A model generated the notes under the pieces. It had not been told where the DNA came from. It saw nothing but the letters and a program-made list of their open reading frames with translations, and did not search any database. A DNA stretch of 36,778 nt from a virus, in IMG/VR virus record IMGVR_UViG_3300036846_000590, positions 1 through 36,778 of that record; one strand, written 5' to 3'. Position numbers and translations under genes: made by a program. Below, piece after piece: positions 1 to 36,778 of this stretch. Position 1 is the stretch's first letter. Every line of letters begins with the position of its first letter.

Positions 1-69
1 GCTGTGTTGTGGAAGGCGCTACAAGAGCTTACCGAAGAAGTTGCGTCTTTAAAGAAGGGGATGGCATGA
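1..69 (+). CDS. Tail fibre, C-terminal end only (partial)
   Basis: The first 22 codons of the window are open in frame 1 and end at the TGA at 67-69. The residues read AVLWKALQELTEEVASLKKG followed by MA. This short heptad-like helix matches the extreme C-terminus of fibres that end in an S74-type intramolecular chaperone; the two complete fibres in this window end in comparable helices (AIQQLTERLEKLE and AIQQLTDRLEQLE). It is therefore probably the tail of another trimeric fibre whose body lies off the left edge. The stop overlaps the next start as ATGA, so the two are translationally coupled. Function is inferred from about 20 residues plus context. Confidence 0.6.
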   Translation, partial: AVLWKALQELTEEVASLKKGMA

Positions 70-377
70 CAGAATATACGAATGTTCCGCAAGCCAATCT
101 ATTGATTAATGAACAACAACAGGTCCGCAGGGCGATCAGTATTATTGACGAAGGTGGTACATTAACAAGTGTTACGGTCGCCCCGCTACCGCCGACACCA
201 GGGCTTCCGCCCTCACCTAATGCAGTCAATGCCATTGGTATTCAGCTTCCCGATATCTCCCCACCTGAGACGATGGTGGCGGTTCGTGAGCGGCTGGTTG
301 AACGTGATGACGCGATCACGCAGCAACTGGCTGATCTCGGCGTCACCAGTTCACCGCCCGCGCGGTTTTCGCGATGA
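66..377 (+). CDS. Small fibre-companion protein, copy 1
   Basis: A 103-residue protein starting MTEYTNVPQA, with the ATG inside the ATGA overlap with the upstream fibre. I do not recognise a named family. It is a clear paralogue of the protein at 3145-3468: both start MT[ED]YT[ND]VPQA, have a middle [IL]IDxGG segment, a Pro/Val-rich stretch, and end in a helix reading QLA[DA]LGVT followed by prolines. Each copy directly follows a fibre with an S74-like end and overlaps its stop. That pairing suggests a fibre-specific partner such as an assembly factor or small tip subunit; this is inference. It overlaps the next gene (glycosyltransferase) by 4 bases. Confidence 0.75.
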   Translation: MTEYTNVPQANLLINEQQQVRRAISIIDEGGTLTSVTVAPLPPTPGLPPSPNAVNAIGIQLPDISPPETMVAVRERLVERDDAITQQLADLGVTSSPPARFSR

Positions 378-1489
378 CAACTATCGGTCTGTGCATGATC
401 GTCAAGAACGAGGCACCGCTGATCGAGCGGTGTCTCGATAGTGTGTTACCGTTGATCGATTACGCGGTGATCGAAGACACCGGATCGACAGACGGTACCC
501 AGGACATCATCAACCGCTGGCTCGACCGGAACCATGTCTCTGGTTTGGTAACAAATGTTCCGTGGCAGGATTTTGGTCACAACCGCTCGCTGGCGTTACA
601 ACGGTTGCATGGCATGGCGACCACGACCGATTATGCGTTGGTGATCGATGCCGATGACGTGTTAGTGACTCACAGTGGGTTTAATCCAGTAAAGTTCAAG
701 GCTGAACTGCAAGCCGGGCTGTACGATGTCGACATCCATTTGAACGGGATTCGCTACCGCCGTCCGCAGCTTTTCCAGAACCGGGGGTTTGTCTATCGTG
801 GGGTGTTGCACGAATATCTGGAGGTGCCGCCAGCGATCTCGCGCGCGGTCGCGCAGGGCTTTCATATCGCGGCCGGTGTCAGTGGCGCACGCAGCCAGAA
901 CCCGCACAAGTACCGTGACGATGCGCTGACCCTGGAGCGGGCATTGCAGACCGAAGCCCACCCCTTCCTGCGGTCGCGCTACACCTTCTACCTTGCCCAG
1001 TGCCTGAAGGACGGCGGCGATCCTGGCCGGGCCTATAAAACTTATCTCGCGCGGGCAACGATGGGGTTTTGGGACGAAGAGGTTTTTGTTAGTCTGTGGC
1101 GCGCGGCGCAGTTGGCAGAACAGTTGGGCCTCCCCAGCCATACGGTCATCGGGCTGTATTTGGAGGCTTGGGAGCGGTGCTCGCACCGGGCCGAATCGCT
1201 GCATGGGGCAGCGCGCTACTGCCGCTTGAAAGACCTGTTTCACCAGGGGTGGCTGTTCGCCAGGACGGGGCTGGGGATCGCGGAGCCTGAGAGCGCGCTG
1301 TTTGGTGAGCCGTGGGTGTACGCCTGGGGGTTGCTCGATGAATACGCGGTCAGCGCCTATTGGACTGGTCACTATCAGGAGTGTCTCGACGCTTGTGTTG
1401 AGTTACTGAATGGTAAGGTTCCTGTCGCAGAGTCACCGCGTATCGAGGAGAACGCGCGTTTCGCACGGGAGGCACTAAGTGGCGCTTGA
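374..1489 (+). CDS. Family 2 glycosyltransferase with helical-repeat C-terminus
   Basis: A 371-residue protein. The N-terminus LCMIVKNEAPLIERCLDSV, then EDTGSTDGT at about residues 34-42 and DADD near 92-95, are the nucleotide-sugar-binding and DxD-type metal-binding motifs of GT-A fold family 2 glycosyltransferases. Residues from about 190 onward are helical with TPR-like spacing (for example RYTFYLAQCLKDGGDPGRAY), an architecture known in some bacterial protein glycosyltransferases. It would transfer a sugar from an activated donor; the acceptor is unknown. It lies between two fibre cassettes and overlaps both neighbours (ATGA upstream, 11 bases downstream), so fibre or baseplate glycosylation is plausible, though modification of host glycans is an alternative. 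Confidence 0.85.
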   Translation: MTTIGLCMIVKNEAPLIERCLDSVLPLIDYAVIEDTGSTDGTQDIINRWLDRNHVSGLVTNVPWQDFGHNRSLALQRLHGMATTTDYALVIDADDVLVTHSGFNPVKFKAELQAGLYDVDIHLNGIRYRRPQLFQNRGFVYRGVLHEYLEVPPAISRAVAQGFHIAAGVSGARSQNPHKYRDDALTLERALQTEAHPFLRSRYTFYLAQCLKDGGDPGRAYKTYLARATMGFWDEEVFVSLWRAAQLAEQLGLPSHTVIGLYLEAWERCSHRAESLHGAARYCRLKDLFHQGWLFARTGLGIAEPESALFGEPWVYAWGLLDEYAVSAYWTGHYQECLDACVELLNGKVPVAESPRIEENARFAREALSGA

Positions 1490-3161
1490 CTACCCGAATA
1501 ATCCCTATAACGGGCAGGCGTTCCAGTCAGGTGGATTCCGCTGGGTGTGGGATGGCCAGAAGTGGAACTCCGGGACCGGGCAGGGGGGTCAGGTGTGGTC
1601 GGTCGCCGGGCGTACTGGTGACGTGGTACTGACCTCTGCCGATATCACCGATTGGTCAACCGCACCCTTCGTCCCGCTCGCGGGCGGCGTCATGACCGGG
1701 TTACTGACACTCAGCGGGAACGCTTCATCGGCTTTGCAGGCTGTACCGCTCCAGCAACTCAACAGTGTCGTGGGTGGGTTCCTGCCGCTAAGTGGCGGAA
1801 CTTTGACCGGCGCACTGCGGATCAGTGGCGGCACCGATGTCCAAGGGACTACCTTCGCGAATTTCACGCCGACTCGCTGGCGGTTAAGGGTCAATACGGG
1901 TGACGAAGCCAATGCCGGGGCGATTGATTATCGTGGGTATGATGCTAATGCATTGGGGATTATTGGTGCCGGGACAACGGGTACTAACCGTTTGGTACAT
2001 ATCTGGGACAACCTCAATGTCAACGGCGGCATCGCCGCTCTGAGCGGTACGGTAACTTCCAGTGGCACCCCCGCTGGTTTGGTGTTCCAGGATCGTGCGG
2101 GCGGCGGCTCAGGGTATTGGACATGGTACTCCCTCAGTAACATCGCGCGGCTTTATTGGTCTGGTGATCTTTTTACGTTTGATACGGGCGGCAATCTCCA
2201 TGCGAACGGAGAAGTCTACGGTACCCATAGCCTCGCGACAGCGGGCTATGTCTGGGTCAACGGTGGACAACTCTACAATCGAGGGGATGGCTGGTACGGC
2301 TTTAATCAGAGCTTTCGTGTACCCGATTTCTATTCAGACGGTAACATAAACACTCCCGGTTCCCTTCTTCTGAACGGAACCCAGATGTACAATAATGCTG
2401 GCTATATGTACACGCCGAACGGCCTTGGTGCCAATGGTGACATTTACTCGAATAACAGTGTCCGTGCCGGGGCTTATCTCAACTGCGGTGGATGTACTTG
2501 GTCGAATAACGGCGGCTGGATGTACTCGCCGCAAAGTGTGCAGAGTAACGGTAACCTGCAAGCGAACGGCGGTGTGGTTTATATCGCCGGGATGTACTGG
2601 CAGAACAACGGCGGGTGGATGTACTGTCCGTGGCAGGTAAGAACGGACGGCACGTTCCAGTCCGGGAGTAATATGAACTGTGGTAATGATGTCAACTGTG
2701 CCGGGGTATTTCGTTACTGGGGTGCCAGAGGTGCGCGGCTTGAATGTTGGGGTGGTAGCTGGGGCTGGCTCAATCTTGCTGTCGCCGATGTGGTTTATTT
2801 TAGCCCGGATAGTGGCGGTTCCGGGGTTTACTGTACCTACACCGGGTTTTCCGATGCGCGGCTAAAGGACAATATCCGCGACACCCAAGTCGATGCGCTG
2901 GCGGCGGTCCTGGCGATACCGGTCAGGGAATTTGAATGGAAAGATGAAGCTCACAGGTGGATGCCCTTTACGGGATCAAAGGTGTCTATTGGTATTGTCG
3001 CGCAGGAACTGCCTGAAGTGATGTCCCATACGGTGCATACGGCGACACTTGCCGGTGACTCGCTCTATATCCACGATCAGGAAGTGACACCCTATCTCAT
3101 CCGCGCGATCCAGCAACTGACCGAACGTCTGGAGAAACTGGAACATGACCGATTACACTGA
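1479..3161 (+). CDS. Tail fibre with C-terminal S74 intramolecular chaperone
   Basis: 560 residues from a GTG start overlapping the glycosyltransferase by 11 bases. The N-terminus (YPNNPYNGQAF, then WVWDGQKW) resembles structural attachment segments of phage fibres. Residues ~60-110 hold two FxPLxGGxxTGxLxxSG repeats common in fibre shafts. Residues ~255-410 are Gly/Asn-rich repeats of roughly 33 residues built around NNGGWMY, suggesting a beta-helical or triple-beta shaft. The C-terminal ~105 residues begin FSDARLKDNI and contain IGIVAQELPEV, the Ser-Lys self-cleavage core of the Peptidase_S74 chaperone, ending in a coiled-coil helix. The chaperone drives trimerisation and is usually clipped off. 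Receptor unknown. It overlaps the next gene by 17 bases. Confidence 0.9.
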   Translation: MALDYPNNPYNGQAFQSGGFRWVWDGQKWNSGTGQGGQVWSVAGRTGDVVLTSADITDWSTAPFVPLAGGVMTGLLTLSGNASSALQAVPLQQLNSVVGGFLPLSGGTLTGALRISGGTDVQGTTFANFTPTRWRLRVNTGDEANAGAIDYRGYDANALGIIGAGTTGTNRLVHIWDNLNVNGGIAALSGTVTSSGTPAGLVFQDRAGGGSGYWTWYSLSNIARLYWSGDLFTFDTGGNLHANGEVYGTHSLATAGYVWVNGGQLYNRGDGWYGFNQSFRVPDFYSDGNINTPGSLLLNGTQMYNNAGYMYTPNGLGANGDIYSNNSVRAGAYLNCGGCTWSNNGGWMYSPQSVQSNGNLQANGGVVYIAGMYWQNNGGWMYCPWQVRTDGTFQSGSNMNCGNDVNCAGVFRYWGARGARLECWGGSWGWLNLAVADVVYFSPDSGGSGVYCTYTGFSDARLKDNIRDTQVDALAAVLAIPVREFEWKDEAHRWMPFTGSKVSIGIVAQELPEVMSHTVHTATLAGDSLYIHDQEVTPYLIRAIQQLTERLEKLEHDRLH

Positions 3162-3468
3162 TGTACCTCAAGCAAGCGGGTTGCACCAGAACCGCCAGAG
3201 CGTCACCTATGCGATTGGCCTTATCGATAGCGGTGGGCTGATCTTCAGCTTCACAGTCGGGCCGCAGCCGACCGCCGGGGTGCCGGTAACAAATGTCGGC
3301 GGTTCGGTCAATATCACGGTCCCGAATGCCAGTGCCGAACTTATGACGGCGGCGCGCGACTGGCTGGTACAGGAGCAGGCCAATCTCGATAACCAACTTG
3401 CGGCGTTGGGTGTCACGAACCCGCCGCCGCAAAACACATCTACACCCCCAGCAAGAAAGGCAAGCTGA
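3145..3468 (+). CDS. Small fibre-companion protein, copy 2
   Basis: 107 residues starting MTDYTDVPQASG, the paralogue of the protein at 66-377. Shared features are the N-terminal motif, the AIGLIDSGG segment aligning with AISIIDEGG, and the C-terminal helix QLAALGVTNPPP. It starts inside the last codons of the S74-tailed fibre and its TGA shares a base with the next ATG (TGATG). The central portion (TVGPQPTAGVPVTNVGG) diverges from copy 1 and lacks its long proline run, as expected if this part contacts a different fibre. Function unknown; a fibre partner is inferred from strict adjacency in both cassettes. Confidence 0.75.
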   Translation: MTDYTDVPQASGLHQNRQSVTYAIGLIDSGGLIFSFTVGPQPTAGVPVTNVGGSVNITVPNASAELMTAARDWLVQEQANLDNQLAALGVTNPPPQNTSTPPARKAS

Positions 3469-3689
3469 TGCTAAACGAACAACAACCCGTCGCGGCCAAC
3501 ACGCCGTTTACGATCACCCTGGAAGCACAACAGTGGAACGGGGTCATCTCGGCGCTGGTGAAAGCGCCCTATGAAATGGCCGCGCCGTTGATCCAGGCGA
3601 TCACCGGCCAATTGCAACAACAGTCATCGGCGGTCAGCAATGGTGCCGGAATGGTACAGACCCCGCTCGATGTACCGCCGATGAACTGA
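3468..3689 (+). CDS. Small hypothetical protein in tail cluster
   Basis: 73 residues (MLNEQQPVAANTPF...). No family recognised. The N-terminal LNEQQ resembles LINEQQ of the companion protein at 66-377, so a shared origin of the first few residues is possible but not demonstrable. The middle contains a helix (WNGVISALVKAPYEMAAPLIQAITGQL) and a Gln-rich stretch. It is coupled at both ends: its start overlaps the previous stop as TGATG and its stop shares a base with the HNH gene start in the same way. Before the HNH gene arrived, this gene would have led directly into the baseplate gp46-like gene. Confidence 0.65.
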   Translation: MLNEQQPVAANTPFTITLEAQQWNGVISALVKAPYEMAAPLIQAITGQLQQQSSAVSNGAGMVQTPLDVPPMN

Positions 3690-4192
3690 TGCGTTACCGC
3701 AAACTAGACAGGGTGAGACTAATTATCTCACGGGACGAGGCGCGCGATCAGGGACTGACCCACTACTTCACTGGGGAACCGTGTAATCGCGGGCATGTGT
3801 CTGATCGCATGGTGTCCAATTGGCGGTGTATCCGTTGCTTGAAGATTGCTCGTAACGAATACATCGCCAATCGCCGCCGCACGAAGCCGGGGTCATACGC
3901 AGAGTCTGACCGGAAGGCTAACGAGCGGTATAGGAACTCTAAGGCGCACTGGAGAAGTTACCGGCGCGCTGGGCAAGCGACACCAGTTTGGGCAGATCGA
4001 GAAGTGATCGAAAAGGTATATCTCGATTGCCCGCCGGATATGACGGTTGATCATATAGTTGCCTTTAAGGGAAGGACGGTAGAAGGTTACCGGGTCAGCG
4101 GTCTTAACGTGCCTTGGAACCTTCAGTACATGTCGATGGTGGAGAACAACCGCAAGCGCACACGGATGCGTCCAGAGGACATGCCTCGATGA
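3689..4192 (+). CDS. HNH homing endonuclease inserted at the start of a baseplate gene
   Basis: 167 residues. After an atypical N-terminus, residues from about 14 read SRDEARDQGLTHYFTGEPCNRGHV with a following CIRC pair, the zinc-knuckle lead-in of many phage HNH proteins. The catalytic part is VDHIVAFKGR...GLNVPWNLQ...ENNRK (His, Asn, Asn of the HNH fold). It nicks or cuts DNA to promote its own spread. The first seven residues, MRYRKLD, are identical to those of the next gene (start 4189) but only five of seven codons' bases agree fully; the 5 differences in 21 bases are all synonymous. This indicates it sits on the captured start of that gene. Its stop overlaps the next start as ATGA. Confidence 0.88.
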   Translation: MRYRKLDRVRLIISRDEARDQGLTHYFTGEPCNRGHVSDRMVSNWRCIRCLKIARNEYIANRRRTKPGSYAESDRKANERYRNSKAHWRSYRRAGQATPVWADREVIEKVYLDCPPDMTVDHIVAFKGRTVEGYRVSGLNVPWNLQYMSMVENNRKRTRMRPEDMPR

Positions 4193-4680
4193 GGTACAGA
4201 AAATTAGACTCTCAGGGAGATATGCAGTTCGGCCACGGGACCGGCGACTTCTGGCACGACCAGCCGGAAGCCGTTGGTCAGTCGGTGAAGACTCGCCTGT
4301 TGCTGTTTTCGGGTGAATGGTTCCTGAATACGCGGGCGGGAACCCCGTGGGGCGGCTTTCCGCTAAACGACCTCGTCGTGAAGCAAGGCCGCATCCTTGG
4401 GGTTCACACCCAGTTATCGCGTGACGCCGCGATACGGGACCGTATCCTGACGACGCGGGGTGTCACCGGGATCACCAATTACTACAGTGTGGTCGATCCC
4501 AACACGCGGACCTTTTCGGTGGGTGCGACGGTAGACACTATCTACGGTCGTCAGTTTACGGTGACTCTGGCCACCCCCACCAGTGGACAGCCGGTGGTAC
4601 ATGTTGCGCTTAAACCGATGGCTGTATTCACGCGTTCCATCCCTCGTCCGCCGATCCTAGCCCGTTTGCCCGCGAGGTAA
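4189..4680 (+). CDS. Baseplate protein, Mu gp46 / P2 W / T4 gp25-like
   Basis: 163 residues from the ATG at 4189; an upstream in-frame ATG at 4114 lies inside the HNH gene and is rejected. The pattern MRYRKLDSQGDMQFGHG, then AVGQSVKTRLLLFSGEWFLNTRAGTPWGG, is typical of the phage GP46-like baseplate family, which forms part of the baseplate wedge or inner ring and initiates sheath assembly. It precedes baseplate J by 3 bases, matching the W-J (gp46-gp47) order of contractile-tailed phages. Its first seven codons (AGG, AGA and TTA among them) differ in codon choice from the copy at the head of the HNH gene. A C-terminal basic tail (RPPILARLPAR) is extra relative to the core. Confidence 0.85.
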   Translation: MRYRKLDSQGDMQFGHGTGDFWHDQPEAVGQSVKTRLLLFSGEWFLNTRAGTPWGGFPLNDLVVKQGRILGVHTQLSRDAAIRDRILTTRGVTGITNYYSVVDPNTRTFSVGATVDTIYGRQFTVTLATPTSGQPVVHVALKPMAVFTRSIPRPPILARLPAR

Positions 4681-4683
4681 CCG

Positions 4684-5859
4684 ATGCCGTTCCCGATCAC
4701 GACAATCGATGCCAATGGTGTCACTGTTCCGCTGTTTACCGATGTCCTGGCCTATTTGCAGCAACAGTACCAGACCGTGTACGGGTTCGATGTCAACCTG
4801 TCCGAAGATACACAAGACGGGCAGTGGGTCGGTATCATTGCGTCCGCGCTTAATGACACTAACATGACGATTGCCGCGACCTACTTGGCCTACAGTCCGT
4901 CCTTTGCGGTTGGGGCCGGGTTGTCGAGTGTCGTCAAGATCAACGGTATCCGGCGGCAACTCGCCTCATTTAGCACTGCCATTGTTACTTGTGTCGGTAC
5001 CGCCGGTACGGAAGTCGGTGGTAGTCTTATCGGTGACAACCTGAATTTGGGTACACAGTGGCAATTGCCTCCGCAAGTCACTATCCCCCCGGAAGGTGAT
5101 ATCGCGGTGACAGCGACCTGCACGACACTCGGCGCTATACCGGGTGATGTGGGTACGCTCACCATAATTTTGACACCGGTTCCCGGCTGGCAGACAGTGA
5201 ACAATATCCTGGCCGCGATTGTCGGTGCGCCGATTGAAACCGATGCGCAGTTACGCCGTCGTCAGACACAAAGCGTGGCCAACCCGTCACAGAGTATTGT
5301 TCTGGGTATCCAGGGGGGCATCGAGAACCTGCCAAACGTGCGGCGAGTGATGGTGTACGAAAACCCGACCGGCGCGCCGGATGCGAACGGTATCCCCGCG
5401 CACGCGATGGCAGCGGTGGTCGAGGGTGGTGACGCCACGGACATCGCCACCGCCATCGCACTGCGAAAGACACCGGGATCACCGACCTACGGTACCACCA
5501 GTACCATCATTTACGACAGCCGGGGTATCCCGGCACAGATCAATTATTTTGAACTGTTCCTGGTACCGATACAAGTCAATATCACCCTCAAGGCGCTGGC
5601 GGGGTTCACCCAGGCGATTGAACAGGAGATCGTCAACCAGATCATCGATTTCCTGATAACCCTGCCGATTGGTTACGATTCCTACATCACCAAATTGATC
5701 GCGGCGACACAGTTACCGGAACCCGATGGACTCACTTATGATGTGACGGTTGTACAGCAATCGCGCGATGGTAACGCGACCGCTGCAACGGATGTTCTCA
5801 TCTCGTACATCGAGGCGGCAACCTGCGACGACACAATGATCACCATTACCGTGACCTAG
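4684..5859 (+). CDS. J: Baseplate J-like protein
   Basis: 391 residues starting MPFPITTIDANGVTVP. The order of features is that of the baseplate J / Mu gp47 family: an N-terminal helix before YLQQQYQTVYGFDVNLSEDTQDGQW, a helical segment ending near GIRRQ, a beta-rich domain (residues ~95-170), the conserved IVGAPIETDAQLRRRQTQSV stretch, and a C-terminal domain starting after VRRVMVYEN. It forms the wedge that links the central hub to the tail periphery in contractile tails. It starts 3 bases after the gp46-like gene. Length is normal for the family and there is no sign of damage. Confidence 0.9.
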   Translation: MPFPITTIDANGVTVPLFTDVLAYLQQQYQTVYGFDVNLSEDTQDGQWVGIIASALNDTNMTIAATYLAYSPSFAVGAGLSSVVKINGIRRQLASFSTAIVTCVGTAGTEVGGSLIGDNLNLGTQWQLPPQVTIPPEGDIAVTATCTTLGAIPGDVGTLTIILTPVPGWQTVNNILAAIVGAPIETDAQLRRRQTQSVANPSQSIVLGIQGGIENLPNVRRVMVYENPTGAPDANGIPAHAMAAVVEGGDATDIATAIALRKTPGSPTYGTTSTIIYDSRGIPAQINYFELFLVPIQVNITLKALAGFTQAIEQEIVNQIIDFLITLPIGYDSYITKLIAATQLPEPDGLTYDVTVVQQSRDGNATAATDVLISYIEAATCDDTMITITVT

Positions 5860-5875
5860 AAGGGGAGATGCGGCT

Positions 5876-6535
5876 ATGACCGGGTTGACGACCTACACGT
5901 CGCAGGGTGTGCTAAACCACCTTGTGGGTAAGACCTCGATCTTTGCCATGCGGACGGCCTACGTTGCGCTGTTCACCGTGGCGGGTGCCGATGACGGTAC
6001 CGGGTTCACCGAAGTTGCGGGCGGGGCCTACGCACGCGTTGCCACCGCACCGGGTGATTGGGCAGTACCAACAGCGGCGGCACCGAGTGTGGTGACGAAC
6101 ACCAATCCGATTGTGTTCGCAACCTCGACCGCGAACTGGGGCACGGTTAATGCCTTTGGTATCTATGACGCGGCGTCCAGCGGTAACCTTTTGGCGTGGG
6201 ACTATTTTGGTGCTTTTGCTTGGTTACCGTGTTCGGTCAGTGCCGCTTCACCCGGTGTTATTACGACACCCAGGCACGCGTACCTGAATGGTGACACGGT
6301 GATGTACTCGACTGAGTACGGCGGTACCCCGCCGACTTTTGGTCAGGGTACCTTTACCGGCCCGCTCATTGTTGCCAACAGCCTAACCGACACTTTCACC
6401 GTGACCAATGGCGGTACTGTCGTCAACACGGTGACGAGCGGTGACGGCATGGTTCGCAAGGTGGCCACCCAAGGGATCATCGCGAATGTGCAGGCGACGT
6501 TCCCCGCTAACGCGTTGTCGATCACGCTTGCGTAG
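5876..6535 (+). CDS. Tail-fibre-like protein with nested domain
   Basis: 219 residues, preceded by AAGGGGAG nine bases before the ATG. Residues ~20-110 (TAYVALFT, then EVAGGAYARVA, then WGTVNAFGIYDAASSGNLLAW) match a widespread small phage fibre-like protein, usually about 130 residues. A second module from about 128 to 195 (YLNGDTVMYST ... GTFTGPLIVANSLTDTFTV ... GGTVVNTVTSGDG) resembles the 'LxxGDxVxF...YyVvnxtxdtFqls' domain seen separately in virion proteins. It interrupts the final strands of the first fold, which resume as ANVQATFPANALSITL. It is probably a structural component near the baseplate. Its stop directly abuts the next ATG. Confidence 0.7.
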   Translation: MTGLTTYTSQGVLNHLVGKTSIFAMRTAYVALFTVAGADDGTGFTEVAGGAYARVATAPGDWAVPTAAAPSVVTNTNPIVFATSTANWGTVNAFGIYDAASSGNLLAWDYFGAFAWLPCSVSAASPGVITTPRHAYLNGDTVMYSTEYGGTPPTFGQGTFTGPLIVANSLTDTFTVTNGGTVVNTVTSGDGMVRKVATQGIIANVQATFPANALSITLA

Positions 6536-7996
6536 ATGGCTCAGACTGCCGCGCCACGCGATGCCGTAAGCCTCGCGGGTACGATCACCGCAACGAGTGC
6601 GGCGAGCATCCGAACCGTTGTTCGGATGACACTCGCTGGGCGTATCACGGCGCATGCGCACTTGGTCGGGCGTACTGCCCCGACCTACCTCGTTGGGCGG
6701 ATCACGGCGCAGGGTAAGGCGCAGGTTCAACGACCCGTCCTCAATGTGGCGGGCACCACTCTACAGTTACTGTACGGCAACGCTGTCAGTTCCGTTCAGG
6801 CCCGGTTTCAGTCTCCCGCCTTTACTTCCAGTCTATCGGGCCGCATCACCGTACAGGCGACGGCGCGGTCAGCGCCGCCGCTGATAACGACGGCACCGCT
6901 GGTTACGCTGACCGGTCGAATCACCGCAACCCTGCGAGCGTCCCTCAACCGCGCCAAGCTGACACCCGAACCGCTTAATCTGTCGGGCAGTATCTACGCC
7001 AACAGCGTGGCGCAGTTAGGTACCGGTCCCTACTATGTCACTAATCTGGCGGGTTGGACACAAAGTGGTACAACACTCGTTGGTACAGCGGGACCGTGGC
7101 AACCGTACCTGATTGGCAGCATCACCGCCTCGGCACAGATGTTCCTAGGTATCGCCGAGATACAGCCGCCGCTGCCGCCCTACCCGCCGCCGTTCCTGAC
7201 ATTCACCACGCTCGATTACCTGGACCGCATCACCTCTGAGCACAACCAGAAGCCAAAATACGTCGCGACCGTCGCGTTGACGGCTGACGCCGTGGTGCAG
7301 GATCAGCAACTGGTGGCTGGCATCGCCGGGTTGTTCGATCTGGATTATTGCATTGGTGAACAAGAGGATTTCACGGGACAATGGATCGGTAAGTCACGCT
7401 GGATCGAACTACCAGCGACATTCTTTTCCTGGGATACCGAAGGTGCCGGTTGGAACCAAGCCAACTGGAAGGGACCGGCTGACGCGAGTAGCAACATCGA
7501 GCGGCTCGATGACTATCACTACCGCCTGTTGCTGTACGCCAACATCATTGCTAACCATTGGAACGGTTCGATCCCACAAGCCTACGACGCGTGGGATACC
7601 CTCTTTCACTACATCGGATTACAGGTTATCATTCAAGATTATGGTAACATGACCATGCTGTACGGTCTATTATCGACACAACGGTTAGACGCGGTACTTG
7701 TGTCACTGTTCCTCACGGGACAGATGGATTTGCGTCCCGAAGGTGTCGAGCTTATCGCTTACGCGCTTCAGCCGGAACCGGGTGTTCCGTTTTTCGCGTG
7801 GGATGCGACGAGTGACTCGGTGAAAGGCTGGGATCAGGGCGATTGGGCTATCATGCTCCCGCCAGGGTCAGCGTACACCCCCGGTGTCAGTGTAACCGTT
7901 TGGGATGCCCCGGCACCGACACAAGGTCAAGGACCGGCGACAACCGATGACGCGCAAACCGTGTGGGATGACGGTAACACCGTCTGGGATAAATAG
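6536..7996 (+). CDS. DUF2612-type tail protein (tail protein I position) with N-terminal repeats
   Basis: 486 residues. The C-terminal half holds DUF2612 hallmarks: DDYHYRLLLYANIIANHWNG, DTLFHYIGLQVIIQDYGNMTM, then FFAWD and GWDQGDWA near the end. This family sits after baseplate J and probably fills the role of tail protein I / Mu gp48. The N-terminal ~210 residues contain seven degenerate repeats around [LV]xG[RTS]ITAxA (LAGTITATSA, LAGRITAHAH, LVGRITAQGK, LSGRITVQAT, LTGRITATLR, LSGSIYANSV, LIGSITASAQ), a beta-rich stalk not normally part of DUF2612. A Pro-rich linker (PPLPPYPPP) near 225 joins the two halves. The C-terminus has repeated WD-containing motifs (VWDAPAP, VWDDGNTVWDK). Confidence 0.8.
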   Translation: MAQTAAPRDAVSLAGTITATSAASIRTVVRMTLAGRITAHAHLVGRTAPTYLVGRITAQGKAQVQRPVLNVAGTTLQLLYGNAVSSVQARFQSPAFTSSLSGRITVQATARSAPPLITTAPLVTLTGRITATLRASLNRAKLTPEPLNLSGSIYANSVAQLGTGPYYVTNLAGWTQSGTTLVGTAGPWQPYLIGSITASAQMFLGIAEIQPPLPPYPPPFLTFTTLDYLDRITSEHNQKPKYVATVALTADAVVQDQQLVAGIAGLFDLDYCIGEQEDFTGQWIGKSRWIELPATFFSWDTEGAGWNQANWKGPADASSNIERLDDYHYRLLLYANIIANHWNGSIPQAYDAWDTLFHYIGLQVIIQDYGNMTMLYGLLSTQRLDAVLVSLFLTGQMDLRPEGVELIAYALQPEPGVPFFAWDATSDSVKGWDQGDWAIMLPPGSAYTPGVSVTVWDAPAPTQGQGPATTDDAQTVWDDGNTVWDK

Positions 7997-8017
7997 TTAG
8001 GTAGGGGAGAGACACCC

Positions 8018-10135
8018 ATGAGCGCCAACGTGCATTCGGTGAATGGTAATGGTTCCCTCCCAAGGGATAGTGTTACGCCGTTTACAGCGGTTGGCACCGA
8101 TTTCAAAGCGGTGGGTATTGGTGTCGGTGCTAATATTGAAGCGCTGCCTGCGTACTTTACCGACCCGCTCCTGGGTACCGGTAACATGCCCGGTCTGGCG
8201 ATCTCGGCCTTTAACAACCGCGCGTTAAGGCAAGGTACCTTTGTCGCGTCGAGCTTGTGTCTGTGGATCAGTGACCAGCTTCAGGTATATATACCTGATG
8301 ACGGTGACCAGATTCACTGGCAGTCGGAGTTCTCGAACGCGCTATCCACGTTCATCCGACCGCTGTTACCTTCTAACCCCGACTATACCGGCGTCTTCCT
8401 GCCTATCGCGGGCGGTACAATGCTGGGTAACATAAATTTCCATTCCGGTATTACGACGGTTTTGGAAAATAACACTTTTTACCAGGGTAAGGATACAACC
8501 GGGCAGGCGCGCGGCCTGATCATGAAAAGTAACACTAACGATGTTATTATTAATGACGGTTCGTCACCGCGTGTCACCATTGCCGGTGCGCCTGTTGCCA
8601 ACAATAACTTTGCTTGGAGCGGCAGGGACACCAGCGCCAATGTCCGACCGCTTATCGGCTTGCTGAGTGACAATGCTATCCATATTGGCAGTTCAACGAC
8701 CGCTGATGTCTATTTTGACATCACTGGGGCTGTTCACCATTCGGGTAACGTCATCCTCACCAATAACCATTACCTTTATGGCAACGATACCGGAGCTACG
8801 CCCCGCGCGTTGCTTGGTTTGGCCAATGACAATGCGGTGTACATCGCCAGCGGTGCCCAGAGCGCGACCCATATCTATTCGGGCGGCGGTCAGCAAATCC
8901 AGTTACACACCAACGTGCTCGCGCTTGGGCAGCTACAGGTCAACGGTACCAGCTATCTCCAGGCTTTCACCCGGTGTTACATTCCCGGTGGCAACGACCC
9001 GTTACAGATTTTGGCCGATAACGGGTTCTACTCACGGATACACTACATCACTTCGGGTATTCGTGAATGGTCGGGTGGGTGTCTCAACAACGGTAACTAT
9101 GCCATTGCTGACGAATCGGCGCACGCGTTCCGCTGGCAGATCGATACCTCCGGGAACATCACTGTTTATAACTCCCAGACGGTCAATGGTAGCCAAACGG
9201 TCAATGGTGGCTTGACGATCTACAACAGCCTCAATGTCGCTAGCGGCAGCTTCAACTGCGGCAACGCGGGCATGCAGGCGGTGACAATCTACAACAGTCT
9301 CAACGTCTATAACGGGCTTGCGGTCAATAGCGGTAACCTTAGTGTCGCTGGTACTATTTCTACTGGGGGAACCATTTCGGGCGGCTACATCTACAGTTCG
9401 GGGCAGGTCTACGGGGCTAATAGTGTTGTGTCACCGGGTACCGTTCAGGGCGGCTACGTCTACAGCACTGGGAACCTGGATATTGCCGGTAGTATGGGTG
9501 TCAGCGGTAATCTTAATGTCGGTAACCAGATCAGTTCAAACACAGTGTATGGGAACTTTGTCCACAGCAACGGTGACATGACGTGTCAAAGCAACTTCTA
9601 TGCTACTGGTACCATAGCGACACCAAATCACCTTAGCGCCGGGTACGGGTTCTGCCTGGGTGGGGCAGGCTTTAACTTTGATTACACCTTTGCCGCGCCA
9701 TACGGGGGGCACTTCCAGATGGTCAGCGGGTTGGGGATGTACGCGCAGTTCTTCTCGTCCTACTCGGATGAGCGGCTGAAGAAGAACATCGATTCTGTCG
9801 AGCGCGATGCGGTGGCGGCGATCAAGTCACTGCAATTCTACTCCTATGACAGCCCGCACATGTCACCCAAGGGAGAGGAGATCATCGACAAGCACAGTCA
9901 CGTCGCGCTCGGCTTCCTGGCGCAACAGGTTCAGGAGTCACTTGCCGATGCGGTCATCGAGACTGACCAACCCACGATCTTTCACATGGATCACCCGGAA
10001 ACCGGTGTGGTGGGTTGTGACTATGAGACACAACCGGTCCTGGCAATCGACGTGATGACCCTGTTGGCCTACTCGCTGCGCGCCATTCAACAGCTTACGG
10101 ATCGTCTGGAGCAACTCGAAGGTGGGAGAGCGTGA
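8018..10135 (+). CDS. Large tail fibre with C-terminal S74 intramolecular chaperone
   Basis: 705 residues, started by ATG after GGGGAGAGAC. The first ~140 residues are globular (ending FLPIAGGTMLGNI) and likely attach to the tail. Residues ~150-590 form a repetitive shaft: repeats of DTTGQAR / DTSANVR / DTGATPR followed by L-D-N-A, then TIYNSLNV units (twice) and SGGYIYSSGQVYG / QGGYVYSTGNLDI units. The C-terminal domain from about 588 (SYSDERLKKNIDSVERDAVAAIKSL, later VALGFLAQQVQESL) carries the Ser-Lys core of Peptidase_S74, followed by a coiled coil. It probably trimerises and self-cleaves at the serine. The chaperone is only loosely like that of the fibre at 1479-3161. Its stop overlaps the next start by one base. 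Confidence 0.9.
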   Translation: MSANVHSVNGNGSLPRDSVTPFTAVGTDFKAVGIGVGANIEALPAYFTDPLLGTGNMPGLAISAFNNRALRQGTFVASSLCLWISDQLQVYIPDDGDQIHWQSEFSNALSTFIRPLLPSNPDYTGVFLPIAGGTMLGNINFHSGITTVLENNTFYQGKDTTGQARGLIMKSNTNDVIINDGSSPRVTIAGAPVANNNFAWSGRDTSANVRPLIGLLSDNAIHIGSSTTADVYFDITGAVHHSGNVILTNNHYLYGNDTGATPRALLGLANDNAVYIASGAQSATHIYSGGGQQIQLHTNVLALGQLQVNGTSYLQAFTRCYIPGGNDPLQILADNGFYSRIHYITSGIREWSGGCLNNGNYAIADESAHAFRWQIDTSGNITVYNSQTVNGSQTVNGGLTIYNSLNVASGSFNCGNAGMQAVTIYNSLNVYNGLAVNSGNLSVAGTISTGGTISGGYIYSSGQVYGANSVVSPGTVQGGYVYSTGNLDIAGSMGVSGNLNVGNQISSNTVYGNFVHSNGDMTCQSNFYATGTIATPNHLSAGYGFCLGGAGFNFDYTFAAPYGGHFQMVSGLGMYAQFFSSYSDERLKKNIDSVERDAVAAIKSLQFYSYDSPHMSPKGEEIIDKHSHVALGFLAQQVQESLADAVIETDQPTIFHMDHPETGVVGCDYETQPVLAIDVMTLLAYSLRAIQQLTDRLEQLEGGRA

Positions 10136-10371
10136 TGAACGAAGACACGGCACAGAGCTTTTGTGAGGCGGCAGGAAAGGTGCTGGCTGAGCTTGCCGAA
10201 GACAACAGGGTTGATGACTCGGTAGAACGGGTGCGGCGGTGTACCAATGCCATCGTGACGATACTGCCGATGCCACTGCCCCCGACAGTTCCCGATGCGG
10301 TACAGCCACACCTACCGCCACCCTCGCCGCCACCCCCGCCGCCGTCACAACCTGAAACCCCCAAGTCGTAG
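10135..10371 (+). CDS. Small protein with proline-rich tail after the large fibre
   Basis: 78 residues from the ATG at 10135 (a GTG three bases earlier is a possible start). The N-terminal ~50 residues are predicted helical and acidic (MNEDTAQSFCEAAGKVLAEL...). The last ~28 are almost entirely proline and serine with a PPSPPPPPP run. It occupies the same slot after an S74-tailed fibre as the companion proteins at 66-377 and 3145-3468, which also end in prolines, but shows no alignable sequence. Function unknown; a fibre partner is possible by position. Confidence 0.6.
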   Translation: MNEDTAQSFCEAAGKVLAELAEDNRVDDSVERVRRCTNAIVTILPMPLPPTVPDAVQPHLPPPSPPPPPPSQPETPKS

Positions 10372-10381
10372 GAGGAGTGTC

Positions 10382-10693
10382 ATGTCGAAAATCTTGTTGT
10401 CTGCCGCTGTTGTTACCGTCGCATTGTTCCCGTCGCTGGCCTTTGCGCAGTGTGCAGAGGTTCCCTATCAGGGTTTTATGTGTAACTCGCTGATGTCGCT
10501 GAAGGGCGGATTGGAACTGCCCAACGCGACCACCGTGGCCGGATTGTCGGCGTTTCCGTGCAACGCCGGGGCGCAGGGTCAGCTACGCGTGGTCAGCGAT
10601 GCGACGACACCCGCTTATAACGCCGCGTTGACCGGTGGCGGCGCGGTGGTGACGATGGCGTTGTGCAACGGTACGGCGTGGGTGGCACACTAA
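10382..10693 (+). CDS. Secreted protein with virion-type C-terminal motif
   Basis: 103 residues with a textbook Sec signal peptide: MSK, a hydrophobic core (ILLSAAVVTVALFPSL), and a likely cleavage after AFA. The mature part is about 81 residues with four cysteines. The C-terminal third (VVSDATTPAYNAALTGGGAVVTM, then CNGTAWVAH) resembles a short domain seen at the ends of phage structural proteins ('SDATTxxYNxxxxGGGxxxxxxxSDGTxW'). The Shine-Dalgarno AGGAGGAG is among the strongest in the window. A signal peptide on a protein with a virion-like motif is unusual. It is the last plus-strand gene of the tail block, and its stop overlaps the stop of the convergent gene. Confidence 0.75.
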   Translation: MSKILLSAAVVTVALFPSLAFAQCAEVPYQGFMCNSLMSLKGGLELPNATTVAGLSAFPCNAGAQGQLRVVSDATTPAYNAALTGGGAVVTMALCNGTAWVAH

Positions 10694-10869
10694 GGCGGCA
10701 CCCGCATAGGCCGGTTCTGTTGTTTGGCGAGTAACGCCTCTGTGGTGATCCGTGCGATTGCCTCAAAGGCGGTCATGTAGCGTGCGTCGATGGGGTCACC
10801 GCTTTTCAGGTATTCGGTGACCATCCGCCGGATATTAAGCAGCGAGTGCTTCGCGTCTTCGTCATCCAC
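10690..10869 (-). CDS. Small hypothetical protein, convergent with the tail operon
   Basis: 59 residues from GTG at 10869, with GAGG seven bases upstream, reading MDDEDAKHSLLNIRRMVTEYLKS and ending KQQNRPMRVPP. The middle contains DARYMTAFEAIARITTEALL and the whole is predicted alpha-helical. No family recognised. Its TAG overlaps the TAA of the secreted-protein gene on the opposite strand, so transcription from both sides meets inside this pair. It is the last gene of the long minus-strand block. Confidence 0.6.
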   Translation of the reverse strand: MDDEDAKHSLLNIRRMVTEYLKSGDPIDARYMTAFEAIARITTEALLAKQQNRPMRVPP

Positions 10870-10914
10870 GGTGAAGCCTCTGTTCAGTGTGTTTGTCGTA
10901 TTGCCGGTCCCTCA

Positions 10915-11154
10915 TCAGCCGTTCGCGACCTCGACTAGACAGATATTCTGCCCACACATACCGCAATCGATCTTGAGTAACCCAAGCTGGTTGTCGTAGG
11001 ACACCTCACAATCGGCATCGGTGTGACACCGCGAGTGAAAGAAGTGTATCGTGGAGTGGTTCTTGTGATCGCAGCCCGGCATCTGGCATTGCATCACGTC
11101 GAGTTGTTTCCGTGTCATTATCTGTAGCTGTCTTCCCCCGCCGCTTCTCGGCAT
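10915..11154 (-). CDS. Small zinc-ribbon-like protein
   Basis: 79 residues with a GGGAGG Shine-Dalgarno five bases before the ATG. It contains CQMPGCDHKNH, then HSRCHTDADC, and finally CGMCGQNIC, so several Cys/His pairs are spaced like treble-clef or zinc-ribbon ligands. The basic N-terminus (MPRSGGGRQLQIMTRKQ) could be a separate tail; an internal ATG at residue 13 is a less favoured start. Probably a DNA- or protein-binding accessory factor; no specific role can be given. The 45 bases between it and the gene at 10690 hold nothing I recognise. Confidence 0.65.
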   Translation of the reverse strand: MPRSGGGRQLQIMTRKQLDVMQCQMPGCDHKNHSTIHFFHSRCHTDADCEVSYDNQLGLLKIDCGMCGQNICLVEVANG

Positions 11155-11169
11155 TGATTCCTCCCTTGT

Positions 11170-11334
11170 TCAATGTGTTTGTCTCTTTACATCGTTGATC
11201 AGGAACACGCGTAAATCTTTTGGTTCGACCCCGACAAAGTCACACACCTCATCGAACGATTCGGGGTCATCTTCGAGCATCCGCAGCATCATGCGCTCGA
11301 CCTCGACGCGGAATATCGACTCGAGTTCGTTCAT
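11170..11334 (-). CDS. Small acidic hypothetical protein
   Basis: 54 residues, MNELESIFRVEVERMMLRML... A longer frame extends upstream but overlaps the previous gene throughout; the ATG at 11334 shares its A with the upstream TAA (TAATG), the arrangement expected for coupled phage genes. It is helical with acidic clusters (EDDPESFDEVCDFVGVEP) and a basic end (NDVKRQTH). No domain recognised. Confidence 0.6.
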   Translation of the reverse strand: MNELESIFRVEVERMMLRMLEDDPESFDEVCDFVGVEPKDLRVFLINDVKRQTH

Positions 11335-11549
11335 TAGAGTGCCACCAGCCCGGCCTTGTCCCTGACCGATTGCAGGACAAATTTGTCGGTGGCAATAACA
11401 CCAAATTCGTGTTGGCTGGTCGGACACCCGCCCATGTTCCCGGCCATGTTCGGTGGTGCCTCACAATAACACCAGCGGTAACCGGGTAGGTCAGCGAACG
11501 TTACTGGCTTGCTTGGGATATATTTATATTGGTAGTTAATGACCGACAT
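11334..11549 (-). CDS. Small Cys-containing hypothetical protein
   Basis: 71 residues starting MSVINYQYKYIPSKPVTF. It has WCYCEAPPNMAGNMGGCP, a Cys-x-Cys plus a later Cys in a Gly/Pro/Met-rich loop, followed by EFGVIATDKFVLQSVRDKAGL. No family recognised. The first eight bases of the gene (ATGTCGGT) are identical to the first eight of the upstream HNH-AP2 gene, whose last codons overlap this start by 14 bases. Confidence 0.6.
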   Translation of the reverse strand: MSVINYQYKYIPSKPVTFADLPGYRWCYCEAPPNMAGNMGGCPTSQHEFGVIATDKFVLQSVRDKAGLVAL

Positions 11550-12069
11550 CGAGGTGCTCCTCCGGGAAATTCAAAAACGCAAATTCACCGTGGTGTTCTT
11601 TGGCGGCTTTGTCGTAGGCGCGCGCCGCTTCTTCGGCAACTTCAAACCTACCTAAATGAATCGTGGTTTTGTTGAATTTTAAAACGGCGCGCCATTTACC
11701 ACTGTCACTTTCTTTGTACACGCCCTTGAAACCAGACTTGTTGTTTTTCTGGAGTCCCTTGTTAGCATTGTTTTGTGACACGGTCGCGCGTCGTAAATTG
11801 ACCCATCTGTTGTCTGTAGCGTTACGGTTCCTGTGGTCTATCTCAAAGTCCGGCCAGTATCCTTTCACCCATAACCATATCACATGTGTCTTTTTGTAGA
11901 ACCCGCTTTTGGTGCGGACCTGTATCTTACCTGCGATGCTTCCGGCGGGAACACGTCCATTAGGGCGTGTTCTCCAGGTTAAAGCTCCAGTGTTAGGATC
12001 ATAGTGCCAAAGCCTCCTAGCTTCAGCTTGTGTGAGTGTCGGTGTTTCTATGCGCCCTCTTACCGACAT
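11536..12069 (-). CDS. HNH endonuclease with AP2 DNA-binding domain
   Basis: 177 residues. Residues ~14-35 (EARRLWHYDPNTGALTWRTR) and the block FEIDHRNRNATDNRWVNLR followed by SQNNANKG are the HNH_3 core. Residues ~112-170 (SGFKGVYKESDSGKWRAVLKF ... HLGRFEVAEEAARAYDKAA) are an AP2 domain, which reads DNA through a three-stranded sheet. The pairing is a standard homing endonuclease architecture in phages. It lies in the middle of small genes, overlapping the next gene by 14 bases and separated from the previous by one base, as expected for a mobile insertion that kept translation intact. Its base use looks more A/T-rich than its neighbours. Confidence 0.9.
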   Translation of the reverse strand: MSVRGRIETPTLTQAEARRLWHYDPNTGALTWRTRPNGRVPAGSIAGKIQVRTKSGFYKKTHVIWLWVKGYWPDFEIDHRNRNATDNRWVNLRRATVSQNNANKGLQKNNKSGFKGVYKESDSGKWRAVLKFNKTTIHLGRFEVAEEAARAYDKAAKEHHGEFAFLNFPEEHLDVGH

Positions 12070-12070
12070 A

Positions 12071-12295
12071 TCATCCTCCGTAGGTTCGTTCGATCTTGAC
12101 GAATTCGTATTCTAGTTCCTCTAGCTGGCGCAACAGGAACAGCAACGGTTCCATCCTCGCGCAGCACGCTTCGATGCCGTAGCGGCGGTCACCGGTTTTG
12201 GTTACCAGCATCCGGTAGCCGATCGGGGTTCCCGGATTTAGACCCCCCATCGGCGCGCCCATGCGTATCTCGCCGCCACTGTAATTAGCAGTCAT
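12071..12295 (-). CDS. Small hypothetical protein
   Basis: 74 residues from the ATG at 12295 (MTANYSGGEIRMGAPMGG); an upstream in-frame start is rejected because it would run far into the previous gene. The first half is Gly/Met-rich and likely flexible. The second (RYGIEACCARMEPLLFLLRQLEELEYEFVKIERTY) is a helix with heptad spacing that could dimerise. Overlaps the upstream gene by 11 bases. No family recognised. Confidence 0.6.
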   Translation of the reverse strand: MTANYSGGEIRMGAPMGGLNPGTPIGYRMLVTKTGDRRYGIEACCARMEPLLFLLRQLEELEYEFVKIERTYGG

Positions 12296-12476
12296 CGGGT
12301 TCCTCTTCGGCGTCACGGATGCCGACATAGACCTCGTAGTTGTTGTTGTAGCGTATGACCACGGTGGTCAGCGCCAAATCCCACAGATCGTCCGGGACCG
12401 ACAGCAAGCTTTCGATAGCTGCCGTTGCAGCCCGGCGGAACTGTTCTTTGGTGATCCTTTTGTCAACGTCAGTCAT
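12285..12476 (-). CDS. Small hypothetical protein
   Basis: 63 residues, MTDVDKRITKEQFRRAATAAIESLL... with a central beta segment (TTVVIRYNNNYEVYVGIRD) and an acidic end (AEEEPDDC). Overlaps its upstream neighbour by 4 bases and downstream one by 11, so the three genes 12071-12730 read as one translation-coupled unit. No recognised family. Confidence 0.6.
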   Translation of the reverse strand: MTDVDKRITKEQFRRAATAAIESLLSVPDDLWDLALTTVVIRYNNNYEVYVGIRDAEEEPDDC

Positions 12477-12730
12477 GGGTAGTCCTCCCTTGAGTCACAA
12501 CCAAATGTTGGGTTGTCTTGTAAGTGACAAAACACCGAACCGGCGACAGTGATAATGAATTGGTCACCGTCTACCAGTTCCTGTAGACACTCTTCGGGAA
12601 CGCCGTGTTCCAGTGCGCCGCCGAGTATCCTGGCAAGTGTCTCTCCGGTGGTCGGCCCGAACAACCACAGTGCCGGGAACTCTGTCATCATACGTTCAAC
12701 ATTGACGGTAGCAATCAGTGTTGGTTCCAC
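12473..12730 (-). CDS. Small hypothetical protein
   Basis: 85 residues, MEPTLIATVNVERMMTEF... containing GETLARILGGALEHGVPEECLQEL and a hydrophobic strand (FIITVAGSVFCHL). No transmembrane segment is convincing. It leads the coupled trio 12071-12730. No family recognised. Confidence 0.6.
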   Translation of the reverse strand: MEPTLIATVNVERMMTEFPALWLFGPTTGETLARILGGALEHGVPEECLQELVDGDQFIITVAGSVFCHLQDNPTFGCDSREDYP

Positions 12731-12739
12731 TAGGTCACC

Positions 12740-12892
12740 TCACAAACGAAACAGCCAAAAGGATACGACACTGCCGATTAACATCCCGCCAGCGGTGCTG
12801 AGCAAAACCCAGAACCAGTGTGACTCCCGCTGGATGACCGCAAGAGCGATCAGTATACCGGCCAAGCTGATATCGACTACGTCGTGACTCAT
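12740..12892 (-). CDS. Small two-helix membrane protein
   Basis: 50 residues from ATG at 12892 (MSHDVVDISLAGILIALAVIQ). Two hydrophobic segments, about residues 8-20 and 26-47 (WFWVLLSTAGGMLIGSVVSFW), are separated by QRESH; the protein ends FRL. Its ATG overlaps the stop of the SPFH-like gene by 3 bases. A competing longer frame (12735-12950) is Arg/Pro-rich and looks like a shadow. Size and topology would suit a small holin or inner-membrane effector, but there is no lysis gene next to it, so the role is left open. Confidence 0.65.
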   Translation of the reverse strand: MSHDVVDISLAGILIALAVIQRESHWFWVLLSTAGGMLIGSVVSFWLFRL

Positions 12893-13281
12893 TGGGCACT
12901 CGGCCGCCGTCCGGCCTCCAGGATTGGGATATTGGCTTCGGTTGGGACATAGATCACGGTTGGCGATTTGTTACCGGTGACATCGGTGATCCATAGGTAT
13001 TTCAGGTACGCCTCGTTACCTTTTAGGCTGTCACCGATAATCTGGTTGGCCTTGGCGACACCCTGCGCGCGGAGCACTTCCGCGTCTGCTAGCAGCGAGG
13101 CAGAGTCTTTCTTGGCTTGTGCCTCGCGTACCGCGACCTGTCGGTTGAAGTCGGCGCGGGCGAGTTCTGCCTCGCCTTGCAGCCGCTGGCTGTAGACACT
13201 GTATTGCGGGCAACCCCATAGACCGAACCCGGCCAGGATCATGAGAATGAAGGCGACAACGACACCGAGTGCGACCGGCAT
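12889..13281 (-). CDS. Membrane-anchored SPFH/band-7-like phage protein
   Basis: 130 residues. A single N-terminal transmembrane segment (ALGVVVAFILMILAGFGLWG) is followed by an Ala/Glu-rich helix (EAELARADFNRQVAVREAQAKKDSASLLADAEVLRAQGVAKANQII) and then YLKYLWITDVTG and VIYVPTEANIPILEAGR. The end closely resembles the region after the SPFH domain of prohibitin/HflK-type proteins ('AxANQIIxxSL...YLxxLW...VIYVPT'), but the SPFH domain itself is absent. Such miniature versions are known to me in phages. HflKC-like scaffolds regulate FtsH protease, so mimicry of that complex is a reasonable guess only. Confidence 0.75.
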   Translation of the reverse strand: MPVALGVVVAFILMILAGFGLWGCPQYSVYSQRLQGEAELARADFNRQVAVREAQAKKDSASLLADAEVLRAQGVAKANQIIGDSLKGNEAYLKYLWITDVTGNKSPTVIYVPTEANIPILEAGRRPSAQ

Positions 13282-13293
13282 GGTACGGTTCCT

Positions 13294-13524
13294 TTAATCT
13301 AGGTGCATGCGAATCGAGCAACTGGTTTCGCGAATGATAATCCCGGCGCGAGTAACTTCGACTAAGTCAGTCGAGTGCAGTACTGCATCAACCGCCTTGG
13401 CACAAAGTTCCTCTTCCTTGTCCCTGCTAGGAGCGGTGTAGGCCACGACCCCCACCATCGCTACCGCAGGCAAAAGTATCAGCGGGTAGTACCAGTAGAC
13501 TCTAGAGAATGAATTCCTTGCCAT
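13294..13524 (-). CDS. Small single-pass membrane protein
   Basis: 76 residues from ATG at 13524 (MARNSFSRVYWYYPLILLPAV). A longer frame would start inside the HTH gene and is rejected; the chosen start overlaps that gene by 23 bases. One hydrophobic span (~residues 11-29), then a domain CAKAVDAVLHSTDLVEVTRAGIIIRETSCSI with two Cys. That pattern is familiar from small membrane proteins in other phages, but I cannot give it a function. It sits in a run of three small membrane proteins (12740-13524). Confidence 0.65.
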   Translation of the reverse strand: MARNSFSRVYWYYPLILLPAVAMVGVVAYTAPSRDKEEELCAKAVDAVLHSTDLVEVTRAGIIIRETSCSIRMHLD

Positions 13525-13834
13525 CGGGTCCAAACACCTTGCGAGTGTAGCCGAGTGTCCGCAGTACCATGTCGACCGTGGCGTTCTGCGGGCGTCTGGT
13601 TTCGCCGTTCTGCCACTTGCGCAGGGTGGAGGCGCAGACACCGCACCTCTCCTCGATACGCTTGAGCGACCACCCGCTGTCGGTGATCACGCGGGTGACT
13701 AGCTCAAGAACCGGGTCGCGATCGGTGAATCGATATCCCCGATCGCGGGTGACGTGCTCCAGCCGCCGCTGCGGCCCGCCAGCGGGCTTGTTCTTGCCCT
13801 TACCCTTGCGGAGTGTGTGGATCGTTGCTGCCAT
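13502..13834 (-). CDS. Helix-turn-helix transcriptional regulator
   Basis: 110 residues. A basic N-terminus (TLRKGKGKNKPAGGPQRR) precedes an XRE-type helix-turn-helix at about residues 53-97: DSGWSLKRIEERCGVCASTLRKWQNGET followed by the stabilising helix TVDMVLRTLGY. The C-terminus ends KEFIL. Probably a phage-encoded repressor or modulator. A CCTCC Shine-Dalgarno complement lies seven bases from the start. It sits just downstream of an HNH-AP2 endonuclease. It is the only clear HTH regulator in the window and therefore a candidate to act on the shared leader elements, though nothing in the sequence proves this. Confidence 0.75.
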   Translation of the reverse strand: MAATIHTLRKGKGKNKPAGGPQRRLEHVTRDRGYRFTDRDPVLELVTRVITDSGWSLKRIEERCGVCASTLRKWQNGETRRPQNATVDMVLRTLGYTRKVFGPDGKEFIL

Positions 13835-13844
13835 CGTGTGCCTC

Positions 13845-14411
13845 CTATTGCTCGATTATCACTCTGCGCTGCTGGGGCTGGAACTTGTGTAGCTCCTGTT
13901 TGGCGGCGAGGTAGGCTTTATGGGCTTCTTGCGGTGTGTCGAAGTAGCCAAGAAAGTGTATCTTGTTGTTGACGCGAATCCTCGCCGCCCAACGGCTTTT
14001 ATCGAAGGACACCCCAGTGTATCCGCTGGTGTTGTTTTTGTACCGCGCCTTGTTTTGGTGGTTCTGCCCGAATGACGCTTCGCGTAGTACACCGATACGG
14101 TTGTCGTCACGGTTACCGTAGCGGTGATCTATCCGGTCTGTCGGCCATGCGCCGTGTGTCATTGCCCAGGCGATGCGGTGTGCCGTCGCTTTACGGTAGC
14201 CGTTCCAATTGATCCGCACCCGTCGATACCCGTACCCGTTCAATGCGCCAGCGACCGTGCCAGCGTATCGACCGTTCCAGGTACGCCACGCCTTGAATGA
14301 GACAAAGTGCGAGCGGGGCCGCTCGCGCCATGTCAGAGTGCCGTGATCCGGGTCGTAGATCAGGCATTCATGAAGGAACTCAATTGGAATGTCGGTGTCG
14401 CGCGGCTTCAC
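13845..14411 (-). CDS. HNH endonuclease with AP2 DNA-binding domain
   Basis: 188 residues from a GTG start overlapping the upstream gene by 4 bases (GAGG seven bases before). N-terminal HNH_3 block: DHGTLTWRERPRSHF, HRIAWAMTHGAWPTDRIDHR, then NRDDNRIGVLREASFGQNHQN. The AP2 domain spans about 132-185 (SGYTGVSFDKSRWAARIRV ... HFLGYFDTPQEAHKAYLAA). It shares architecture with the enzyme at 11536-12069, but the HNH core is only moderately similar, so the two are probably independent acquisitions. It lies between a conserved hypothetical gene and the HTH gene, with no sign of disrupting either. Confidence 0.9.
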   Translation of the reverse strand: MKPRDTDIPIEFLHECLIYDPDHGTLTWRERPRSHFVSFKAWRTWNGRYAGTVAGALNGYGYRRVRINWNGYRKATAHRIAWAMTHGAWPTDRIDHRYGNRDDNRIGVLREASFGQNHQNKARYKNNTSGYTGVSFDKSRWAARIRVNNKIHFLGYFDTPQEAHKAYLAAKQELHKFQPQQRRVIIEQ

Positions 14412-15424
14412 CGCGTCACCTCATACTCCTTGCGCACATCCGCGCTCTTCTTCCCGCGTGGATGTGAACTCCACCAGTAGACGCCTGTGCGCCTCGTTTT
14501 GAAGTGCCCTCTACACAGATGGTACCGCGCCTCCTCGCGTGACACACCGGACAGGCGCGCACGGTTGCTCATGACCCTAGAGATACGCAAGCGCGTGGAG
14601 ATGAACTCCTTCAGTGGCGGCTTCTTGTTTTTGCGCCGCGCGTTGTTCAGCTTGGTGAAGTCATCCCGTTCCTGTTGGATGATGGAGTTCCGGGAATTCA
14701 GTAACAGGTAGAACGCCTCGACAAACGGCAGTTCCCCCGCCAGATCGTCACAAAATGATTCGTACCACTTGTGACCGGGGAACAACTCGTAGGACGTGAT
14801 AAACGGCATAAAGATTTCCAGCGGGATAATGTCACCCCGCAGGCATAACCTGTCCGCTGCCTCCCGTTCGGTCGGGCTGTCATAAGGCTTCCACCGGTCG
14901 GGCATGTCGAGCTTCTGGCTCAGTTTACGCTGGAGCACGTTAGTGACCCACGGGAGGTTGCCGTACACCGCGTGCATGTACTGACTGAGCACGGGTTCGG
15001 TGTCACCGCTGTCCCAATCAAAGATCAGGCCAAAGGGATTGACCATCAGTGTGTCATCGTGGTGAAGCCACGACAGGATCATGTATCCCTGTCGGCATGC
15101 CGGATCGGTGATGGTCAGGGCACCAACCCGTTTGGGCATTGGCTTCTCCATGCCCATAAATTGGTGGTTGTCACGATTACCCTCGCGTTGGGATGGTGAC
15201 CATTCCACCCAGGTGCGGGAGTAGGGAGCGCGGATCAAATCGAGCGCGCCGAGTAAGGATGACGGTCGGCTTCGGTAAACGTCACTACAGGCAAAGCTGA
15301 TCTCTTCCGACAACTGGAAGCACTGTGCCTTGGTGAGTTCCTTACATAATGCCGTCATCCCGCCCAGCAATATCTGGTCGAGTTCACCGCCGGGCTGTTC
15401 CAACAGCCGGTCATAGAGTCTCAC
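14408..15424 (-). CDS. Conserved-looking phage protein of unknown function
   Basis: 338 residues from a GTG start with AGGAGGG ten bases upstream. Largely globular, with no membrane segments and no nucleotide-binding motif I can identify. The C-terminus is strongly basic and distinctive: RARLSGVSREEARYHLCRGHFKTRRTGVYWWSSHPRG. A similar RGHFKxRxTGxYWWxxHxRG ending is familiar from other phage hypothetical proteins, perhaps a nucleic-acid-binding element. The leader upstream (15425-15540) contains degenerate copies of the ~36-base repeat and, beyond it, the terminator of the next gene. Confidence 0.7.
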   Translation of the reverse strand: MRLYDRLLEQPGGELDQILLGGMTALCKELTKAQCFQLSEEISFACSDVYRSRPSSLLGALDLIRAPYSRTWVEWSPSQREGNRDNHQFMGMEKPMPKRVGALTITDPACRQGYMILSWLHHDDTLMVNPFGLIFDWDSGDTEPVLSQYMHAVYGNLPWVTNVLQRKLSQKLDMPDRWKPYDSPTEREAADRLCLRGDIIPLEIFMPFITSYELFPGHKWYESFCDDLAGELPFVEAFYLLLNSRNSIIQQERDDFTKLNNARRKNKKPPLKEFISTRLRISRVMSNRARLSGVSREEARYHLCRGHFKTRRTGVYWWSSHPRGKKSADVRKEYEVTR

Positions 15425-15441
15425 TGTGCCCTCCTAGAAAA

Positions 15442-15524
15442 GGCGTTCGTTGTTTTTGTGTATGTCTGGTGAAGTGACTCGTTTTGCGGTCCTGTGTCTA
15501 TCTCGCAGTTTGGCTCCTGGTTCA
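15442..15524 (-). repeat. Degenerate ~36-base leader repeats (short array)
   Basis: About two and a half units of the repeat found at 16184-17534, in the leader of the 338-residue gene. On the plus strand the units start GGCGTTCG (15442), GTGACTCG (15474) and TTTGGCTCC (15509), with TGTGTATGTC and TGTGTCTATC in the middle. Spacing is about 32 and 36 bases. Less conserved than the other arrays. Confidence 0.45.
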
Positions 15525-15544
15525 AAGGTACTACACCAACAAAA

Positions 15545-15582
15545 ACCCCCGGCGGAACCCAGCGAGGGGTCCATCCGGGGGT
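15545..15582 (-). terminator. Intrinsic terminator after the 189-residue gene
   Basis: Arms ACCCCCGG (15545-15552) and CCGGGGGT (15575-15582) with a nested ACCC/GGGT pairing. An A-run at 15541-15545 on the plus strand gives the U-tract for leftward transcription. Confidence 0.8.
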
Positions 15583-15613
15583 GTATCATAATGGGAACTT
15601 TCTCGCAATAGGG

Positions 15614-16183
15614 TTACAAGCGCCCGCCTGAGTTCTGGTATTCCTCAACCTCTTCCGGCATCGCCCGGCGCAGCATCTCGAACTCGACGGTGACCGGGCC
15701 GCTCCGGGGTAGCTGGATATTGGCCTTGCCGCGTAACTCTTTGTGCAGCGGCTCAGCTGGGTTGATGTCCTTTTCAGTGAAAATCTTCACCAGCTTGGCA
15801 GGCCGACCGCGACCGGCGACGACGATCTCGCCGACCCGTAAACCATACGGGTCGGTCGGTGCCGCCGATGTCGATTCCGGTGCCTGATCCGGGTCAGGGT
15901 GTTGTGCTGGTTGTTTGAGTGTCACACAGAACGACGCCACGGCATCGAGTGACAGTGTCACTCGGCCTTGTGCCGTCTGCGTGTCTTCCATCAATTGTGC
16001 CACTTCGCGGGCCTCGTTGACGGTGCCTTTGTCTTCGCCCTCTTTCTCGCGCATCTCGGCCCACAAACGGATCAGTGCCGGTGCGTGCCGATCGCGCTCA
16101 CGGAAGATGAATATCTGTTCATCGTCTTCGGCGATGTTCCAACAGGAGTCACCATCTTCAAAGTTTTCGAGCTTCGTCGCCAT
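15614..16183 (-). CDS. Hypothetical protein
   Basis: 189 residues, preceded by AAAAGGAGTG six bases before the ATG. The N-terminal half is acidic and helical (LWAEMREKEGEDKGTVNEAREVAQLMEDT); a Pro/Ser-rich linker (HPDPDQAPESTSAAPTDP) leads to a beta-rich end starting GLRVGEIVVAGRGRPAKLVKIF. The latter GExVxxxxRGRxxKLxKI pattern suggests a small SH3-like or OB-like barrel. No family recognised. The leader directly upstream is the repeat array 16184-16378, whose last GGAGTGA unit doubles as the ribosome-binding site. Confidence 0.7.
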   Translation of the reverse strand: MATKLENFEDGDSCWNIAEDDEQIFIFRERDRHAPALIRLWAEMREKEGEDKGTVNEAREVAQLMEDTQTAQGRVTLSLDAVASFCVTLKQPAQHPDPDQAPESTSAAPTDPYGLRVGEIVVAGRGRPAKLVKIFTEKDINPAEPLHKELRGKANIQLPRSGPVTVEFEMLRRAMPEEVEEYQNSGGRL

Positions 16184-16378
16184 GCGTCACTCCTTTTCAA
16201 TGTTTCCGTCCTGTAGCTGAGTTGGTTCACTCCATTCATGTGTTTCTTGTTCCAATTGCGTGGGTCACTTCCGGTGGTTGTTTCTGTCTGATGACAGGGT
16301 TCACTCTGCACGTTTGTTTCTGTTACCACCTCGGGTTCGTTCTCATTCAGTGTTTCTGTCACCGTAGCTGGACTCATT
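16184..16378 (-). repeat. Tandem degenerate ~36-base repeats in the leader (middle array)
   Basis: Units begin on the plus strand at 16184, 16224, 16262, 16298, 16334 and 16370, so spacing is 40, 38, 36, 36 and 36 bases. Read on the transcribed minus strand each unit is roughly GACAGAAACA, then ~6 bases, then GGAGTGAACC, then ~9 bases. The rightmost two overlap the end of the methyltransferase gene. The leftmost provides the Shine-Dalgarno of the gene at 15614-16183. Confidence 0.75.
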
Positions 16379-17218
16379 CAGTGCGGTGATTAGGGTAATG
16401 TTCTGCAATACACCTAACGCTTGCCACGTCAAAAGTGTACTGTGCTCCCTGTCAACCGTGGGGCTGATCGCGGTTTGCAGTGTCACTGCGACGAAGGCGA
16501 GTTTAGGGTACCGCTTATGCTGCCGCTCGACAAGCGGCAGGCCGACCGCCTCACAAAAGGCGAGATAGTTCGCATGGGTAGCGTTGCTCGCGACCGAACC
16601 GGGCAGCTTAAGCGCCATCATCCAGGTGATAAAGTCGAACTCCTGCCCCCAGAAGCCGACCTCGCGTGCCTGGATGTTAGCTTGTAACCGTTGGGTGATG
16701 TCGAGTGCTTCACTGTAACCCAGGTATGGCCAGATGTCCGCGTAGAGGAAGTCCACCGGGAAGTCCGGCCGGTAACTCATTGCGTCACCCATGACCAGTT
16801 CCACCTTGCGAAACCCGATCCATTGGTGCGGGTCCACCGTCCGCTTCCACAAGTTCACCACGTTCTTGTCCTTTTCCAGGACAATGACGCGGGTCACTTC
16901 CGGCTTGCGGATGATGTTGTAGAGGTAGAACCCCATACCCAGCCCGGCGACGACAACGGTACCCTTCGCCGCCGCGATATGCGGCTGGTGCGACTCGAGT
17001 TCCATTGGTGCCAGTGACATCCAGAGCATCCAGTTGTTTTCGACCTTCTGCATGAATGTCCAGCCGGGGGGTACAAAGTTGTGCGGACGCCAGTAACCGG
17101 TCATTATACCGGAGGCTGGGGTCTTAGCGCACTTCCATTTGCCGATGCTGACCTCCTTGTAACTCGGTAGAATCGGGTCAGCCCACGGTAGTGGGTAATG
17201 TGGGTATGAGAGTGTCAT
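16343..17218 (-). CDS. Class I SAM-dependent methyltransferase-like (spermidine-synthase-like fold)
   Basis: 291 residues. Residues ~88-99 read VVVAGLGMGFYL, the glycine-rich SAM-binding loop. VIVLEKDKNVVNLW follows with the acidic residue (Glu) at the end of strand 2, then VMGDAMSY and DFLYADIWPYLG, the acidic strand-4 motif. This is a Rossmann methyltransferase or spermidine-synthase-type domain. The first ~75 residues (YWRPHNFVPPGWTFMQKVENNWMLWMSL) form a lead-in I cannot place. Substrate unknown; no target-recognition domain of a DNA methylase and no DPPY/NPPY motif is present. It ends SSYGDRNTE within a repeat unit. Confidence 0.7.
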   Translation of the reverse strand: MTLSYPHYPLPWADPILPSYKEVSIGKWKCAKTPASGIMTGYWRPHNFVPPGWTFMQKVENNWMLWMSLAPMELESHQPHIAAAKGTVVVAGLGMGFYLYNIIRKPEVTRVIVLEKDKNVVNLWKRTVDPHQWIGFRKVELVMGDAMSYRPDFPVDFLYADIWPYLGYSEALDITQRLQANIQAREVGFWGQEFDFITWMMALKLPGSVASNATHANYLAFCEAVGLPLVERQHKRYPKLAFVAVTLQTAISPTVDREHSTLLTWQALGVLQNITLITALNESSYGDRNTE

Positions 17219-17239
17219 CGTTGTGTCCTTCCTAGATAA

Positions 17240-17534
17240 GGTTCACTCCACCAGTTTGTGTCTATTCTGGAGTCAGGGTTCACTCCGTCACTTTGATTCT
17301 GTCAGTCGATAGGGTTCACTCTACTTCATTGCGTCTGTCTATGGGATGGGTTCGCTCGCCCGTAATGTGTCTGTCGCCGGGGTGGCTCACTCCTCATGTT
17401 TGATTCTGTCCGCGTGCTCTGGTTCGTTCCTCCTGTTTGATTCCGTCTGGGTGGATGACTCGTTCCTGTCGTTTGTGTCTGTCGGAGCGGGTGACTCGTT
17501 CTAGCAGTATGTTTCCGGTTCCGCAGGTTGACTC
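17240..17534 (-). repeat. Tandem degenerate ~36-base repeats in the leader (long array)
   Basis: Nine units on the plus strand begin at 17240, 17277, 17313, 17349, 17384, 17421, 17453, 17489 and 17526, spacing 37, 36, 36, 35, 37, 32, 36 and 37. The plus-strand unit is GGTTCACTC, variable bases, TTTGTGTCTGTC or TTTGATTCTGTC, then ~9 variable bases; the minus-strand RNA would carry GACAGA[AC][AT]CAAA then GGAGTGAACC. The array fills the whole gap between a terminator and the methyltransferase start. No frame is open through it. Confidence 0.85.
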
Positions 17535-17541
17535 ACAAAAA

Positions 17542-17571
17542 GAGCGCCACCGGTTTCCCGATGGCGCGCTC
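17542..17571 (-). terminator. Intrinsic terminator after the IS110-like gene
   Basis: Arms GAGCGCCA (17542-17549) and TGGCGCGCTC (17562-17571, two-base bulge), with an A-run at 17537-17541 on the plus strand acting as the U-tract leftward. The first repeat unit begins immediately beyond it. Confidence 0.75.
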
Positions 17572-17601
17572 CGATCACTTGATTCGAATTCCCCTCACTG
17601 G

Positions 17602-18723
17602 CTATGCCGCTTTCTTGCGCGGGATCGGGCACGGGATGTAGTGACCGTGCTCTAGTATCGCGATGGCGTAGGGTGCCGGTGCTTCCTTGCCCCAATGGCG
17701 GAAGTACCATTCTTCGTGAAGGTGACTGAGGAAAATCTTCACCGTGTAGCGCCGGGCCATCGCGTCGACATGGGCCGGTGGCAGGATACCTTTGCTGTAG
17801 GCCGCATAGGCGTCGGTCTTCTTGTCGACAGTGTCCTTGCGCTTCGCCGCGACCTCACGGAACTCACCGCGCTCGTTGCGGTTGACTTCGCGCTCCTTGC
17901 GACGGCGGTACATCTGTCCGTAGAAGCACTCTTCGTCGTTACTGAACATCATAAACGAGTGACCGGCTTTCCAGCACAGGGTTTTGAAGCTGGCGTTCCA
18001 CGGACGCTTCTCACCCTTTTTCCACGGGCGGTTACCGGAGTAGGCACGGATGCTGCGATCGACACCAATGATCTGCGGGTTGCTGGCGATGATCGCCGGG
18101 TGTGCCGCCTCCGAATCGACCACCACCTGGAAAAACGCGTGGAAGTGACCATCGGGGTAGAGGTAGGTTGCCTCGTAAGGCGGCTCCAGTGTCAGGTGCG
18201 GGATGACACCTTCCGGGATCGGCTCGCGGTACGCCACCTTGTAGATCGCGCGCTTAAGCTCGGTGTCGGTTTCCGGCCCGGCGATCCCGGCATAGCTGTA
18301 TATGTGACCAACGGTCGGGCACCGCTCGATCTTTATGTGCGCGAGTAACCCGGCAGAGATCACCGGGCCGATGCCGTACACCTGTCGCATCCATTCACCC
18401 ATCATGTGATTCTGGGTGTAGATGTCGAGTGCGGCCTTGATCTGACTCTCCAGGACCGCGTTCTGGGTCCGCAGCCAAGTGATAATTTCGTGCGGTTCAC
18501 CGGACTTGGCGAGTGCCCGTTCCTGACCGGCGGCGCGTTTACGGTTTTCTTGCAATTGGTAGTAGGCGTCTACCAGGAACCGAGATTCGTTGTCACCGAG
18601 TGTCGCCGCCCCGCGTCGTAAGTCACGGGTCAGGCGGTTTACGGGGTTCAATTCCAGGTCGGCGTCTTCGCGGGCGCAGCCCTTCGGCCACGGACACGCG
18701 TGCAGCGTGCTCGTATCACTCAT
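17602..18723 (-). CDS. IS110-related (Transposase_20-like) protein lacking an evident RuvC domain
   Basis: 373 residues from the ATG at 18723 with AAGGA ten bases upstream; a TTG nine codons earlier is rejected. Residues ~115-150 (YGIGPVISAGLLAHIKIERCPTVGHIYSYAGI) are the helix-hairpin-helix-like signature of the IS110/IS1111 C-terminal domain. The later LCWKAGHSFMMFSN and YSKGILPPAHVDAMARRYTVKIFLSHLHEEWYF match the distal part, where IS110 proteins carry the catalytic serine region. The N-terminal DEDD RuvC-like domain that starts normal IS110 transposases is absent; in its place is a coiled helix (AYYQLQENRKRAAGQERALAK). No flanking IS ends are visible, so it is more likely a resident phage protein than an insertion element. 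Confidence 0.75.
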   Translation of the reverse strand: MSDTSTLHACPWPKGCAREDADLELNPVNRLTRDLRRGAATLGDNESRFLVDAYYQLQENRKRAAGQERALAKSGEPHEIITWLRTQNAVLESQIKAALDIYTQNHMMGEWMRQVYGIGPVISAGLLAHIKIERCPTVGHIYSYAGIAGPETDTELKRAIYKVAYREPIPEGVIPHLTLEPPYEATYLYPDGHFHAFFQVVVDSEAAHPAIIASNPQIIGVDRSIRAYSGNRPWKKGEKRPWNASFKTLCWKAGHSFMMFSNDEECFYGQMYRRRKEREVNRNERGEFREVAAKRKDTVDKKTDAYAAYSKGILPPAHVDAMARRYTVKIFLSHLHEEWYFRHWGKEAPAPYAIAILEHGHYIPCPIPRKKAA

Positions 18724-18776
18724 CGGGTATGTTTCCTTTTCTAGCCACAATGGCTCCTACCCTACTACCGCAAAAA

Positions 18777-18803
18777 TCCCGGCAGGGTCAACCCCTGCCG
18801 GGA
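18777..18803 (-). terminator. Intrinsic terminator after the 47-residue membrane protein
   Basis: Perfect 11-base arms TCCCGGCAGGG (18777-18787) and CCCTGCCGGGA (18793-18803) with loop TCAAC, and AAAAA on the left side giving a U-tract for leftward transcripts. Confidence 0.85.
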
Positions 18804-18806
18804 GAG

Positions 18807-18950
18807 TTAATGGCCAGCGCACGATCCGATGAGCGCCAGGACGAGGAACAGGACGATGAGGCACCCGCAACCGTCACTGATGGCGCGCCCACTGCCCATG
18901 ATCGCGTGGGCAATGAGCACGCCAAGGATGACGATCAGTAACAGGTGCAT
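18807..18950 (-). CDS. Small two-helix membrane protein
   Basis: 47 residues from ATG at 18950, one base after the previous stop. Two hydrophobic spans (HLLLIVILGVLIAHAIMG and GCLIVLFLVLALIGSC) are separated by SGRAISDGCG, a hairpin topology. A longer upstream start would run into the preceding gene and is rejected. No family recognised; effector or membrane-modulating roles are common for such phage peptides but are not shown here. Confidence 0.65.
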   Translation of the reverse strand: MHLLLIVILGVLIAHAIMGSGRAISDGCGCLIVLFLVLALIGSCAGH

Positions 18951-18951
18951 G

Positions 18952-19419
18952 CTACTGCGGCTGGATGATACCGTCGAGCATTGGCCCGACGGCATCGTCC
19001 ATCCGTGTCATGGGTTCCAGAGCGATCACCCGGTTGTTCATACCGGGTGACAGATCACGGACCATGTGTAGCAGGACCGCTTTGCTGGTGGTGGTGTCAC
19101 TCCCGGAGATGTTGACGATCTCGATACGATCGGGAGCCTCACTCGGTCGTGGACCGTCTGTACCGACCAGCCGTGTCACCGTCCACCCCTCGCTGACAAA
19201 GCAGAAGGCGCGGCACTTCATCTCGCGTGCCTTTTGCTTCACTGCCGCGAACGCCATCTGTTTTTGCAGATCGTTTTCCCACGGACAGCCGATGACGAGT
19301 GACGAACCGTCCGCGCCGATCAGGTGGTAGGTCGGCATAAGAAACTTGTGCCGTTCCTCCAACAGTATCTTGCGGGCGAACTCCTCACCGAGTTGCAGAA
19401 GGGTGTCGAGTTCGGCCAT
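18952..19419 (-). CDS. Hypothetical protein
   Basis: 155 residues, MAELDTLLQLGEEFARKILL... The middle (FLMPTYHLIGADGSSLVIGCPWENDLQKQMAFAAVKQKAREMKCRAFCFVSEGWTV) looks like a mixed alpha-beta domain with a helix followed by a strand. This gene set (18807-19969) is co-directional with gaps of 1, 3 and 10 bases and ends at the terminator 18777-18803, so it is one transcription unit. The pattern resembles phage hypothetical proteins but I cannot name a family. Confidence 0.7.
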   Translation of the reverse strand: MAELDTLLQLGEEFARKILLEERHKFLMPTYHLIGADGSSLVIGCPWENDLQKQMAFAAVKQKAREMKCRAFCFVSEGWTVTRLVGTDGPRPSEAPDRIEIVNISGSDTTTSKAVLLHMVRDLSPGMNNRVIALEPMTRMDDAVGPMLDGIIQPQ

Positions 19420-19422
19420 TGG

Positions 19423-19692
19423 TCACCTCTCAGCCTGGGCGAGGATGCCCTGCGCGATTTGCTCCAGTTCCTCCATCACCATTTCGATCGCGGCGACACG
19501 GACGCGGTGTTGCTCGCGCGCCACCGGCCCGGCGTCAGGACTGATGACGTAGTAGTCACGATCGTGTGGCGTGGCATCCGCCATCATGTTGAGCGCGCCA
19601 CGCAGTGCCCCACGCGCCTGGGCGATTTGCTGCAACAGTGCCGCTGCGCTGGTACCGTTGAGGTGCACCTGGGGGATCATCAATTCAGTCAT
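19423..19692 (-). CDS. Small conserved-looking phage protein
   Basis: 89 residues, MTELMIPQVHLNGTSAAALLQQIAQARGALRGAL... ending EMVMEELEQIAQG. The pattern 'HLNGTSxxxLLxQ...ALxxALxxMxxATPHxRDYY...REHxxRVxAIExVxxELE' is one I associate with many unrelated phages, with no known function. Two helices flank a DRDYYVISPDAG turn. GGAGGG precedes the ATG. Confidence 0.75.
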   Translation of the reverse strand: MTELMIPQVHLNGTSAAALLQQIAQARGALRGALNMMADATPHDRDYYVISPDAGPVAREQHRVRVAAIEMVMEELEQIAQGILAQAER

Positions 19693-19702
19693 GTTACCCT
19701 CC

Positions 19703-19969
19703 TCATTTTGCGAGTTTTACGACGACGACAGCGATTGCTGCGGCGACCGCTGTTGTAAGTACTGTGTTGGTAGTCACCGCAATGATTAATTGCAGCCAGG
19801 GGAACCACCATCGTTCGCGGTCGAGCTTGCGTTCCTCAGTGTAAAATTTGAGCGCCTCGGCGCGCAACTTTGACTCTTCGGCGGCAAGTTTGTGAGACTC
19901 GGCTAACGCCTGATCGATACGAGCGACCTGTTCCCTGATGTAGAGTTCTTCGTGCGGGTTATCCGCCAT
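19703..19969 (-). CDS. Coiled-coil membrane protein
   Basis: 88 residues. The first ~50 residues are a charged coiled coil (IREQVARIDQALAESHKLAAEESKLRAEALKFYTEERKLDRERW), followed by a C-terminal hydrophobic region (WLQLIIAVTTNTVLTTAVAAAIAVVVVKLAK). This is a tail-anchored topology with the coil in the cytoplasm. Similar small proteins occur in many phages. First gene of its unit; its leader carries a CTAG-loop hairpin (19984-20002) next to the terminator of the gene before it. Confidence 0.7.
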   Translation of the reverse strand: MADNPHEELYIREQVARIDQALAESHKLAAEESKLRAEALKFYTEERKLDRERWWFPWLQLIIAVTTNTVLTTAVAAAIAVVVVKLAK

Positions 19970-19983
19970 GCGTTCTCCTCTCC

Positions 19984-20002
19984 GTGACCCCTAGTTGGTC
20001 AC
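19984..20002 (-). promoter_or_regulatory. Leader hairpin with CTAG loop
   Basis: Arms GTGACC and GGTCAC around CCTAGTT, between a terminator and the Shine-Dalgarno of the gene starting at 19969. Member of the cassette family described in the findings. Confidence 0.7.
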
Positions 20003-20012
20003 GCAAAAAGAA

Positions 20013-20040
20013 AACCCCCGGCATCTCGGTGCCGGGGGTT
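20013..20040 (-). terminator. Intrinsic terminator after the 127-residue gene
   Basis: Perfect arms AACCCCCGGCA (20013-20023) and TGCCGGGGGTT (20030-20040) with AAAAAGAAAA on the left as the leftward U-tract. Confidence 0.85.
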
Positions 20041-20061
20041 ACCTCTACCACAGTTCCGCAG

Positions 20062-20445
20062 TTACGCCGACTCCGCTTCCTGCGGGGCGTTTTCCAGTAG
20101 CTCGATATGTTCGGGTTCGGGTTGGTCCGGCAGATCGGGAACATCGACCTCTTCCAGTTCCAACCCCGCCCATTCACCGATCCACTCTTGGTACGCTTGC
20201 CCGGCGTCACCGTCCTGCCACTTCTCGGAGCGTTCGTCAAAGTAGTCCTGCATCTCCTGGGTGATACCGTCACGCCATTCGGTGACAGAAGCGAGAGCAC
20301 TGTTGTACTCACCGATCGCAGTGGTGAGATCGTCGTGTGCCCCTTCAAACCGCGCCCACGCGTCATCGATTTCCGCCTTGTGGGTGGCAAGCGCGGTGAC
20401 GTGGGCGGTAAGCTCGGCTAGTTGTGTCTTGCTCAGCTTCTTCAT
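20062..20445 (-). CDS. Acidic coiled-coil hypothetical protein
   Basis: 127 residues from the ATG at 20445 (MKKLSKTQLAELTAHV) with GGAAGGAGTAAC upstream; a longer frame runs through the leader hairpin and is rejected. Residues 1-75 are a long helix (TALATHKAEIDDAWARFEGAHDDLTTAIGEYNSAL); then EKWQDGDAGQAYQEWIGEWAGLELEEV and a strongly acidic Pro-rich tail. A negatively charged helical protein of this kind could mimic DNA or bind a partner, but no family is recognised. Confidence 0.7.
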   Translation of the reverse strand: MKKLSKTQLAELTAHVTALATHKAEIDDAWARFEGAHDDLTTAIGEYNSALASVTEWRDGITQEMQDYFDERSEKWQDGDAGQAYQEWIGEWAGLELEEVDVPDLPDQPEPEHIELLENAPQEAESA

Positions 20446-20459
20446 CGTTACTCCTTCCA

Positions 20460-20475
20460 GTGACCCTAGTGTCAC
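20460..20475 (-). promoter_or_regulatory. Leader hairpin with CTAG loop
   Basis: Arms GTGAC and GTCAC around CCTAGT, between the terminator 20481-20514 and the start at 20445. Confidence 0.7.
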
Positions 20476-20480
20476 GCACA

Positions 20481-20514
20481 AAGTAACCCGGTCACCGAAG
20501 TGACCGGGTTACTT
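20481..20514 (-). terminator. Strong terminator hairpin, possibly bidirectional
   Basis: Perfect 15-base arms AAGTAACCCGGTCAC (20481-20495) and GTGACCGGGTTACTT (20500-20514), loop CGAA. Both sides carry short A/T runs, so it could act on either strand; minus-strand genes end on its right. Confidence 0.85.
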
Positions 20515-20769
20515 TTAGCATACCGGGGGTAGCGGCGCTAGGGCGTTTTGTTCCCAGCGCACGATGTTACGGAACTTCGTCGTGACCATGATCGCAGTGG
20601 TACCGTCACGCGGTAATTTGCGTTCGCAGAGCCTTCCGTGCGCGAAGTAGCGGACAAAAACATGCGGCCGATCGGTCCACGCCTTGTGGATGCGATATTC
20701 ACCGTCGTGCCAGTTGATGATGCCGTCATCGCGCCACCCCTCATTGATCATTCTCTGGTGTTGGTTCAT
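20515..20769 (-). CDS. Small hypothetical protein
   Basis: 84 residues, MNQHQRMINEGWRDDGIINWHDGEYRIHKAW... with GGAGGAGG before the ATG. Aromatic and basic residues suggest a compact beta domain (HVFVRYFAHGRLCERKLP). It overlaps the upstream gene by 29 bases and ends next to the terminator. No family recognised. Confidence 0.7.
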   Translation of the reverse strand: MNQHQRMINEGWRDDGIINWHDGEYRIHKAWTDRPHVFVRYFAHGRLCERKLPRDGTTAIMVTTKFRNIVRWEQNALAPLPPVC

Positions 20770-20947
20770 TGCCTCCTCCTCGTTTGATCACCTCGGTGGT
20801 GATGTCGAATTTCGACAGCCGTACCCGTTTCATGTTGGGGTATACGGTCCACGCCAGATTTAGGTACACCATCGCCTCCTCCCGGCTGTTGAACGTGCGT
20901 TCCGCAGCCGGGATGTTTTTGTCGGTCAGTCGCCATTTAGTGATCAT
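20741..20947 (-). CDS. Small hypothetical protein
   Basis: 68 residues, MITKWRLTDKNIPAAERTFNSREEAMVYLNLAWTVYP..., ending in a flexible Gly/Pro/Glu stretch. The NSREEAMVYLN helix is typical of small phage proteins with a 'SREEAxxYL' lead. It overlaps its upstream neighbour by 4 bases and its downstream one by 29. No function known. Confidence 0.65.
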   Translation of the reverse strand: MITKWRLTDKNIPAAERTFNSREEAMVYLNLAWTVYPNMKRVRLSKFDITTEVIKRGGGNEPTPENDQ

Positions 20948-21126
20948 GCCTCCTCCTCAATGAATCGAGCGGTACCGACCCGGTTACCGTTGATGTCAAA
21001 GATCGGCCACGGTGGCGGTTCGTGCTCGATTTGATCGGCCAGTTTGCGCAGCAAGCTCGCAACCTCGGCTTCCGGTATCGGCTCAAAGGCCGAGTTGTCA
21101 CAGTCGATTTCAAGCGTGAATTTCAT
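20944..21126 (-). CDS. Small conserved-looking phage protein
   Basis: 60 residues from ATG at 21126 (MKFTLEIDCDNSAF). The pattern with a beta strand, an EAEVASLLRKLADQIE helix and a C-terminal FDINGNRVGTARF hairpin is familiar from other phages with no function assigned. A CTAG occurs in the leader beside the Shine-Dalgarno (CCTCCTAG on the plus strand). Confidence 0.75.
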   Translation of the reverse strand: MKFTLEIDCDNSAFEPIPEAEVASLLRKLADQIEHEPPPWPIFDINGNRVGTARFIEEEA

Positions 21127-21136
21127 CGTCGTCCTC

Positions 21137-21214
21137 CTAGTGGAACATACCATTGAACAGGTACAAGGCGATGGCCAAAGGTATCGCCATGAATATAAGG
21201 TTCGTCGCGGTCAT
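21137..21214 (-). CDS. Very small hydrophobic peptide
   Basis: 25 residues from ATG at 21214, MTATNLIFMAIPLAIALYLF followed by NGMFH: a short polar start, then a single membrane span. GAGAGG lies five bases upstream of the ATG. It is plausible as a membrane micropeptide because of the good ribosome site and its place at the head of the operon 20515-21214, but codon statistics cannot be judged on 25 codons. Confidence 0.45.
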   Translation of the reverse strand: MTATNLIFMAIPLAIALYLFNGMFH

Positions 21215-21255
21215 TTTGTCCTCTCGGTATCCGGCGGATTGCTGACACCAAAAGG

Positions 21256-21283
21256 AAACCCCGCCAGTTGCCCGGCGGGGTTT
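21256..21283 (-). terminator. Intrinsic terminator after the secreted Cys-rich gene
   Basis: Arms AAACCCCGCC (21256-21265) and GGCGGGGTTT (21274-21283) with an A-rich left flank. It separates the operon 20515-21214 from the gene that ends at 21289. Confidence 0.8.
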
Positions 21284-21288
21284 GAGTG

Positions 21289-21693
21289 TTAGCGCCATTC
21301 CCGATGAACGCTTTCCTCTTCGCATACCCATTTATTGTGCGGGATCGCGGGTTCGGCGTGACAGTGATTTTCGACCCAGATTCCGGCTGAACTGTTACCG
21401 TCACCTCCCATGTGTCGATAGTCGCCGATGATCAAATCCATCGCCGCGTCGTAACGCTCTTCCGGTACCTTACAGGTGTGGATAACATCGTCGGTTTGCT
21501 GCGGTTTGTGGTTCCAGAAGTGGATACATTCCCATTCTTTGTAGACAAGTCCCTGGTAGAGTTCTACCGGTGCCTTCTGGCCGGGCGCGTCCAATGCGCA
21601 CAACTGTCCGGGATTAGCTACGCTGCACATTACAGCATGGGCGGGGGACAGCGTCATCAGGGTGAGCGCGATCCCGGTAATGAGTGACTTCAT
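21289..21693 (-). CDS. Secreted cysteine-rich protein
   Basis: 134 residues from ATG at 21693. The first 20 residues form a Sec signal peptide (MKSLITGIALTLMTLSPAHA), cleaved after AHA or slightly beyond. The mature protein carries seven cysteines (MCSV, QLCAL, WECIHFW, HTCKV, NHCHAE, WVCEEE plus neighbours) compatible with disulphides in the periplasm. No family recognised. It is alone between two terminators with its own hairpin leader. A phage-encoded periplasmic protein of this kind may be a superinfection or lysis-related factor, which is a guess. Confidence 0.75.
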   Translation of the reverse strand: MKSLITGIALTLMTLSPAHAVMCSVANPGQLCALDAPGQKAPVELYQGLVYKEWECIHFWNHKPQQTDDVIHTCKVPEERYDAAMDLIIGDYRHMGGDGNSSAGIWVENHCHAEPAIPHNKWVCEEESVHREWR

Positions 21694-21707
21694 CGTTGCT
21701 CCTTTCA

Positions 21708-21723
21708 GTGACCCTAGCGTCAC
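21708..21723 (-). promoter_or_regulatory. Leader hairpin with CTAG loop
   Basis: Arms GTGAC and GTCAC around CCTAGC, 14 bases upstream of the start at 21693. Confidence 0.7.
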
Positions 21724-21732
21724 ACCAAAAGG

Positions 21733-21760
21733 AAACCCCCGGCGGTGAAGCCGGGGGTTT
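21733..21760 (-). terminator. Intrinsic terminator
   Basis: Perfect arms AAACCCCCGGC (21733-21743) and GCCGGGGGTTT (21750-21760); ends the gene at 21775. Confidence 0.85.
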
Positions 21761-21774
21761 TGGGTAGTGAAGTG

Positions 21775-22212
21775 TCACTCCAGTCCGTAGATTTCCGGGT
21801 TGGCGAGGCGACGTAACACCATGTCGTGACACAAATCGAGTTGGAATGTGTCGAGTTCCCCGCCGCTGACCTCGTCGCACAAGTCACGAATCATGTCGAG
21901 GGGTGGCCTGCGCTTTGCCACCTGATCGGCGATCGGCGCGAGCTTGGTGTGGAGTCGCTTTGTGGTACTCATCAGTGATTCCCTTTCGAGTTTCTCGGTT
22001 TTCAGGTTGAGCTTGGCGGGTCTGGTTCTGAACTCACCCACCTGTACATACACCGGGTCCAGCCGGTTACCGTAGTCATCGACTTCGTAGAACCACTGGA
22101 TGATGTCATCCACAAGGTTCCCCCATTCCGCCCAGACGTGGACCCAAGGTTCACCTTCGGGTTTGTAAGTGAGCCGACAGTACTGTTGTCCGTTTTCCAG
22201 ATACCGTTTCAC
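21775..22212 (-). CDS. Hypothetical protein
   Basis: 145 residues from GTG at 22212 (GGAGGTGCC directly before); a longer frame would read back through the leader hairpin and terminator and is rejected. The N-terminal ~80 residues (YLENGQQYCRLTYKPEGEPWVHVWAEWGNLVDDIIQWFYEV) form an aromatic beta domain. The C-terminal part (MSTTKRLHTKLAPIADQVAKRRPPLDMIRDLCDEVSGGELDTF) is helical and could be a separate gene from an internal ATG with a weak AAGGGA site. I keep it as one gene. No family recognised. Confidence 0.65.
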   Translation of the reverse strand: MKRYLENGQQYCRLTYKPEGEPWVHVWAEWGNLVDDIIQWFYEVDDYGNRLDPVYVQVGEFRTRPAKLNLKTEKLERESLMSTTKRLHTKLAPIADQVAKRRPPLDMIRDLCDEVSGGELDTFQLDLCHDMVLRRLANPEIYGLE

Positions 22213-22226
22213 GGCACCTCCTTCCT

Positions 22227-22244
22227 GTGACGCTAGCTCGTCAC
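22227..22244 (-). promoter_or_regulatory. Leader hairpin with CTAG loop
   Basis: Palindrome GTGACGCTAGCTCGTCAC, arms GTGACG/CGTCAC, 14 bases upstream of the GTG start at 22212. Confidence 0.75.
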
Positions 22245-22254
22245 ACACTAACAC

Positions 22255-22286
22255 AAAACCCGGCGAGCCGAAGCCCGCCGGGTTTT
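22255..22286 (-). terminator. Intrinsic terminator (twin of 22664-22693)
   Basis: Arms AAAACCCGGCG (22255-22265) and CGCCGGGTTTT (22276-22286). Bases 22255-22284 are identical to 22664-22693. Confidence 0.85.
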
Positions 22287-22291
22287 GCGCT

Positions 22292-22627
22292 CTACAGGTT
22301 GTCGAACATCGCGAAGATGTCACTGAGCGGTGTCTGGTTATCGAACGTGTGCAACACACCACCCTGAAGTGATCTGTCACGCATTTCGATGGAGCGTATG
22401 GTGTGGTTGTAGACGAAGGCATAACGGTGATTGTTCACCGTCATCCACAACACGTTCGCCATCGAGCCGTTGAAGGTCTTGACCTCGATAGCCTCGCCTC
22501 GCCAGACGACCCCGCCAATGAGCGTCAACACAACCTGACGCACCTTGTTGGCGTGGTGACCGGCACGGTCAATCACGCCTACAGCGTACTCCTGGAGTGC
22601 GCTAATGTCACTTACGGCTAGTACCAT
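22292..22627 (-). CDS. Hypothetical protein
   Basis: 111 residues from ATG at 22627 (MVLAVSDISALQEYAVGVID) with GAGAGGAAG upstream. Residues 10-35 are helical (HHANKVRQVVLTLIGGVVWRG), then a beta-rich part (VKTFNGSMANVLWMTVNNHRYAFVYNHTIRSIEM) and a C-terminal helix (LSDIFAMFDNL). No family recognised. It is a single-gene unit between two nearly identical terminators. Confidence 0.65.
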   Translation of the reverse strand: MVLAVSDISALQEYAVGVIDRAGHHANKVRQVVLTLIGGVVWRGEAIEVKTFNGSMANVLWMTVNNHRYAFVYNHTIRSIEMRDRSLQGGVLHTFDNQTPLSDIFAMFDNL

Positions 22628-22644
22628 GTTACTTCCTCTCATCG

Positions 22645-22660
22645 TTGGTGTGTACACCAA
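22645..22660 (-). promoter_or_regulatory. Leader hairpin variant without CTAG
   Basis: Arms TTGGTGT and ACACCAA with a two-base spacer, at the same place in the cassette as the CTAG hairpins but with unrelated arm sequence. Confidence 0.5.
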
Positions 22661-22663
22661 AAG

Positions 22664-22693
22664 AAAACCCGGCGAGCCGAAGCCCGCCGGGTT
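22664..22693 (-). terminator. Intrinsic terminator (twin of 22255-22284)
   Basis: Arms AACCCGGCG (22666-22674) and CGCCGGGTT (22685-22693); 30 bases identical to the terminator 400 bases to the left. Confidence 0.8.
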
Positions 22694-22697
22694 AGTG

Positions 22698-22907
22698 CTA
22701 CTTGAACATGTGTAAAGCGGCCAGGACACTGATCGCGACGCCGATGACACTCGCCATACCGAAGACCACGACGATGATGCCGGTGAACATGGTCATGAGT
22801 GACGGTTTACTGTCGATCTTGGCTTCGAGGCGAATGATGTCGATGTGTAACTCAGTACGCATCGACATCAGATCGTTGTGTAGTGTGTCTAGTGTTACCT
22901 CGGCCAT
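22698..22907 (-). CDS. Small membrane protein
   Basis: 69 residues from ATG at 22907 (MAEVTLDTLHNDLMSMRTEL). The first 35 residues are an amphipathic helix with heptad spacing (LHIDIIRLEAKIDSK), then a C-terminal span (LMTMFTGIIVVVFGMASVIGVAISVLAALHMF). A common phage architecture for small tail-anchored or holin-like membrane proteins. GGAGGAGTGAC precedes the start, which is one base after the previous stop. Confidence 0.65.
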   Translation of the reverse strand: MAEVTLDTLHNDLMSMRTELHIDIIRLEAKIDSKPSLMTMFTGIIVVVFGMASVIGVAISVLAALHMFK

Positions 22908-22908
22908 G

Positions 22909-23385
22909 TCACTCCTCCATCTTCCGCTGACACTCTGGTCCGATGCCAATTTCGACACTCGACGGGACCGTTAAAGTTCTGCCACACCGGCCACATTTTC
23001 CAGCATGACGGACCACCATATCGGTCGGGAGGTGACCGCGCTCGACATGGTTCCAGAAGTAGACAAAGCCTTTGACGCAGGGTGCATCGGCCTTGAACTT
23101 CGCCTTGGCGGTCTGCCGGAACAGGCAGCCGTTTAGCCGGGTTTCGATCAGCCCGATGTAGTTGTAGTCACTGTCGTTGTTCGGGCCGGTCAGGACACCG
23201 ACAAACCAGCGGTTTGCCGGTTCACCGTTGTCGTCCTTGGCGCGTGCCACTTTGTAGGTGAAGTGTTTCCCGGTGCGGCGCGACTCGAGAGTGATCGTCG
23301 CGTTACCGGCAGTGGTGTACGAGGCAGCGTCAGCGGCATCGGTGAAACCGTTGACGTTGACCAAGCCGTTGTCATCGTGTGTCAT
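22909..23385 (-). CDS. DUF6011-type zinc-binding phage protein
   Basis: 158 residues. The C-terminus (HAGKCGRCGRTLTVPSSVEIGIGPECQRKMEE) is the DUF6011 signature: C-x2-C, a LTxPxSxxxGIGPxC treble-clef-like zinc site. The N-terminal part (ATITLESRRTGKHFTYKVARAKDDNG...WFVGVLTGPNNDSDYNYIGLI) is the beta domain commonly fused to it. Family function is unknown; nucleic acid binding is a common suggestion. RBS is AAGGAACC; its leader has CTAG but no perfect hairpin. Confidence 0.85.
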   Translation of the reverse strand: MTHDDNGLVNVNGFTDAADAASYTTAGNATITLESRRTGKHFTYKVARAKDDNGEPANRWFVGVLTGPNNDSDYNYIGLIETRLNGCLFRQTAKAKFKADAPCVKGFVYFWNHVERGHLPTDMVVRHAGKCGRCGRTLTVPSSVEIGIGPECQRKMEE

Positions 23386-23426
23386 CGTTAAGGTTCCTTC
23401 CTAGAATAAGGATCACACATAAAGAA

Positions 23427-23454
23427 AACCCCCGGCTCTTGCAAGCCGGGGGTT
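23427..23454 (-). terminator. Intrinsic terminator
   Basis: Arms AACCCCCGGCT (23427-23437) and AGCCGGGGGTT (23444-23454); ends the unit 23459-24154. Confidence 0.85.
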
Positions 23455-23458
23455 CCTT

Positions 23459-23674
23459 TTAAGCCTTCAGGATGACAAAATCCTCCAGGCGGTTGTAGCG
23501 GATGCGGACATGCTGGCCGGTCCAGTCACCTTTGCTGGTGTACTTGCCGTCCCAGCGGTTACCGATGTCGGCGATGAGGAAGTCCTTATTGGCGTTCCAG
23601 TCCTTTTTGACCGCTTCCTCGTCTTTGTAGTCACGCCCGTAGGCGGGAACCAAGTTCACGGCGTATGTGGGCAT
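23459..23674 (-). CDS. Small conserved-looking phage protein
   Basis: 71 residues, MPTYAVNLVPAYGRDYKDEEAVKKDWNANKDFLIADI followed by GNRWDGKYTSK and VRIRYNRLEDFVIL. The N-terminal 'MPTYxVNLVPAYGRDYK...VxxDWxxxKDF' line is one I recognise from many phages; function unknown. It ends the three-gene unit 23459-24154. Confidence 0.75.
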   Translation of the reverse strand: MPTYAVNLVPAYGRDYKDEEAVKKDWNANKDFLIADIGNRWDGKYTSKGDWTGQHVRIRYNRLEDFVILKA

Positions 23675-23683
23675 TGTTACCTC

Positions 23684-23962
23684 CTACTCGTTGATGATGG
23701 TGAGCTTCAGATCAAGGTGAGCCTTGGACTGTGACTCGAAGCGCATCAGCTTCCAGTCGCGTTGTCCCTGCACCACCTGGACAACCTCGAACACCACCTC
23801 GCCGTGGGTCTTCTCGTTGCGGATAGTGACCAACGTGTTGAAGGTGTGACCGTGACGTTGCCACAGGTTACTGAAGTACCCGACAAACGTCTTAGTCTTG
23901 GCATCGTAGGTGAACAGGGTGGCCGGGATCACCTCGTTGTGAAGTGCTTTTCTACCGGACAT
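23684..23962 (-). CDS. Hypothetical protein
   Basis: 92 residues, MSGRKALHNEVIPATLFTYDAKTKTFVGYFSNLWQRHG... a mostly beta protein (GEVVFEVVQVVQGQRDWKLMRFESQSKAHLDLKLTIINE). GAGGTACAC precedes it. No family recognised. Confidence 0.65.
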   Translation of the reverse strand: MSGRKALHNEVIPATLFTYDAKTKTFVGYFSNLWQRHGHTFNTLVTIRNEKTHGEVVFEVVQVVQGQRDWKLMRFESQSKAHLDLKLTIINE

Positions 23963-23971
23963 GTGTACCTC

Positions 23972-24154
23972 CTAAAGTTTCATCATCAGCCGCTGCGCAG
24001 CAAACAGTGCCTGTTGCGCCTCGATCAGCTTGGTGACAATCTCGTCCGGCAGTTCGAGCGGCTGCATCGATGCCTTGGCGCGGACGATCAACTTGCTGAT
24101 CGTTTCGCCAGCATCGAACATCGTGCCGTAGGCAGCTTTTTGTAACTCGTTCAT
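23972..24154 (-). CDS. Small helical hypothetical protein
   Basis: 60 residues, MNELQKAAYGTMFDAGETISKLIVRAKASMQPLELPDEIVTKLIEAQQALFAAQRLMMKL, two helices joined by a Pro/Leu turn. Its leader has CTAG directly at the Shine-Dalgarno (CCTCCTAG on plus). No family recognised. Confidence 0.65.
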   Translation of the reverse strand: MNELQKAAYGTMFDAGETISKLIVRAKASMQPLELPDEIVTKLIEAQQALFAAQRLMMKL

Positions 24155-24184
24155 GTGTACCTCCTAGCAGGTTACACATAAAGA

Positions 24185-24212
24185 AACCCCCACCGGTCAC
24201 CCGGCGGGGGTT
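24185..24212 (-). terminator. Intrinsic terminator
   Basis: Arms AACCCCC plus CCGG (24185-24196, one-base bulge) and CCGG plus GGGGGTT (24201-24212). Ends the gene at 24218. Confidence 0.8.
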
Positions 24213-24217
24213 GGTGT

Positions 24218-24613
24218 CTAATCATTGAAGTCCCACGGGAGCGCGCTCCACGCTTCCGAGTGCTGAACCACGCCGCCGAGTTTCTTGGCCCACTGTTCGG
24301 TCAGAGCTTCGCTGATCGCGTCCAGTTCCTGGTACAGCGGCTTCTCGGGCACGTTGCCCTCGCTGCACTGGTAGATCAGGCACTCCAGCGCCTTGAACTG
24401 CGCGAGCGTGGTGTCGTCCTGGTGCTCGCGGTGTTTGTAGGTGAACCGCGTTGGCTTGTCATTGTACCGCTGGCGTAACGCTTCCATGTTGAGCCGGTAC
24501 AGCCGGGCACCAAACTTGTCGGCGTTGTCACCTTCGATCGCTTGGTTGCGGAAGGCAAACACTAGACTGACGACACGATCGATCGTCCCGTCGCTGACCA
24601 AAAATGCTGACAT
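24218..24613 (-). CDS. Hypothetical protein
   Basis: 131 residues; the second of two adjacent ATGs (24613) is preferred because it sits five bases after GGAGG. The sequence MSAFLVSDGTIDRVVSLVFAF... with RLYRLNMEALRQRYND and a C-terminal LGGVVQHSEAWSALPW is a pattern I associate with small phage proteins. Mostly helical and acidic. No function known. It is a single-gene unit with a full hairpin cassette. Confidence 0.75.
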   Translation of the reverse strand: MSAFLVSDGTIDRVVSLVFAFRNQAIEGDNADKFGARLYRLNMEALRQRYNDKPTRFTYKHREHQDDTTLAQFKALECLIYQCSEGNVPEKPLYQELDAISEALTEQWAKKLGGVVQHSEAWSALPWDFND

Positions 24614-24628
24614 CATTACCTCCGTTTA

Positions 24629-24646
24629 GTGACGCTAGATCGTCAC
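24629..24646 (-). promoter_or_regulatory. Leader hairpin with CTAG loop
   Basis: Arms GTGACG and CGTCAC around CTAGAT, ahead of the start at 24613. Confidence 0.75.
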
Positions 24647-24655
24647 ACATAAAGA

Positions 24656-24682
24656 AACCCTCCCGGTCTGACCGGGAGGGTT
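24656..24682 (-). terminator. Intrinsic terminator
   Basis: Perfect 12-base arms AACCCTCCCGGT (24656-24667) and ACCGGGAGGGTT (24671-24682). Confidence 0.85.
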
Positions 24683-24689
24683 CTGTGTG

Positions 24690-25052
24690 TCACTTAGGCT
24701 CGACGCCACCAGTGGGTAGCAGCTTGGCGACGATCTCCTCGCCAAGCTCAGCGGTACCGTCCTCAACACCGCCGTTGATCGCCCGGCAGATAAACTGCCA
24801 GACATACGGATCGGTGATGTCGCGTTCGGTGTCCTCACTGTCTTGCGCACTGCGCCGCCGGACCACGATGCTGGCGGTCGGCTTCTTTTGCCGCTCATCA
24901 GTGTTGTAGTCGTAACCGGCGCGGAGCGGGTGATTCGACCACCCGAACCCGTTGTGCTTGCCCGGTTCCCAATCCGGCGGGAACATCTCGCCGACATTGA
25001 GCAAGTGAATCTCGTAGCTCTCGTTCGGCGTCTTGATCGTCAGTACCTTCAT
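24690..25052 (-). CDS. Hypothetical protein
   Basis: 120 residues, MKVLTIKTPNESYEIHLLNVGEMFPPDWEPGKHNGFGW... then a basic/acidic stretch (DERQKKPTASIVVRRRSAQDSEDTERD) and a helical end (WQFICRAINGGVEDGTAELGEEIVAKLL). GGAGG lies close before the ATG. No family recognised. Single-gene unit. Confidence 0.65.
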   Translation of the reverse strand: MKVLTIKTPNESYEIHLLNVGEMFPPDWEPGKHNGFGWSNHPLRAGYDYNTDERQKKPTASIVVRRRSAQDSEDTERDITDPYVWQFICRAINGGVEDGTAELGEEIVAKLLPTGGVEPK

Positions 25053-25064
25053 CGTACCTCCTTA

Positions 25065-25082
25065 GTGACGCTAGATCGTCAC
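25065..25082 (-). promoter_or_regulatory. Leader hairpin with CTAG loop
   Basis: Arms GTGACG and CGTCAC around CTAGAT, 13 bases upstream of the start at 25052. Confidence 0.75.
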
Positions 25083-25091
25083 ACATAAAGA

Positions 25092-25122
25092 AACCCCCGG
25101 CACCCTATAAGTGCCGGGGGTT
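25092..25122 (-). terminator. Intrinsic terminator
   Basis: Perfect arms AACCCCCGGCAC (25092-25103) and GTGCCGGGGGTT (25111-25122). Confidence 0.85.
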
Positions 25123-25126
25123 GGAG

Positions 25127-25375
25127 TTATTGCCAATCCCTCTCCCATCGCTTGGCGGCGGCGAGTGCCGATTCGAGCGTAGCGTGCCAGGACAATGCCG
25201 CGCCGTAGTAACTGTTGGCTCGCTGAACAAAGAATGGGCGCTTGCGCCGCTCGGTGACCCAACGGCTCTTCCAGCGTAGTGACTGGTGCGCGACGACAAA
25301 CCCGATCTTGCCCTTTACATCGGGCCAGCGGATGGTGTCGGTGGCACCGGGGGTGCCCTCGATAACGCGGATCAT
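25127..25375 (-). CDS. Small hypothetical protein
   Basis: 82 residues from ATG at 25375 (MIRVIEGTPGATDTIRWPDV); the ATG shares its A with the upstream TGA (TGATG). The end (AALSWHATLESALAAAKRWERDW) is a basic amphipathic helix and the middle is beta-rich (GKIGFVVAHQSLRWKSRWV). No family recognised. Coupled with the gene at 25375-25671. Confidence 0.65.
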   Translation of the reverse strand: MIRVIEGTPGATDTIRWPDVKGKIGFVVAHQSLRWKSRWVTERRKRPFFVQRANSYYGAALSWHATLESALAAAKRWERDWQ

Positions 25376-25671
25376 CAGAAGCCCTCCTTTTCGAGCATGG
25401 CAAGCTGACGCTTGGTGGCGTAACCGCACTCGCGGGCGTCGTAAGCCCGGCGCAGCGCGTCTTCCCGTTTGGCGGTGTGACCGGAACGCCGCTCTTCGAC
25501 GGTGAACCGGCGACCCCAATCATCGGTGTAGGTCTGACCGACCTTCATCGAGGAATAGAAATCGGCATGCAAGCCGAGTTCCCAGAACATCGCGTCGAGC
25601 GCGGCCTGTTGGGTCTGGTAGACTTTGGTATGAACACCGTCTTCGGCTCGATTGATCAGAACGTAAGACAT
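25375..25671 (-). CDS. Hypothetical protein
   Basis: 98 residues from ATG at 25671 with AGGAG seven bases upstream. The sequence MSYVLINRAEDGVHTKVYQTQQAALDAMFWEL... contains a short beta lead and a later basic helix (RRFTVEERRSGHTAKREDALRRAYDARE). No family recognised. The leader upstream (25672-25834) is unusually long for this region. Confidence 0.65.
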   Translation of the reverse strand: MSYVLINRAEDGVHTKVYQTQQAALDAMFWELGLHADFYSSMKVGQTYTDDWGRRFTVEERRSGHTAKREDALRRAYDARECGYATKRQLAMLEKEGF

Positions 25672-25711
25672 CACTGATTCTCCTTTGTGTCATCGTGTTT
25701 CACGGCAGCGT

Positions 25712-25770
25712 CGAGTGGACTCGGCTTCTTAAGGGAGCGGAACGGCGTCACTGTTGCCGGTGAACCGGCG
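25712..25770. promoter_or_regulatory. Palindromes in a long leader
   Basis: The 160-base gap between the start at 25671 and the terminator at 25835 contains CGAGT/ACTCG around GG (25712-25723) and GCCGGT/ACCGGC around GA (near 25757-25770). No long frame with a ribosome site is present; it may hold a promoter or operator. Confidence 0.4.
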
Positions 25771-25834
25771 GCGAGTGTTAGTCGCCTTATTGAGGTAGCA
25801 GGTTCGCAGTTTCGTTGCTGTCACTTAAAGCAAA

Positions 25835-25860
25835 ACCCCCGGTCACGAATGACCGGGGGT
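25835..25860 (-). terminator. Intrinsic terminator
   Basis: Arms ACCCCCGGTC (25835-25844) and GACCGGGGGT (25851-25860), AAAA to the left. Ends the gene at 25866. Confidence 0.8.
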
Positions 25861-25865
25861 GGGTG

Positions 25866-26072
25866 TTACCAGCGATTCAGGCTGGCGTTACCAGCATCGT
25901 TCACCCACGCCTTGATGATGTCGGCGTTTTGGTTGATGCTGCGCAGCGTAAGCTCCAGGTTATGCAGCGACAGGCTGTCGGTGGCGTTCAGGTCTTGCAG
26001 TGCCACAACCTCGTTGGCAATCTTGAGCGCGGCGCGCAGGACGGATGCCGTGCTCTTTAGGTCGTGTCGCAT
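25866..26072 (-). CDS. Small helical hypothetical protein
   Basis: 68 residues, MRHDLKSTASVLRAALKIANEVVALQDLNATDSLSLHNLELTLRSI..., a two-helix protein ending AGNASLNRW. AAGGAGT precedes the start, which is 6 bases after the previous stop. No family recognised. Confidence 0.65.
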   Translation of the reverse strand: MRHDLKSTASVLRAALKIANEVVALQDLNATDSLSLHNLELTLRSINQNADIIKAWVNDAGNASLNRW

Positions 26073-26078
26073 TAGTCA

Positions 26079-26417
26079 CTACTCCTTTTTCTGGTCAGGG
26101 GTCTTGCGGGCGGCGACCCGCACGCTGGCCTTGCGCACCGATTCCTTGGAGTGCTCGGCGACCCAGTCGTCACCCATCTCGGTTTTGATGAGATCGGCAT
26201 CGAGTGATGTTACCGCGCACTCCGCGACGATCGTCGCGGTGTACAGGTGACCGTCGATGTACTTCCGGTTCCCGGCCCTCGCCAGCAACTCGGCGACCGC
26301 TGCCTTCTTCTGTTTCTCGAAGTCGGCGACAACAGCGGCGAGTGAGCCGATCTTGTCAACCAGAGCGGCGGTGTCGATGCTGCCGATGTCGGCAGGTTTC
26401 TTCGTCTTGGCTTTCAT
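26079..26417 (-). CDS. Hypothetical protein
   Basis: 112 residues from ATG at 26417 (MKAKTKKPADIGSIDTAALVDKIG). The first ~45 residues are a charged helix; a beta segment (RKYIDGHLYTATIVAECAVTSLD) follows, then KTEMGDDWVAEHSKESVRKASVRVAARKT with a basic tail. This resembles small phage proteins with a 'DADLIKxEMGxxWxxxHSK' block, for which I know no function. GAAGGAG precedes the start. Confidence 0.65.
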   Translation of the reverse strand: MKAKTKKPADIGSIDTAALVDKIGSLAAVVADFEKQKKAAVAELLARAGNRKYIDGHLYTATIVAECAVTSLDADLIKTEMGDDWVAEHSKESVRKASVRVAARKTPDQKKE

Positions 26418-26431
26418 CGTTACTCCTTCGT

Positions 26432-26445
26432 GGTCCCTAGTGACC
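26432..26445 (-). promoter_or_regulatory. Leader hairpin with CTAG loop (short)
   Basis: GGTC/GACC arms around CCTAGT in the leader of the gene starting at 26417. Confidence 0.55.
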
Positions 26446-26457
26446 CACACATAAAAG

Positions 26458-26489
26458 AAAACCCCCGACACCTGGATGCCGGGGGTTTT
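26458..26489 (-). terminator. Intrinsic terminator
   Basis: AAAACCCCCG arm with an internal bulge pairs with CCGGGGGTTTT (26477-26489); ends the gene at 26492. Confidence 0.8.
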
Positions 26490-26491
26490 GG

Positions 26492-26692
26492 CTAGATCGC
26501 CTCAAGGTGACCATCGACCCAACGGTAGTTCGGCGGGTCGTCACTCTCGACAACGCGCTTGTCGCGCACCGCGAACCAGCGCAGCATCAGAGCGCAGACA
26601 TTGGCCTGGGCTTCCTCGCGGGTGGCGAAGCGGAGTTGGTTGCCAACCCATTTACCGGAACTGTCGGCGATCACTTCAGGCTTAAAGCTCAT
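26492..26692 (-). CDS. Small conserved-looking phage protein
   Basis: 66 residues from ATG at 26692 (MSFKPEVIADSSGKWVGNQLRFATREEAQANV). The line 'GKWxGNxLRFATREEAxANVxxLMxRWFAVRxxRVxESDDPxNYRW' is familiar to me as a recurring small phage protein; it is a two-layer alpha-beta fold of unknown function. GAGAGC precedes the ATG. Its leader carries a CTAG and then an 8-base-arm palindrome. Confidence 0.75.
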   Translation of the reverse strand: MSFKPEVIADSSGKWVGNQLRFATREEAQANVCALMLRWFAVRDKRVVESDDPPNYRWVDGHLEAI

Positions 26693-26726
26693 CGTTGCTC
26701 TCCTAGTTAGAGCGTTCTCGGGAACC

Positions 26727-26749
26727 CGGTGACCAACCACTGGTCACCG
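26727..26749 (-). promoter_or_regulatory. Leader hairpin variant
   Basis: Arms CGGTGACCA (26727-26735) and TGGTCACCG (26741-26749) with five-base loop. It occupies the same slot as the CTAG hairpins; the CTAG here lies next to the start instead. Confidence 0.6.
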
Positions 26750-26761
26750 ACTTCACACACA

Positions 26762-26798
26762 GAGAAAACCCCGGCACCTTTCGATGCCGGGGTTTCTC
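26762..26798 (-). terminator. Intrinsic terminator
   Basis: Arms from GAGAAAACCCCGGCA (26762-26776) and TGCCGGGGTTTCTC (26785-26798). Terminator of the next unit to the right. Confidence 0.8.
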
Positions 26799-26936
26799 TC
26801 GCCGCGAAGGAGGAGATTGTACCTCCGCGAGATGTCGGTGTTGTTCCCTCAACGCCGAAAAAGGCCGACACTTGCCGACTTGTCGGACGCGATTGCCGGG
26901 AGTGATGCACAGCTTGGACCGGCTGCCTCGCGCGGG
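26799..26936. other. Gap with an extra terminator and a possible relic leader
   Basis: About 138 bases without a convincing gene. On the minus strand the arms CCGACA/TGTCGG (26865-26886) followed by CCTTTTT form a second terminator. Further left, GCGGAGGTAC (near 26821-26830) looks like the shared GGAGGTAC ribosome site but no start codon follows, as if a gene was lost. Confidence 0.4.
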
Positions 26937-27134
26937 CTAGTTGTACTCCAGCCCGGCATCGATCATACCAGACACTAGCCCATCGGCATAGCGGTGCTCG
27001 ACAAACAGGCTGCCGCCCATCCACTGCCAGCCTTCGGACACGACGTTCTCATCGATCCATTCGCGGGCGGTGTCGGTCAGTGGGGTGATCGCGACCAGCG
27101 TGCCGTGATCAGTGACAGAGAAATCGTACAACAT
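26937..27134 (-). CDS. Small conserved-looking phage protein
   Basis: 65 residues from ATG at 27134 (MLYDFSVTDHGTLVAITPLTDTAREWIDENV). The pattern '[ML]YDFxVxDHGxLxxxxPLTDxARxWxxEN...WxGGxLxVEHRY' is one I recognise from many phages and prophages; function is unknown. It ends with LEYN. Coupled to the next gene by one base. Confidence 0.8.
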   Translation of the reverse strand: MLYDFSVTDHGTLVAITPLTDTAREWIDENVVSEGWQWMGGSLFVEHRYADGLVSGMIDAGLEYN

Positions 27135-27135
27135 G

Positions 27136-27363
27136 CTACGCACTCCTATTGGCGTGGTTTTGGGCGCAGTGCTTGCACTCAGACTGAGTGTCAATCATCA
27201 TGCCGATCTTGACCCGGCTGCGGGCGTGGCCCGGCTCCGGGTAGTGGTACACCGTGTACCATTGCGGTGCGACGGAGTGGTTGTAGGCAGGTTCAATGCT
27301 GTAGTGACCGCAATGAGTCTCGGTGGAACCCTCTTCCGACCGCTTCCATTTCAATTCGTCCAT
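27136..27363 (-). CDS. Small hypothetical protein
   Basis: 75 residues from ATG at 27363 (MDELKWKRSEEGSTETHCGHYSIEP). Two Cys/His-rich ends (THCGHYS and CKHCAQNH) could bind a metal. The WKRSEEG...SHCGxxxIEP line recurs in phage proteins, with no function known to me. GGAGGTAAC precedes the start. A CTAG hairpin is in the leader. Confidence 0.7.
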   Translation of the reverse strand: MDELKWKRSEEGSTETHCGHYSIEPAYNHSVAPQWYTVYHYPEPGHARSRVKIGMMIDTQSECKHCAQNHANRSA

Positions 27364-27375
27364 CGTTACCTCCAT

Positions 27376-27393
27376 GTGACGCTAGATCGTCAC
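27376..27393 (-). promoter_or_regulatory. Leader hairpin with CTAG loop
   Basis: Arms GTGACG and CGTCAC around CTAGAT, ahead of the start at 27363. Confidence 0.75.
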
Positions 27394-27404
27394 TATAAGA
27401 AAAA

Positions 27405-27426
27405 CCCGGTCACTTGCGTGACCGGG
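27405..27426 (-). terminator. Intrinsic terminator overlapping a stop codon
   Basis: Arms CCCGGTCAC (27405-27413) and GTGACCGGG (27418-27426). The stop of the gene at 27410-27604 lies inside the hairpin. Confidence 0.75.
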
Positions 27427-27604
27427 CTGGTATGAGGCGGACACCCTTCGCGGCGTACCGCTCGATTAGCCGAAGGAATGCCTCGGCTGAACGCTCGGTG
27501 TCGGAACTCCACCGGGCGTGGGTGATGATCCGGTCGTAGGCTTCGCGCACCGCGCGGTCCACGATGTAACCGGATTCATCGGTGATTTTGATAGGGTCAG
27601 ACAT
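27410..27604 (-). CDS. Small hypothetical protein
   Basis: 64 residues, MSDPIKITDESGYIVDRAVREAYDRIITHARWSSDTERSAEAFLRLIERYAAKGVRLIPARSRK. The end is helical and basic. GGAGGTAAC precedes it, two bases after the previous gene's stop. No family recognised. Confidence 0.65.
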   Translation of the reverse strand: MSDPIKITDESGYIVDRAVREAYDRIITHARWSSDTERSAEAFLRLIERYAAKGVRLIPARSRK

Positions 27605-27606
27605 CG

Positions 27607-27840
27607 TTACCTCCGTACAAAGGCGACACCGTTGTGCGCCAGGGTGATTGCCGTCTGTACCTGCGCCTCGCTCGGCACCACGACCGGGTAGAACCGCCCG
27701 GCAGGCGTGCTGGCGATCAGGTACCAGAGGTGCTCGTCAGTGCCGCCCAGGTTTTCCACCGTCTTGTGGAGCGCCTTTTCGGCGTTCGCGTAGGTGGCGT
27801 AGGTGCGCGACAGGTCGTCACCGAAAACTTTGTGTAACAT
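27607..27840 (-). CDS. Small hypothetical protein, first gene after the non-coding stretch
   Basis: 77 residues, MLHKVFGDDLSRTYATYANAEKALHKTVENLGGTDEHLWYLIASTPAGRFYPVVVPSEAQVQTAI... ending HNGVAFVRR. The 'TYANAEKAL...YLIAxTxAGRFxPVVxP' line is typical of small phage proteins with unknown roles. It heads the long run of small genes and carries a full hairpin cassette. Confidence 0.7.
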   Translation of the reverse strand: MLHKVFGDDLSRTYATYANAEKALHKTVENLGGTDEHLWYLIASTPAGRFYPVVVPSEAQVQTAITLAHNGVAFVRR

Positions 27841-27853
27841 CGTTTGTCTCCTT

Positions 27854-27871
27854 GTGACGCTAGCTCGTCAC
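27854..27871 (-). promoter_or_regulatory. Leader hairpin with CTAG loop
   Basis: Palindrome GTGACGCTAGCTCGTCAC, identical to the one at 22227-22244, ahead of the start at 27840. Confidence 0.75.
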
Positions 27872-27889
27872 ACCTTTAGAAACGACAAA

Positions 27890-27919
27890 CGCCCCGCAAC
27901 CGGTGAAGGTTGGGGGGCG
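27890..27919 (-). terminator. Terminator-like hairpin at the edge of the non-coding stretch
   Basis: Arms CGCCCCGCAACC (27890-27901) and GGTTGGGGGGCG (27908-27919) with one mismatch, A-rich to the left. It would end a leftward transcript coming out of the non-coding region, which implies that region is transcribed. Confidence 0.65.
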
Positions 27920-28433
27920 CTTGGGTATTCTCTAGGTTCTATTTTTCCGCTGACTGCATCCGTGCCCCGTCGCCGCGCGCGAGTGGACTGCGCGTGGTCT
28001 ATCATCTGTGTCACCGGTACTGGGGGCCGCACGCCGGGTTCCTTTTTGGGGTCCAGCGCACCCTTACGACAGGTGCGGACATGGTGCAAGCGCGGCGTTG
28101 GCCGGGTGGCGCGCGGGAACCTTTCGGAACCGGGCCGGTGGCCTAGCCGCTTGCGGAGCCGTCGCACTGTGCGGCGGGGGATTTGCGAACCGAAGGCTTT
28201 TTTCGGGAGGTTGTCTTCCGAACCCTGACGGGGGCCTTTCTCGGTACCCTCCCCGGAGGCTCCCTCCCTGATCCTCCGGGAGGGACCACCCTCTGGGGTC
28301 CACCATATAGATGGGCATCCAGAGTCACTTTTTCAAGGGGGGAGTGACTTTTATGTTTCGTGACTTTTCAAGTGGTTAGGGGGGTTTGAGCGTTTTTTCT
28401 CCGTGGGGTTCCTGGATACAGTTACTTCAGTGT
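27920..28433. other. Long structured non-coding region
   Basis: About 510 bases with no frame that has a ribosome site and a plausible protein; competing frames are Arg/Pro/Ser-rich shadows. It is G/C-rich with many short inverted repeats, including TCCCTCC/GGGAGGGA (near 28260-28284). Near 28322-28372 three copies of a [CG][AG]GTGACTTTT-like or inverse element occur: GAGTCACTTTT, GAGTGACTTTT and CGTGACTTTTCAAG; another lies at 28444. It could be a large regulatory RNA, an origin or a packaging signal; the terminator at its left end favours transcription. Confidence 0.5.
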
Positions 28434-29174
28434 TCAAAGTACAGAGTCACTTTCTTTTAAAGTAACATTTTCTATGCATACCGTTTTGACCGGTACTTTA
28501 ATAACCCCCAGTTTTCTGCCAATGATCTGGGTTTCTATATTGGCTTCGGTGGTGAACTCGGCAAAAGCTTGCAGTGCTCCGTCCCATTCCTCGACCCGCC
28601 AACAATCATCGACCACCAGGGTACCACCGGGAGCCATTGCCCGGTAAATCTTTGGCAATGCGTTTTTGACCGGTAGATACAAGTCGACATCTAGCAGGCA
28701 AAAGGCGATCGGGGCGAGCGCGGTAAAATCAAACACGTTGGCATCGCCCTGGATCGACCGTACCCGGTGGATATTGTTGTGGATCATGGTTTTGTCGAAC
28801 CATGTTTGCCGGTTGTCATCAAAGGAGGAGAACAACTTGCGCACCACCTTTGGTGACTTTTGACGTTGTTCCTTTTCGTAGTCAATATCGTTTGCGGTAA
28901 AGCCTGAAAAGGTGTCAATCGCATAATAGTTACGATTGATCCCCAGGTCATCCATGTACTTGTTGAGAAAGACGGTGGTTGATCCGTAGGCACAACCGAC
29001 TTCGACAATCGAGCCGGGGGTTCTTCGGACCTTTGCGACGCACTCGGCGAGGAACATAAGTTCTATGGGAGAGAACATGTAACTGTAGACGTTACAGAAG
29101 GAGTGGTAGAGCGGGGTGTTAAAGGCGATTTGCTTGAGGAGGGTACGAATGGTGGATTTTACGGCTGGGTACAT
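28434..29174 (-). CDS. TylF/macrocin O-methyltransferase-like protein
   Basis: 246 residues with GAGGAG before the ATG. IVEVGCAYGSTTVFLNKYM (residues ~55-73) is the SAM-binding loop, NYYAIDTFSGFTANDIDYE a family hallmark, and IAFCLLDVDLYLPVKNALPKIYRAMAPGGTLVVDDCW contains the DVDLY and VDDCW metal-binding acidic residues of TylF-type O-methyltransferases. Such enzymes methylate sugar or sugar-linked hydroxyls. With the glycosyltransferase at 374-1489 it may tailor a phage-made glycan, but the two genes are 27 kb apart and no direct link is visible. Slightly more A/T-rich in its last part than neighbours. Confidence 0.85.
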   Translation of the reverse strand: MYPAVKSTIRTLLKQIAFNTPLYHSFCNVYSYMFSPIELMFLAECVAKVRRTPGSIVEVGCAYGSTTVFLNKYMDDLGINRNYYAIDTFSGFTANDIDYEKEQRQKSPKVVRKLFSSFDDNRQTWFDKTMIHNNIHRVRSIQGDANVFDFTALAPIAFCLLDVDLYLPVKNALPKIYRAMAPGGTLVVDDCWRVEEWDGALQAFAEFTTEANIETQIIGRKLGVIKVPVKTVCIENVTLKESDSVL

Positions 29175-29202
29175 TTAGACTCCTCTGTTGGCATGGAGTG
29201 GA

Positions 29203-30792
29203 TCACCTCCCGTTCTTGTTTTTTGATAAGTTCAGTGTCTTTTGTGGGTCATCGACCAGGGCTTTCCACAGGTCGCCGCCTGATTTATGAAAGTTCAGGA
29301 TCAATTCGTCAACCGAGTCCTTGATCACAAGGTCGTAAACAAAGCAGCGGTTTTTCTGCCCGGTGCGGTGGATGCGCCCCTCCGCTTCGGCGCGCGGGAT
29401 CACACCGACCGGCGATTCGTAAAAGATGGCGTAGCTCCCGACTTGCAGGTTCAGACCCATCGCCGCCTTTTTCCAGTTGGCCACCAGGAACCGGTAACTC
29501 TTATCGCGGTTGAAGGAGTCTTTGATCGATGTCCAATCCTTGGTGCCGCCCCAGAGCCACCCATGTTTCAGTTTTGCCGTTTTCAAAGCGTCACTAATCC
29601 GCTGGCCAGAGTGGTTGAACTCATAAAAGATGACACACTTGCGATCCTCCGGTACCTCGCGCACAATGTCCATCAGGAGTTCCAGCTTCGGGTTCACCGC
29701 GAACTCCACCTGGGCACGGTCACCGGTATCGTCATCGATAAAGCCGACAAACCCGGAACTTATCTGCCGCATCCGCAGGAATGCGTTCTGTATCTCCCGG
29801 TAGTTACCTTTACCGGCGAACAGGGCGTCACGCGCTTTGATAAAATACTCCCAGTTCTCGATCGGGAACTCGGTGCTCTTGACCACCGGCACCTTGGGCG
29901 GCAGTTCGACACATTCCTCGACGCTGTACCGTAGTGACGACGCGGCGATAAACCGGGCGAGGGTCGGTTGCAGTTTCTTGCGTAGGGTGTACTCGGTGCC
30001 ACCCCACTTGGGGAAGAACTTGCTGTAGAACGCCTCACGGAACATGTAAAGGTTGTCACCAAGTGCGTGCCCGTGGTCACAAAGGTACAACTGTGCCCAG
30101 ATCAGCGCCGGGTCGCGGCCAAAGGCACGTCCGGCCAGCCCGAACCGAATCTTGGCGTTCATCGATAGGTACCGGCACACCTTGTAACTGAGAGAACCGG
30201 TATTCCCCACGGAGGTGGATTGATCCATAAACAAGGCGTCCACCTGGAACCCGACCTTGGCGAGCATCTCGGTGACCGGCTGCCGCTTGCGGTGGGTCGG
30301 CTTGTCACGGCGCGCCACCATCTTGGACACCATCGCCGAGATACCGGTGTAGGTGCCGATGATCAGCCCGTCACCGGTCAGCGTGCTCAGCGTCAGCCAT
30401 TTCTGGGTCGAGGAACCCTTGCGCAGTGACACATAGGGAAATGTGAATCCCCATCTCGCTATTTCGTCCTCCCAGGATTCCACCAGTTCATCGGTTGGCG
30501 CAAAGACGATCCCGCGCCGGATGTACCCATTGGTGAGAAAGTAGTTGAAGAGTTCCAGTGACACCACGGTCTTGCCGAGTCCCAGGTCGGTCATCAACAA
30601 CAGTTCCGGGTAGGCGACACCGAGTAGGAAGCATATCTTCTGGTCGGTGCGCAGCGGCGCGTGGAACTCCGGTACCGGATCGATCAGCGCAAGGTCTTTG
30701 GCCACCGCCTTTGGTGACAGGGTCTTGATCCAGGCGAGTTCCTCGACTTCGCGTTCGAGGTAGGCGCTAATCGCTTTTGGGGATATCGGCAT
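29203..30792 (-). CDS. SNF2/DEAD-like superfamily 2 helicase with altered motif II
   Basis: 529 residues. Motif I is LMTDLGLGKTVVSLEL (residues ~65-80), Ia is IVFAPTDELVESWEDEI, III-like LAGRAFGRDP, and the second RecA-like lobe carries CVIFYEFNHSGQRISDAL, then FLVANWKKAAMGLNLQVG and motif VI AEGRIHRTGQ. This is the layout of SNF2-like ATPases common in phages. Motif II, usually D-E-[SA]-H, is LFMDQSTSVGN: glutamine replaces the catalytic glutamate (codon CAA). That usually cripples ATP hydrolysis, so either another residue compensates or the protein binds rather than translocates. It overlaps the next upstream gene by 26 bases. Confidence 0.85.
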   Translation of the reverse strand: MPISPKAISAYLEREVEELAWIKTLSPKAVAKDLALIDPVPEFHAPLRTDQKICFLLGVAYPELLLMTDLGLGKTVVSLELFNYFLTNGYIRRGIVFAPTDELVESWEDEIARWGFTFPYVSLRKGSSTQKWLTLSTLTGDGLIIGTYTGISAMVSKMVARRDKPTHRKRQPVTEMLAKVGFQVDALFMDQSTSVGNTGSLSYKVCRYLSMNAKIRFGLAGRAFGRDPALIWAQLYLCDHGHALGDNLYMFREAFYSKFFPKWGGTEYTLRKKLQPTLARFIAASSLRYSVEECVELPPKVPVVKSTEFPIENWEYFIKARDALFAGKGNYREIQNAFLRMRQISSGFVGFIDDDTGDRAQVEFAVNPKLELLMDIVREVPEDRKCVIFYEFNHSGQRISDALKTAKLKHGWLWGGTKDWTSIKDSFNRDKSYRFLVANWKKAAMGLNLQVGSYAIFYESPVGVIPRAEAEGRIHRTGQKNRCFVYDLVIKDSVDELILNFHKSGGDLWKALVDDPQKTLNLSKNKNGR

Positions 30793-31159
30793 TGGTCACC
30801 TTCATCGCAGTGTCTATCTTGGTAAGCTCGGCCTTGGCCCACTCGATCGCCCGTTGGTGACCTTTCTCGGCTTCGTCCCAGGTTTCGTAGCGGTCCTGGT
30901 AATTCAGGTCGCTGCGCATCAGGCGCGCCCGCTTGCCGATCTTGACCATTTTATCTTGGGCACCAAAGCACATGGTTTCAAACAACTGGACCCGGCCGCG
31001 AAAGCCGTGATCCAGACCTAGGAACACTGTGGACACCTCGATGGGTCCGACCCTGGTGCGGGCAATGGTACGATCGGCGTTCTCAAACCACCACGCCCAT
31101 TCCAGCAAGTCACCACAGGGTACCGGGAGCTTACCGATCAGTCGATAATATCGGATCAT
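30767..31159 (-). CDS. Conserved-looking phage protein
   Basis: 130 residues from ATG at 31159 (MIRYYRLIGKLPVPCGDLLEWAWWFENADRTIARTRVG). The line 'STVFLGLDHGFxGxxxLFETMxFG' followed by 'YETWDEAExGHxxAxxWA' is recurrent in phage genomes next to replication or helicase genes; function unknown. The upstream frame to 31264 is a spurious extension. It overlaps both neighbours (26 and 29 bases). Confidence 0.75.
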   Translation of the reverse strand: MIRYYRLIGKLPVPCGDLLEWAWWFENADRTIARTRVGPIEVSTVFLGLDHGFRGRVQLFETMCFGAQDKMVKIGKRARLMRSDLNYQDRYETWDEAEKGHQRAIEWAKAELTKIDTAMKVTNADIPKSD

Positions 31160-31361
31160 TGGGTGTCTCTTTCGCGGCGAACAGGATCGCGTCGTGACCA
31201 CATTCACCAAGGGTACTGCGCATAAGCTCGATGTTCTTTGCGAGGGTCCGAGTGACGCCTTCAAGATAGATTGGTACCTCGATAAATGATTTTGGGTGGT
31301 GACACCGCGTGACCCACTCGGATTTTATGTGGATATGGATACAGTCTTTGCAGGCTTTCAT
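31131..31361 (-). CDS. Small zinc-binding-like protein
   Basis: 76 residues from ATG at 31361 (MKACKDCIHIHIKSEWVTRCHHP). C-x2-C near the start, RCHHP, and a C-terminal GECGHDAILF block resemble a small phage protein with 'CKDCxH...RCxHP...GxCGxxAxLF', probably a zinc site. AAGGTG precedes the start. Overlaps the next gene by 29 bases. Confidence 0.7.
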   Translation of the reverse strand: MKACKDCIHIHIKSEWVTRCHHPKSFIEVPIYLEGVTRTLAKNIELMRSTLGECGHDAILFAAKETPNDPILSTDR

Positions 31362-31363
31362 AG

Positions 31364-31747
31364 CTACACCTTGAACACTGGAGGTTTGCGCGCGTGGCGC
31401 GATATCCATTTGGCGGGCCATTCCGTGTTGTGTCTGTCTCTTATCTCTTGGGTCAGCTTGCCAGCGTAGCGTAAGAAGTAGCCATCTTCCATCACCGGGA
31501 ACTGCACCATACCGCGTTTTGGTCCCAGGAATTTCTTACCGTCACCACAATGTTGTACACGGTGTCCCGGAGCCGCTCCGTGCCAGTGCCACAGTTGGCA
31601 CGCCGGGCAATACACGACCCAGTGTATGCCATCGGGTACCGCATAGGCGTCGAGGGTTGGTGCCTTGCGCCCCATGCCTCTCTTGGACAGGTGGTGTATC
31701 GGCCTCCCGCCGTTATCGGCAACCAGTTCGTCAATGGTTTTAGCCAT
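31364..31747 (-). CDS. Hypothetical protein with Cys-His cluster
   Basis: 127 residues from ATG at 31747, with GAGAGG nine bases upstream; the GTG at 31756 sits on the Shine-Dalgarno and is rejected. Residues ~45-75 read HWVVYCPACQLWHWHGAAPGHRVQHC, a C-x2-C plus His-rich cluster suggesting metal binding. The N-terminal MAKTIDELVADNGGRPIHHL is amphipathic. It sits between the DnaB-like helicase and the zinc-like gene, so it may act in DNA metabolism. No family recognised. Confidence 0.7.
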   Translation of the reverse strand: MAKTIDELVADNGGRPIHHLSKRGMGRKAPTLDAYAVPDGIHWVVYCPACQLWHWHGAAPGHRVQHCGDGKKFLGPKRGMVQFPVMEDGYFLRYAGKLTQEIRDRHNTEWPAKWISRHARKPPVFKV

Positions 31748-31752
31748 GCGAA

Positions 31753-33258
31753 TCACCCTCTCAACTGAGAACGGAAACTTCCTATACCATCGTCTTGTGA
31801 CTCTTCTTCGTCATCGGCAACGATGTTGCGCCCGGTGTAGGTACTGATCTTTGCCGATAGGTCGTCGTTCATATAATAGGCTTGGTCAGGGATACAGAAC
31901 TGACCCGATGCGTAGTGTTGCGCAATGACCACTGTTTGCCGGGCCTCATCGTTGCGGACCTTCTGGGTGTAGAGCCGGGCGATCCCGCTCTTCTCCTCCG
32001 CTTCGGTCTGCGAATAGGTGATCGCGTTGTCGGCGACCGACAGCATGCCGATCGAGCCGCTGCCGTGGTGCCCCCGCACCTCGCTGGCGCTCTCTGCGGC
32101 GCGGGAGCCTTGCTGGGGTACCGCTAGGGCGTAATCGCGCTCCACGGCGCTCCCGCGAAGCTGGATGGCCAAGTCCTCTAGCTTCTCCCAGCGGTCTTGC
32201 GGGCCGGGCTTTAGCCGCATGATCTGCGGATAGTCAATCATCACCATCTCGGGCCGGAACCCATCCAACAGTTCCATCTCGTCTAAGTCCCTTTCGAGCA
32301 TCTCAAACGACAGGGAACCGGTGGGATACGCCTTGACCCGGAGATTGTCGAGAAAATAGTCACGGTCCATTTTCGCGCCCAGGTACCTCTCGGTGGCGTC
32401 CTTGCGCTCGATGATAAAGTCCGGCCGGAACACCGTGGCGCGCGGCTCGACCGTCTTGCCGTGTTCCTCAAACACCGTGTGGTGATAGTCACCGTCACGT
32501 TTGACACCGGAATACAGTGTCTGGAAGTAGCGCTGCGCGGTGATCTCGGCGCTGTTCTCTAGTGTGTAGTGGATCGTGCGCCACCCCTTGAGTAACGCCA
32601 TCTTGCCAAGGTGGTTGAGCCAGAAACTCTTGCCACGGTTCCGCGCGGCGATAAACAGGTGCATCTCTTTTTTGGTCGGTACGCAGCCGACCCGATCGAG
32701 CGGTAGGATACCAGTGTTGCAGTAGTCACCGGGGTGACGGTTGAGAAACCCTAGCGCCGCTGTCTCGGACAGGGTGAACCCCTTGTTGCGTGACAGGACA
32801 CGGGTAGACTTTAGTGACTCGCGGAATAGGGTGTCGATCTGATCGGCGGCGTCTTCGGCGCTCTCCTGGTAGATTTGTGCCGCGCGGTGAATGGCGATCC
32901 GCTGGTTACGGCGACGGTTAAATTCGTGGACAAGGTCGGCGACGTACCGCGTGTTGAGTGTCCGTTCCAGCCGGATCATTTGTGTCAGTATACGTTGGTA
33001 GCTGTTGTGACGTTTGTCATCCTTATTTGACAAGATTACGGTGAAAACGTCATCTATGTGTTCCCGTCCTGGTGCTGCCTTGTACTTCTTACGGTAACTC
33101 AGACACCGGGCGACGATGTCATTGAGCGGCGGGTCGAGAAGAGTGACATCGACCGCGCTCGCGACAAACGCCGCGTTGTCATCGGTGCCAAAAGCGACAC
33201 AGGTGCTGATCGACTCCTGCACCGAGAGGGTAAAGTGTTCTGTGTCAGTGTCCGACAT
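31753..33258 (-). CDS. DnaB-like replicative helicase
   Basis: 501 residues. The N-terminal ~150 residues are helical. Walker A is FIAARNRGKSFWLNH (about 200-214; the first Gly of GxxxxGKS is Ala). The strand-2 VMIDYPQIMRL is the Walker B of DnaB/RecA-type hexameric helicases, and AVPQQGSRAAESASEVRGHHGSGSIGMLSVADNAI is the arginine-rich motif 3/4 region. It unwinds the fork 5' to 3' on the lagging strand template and recruits primase. No primase domain is fused. It overlaps the downstream gene start zone and the upstream gene by 14 bases; the C-terminal ~45 residues are acidic. Confidence 0.88.
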   Translation of the reverse strand: MSDTDTEHFTLSVQESISTCVAFGTDDNAAFVASAVDVTLLDPPLNDIVARCLSYRKKYKAAPGREHIDDVFTVILSNKDDKRHNSYQRILTQMIRLERTLNTRYVADLVHEFNRRRNQRIAIHRAAQIYQESAEDAADQIDTLFRESLKSTRVLSRNKGFTLSETAALGFLNRHPGDYCNTGILPLDRVGCVPTKKEMHLFIAARNRGKSFWLNHLGKMALLKGWRTIHYTLENSAEITAQRYFQTLYSGVKRDGDYHHTVFEEHGKTVEPRATVFRPDFIIERKDATERYLGAKMDRDYFLDNLRVKAYPTGSLSFEMLERDLDEMELLDGFRPEMVMIDYPQIMRLKPGPQDRWEKLEDLAIQLRGSAVERDYALAVPQQGSRAAESASEVRGHHGSGSIGMLSVADNAITYSQTEAEEKSGIARLYTQKVRNDEARQTVVIAQHYASGQFCIPDQAYYMNDDLSAKISTYTGRNIVADDEEESQDDGIGSFRSQLRG

Positions 33259-33730
33259 CGAAGGGCACCGTGAGTGAAATTAACTTGCTGGCCATATAGC
33301 CGGGGAATGACTCTTCGAGCGCCGCAGGAATCCACTCAACCCGATCCATCATCGCTTTGAATGACACTTGCGGAGTGTTGAATCGGATCGTCAGGTAGTT
33401 GGCTAATTCCCTGGCGCAGATTTGGCCAAGGGCGACAAACTGGACCGGCGACAGCCCCGGCGCGCATTCGGTCAGTAGCTCGCGCAGGGCTTCCGACTTG
33501 GTGGCAAAGGACGCAAACGATCCCGTGCGTTTGATATGAAAGGTGCGGCCAACATAGATGCCACGATGCTGGCATTCGTGCAAGATGCCTTCCAGTATCC
33601 AGTCCTGGTCTTCAACACTGTCACTTTTGGTCGATTGTTGCTGCATCAGTAGCGCGCAGCGTTTCCTTATGTCATCGAGTTGCTTACGGTTGAGTGACGG
33701 TAACTCTTCACAGATTGATTGATATGACAT
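33245..33730 (-). CDS. Hypothetical protein at the head of the replication operon
   Basis: 161 residues from ATG at 33730 (MSYQSICEELPSLNRKQLDDIRKR). Helical N-terminus, then FHIKRTGSFASFATKSEALRELLTECAPGLSPVQFVALGQICARELANYL, possibly a helical bundle, and a C-terminal PGYMASKLISLTV. No family recognised. It overlaps the DnaB-like gene by 14 bases and is the first minus-strand gene left of the divergent region, where a helicase loader or origin-binding protein would be typical; that is speculation. Confidence 0.65.
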   Translation of the reverse strand: MSYQSICEELPSLNRKQLDDIRKRCALLMQQQSTKSDSVEDQDWILEGILHECQHRGIYVGRTFHIKRTGSFASFATKSEALRELLTECAPGLSPVQFVALGQICARELANYLTIRFNTPQVSFKAMMDRVEWIPAALEESFPGYMASKLISLTVPFDVGH

Positions 33731-33771
33731 CCGGTGTTCTCCCGGTCGATGTGCTTGGTCCCTATTCATTT

Positions 33772-33850
33772 ATACGAGCGAGCACACCACTGCCGGGCGG
33801 GTCGAAAAATATTTTTGCCGATCGCCAGATTCGCTGGTCGTCGCTCGTAT
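33772..33850. promoter_or_regulatory. Divergent-region element with tRNA-sized inverted repeat
   Basis: Perfect arms ATACGAGCGA (33772-33781) and TCGCTCGTAT (33841-33850) enclose an A/T palindrome AAAAATATTTTT (33805-33816) and a small hairpin CCAG/CTGG (33825-33837). It lies between the leftward and rightward gene blocks. Each outer edge reads GCTCGTAT on its own strand followed by A/T-rich bases resembling -10 boxes (TATAAA leftward, TATGAT rightward). Operator or origin element are both possible. Confidence 0.55.
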
Positions 33851-34286
33851 GATTCTAATAGGAGAGCATTTCATAGCGGCTCAATCGCCAGGAGCCGGGG
33901 CCACCCCCGCGCAGAACCTCGCTGGCAGCAATCCGGCTACAGACCCAACACCGGAGGGTCACCGGGACCGCCGCACCTAGTAGCGTTGTTACCAAAAGGA
34001 CGTAGCGCGTCACGGTGTGACGGACATGCTTGACTCCCGGTGAGTGACCGACCTTGCCGCCGGGAGTGATTACCGTGTGTTGTGGATTGGCGATAAACCC
34101 CGGAGTTAGGCACACCGCCGGGTACCAAGTTATTGGTCAGCTAGGGTCGGTTAGTGACTCGGTGGGTGGCTCCGACGATCATAGCCATAGAGTCACAAAT
34201 CTCCTCTAAAGGGAGATTTGTGATCTGATGGGTTCACCAACGATCATGTATCAAGTGAAAAGTTACTCAAAGTGAGGGAGAAAACG
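33851..34286. other. Divergent non-coding region
   Basis: About 435 bases without a supportable gene. Inverted repeats: CGTCAC/GTGACG around GGT (34008-34022), ACTCCCGG/CCGGGAGT (34033-34067) and a perfect 12-base hairpin (34193-34223). CGATCAT occurs twice (near 34176 and 34241). Likely holds the promoters and controls for both divergent blocks, possibly replication signals. Confidence 0.5.
34193..34223 (+). promoter_or_regulatory. Strong leader hairpin before the rightward operon
   Basis: Perfect 12-base arms TCACAAATCTCC (34193-34204) and GGAGATTTGTGA (34212-34223) around a seven-base loop TCTAAAG. No T-run follows, so it is not a standard terminator; it may be an operator, an RNA leader or an attenuator 64 bases upstream of the start at 34287. 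Confidence 0.6.
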
Positions 34287-34679
34287 ATGACTCAGACGAT
34301 TGAATGGGAATCGGTGGTACGGTTTGAGGGTGACGAGGAACCTTACAAGGATCGCGACACTCGTTGGAAGGAACTCTCTGACGAACAGTTTATCGCGTTG
34401 TGTATGGTGTCGGTAGAAAGTGAGTCTCGTATAGACAATTCTATGGGTGACTATCCTGATCAGGGTTGTTTTGTTGGTGACAGGATCATTGTTGCGACAT
34501 TGAGAAGTGAGAGAGATGGACCGATGCTGTCGGTAGAGCGTGTTCTTGACTACATCGCTGAGAACGGTGAGTGGTTGGAGGAACTAGAAGATCAACACCC
34601 GGAATTGGAGCGGTTGATCCGTGGTTGTGAGAGGAGGATTGTGGCGCATAAGCGGCGAAAGGGAAAAAGTATGGGTTAA
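34287..34679 (+). CDS. Small acidic hypothetical protein
   Basis: 130 residues from ATG at 34287 with GAGGGAG six bases upstream (an in-frame GTG at 34272 is the ribosome site itself). Mainly acidic (EWESVVRFEGDEEPYKDRDTRWKELSDEQF), with a basic C-terminus (IVAHKRRKGKSMG). No family recognised. First gene of the rightward operon, so perhaps an early regulator. Confidence 0.65.
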   Translation: MTQTIEWESVVRFEGDEEPYKDRDTRWKELSDEQFIALCMVSVESESRIDNSMGDYPDQGCFVGDRIIVATLRSERDGPMLSVERVLDYIAENGEWLEELEDQHPELERLIRGCERRIVAHKRRKGKSMG

Positions 34680-34744
34680 CCCCGACTTGCCGCTTGCCAC
34701 ATGAATTGGTATCGGTTTAACCTACCACTGAGAGGGTGGTGTGC

Positions 34745-36109
34745 ATGCGTGTCGATCTCAGACAGGCCCAGGACAACTCTTGCCGTGACTTCACCATCGA
34801 TCCCATCGATGACGCGATTGTCGATGCACTCTTCAAATCAATCGAGGAGCATGGGTTCTGGCTAGGCATCGTGCTCTGTATGCGGAACGGTGTCATCTAC
34901 ATCGTCGCCGGTCACCACCGGGTCCGTGCCGCACTTAAGGCCGGTTACACCATCGTAGACCTACCGGTTGGTAAGTATGACGACGCGACTATGATTCGCA
35001 TCTACGCGCGTGAGAATGCCACGCAACGTGGTGGTACCGGTACGGCGTTGGCGGGATCGGTGGCGAGCGCGCTGCGGTATCTGACCAAAAGGCTACTGAC
35101 CGGGGGCGACCTATCCCTAAAGTTGGATAACGCTGACGACGATGATCGCGATGATAATCTAGGCCAAATTCAGCCTAGATTATCATCGCGAGCAATCGAA
35201 GTCGCGTTAGGCAACTTGAAGTCGGGTGATGGTATTGGTTGGAGATGGGTCCACGCCTTTTTGTCGGATGTGCCGGGGATTAACGAGAGTTCCATCAAAC
35301 AGCAAACCGCCAATTTTAAGGCATCCGGTGACTATAAGCGGATTATTGGAGAGATTGAATCCGAGATCGCGCGCGAGGCGGAAGAGGCTGAAGCGGAACG
35401 CGAAGCCGCCGCTGAACGGGCGCGGTTGGCGCAGGAAGAAGAGGAACGCCTTGAGGCGGAAGAGGCGGAACGCCAAGCTGCCAAAAAGGCACAGGAACTC
35501 GAAGAGGCGAGCGAGACAGCACAGGAAGCCGCGACGAACGCCGGTAAACACGAACGGGTGTTCGATCTCGCCGGGGTTCAGCGCCACCTGACGGTTCCCT
35601 ATCACGTCGAATGCTTTCGCAAGGCAGTCATCAAACTGACCGATATCTCGGTACCTGTCGATAAGCAAGCGGAACTCGCCGCTATGCTGGTCACCTACGC
35701 GCGTGACAATAATTGGGAGTTCACTGGTAACTTCATCAAAGATTACATCTCGGTCAAGGCACAGGAAGTCATGGGCCGGATCAGGGTCGAGAGTCTCGAA
35801 GAGAAACGGCGGCGGTTGGAACGTGACATCCTATTGCAAATCAAAACTCATCAGGAAGAGTTTGTCCGACATATGAGTCACATACTCCGTGTCGGTGTCG
35901 ATATCCGTGACTGGTTGCGTAAACATCCCAAGATTGATTTCCCTGTGCAACTGGAGTTCCGTGACGTTGTGACAGATGCAAGAGACATCATCAATGAACT
36001 AGCGGAGGAATTTGGTCATGGCGACAAAGACCCAAAACGTCCAAGTCGTAAATCGAAAGCCCAGAGTCAAAATAATCGACCCCCAAAAGCCCTGGGACAC
36101 GCCCCATGA
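34745..36109 (+). CDS. ParB-like nuclease-domain protein
   Basis: 454 residues from ATG at 34745 with GAGAGGGTGG upstream (two GTGs nine and six bases earlier are less favoured). Residues 1-110 contain the ParB/sulfiredoxin-like N-terminal fold: ALFKSIEEHGFWLGIVLCM...YIVAGHHRVRAALKAGY and later IYARENATQRG, the GHHR and ENxxQR boxes. ParB proteins use this fold to bind CTP or nick DNA. A long Glu/Ala-rich coiled coil (~215-275) and a helical C-terminal domain follow; the HTH of chromosomal ParB is not obvious. A perfect 19-base inverted repeat lies inside at residues ~134-150. Likely roles are DNA-binding regulation or genome segregation, as inferred from the family. Confidence 0.75.
   Translation: MRVDLRQAQDNSCRDFTIDPIDDAIVDALFKSIEEHGFWLGIVLCMRNGVIYIVAGHHRVRAALKAGYTIVDLPVGKYDDATMIRIYARENATQRGGTGTALAGSVASALRYLTKRLLTGGDLSLKLDNADDDDRDDNLGQIQPRLSSRAIEVALGNLKSGDGIGWRWVHAFLSDVPGINESSIKQQTANFKASGDYKRIIGEIESEIAREAEEAEAEREAAAERARLAQEEEERLEAEEAERQAAKKAQELEEASETAQEAATNAGKHERVFDLAGVQRHLTVPYHVECFRKAVIKLTDISVPVDKQAELAAMLVTYARDNNWEFTGNFIKDYISVKAQEVMGRIRVESLEEKRRRLERDILLQIKTHQEEFVRHMSHILRVGVDIRDWLRKHPKIDFPVQLEFRDVVTDARDIINELAEEFGHGDKDPKRPSRKSKAQSQNNRPPKALGHAP
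35146..35191. repeat. Perfect 19-base inverted repeat inside the ParB-like gene
   Basis: Left arm TCGCGATGATAATCTAGGC at 35146-35164, loop CAAATTCA, right arm exactly complementary at 35173-35191. Both arms are coding in the ParB-like frame (residues around DRDDNLGQIQPRLSSRA). The repeat contains CTAG. Confidence 0.9.
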
Positions 36110-36728
36110 GAAACGCGGCCTTGGGTTACACGATCACGCAATTGAGTTGGCTAAAGAGTTTTCGCTTGGTGTAGTGTTCACCGCCACTGATTTTGATAAT
36201 TGGGCGGTCAGGTGTGGATTGTTGACCAGCCCCCCAGTTCCACGCTCAGAGACGTGGACACATTTTGTTCACCGCCGCGCCAAGTTGATCATTCGCCTTC
36301 GTAAGGCGGCGAGTCATCCCAGGATGATAGCTGCCATCGGCTTGGCGTTTGATATCGGCTACGACCGCAAGAGCGATACCTGGATGCTGTTACCTTGTGA
36401 CGAGTCCGTTGCTCGCACTACTGTGATGAAACCGTTGCAGCATTATCTGGACATGAAGAGGAGGAAGTTTCATGAATGGTGCCAGGGTGCGGGCCTTGAA
36501 AACATGCCGCATTTGAAAAGAAGGGCTTTACGTTTGACTGGTCGTGTCACAGTGATCGAAACAGTCCTTCAGGCGCATGTCGATGACTTGTTGTTGGAGT
36601 GGGAACAGGAAAAAGATTACATACGAGAGGAACTGACTCGACAGCATCGTATCGAAAGCGGTATCGGTCACAATCATCGGGTTAGGGTCATGATCGAAGA
36701 AGACGCCTTGATGGAGGCGGCTCAATGA
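36018..36728 (+). CDS. Hypothetical protein, overlapping the ParB-like gene
   Basis: 236 residues from ATG at 36018 with GGAGGA eight bases upstream; it overlaps the ParB-like gene by 92 bases in another frame, which is long even for this genome. The sequence (IDPQKPWDTPHEKRGLGLHDHAIELAKEFSLGVVFTATDFDNWAV) has helical and basic stretches (HRRAKLIIRLRKAASHP, then TRQHRIESGIGHNHRVRVMIE). No family recognised; nucleic-acid binding is plausible from the positive charge. Confidence 0.7.
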   Translation: MATKTQNVQVVNRKPRVKIIDPQKPWDTPHEKRGLGLHDHAIELAKEFSLGVVFTATDFDNWAVRCGLLTSPPVPRSETWTHFVHRRAKLIIRLRKAASHPRMIAAIGLAFDIGYDRKSDTWMLLPCDESVARTTVMKPLQHYLDMKRRKFHEWCQGAGLENMPHLKRRALRLTGRVTVIETVLQAHVDDLLLEWEQEKDYIREELTRQHRIESGIGHNHRVRVMIEEDALMEAAQ

Positions 36729-36778
36729 AAGAGGTGTTCACCGATGCCGCACTCAAACGAATTATGTTGAAGATGTTA
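36725..36778 (+). CDS. Start of a gene running off the right edge
   Basis: The ATG at 36725 overlaps the previous stop as ATGA and opens a frame MKEVFTDAALKRIMLKML to the window end. Too short to identify. Confidence 0.5.
   Translation, partial: MKEVFTDAALKRIMLKML

Follow-up and report, generated by a model that had tools for sequence, protein, structure and literature searches.

A long palindrome with covarying arms inside a phage ParB-like gene: a candidate product of template switching

Palindromic sequences within genes have been described in several different contexts. The first parS site of B. subtilis lies inside spo0J, and one parS site can suffice, while Rickettsia palindromic elements consist of palindromic sequence carried in frame within a gene. 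In metagenomes, fold-back chimeras also occur. A further source is template switching during DNA replication, a mechanism established under Ripley's model in phage T4 and at E. coli hotspots (PMC7202029). Template switching creates and maintains perfect stems, and covarying stems arise from it with no need for the two arms to mutate separately (PMC8794818). It is known both to lengthen arms and to homogenise them, coding genes included (PMC7202029, PMC8604942); homogenisation has been described for inverted-repeat arms in yeast coding genes (PMC8604942). Covarying arms are usually taken as proof of a functional hairpin. The locus described below, which combines covarying arms with signs of an inverted copy in a coding gene, offers a case for separating mutational upkeep from selection.

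The locus lies in an incomplete phage record of 36,778 bp from IMG/VR, the whole of which was analysed (hereafter, the window). In common with spo0J parS, it presents a single palindrome inside a parB-type gene, but its sequence is unrelated to parS, no ParA was found, its arms are much longer and binding is putative. Rickettsia palindromic elements likewise sit in frame in a gene, whereas the window is without dispersed copies. As in phage T4 rIIB and E. coli thyA (PMC7202029), an imperfect inverted repeat occupies a coding gene with arms seemingly perfected by copying, although here the history is inferred from two diverged genes, includes a 51-nt in-frame insertion, and resolves no single event. 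Similarly, perfect inverted repeats lie in ORFs of yeast, with both protein and arms changed, yet in the yeast cases drawn on the ancestors are known at strain level and most arms are shorter, reaching 16 bp (PMC8604942). The palindrome is of a known kind; what follows confirms and extends an earlier observation and reports covariation, while any function is putative only.

The host gene encodes a ParB-like protein in which a ParB_N-like domain is followed by a helical region, a coiled coil and a C-terminal helical domain (an AlphaFold run from two sequences, with a mean pLDDT of 44, was used for rough helix layout only). The match to PF02195, the ParB N-terminal domain, scores 21.8 bits, under the Pfam gathering cut-off of 26.3, and several ParB phrogs match the gene product, the best being phrog_723 (E 5e-8). 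Within the window, tail genes occupy the left side, helicases of DnaB-like and SNF2-like type are encoded in a leftward block, and from ~34.2 kb on there is a rightward block that includes the ParB-like gene. A related phage (G001) is 88-98% identical to the window in long aligned blocks up to ~33.9 kb but is without the ParB-like gene, other genes replacing the rightward block. A second phage, G002, is more distant and carries the ParB-like gene (locus L010), followed as in the window by the same downstream gene. L010 is the single relative of the protein that we found (about 50% identical): scans of IMG/VR (with the protein, two alignments and the DNA pattern AGHHRVRAA) and of GTDB (two alignments), together with phage/plasmid tblastn, returned none besides it. 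Neither tRNA genes nor Rfam families were matched in the window. Elsewhere in the window, a minus-strand gene at 17605-18720 matches the transposase family phrog_4285; its G002 counterpart is 80% identical, and the gene seems to be an established member of this phage group's gene set, not a recent arrival.

A sequence-only reading of the window had reported a perfect 19-base inverted repeat with an 8-base loop at 35146-35191, within the coding DNA of the ParB-like gene, and had considered it unlikely to be due to chance. Arms and spacer are confirmed at these positions, in frame within the ORF, and the similarity of the arms continues outward beyond what that reading noticed. The features of the locus are as follows:

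34745..36109, plus strand: ParB-like gene, 454 aa (PF02195 E 2e-4; phrog_723 E 5e-8)
35105..35155, plus strand: 17-codon (51-nt) stretch without L010 counterpart, holding the outer left arm (protein alignments)
35120..35145, plus strand: decayed continuation of the left arm on its outer side (reverse-strand self-match, flank alignment)
35146..35164, plus strand: left perfect arm, 19 bp, TCGCGATGATAATCTAGGC
35156..35181, plus strand: core dyad homologous with L010 AACCTTGTCGAAATTTCGACAAGGTT (L010 counterpart at 5557-5582, minus strand)
35165..35172, plus strand: spacer CAAATTCA, 8 nt, with the dyad centre in ATT codon 35168-35170
35173..35191, plus strand: right perfect arm, 19 bp, GCCTAGATTATCATCGCGA, continuing into the conserved RAIE coding stretch
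35192..35217, plus strand: decayed continuation of the right arm on its outer side, coding AIEVALGNL (reverse-strand self-match, flank alignment)

This is the longest perfect inverted repeat of the whole window, the runner-up being a 16-bp repeat at 20480-20515, among intergenic terminator-like hairpins. Chance and codon bias are excluded as its source: synonymous-codon randomisation of the gene (n=60) gave longest arms of 5-9 bp, against the 19 observed, and with the peptide fixed all 19 positions were paired in 0 of 200,000 randomisations (best 18). Comparison of the region with its own reverse strand by blastn delimits an imperfect palindrome of 98 bp (35120-35217) with 82% self-match. The flanks outside the perfect arms are alike beyond chance (0/3000 shuffles; with 60-nt flanks, a local score gave 0.002).

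The sequence-only reading had proposed looking for homologues that keep the repeat with covarying arms, and L010, the sole homologue found, answers positively. Its gene contains a different, 26-bp perfect palindrome, AACCTTGTCGAAATTTCGACAAGGTT, which has no spacer, shares its central ATT codon with the palindrome of the window, and is the only non-terminator repeat of such strength near the gene; with the L010 peptide fixed, its 13 positions were fully paired in 0.13% of synonymous randomisations. The register between the two genes was set by protein alignment (NL..I..R being common to both). Among the nine core pairs in common, six are identical, three are changed on both sides (T-A/C-G, A-T/T-A and G-C/T-A) and none is broken; synonymous changes (AAT/AAC, CTA/CTT, AGA/AGG) account for two of the three on the left arm and one of the three on the right. 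Three complete matched pairs would arise from six randomly placed substituted sites with a chance of about 2e-4, and sliding the partners by 1-3 columns destroyed the pairing pattern, while a column-shuffle gave 65/500, a weak control since there are just two sequences. Given the common codon at the centre, and three of nine core pairs changed on both sides with none broken, we infer that the dyad was inherited and kept paired while its letters changed. Two sequences cannot tell mutation from selection as the cause.

In BLAST and MAFFT alignments alike, the window's protein has a 17-residue in-frame insertion directly left of the core. The outer left arm falls inside this insertion, whereas the right arm runs into the conserved SRAIE stretch. 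When the right arm is read antisense and in register, the resulting peptide, FKLPNATSIARDDNLG, agrees with the left-arm peptide LKLDNADDDDRDDNLG at 10 of 16 residues. The simplest account of these sequences would be that the right arm was copied inverted, seeded at an older short dyad. Perfect inner arms beside decayed outer ones suggest later re-matching or constraint, although the contrast (Fisher p 0.014) is biased, the inner part having been selected for being perfect.

We consider it somewhat probable (roughly 0.55) that template switching in DNA replication both gave rise to the repeat, as a quasipalindrome, and has maintained it. The starting state would be an ancestral short dyad at the ATT codon, where the strand being synthesised would have folded back or jumped strands in the lineage of the window. 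Copying of the right arm, the conserved RAIEVALGNLK coding stretch included, would have added about 51 nt without shifting the frame, giving the long left arm; the insertion falls in a poorly conserved part of the protein and is presumably tolerated there. Thereafter the outer part would have drifted, and the inner 19 bp would have been kept or re-perfected by repeated arm-to-arm copying, with no regulatory role required. This origin is favoured by the coincidence of the outer left arm with the 17-aa insertion and by the resemblance of LKLDNADDDDRDDNLG to antisense FKLPNATSIARDDNLG; it would explain the inverted duplication, the changed arms and the exact Watson-Crick pairing, for G-U pairs occur in neither stem, as is expected from arm copying. 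As in quasipalindromes, the window's inverted repeat has a short spacer and arms that match beyond chance, and arm changes are mirrored (3/9 core pairs, in two sequences). Perfect inverted repeats also exceed the codon-shuffle null in 3/3 related phages, an excess inflated by spurious ORFs overlapping terminators. Against template switching, the window and L010 are too diverged for reconstructing single events, the polarity of the change (whether the window gained the stretch or L010 lost it) is read from self-similarity alone, and selection would give maintained pairing equally. Furthermore, the central pairs of the spacerless L010 dyad are out of reach of simple fold-back, and inter-strand switching or chance is needed there. 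A template-switch origin leaves room for the site also having a function.

The main alternative, possible but doubtful in our estimation, is that the ParB-like protein binds the dyad in its own gene, as a candidate operator or single centromere-like site; through such binding the protein would act as a repressor of the operon or become loaded onto the phage's DNA, and the site would diverge with the protein's specificity. A dyad kept while its sequence changed, in a ParB-like gene, fits this, as do the full 26-bp palindrome of L010, its position where the L010 helix-turn-helix is expected (NLVEISTRFDMPTRAIETLRGQI, assigned by eye), and the precedent of spo0J. If true, phages would here offer a case in which a protein and its site have diverged in step. 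The stronger form, in which a putative self-encoded site lies near the likely DNA-recognition part so that both diverge within one stretch, appears rather unlikely. Arms of 19 bp with decayed extensions exceed the length that a dimer site needs, and the ParB_N match is below the Pfam cut-off. A partition role in particular is unsupported, and the parS-like candidate of the sequence-only reading found no backing: neither palindrome has another copy in the window, G001 or G002, canonical parS-like sites do not rise above chance in the window and have 3 mismatches at best in G001 and G002, and the ParA-type family PF13614 is absent from the window, G001 and G002 (14/14 controls detected; the window record is incomplete). 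Nothing points to its proposed recombination site either, the only integrase found being that of G001, which is without the ParB-like gene.

Selection for an mRNA hairpin that slows ribosomes or steers transcript processing or decay is unlikely. The strand around the palindrome, folded alone, is very stable (-38 kcal/mol, z -9.5) and the homologue keeps the pairing, but the minus strand folds too, G-U pairs are missing from both stems though third codon positions permit them, and the central pairs of L010 leave little or no loop; nor is there an Rfam match, a T run after the site or a gene boundary at it. Relative to L010 the window does carry a palindromic in-frame insertion, as a small mobile element of the Rickettsia type would; this origin is nevertheless very improbable, given that no further copy exists in the window, G001 or G002, that L010 bears a palindrome of its own there, and that conserved protein-coding sequence forms part of the arm. 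An arm 16-mer does occur in six IMG/VR contigs, but with unrelated flanks and no second arm. Least credible is an assembly or amplification chimera of the fold-back kind met in metagenomes: the ORF is intact across the site, the outer arms are diverged rather than identical, and the independent record of L010 has a dyad at the same codon.

Other repeats occur in the three phages. Dyads of the form GTGAC-(C/G)CTAG-GTCAC lie just upstream of many leftward small genes (window 20460, 21708, 22227, 24629, 25065, 27376, 27854 and also 19984), recur conserved in G001 and in partly altered form in G002, and probably serve as leaders or operators; CTAG is otherwise scarce in these phages, with 57 occurrences in the window where 138 are expected. 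The CTAG in the arms had been likened to these leader hairpins, a link that is not supported, as the L010 palindrome has CTTG and the leader dyads are otherwise unrelated in bases. Between the divergent operons, the window has an inverted repeat at 34193-34223 (TCACAAATCTCC-7-GGAGATTTGTGA), and near the corresponding place G001 has one of unlike sequence (G001:C1:34154-34178, GTAATCCCCC-5-GGGGGATTAC); both are perhaps operators or terminators. Perfect repeats with 11-bp arms lie in or beside rightward-operon genes of G001 (C1 37493-37514, 42889-42910 and 35511-35544). Two of them, the loopless 22-bp palindromes at 37493 and 42889, have 8 of 11 half-site bases in common, and that at 42889, directly after the integrase gene, could be a terminator. 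Finally, small leftward genes are arrayed over 20000-27450 of the window, and after every one of them comes a strong hairpin resembling a terminator (AAACCCCCGGC type).
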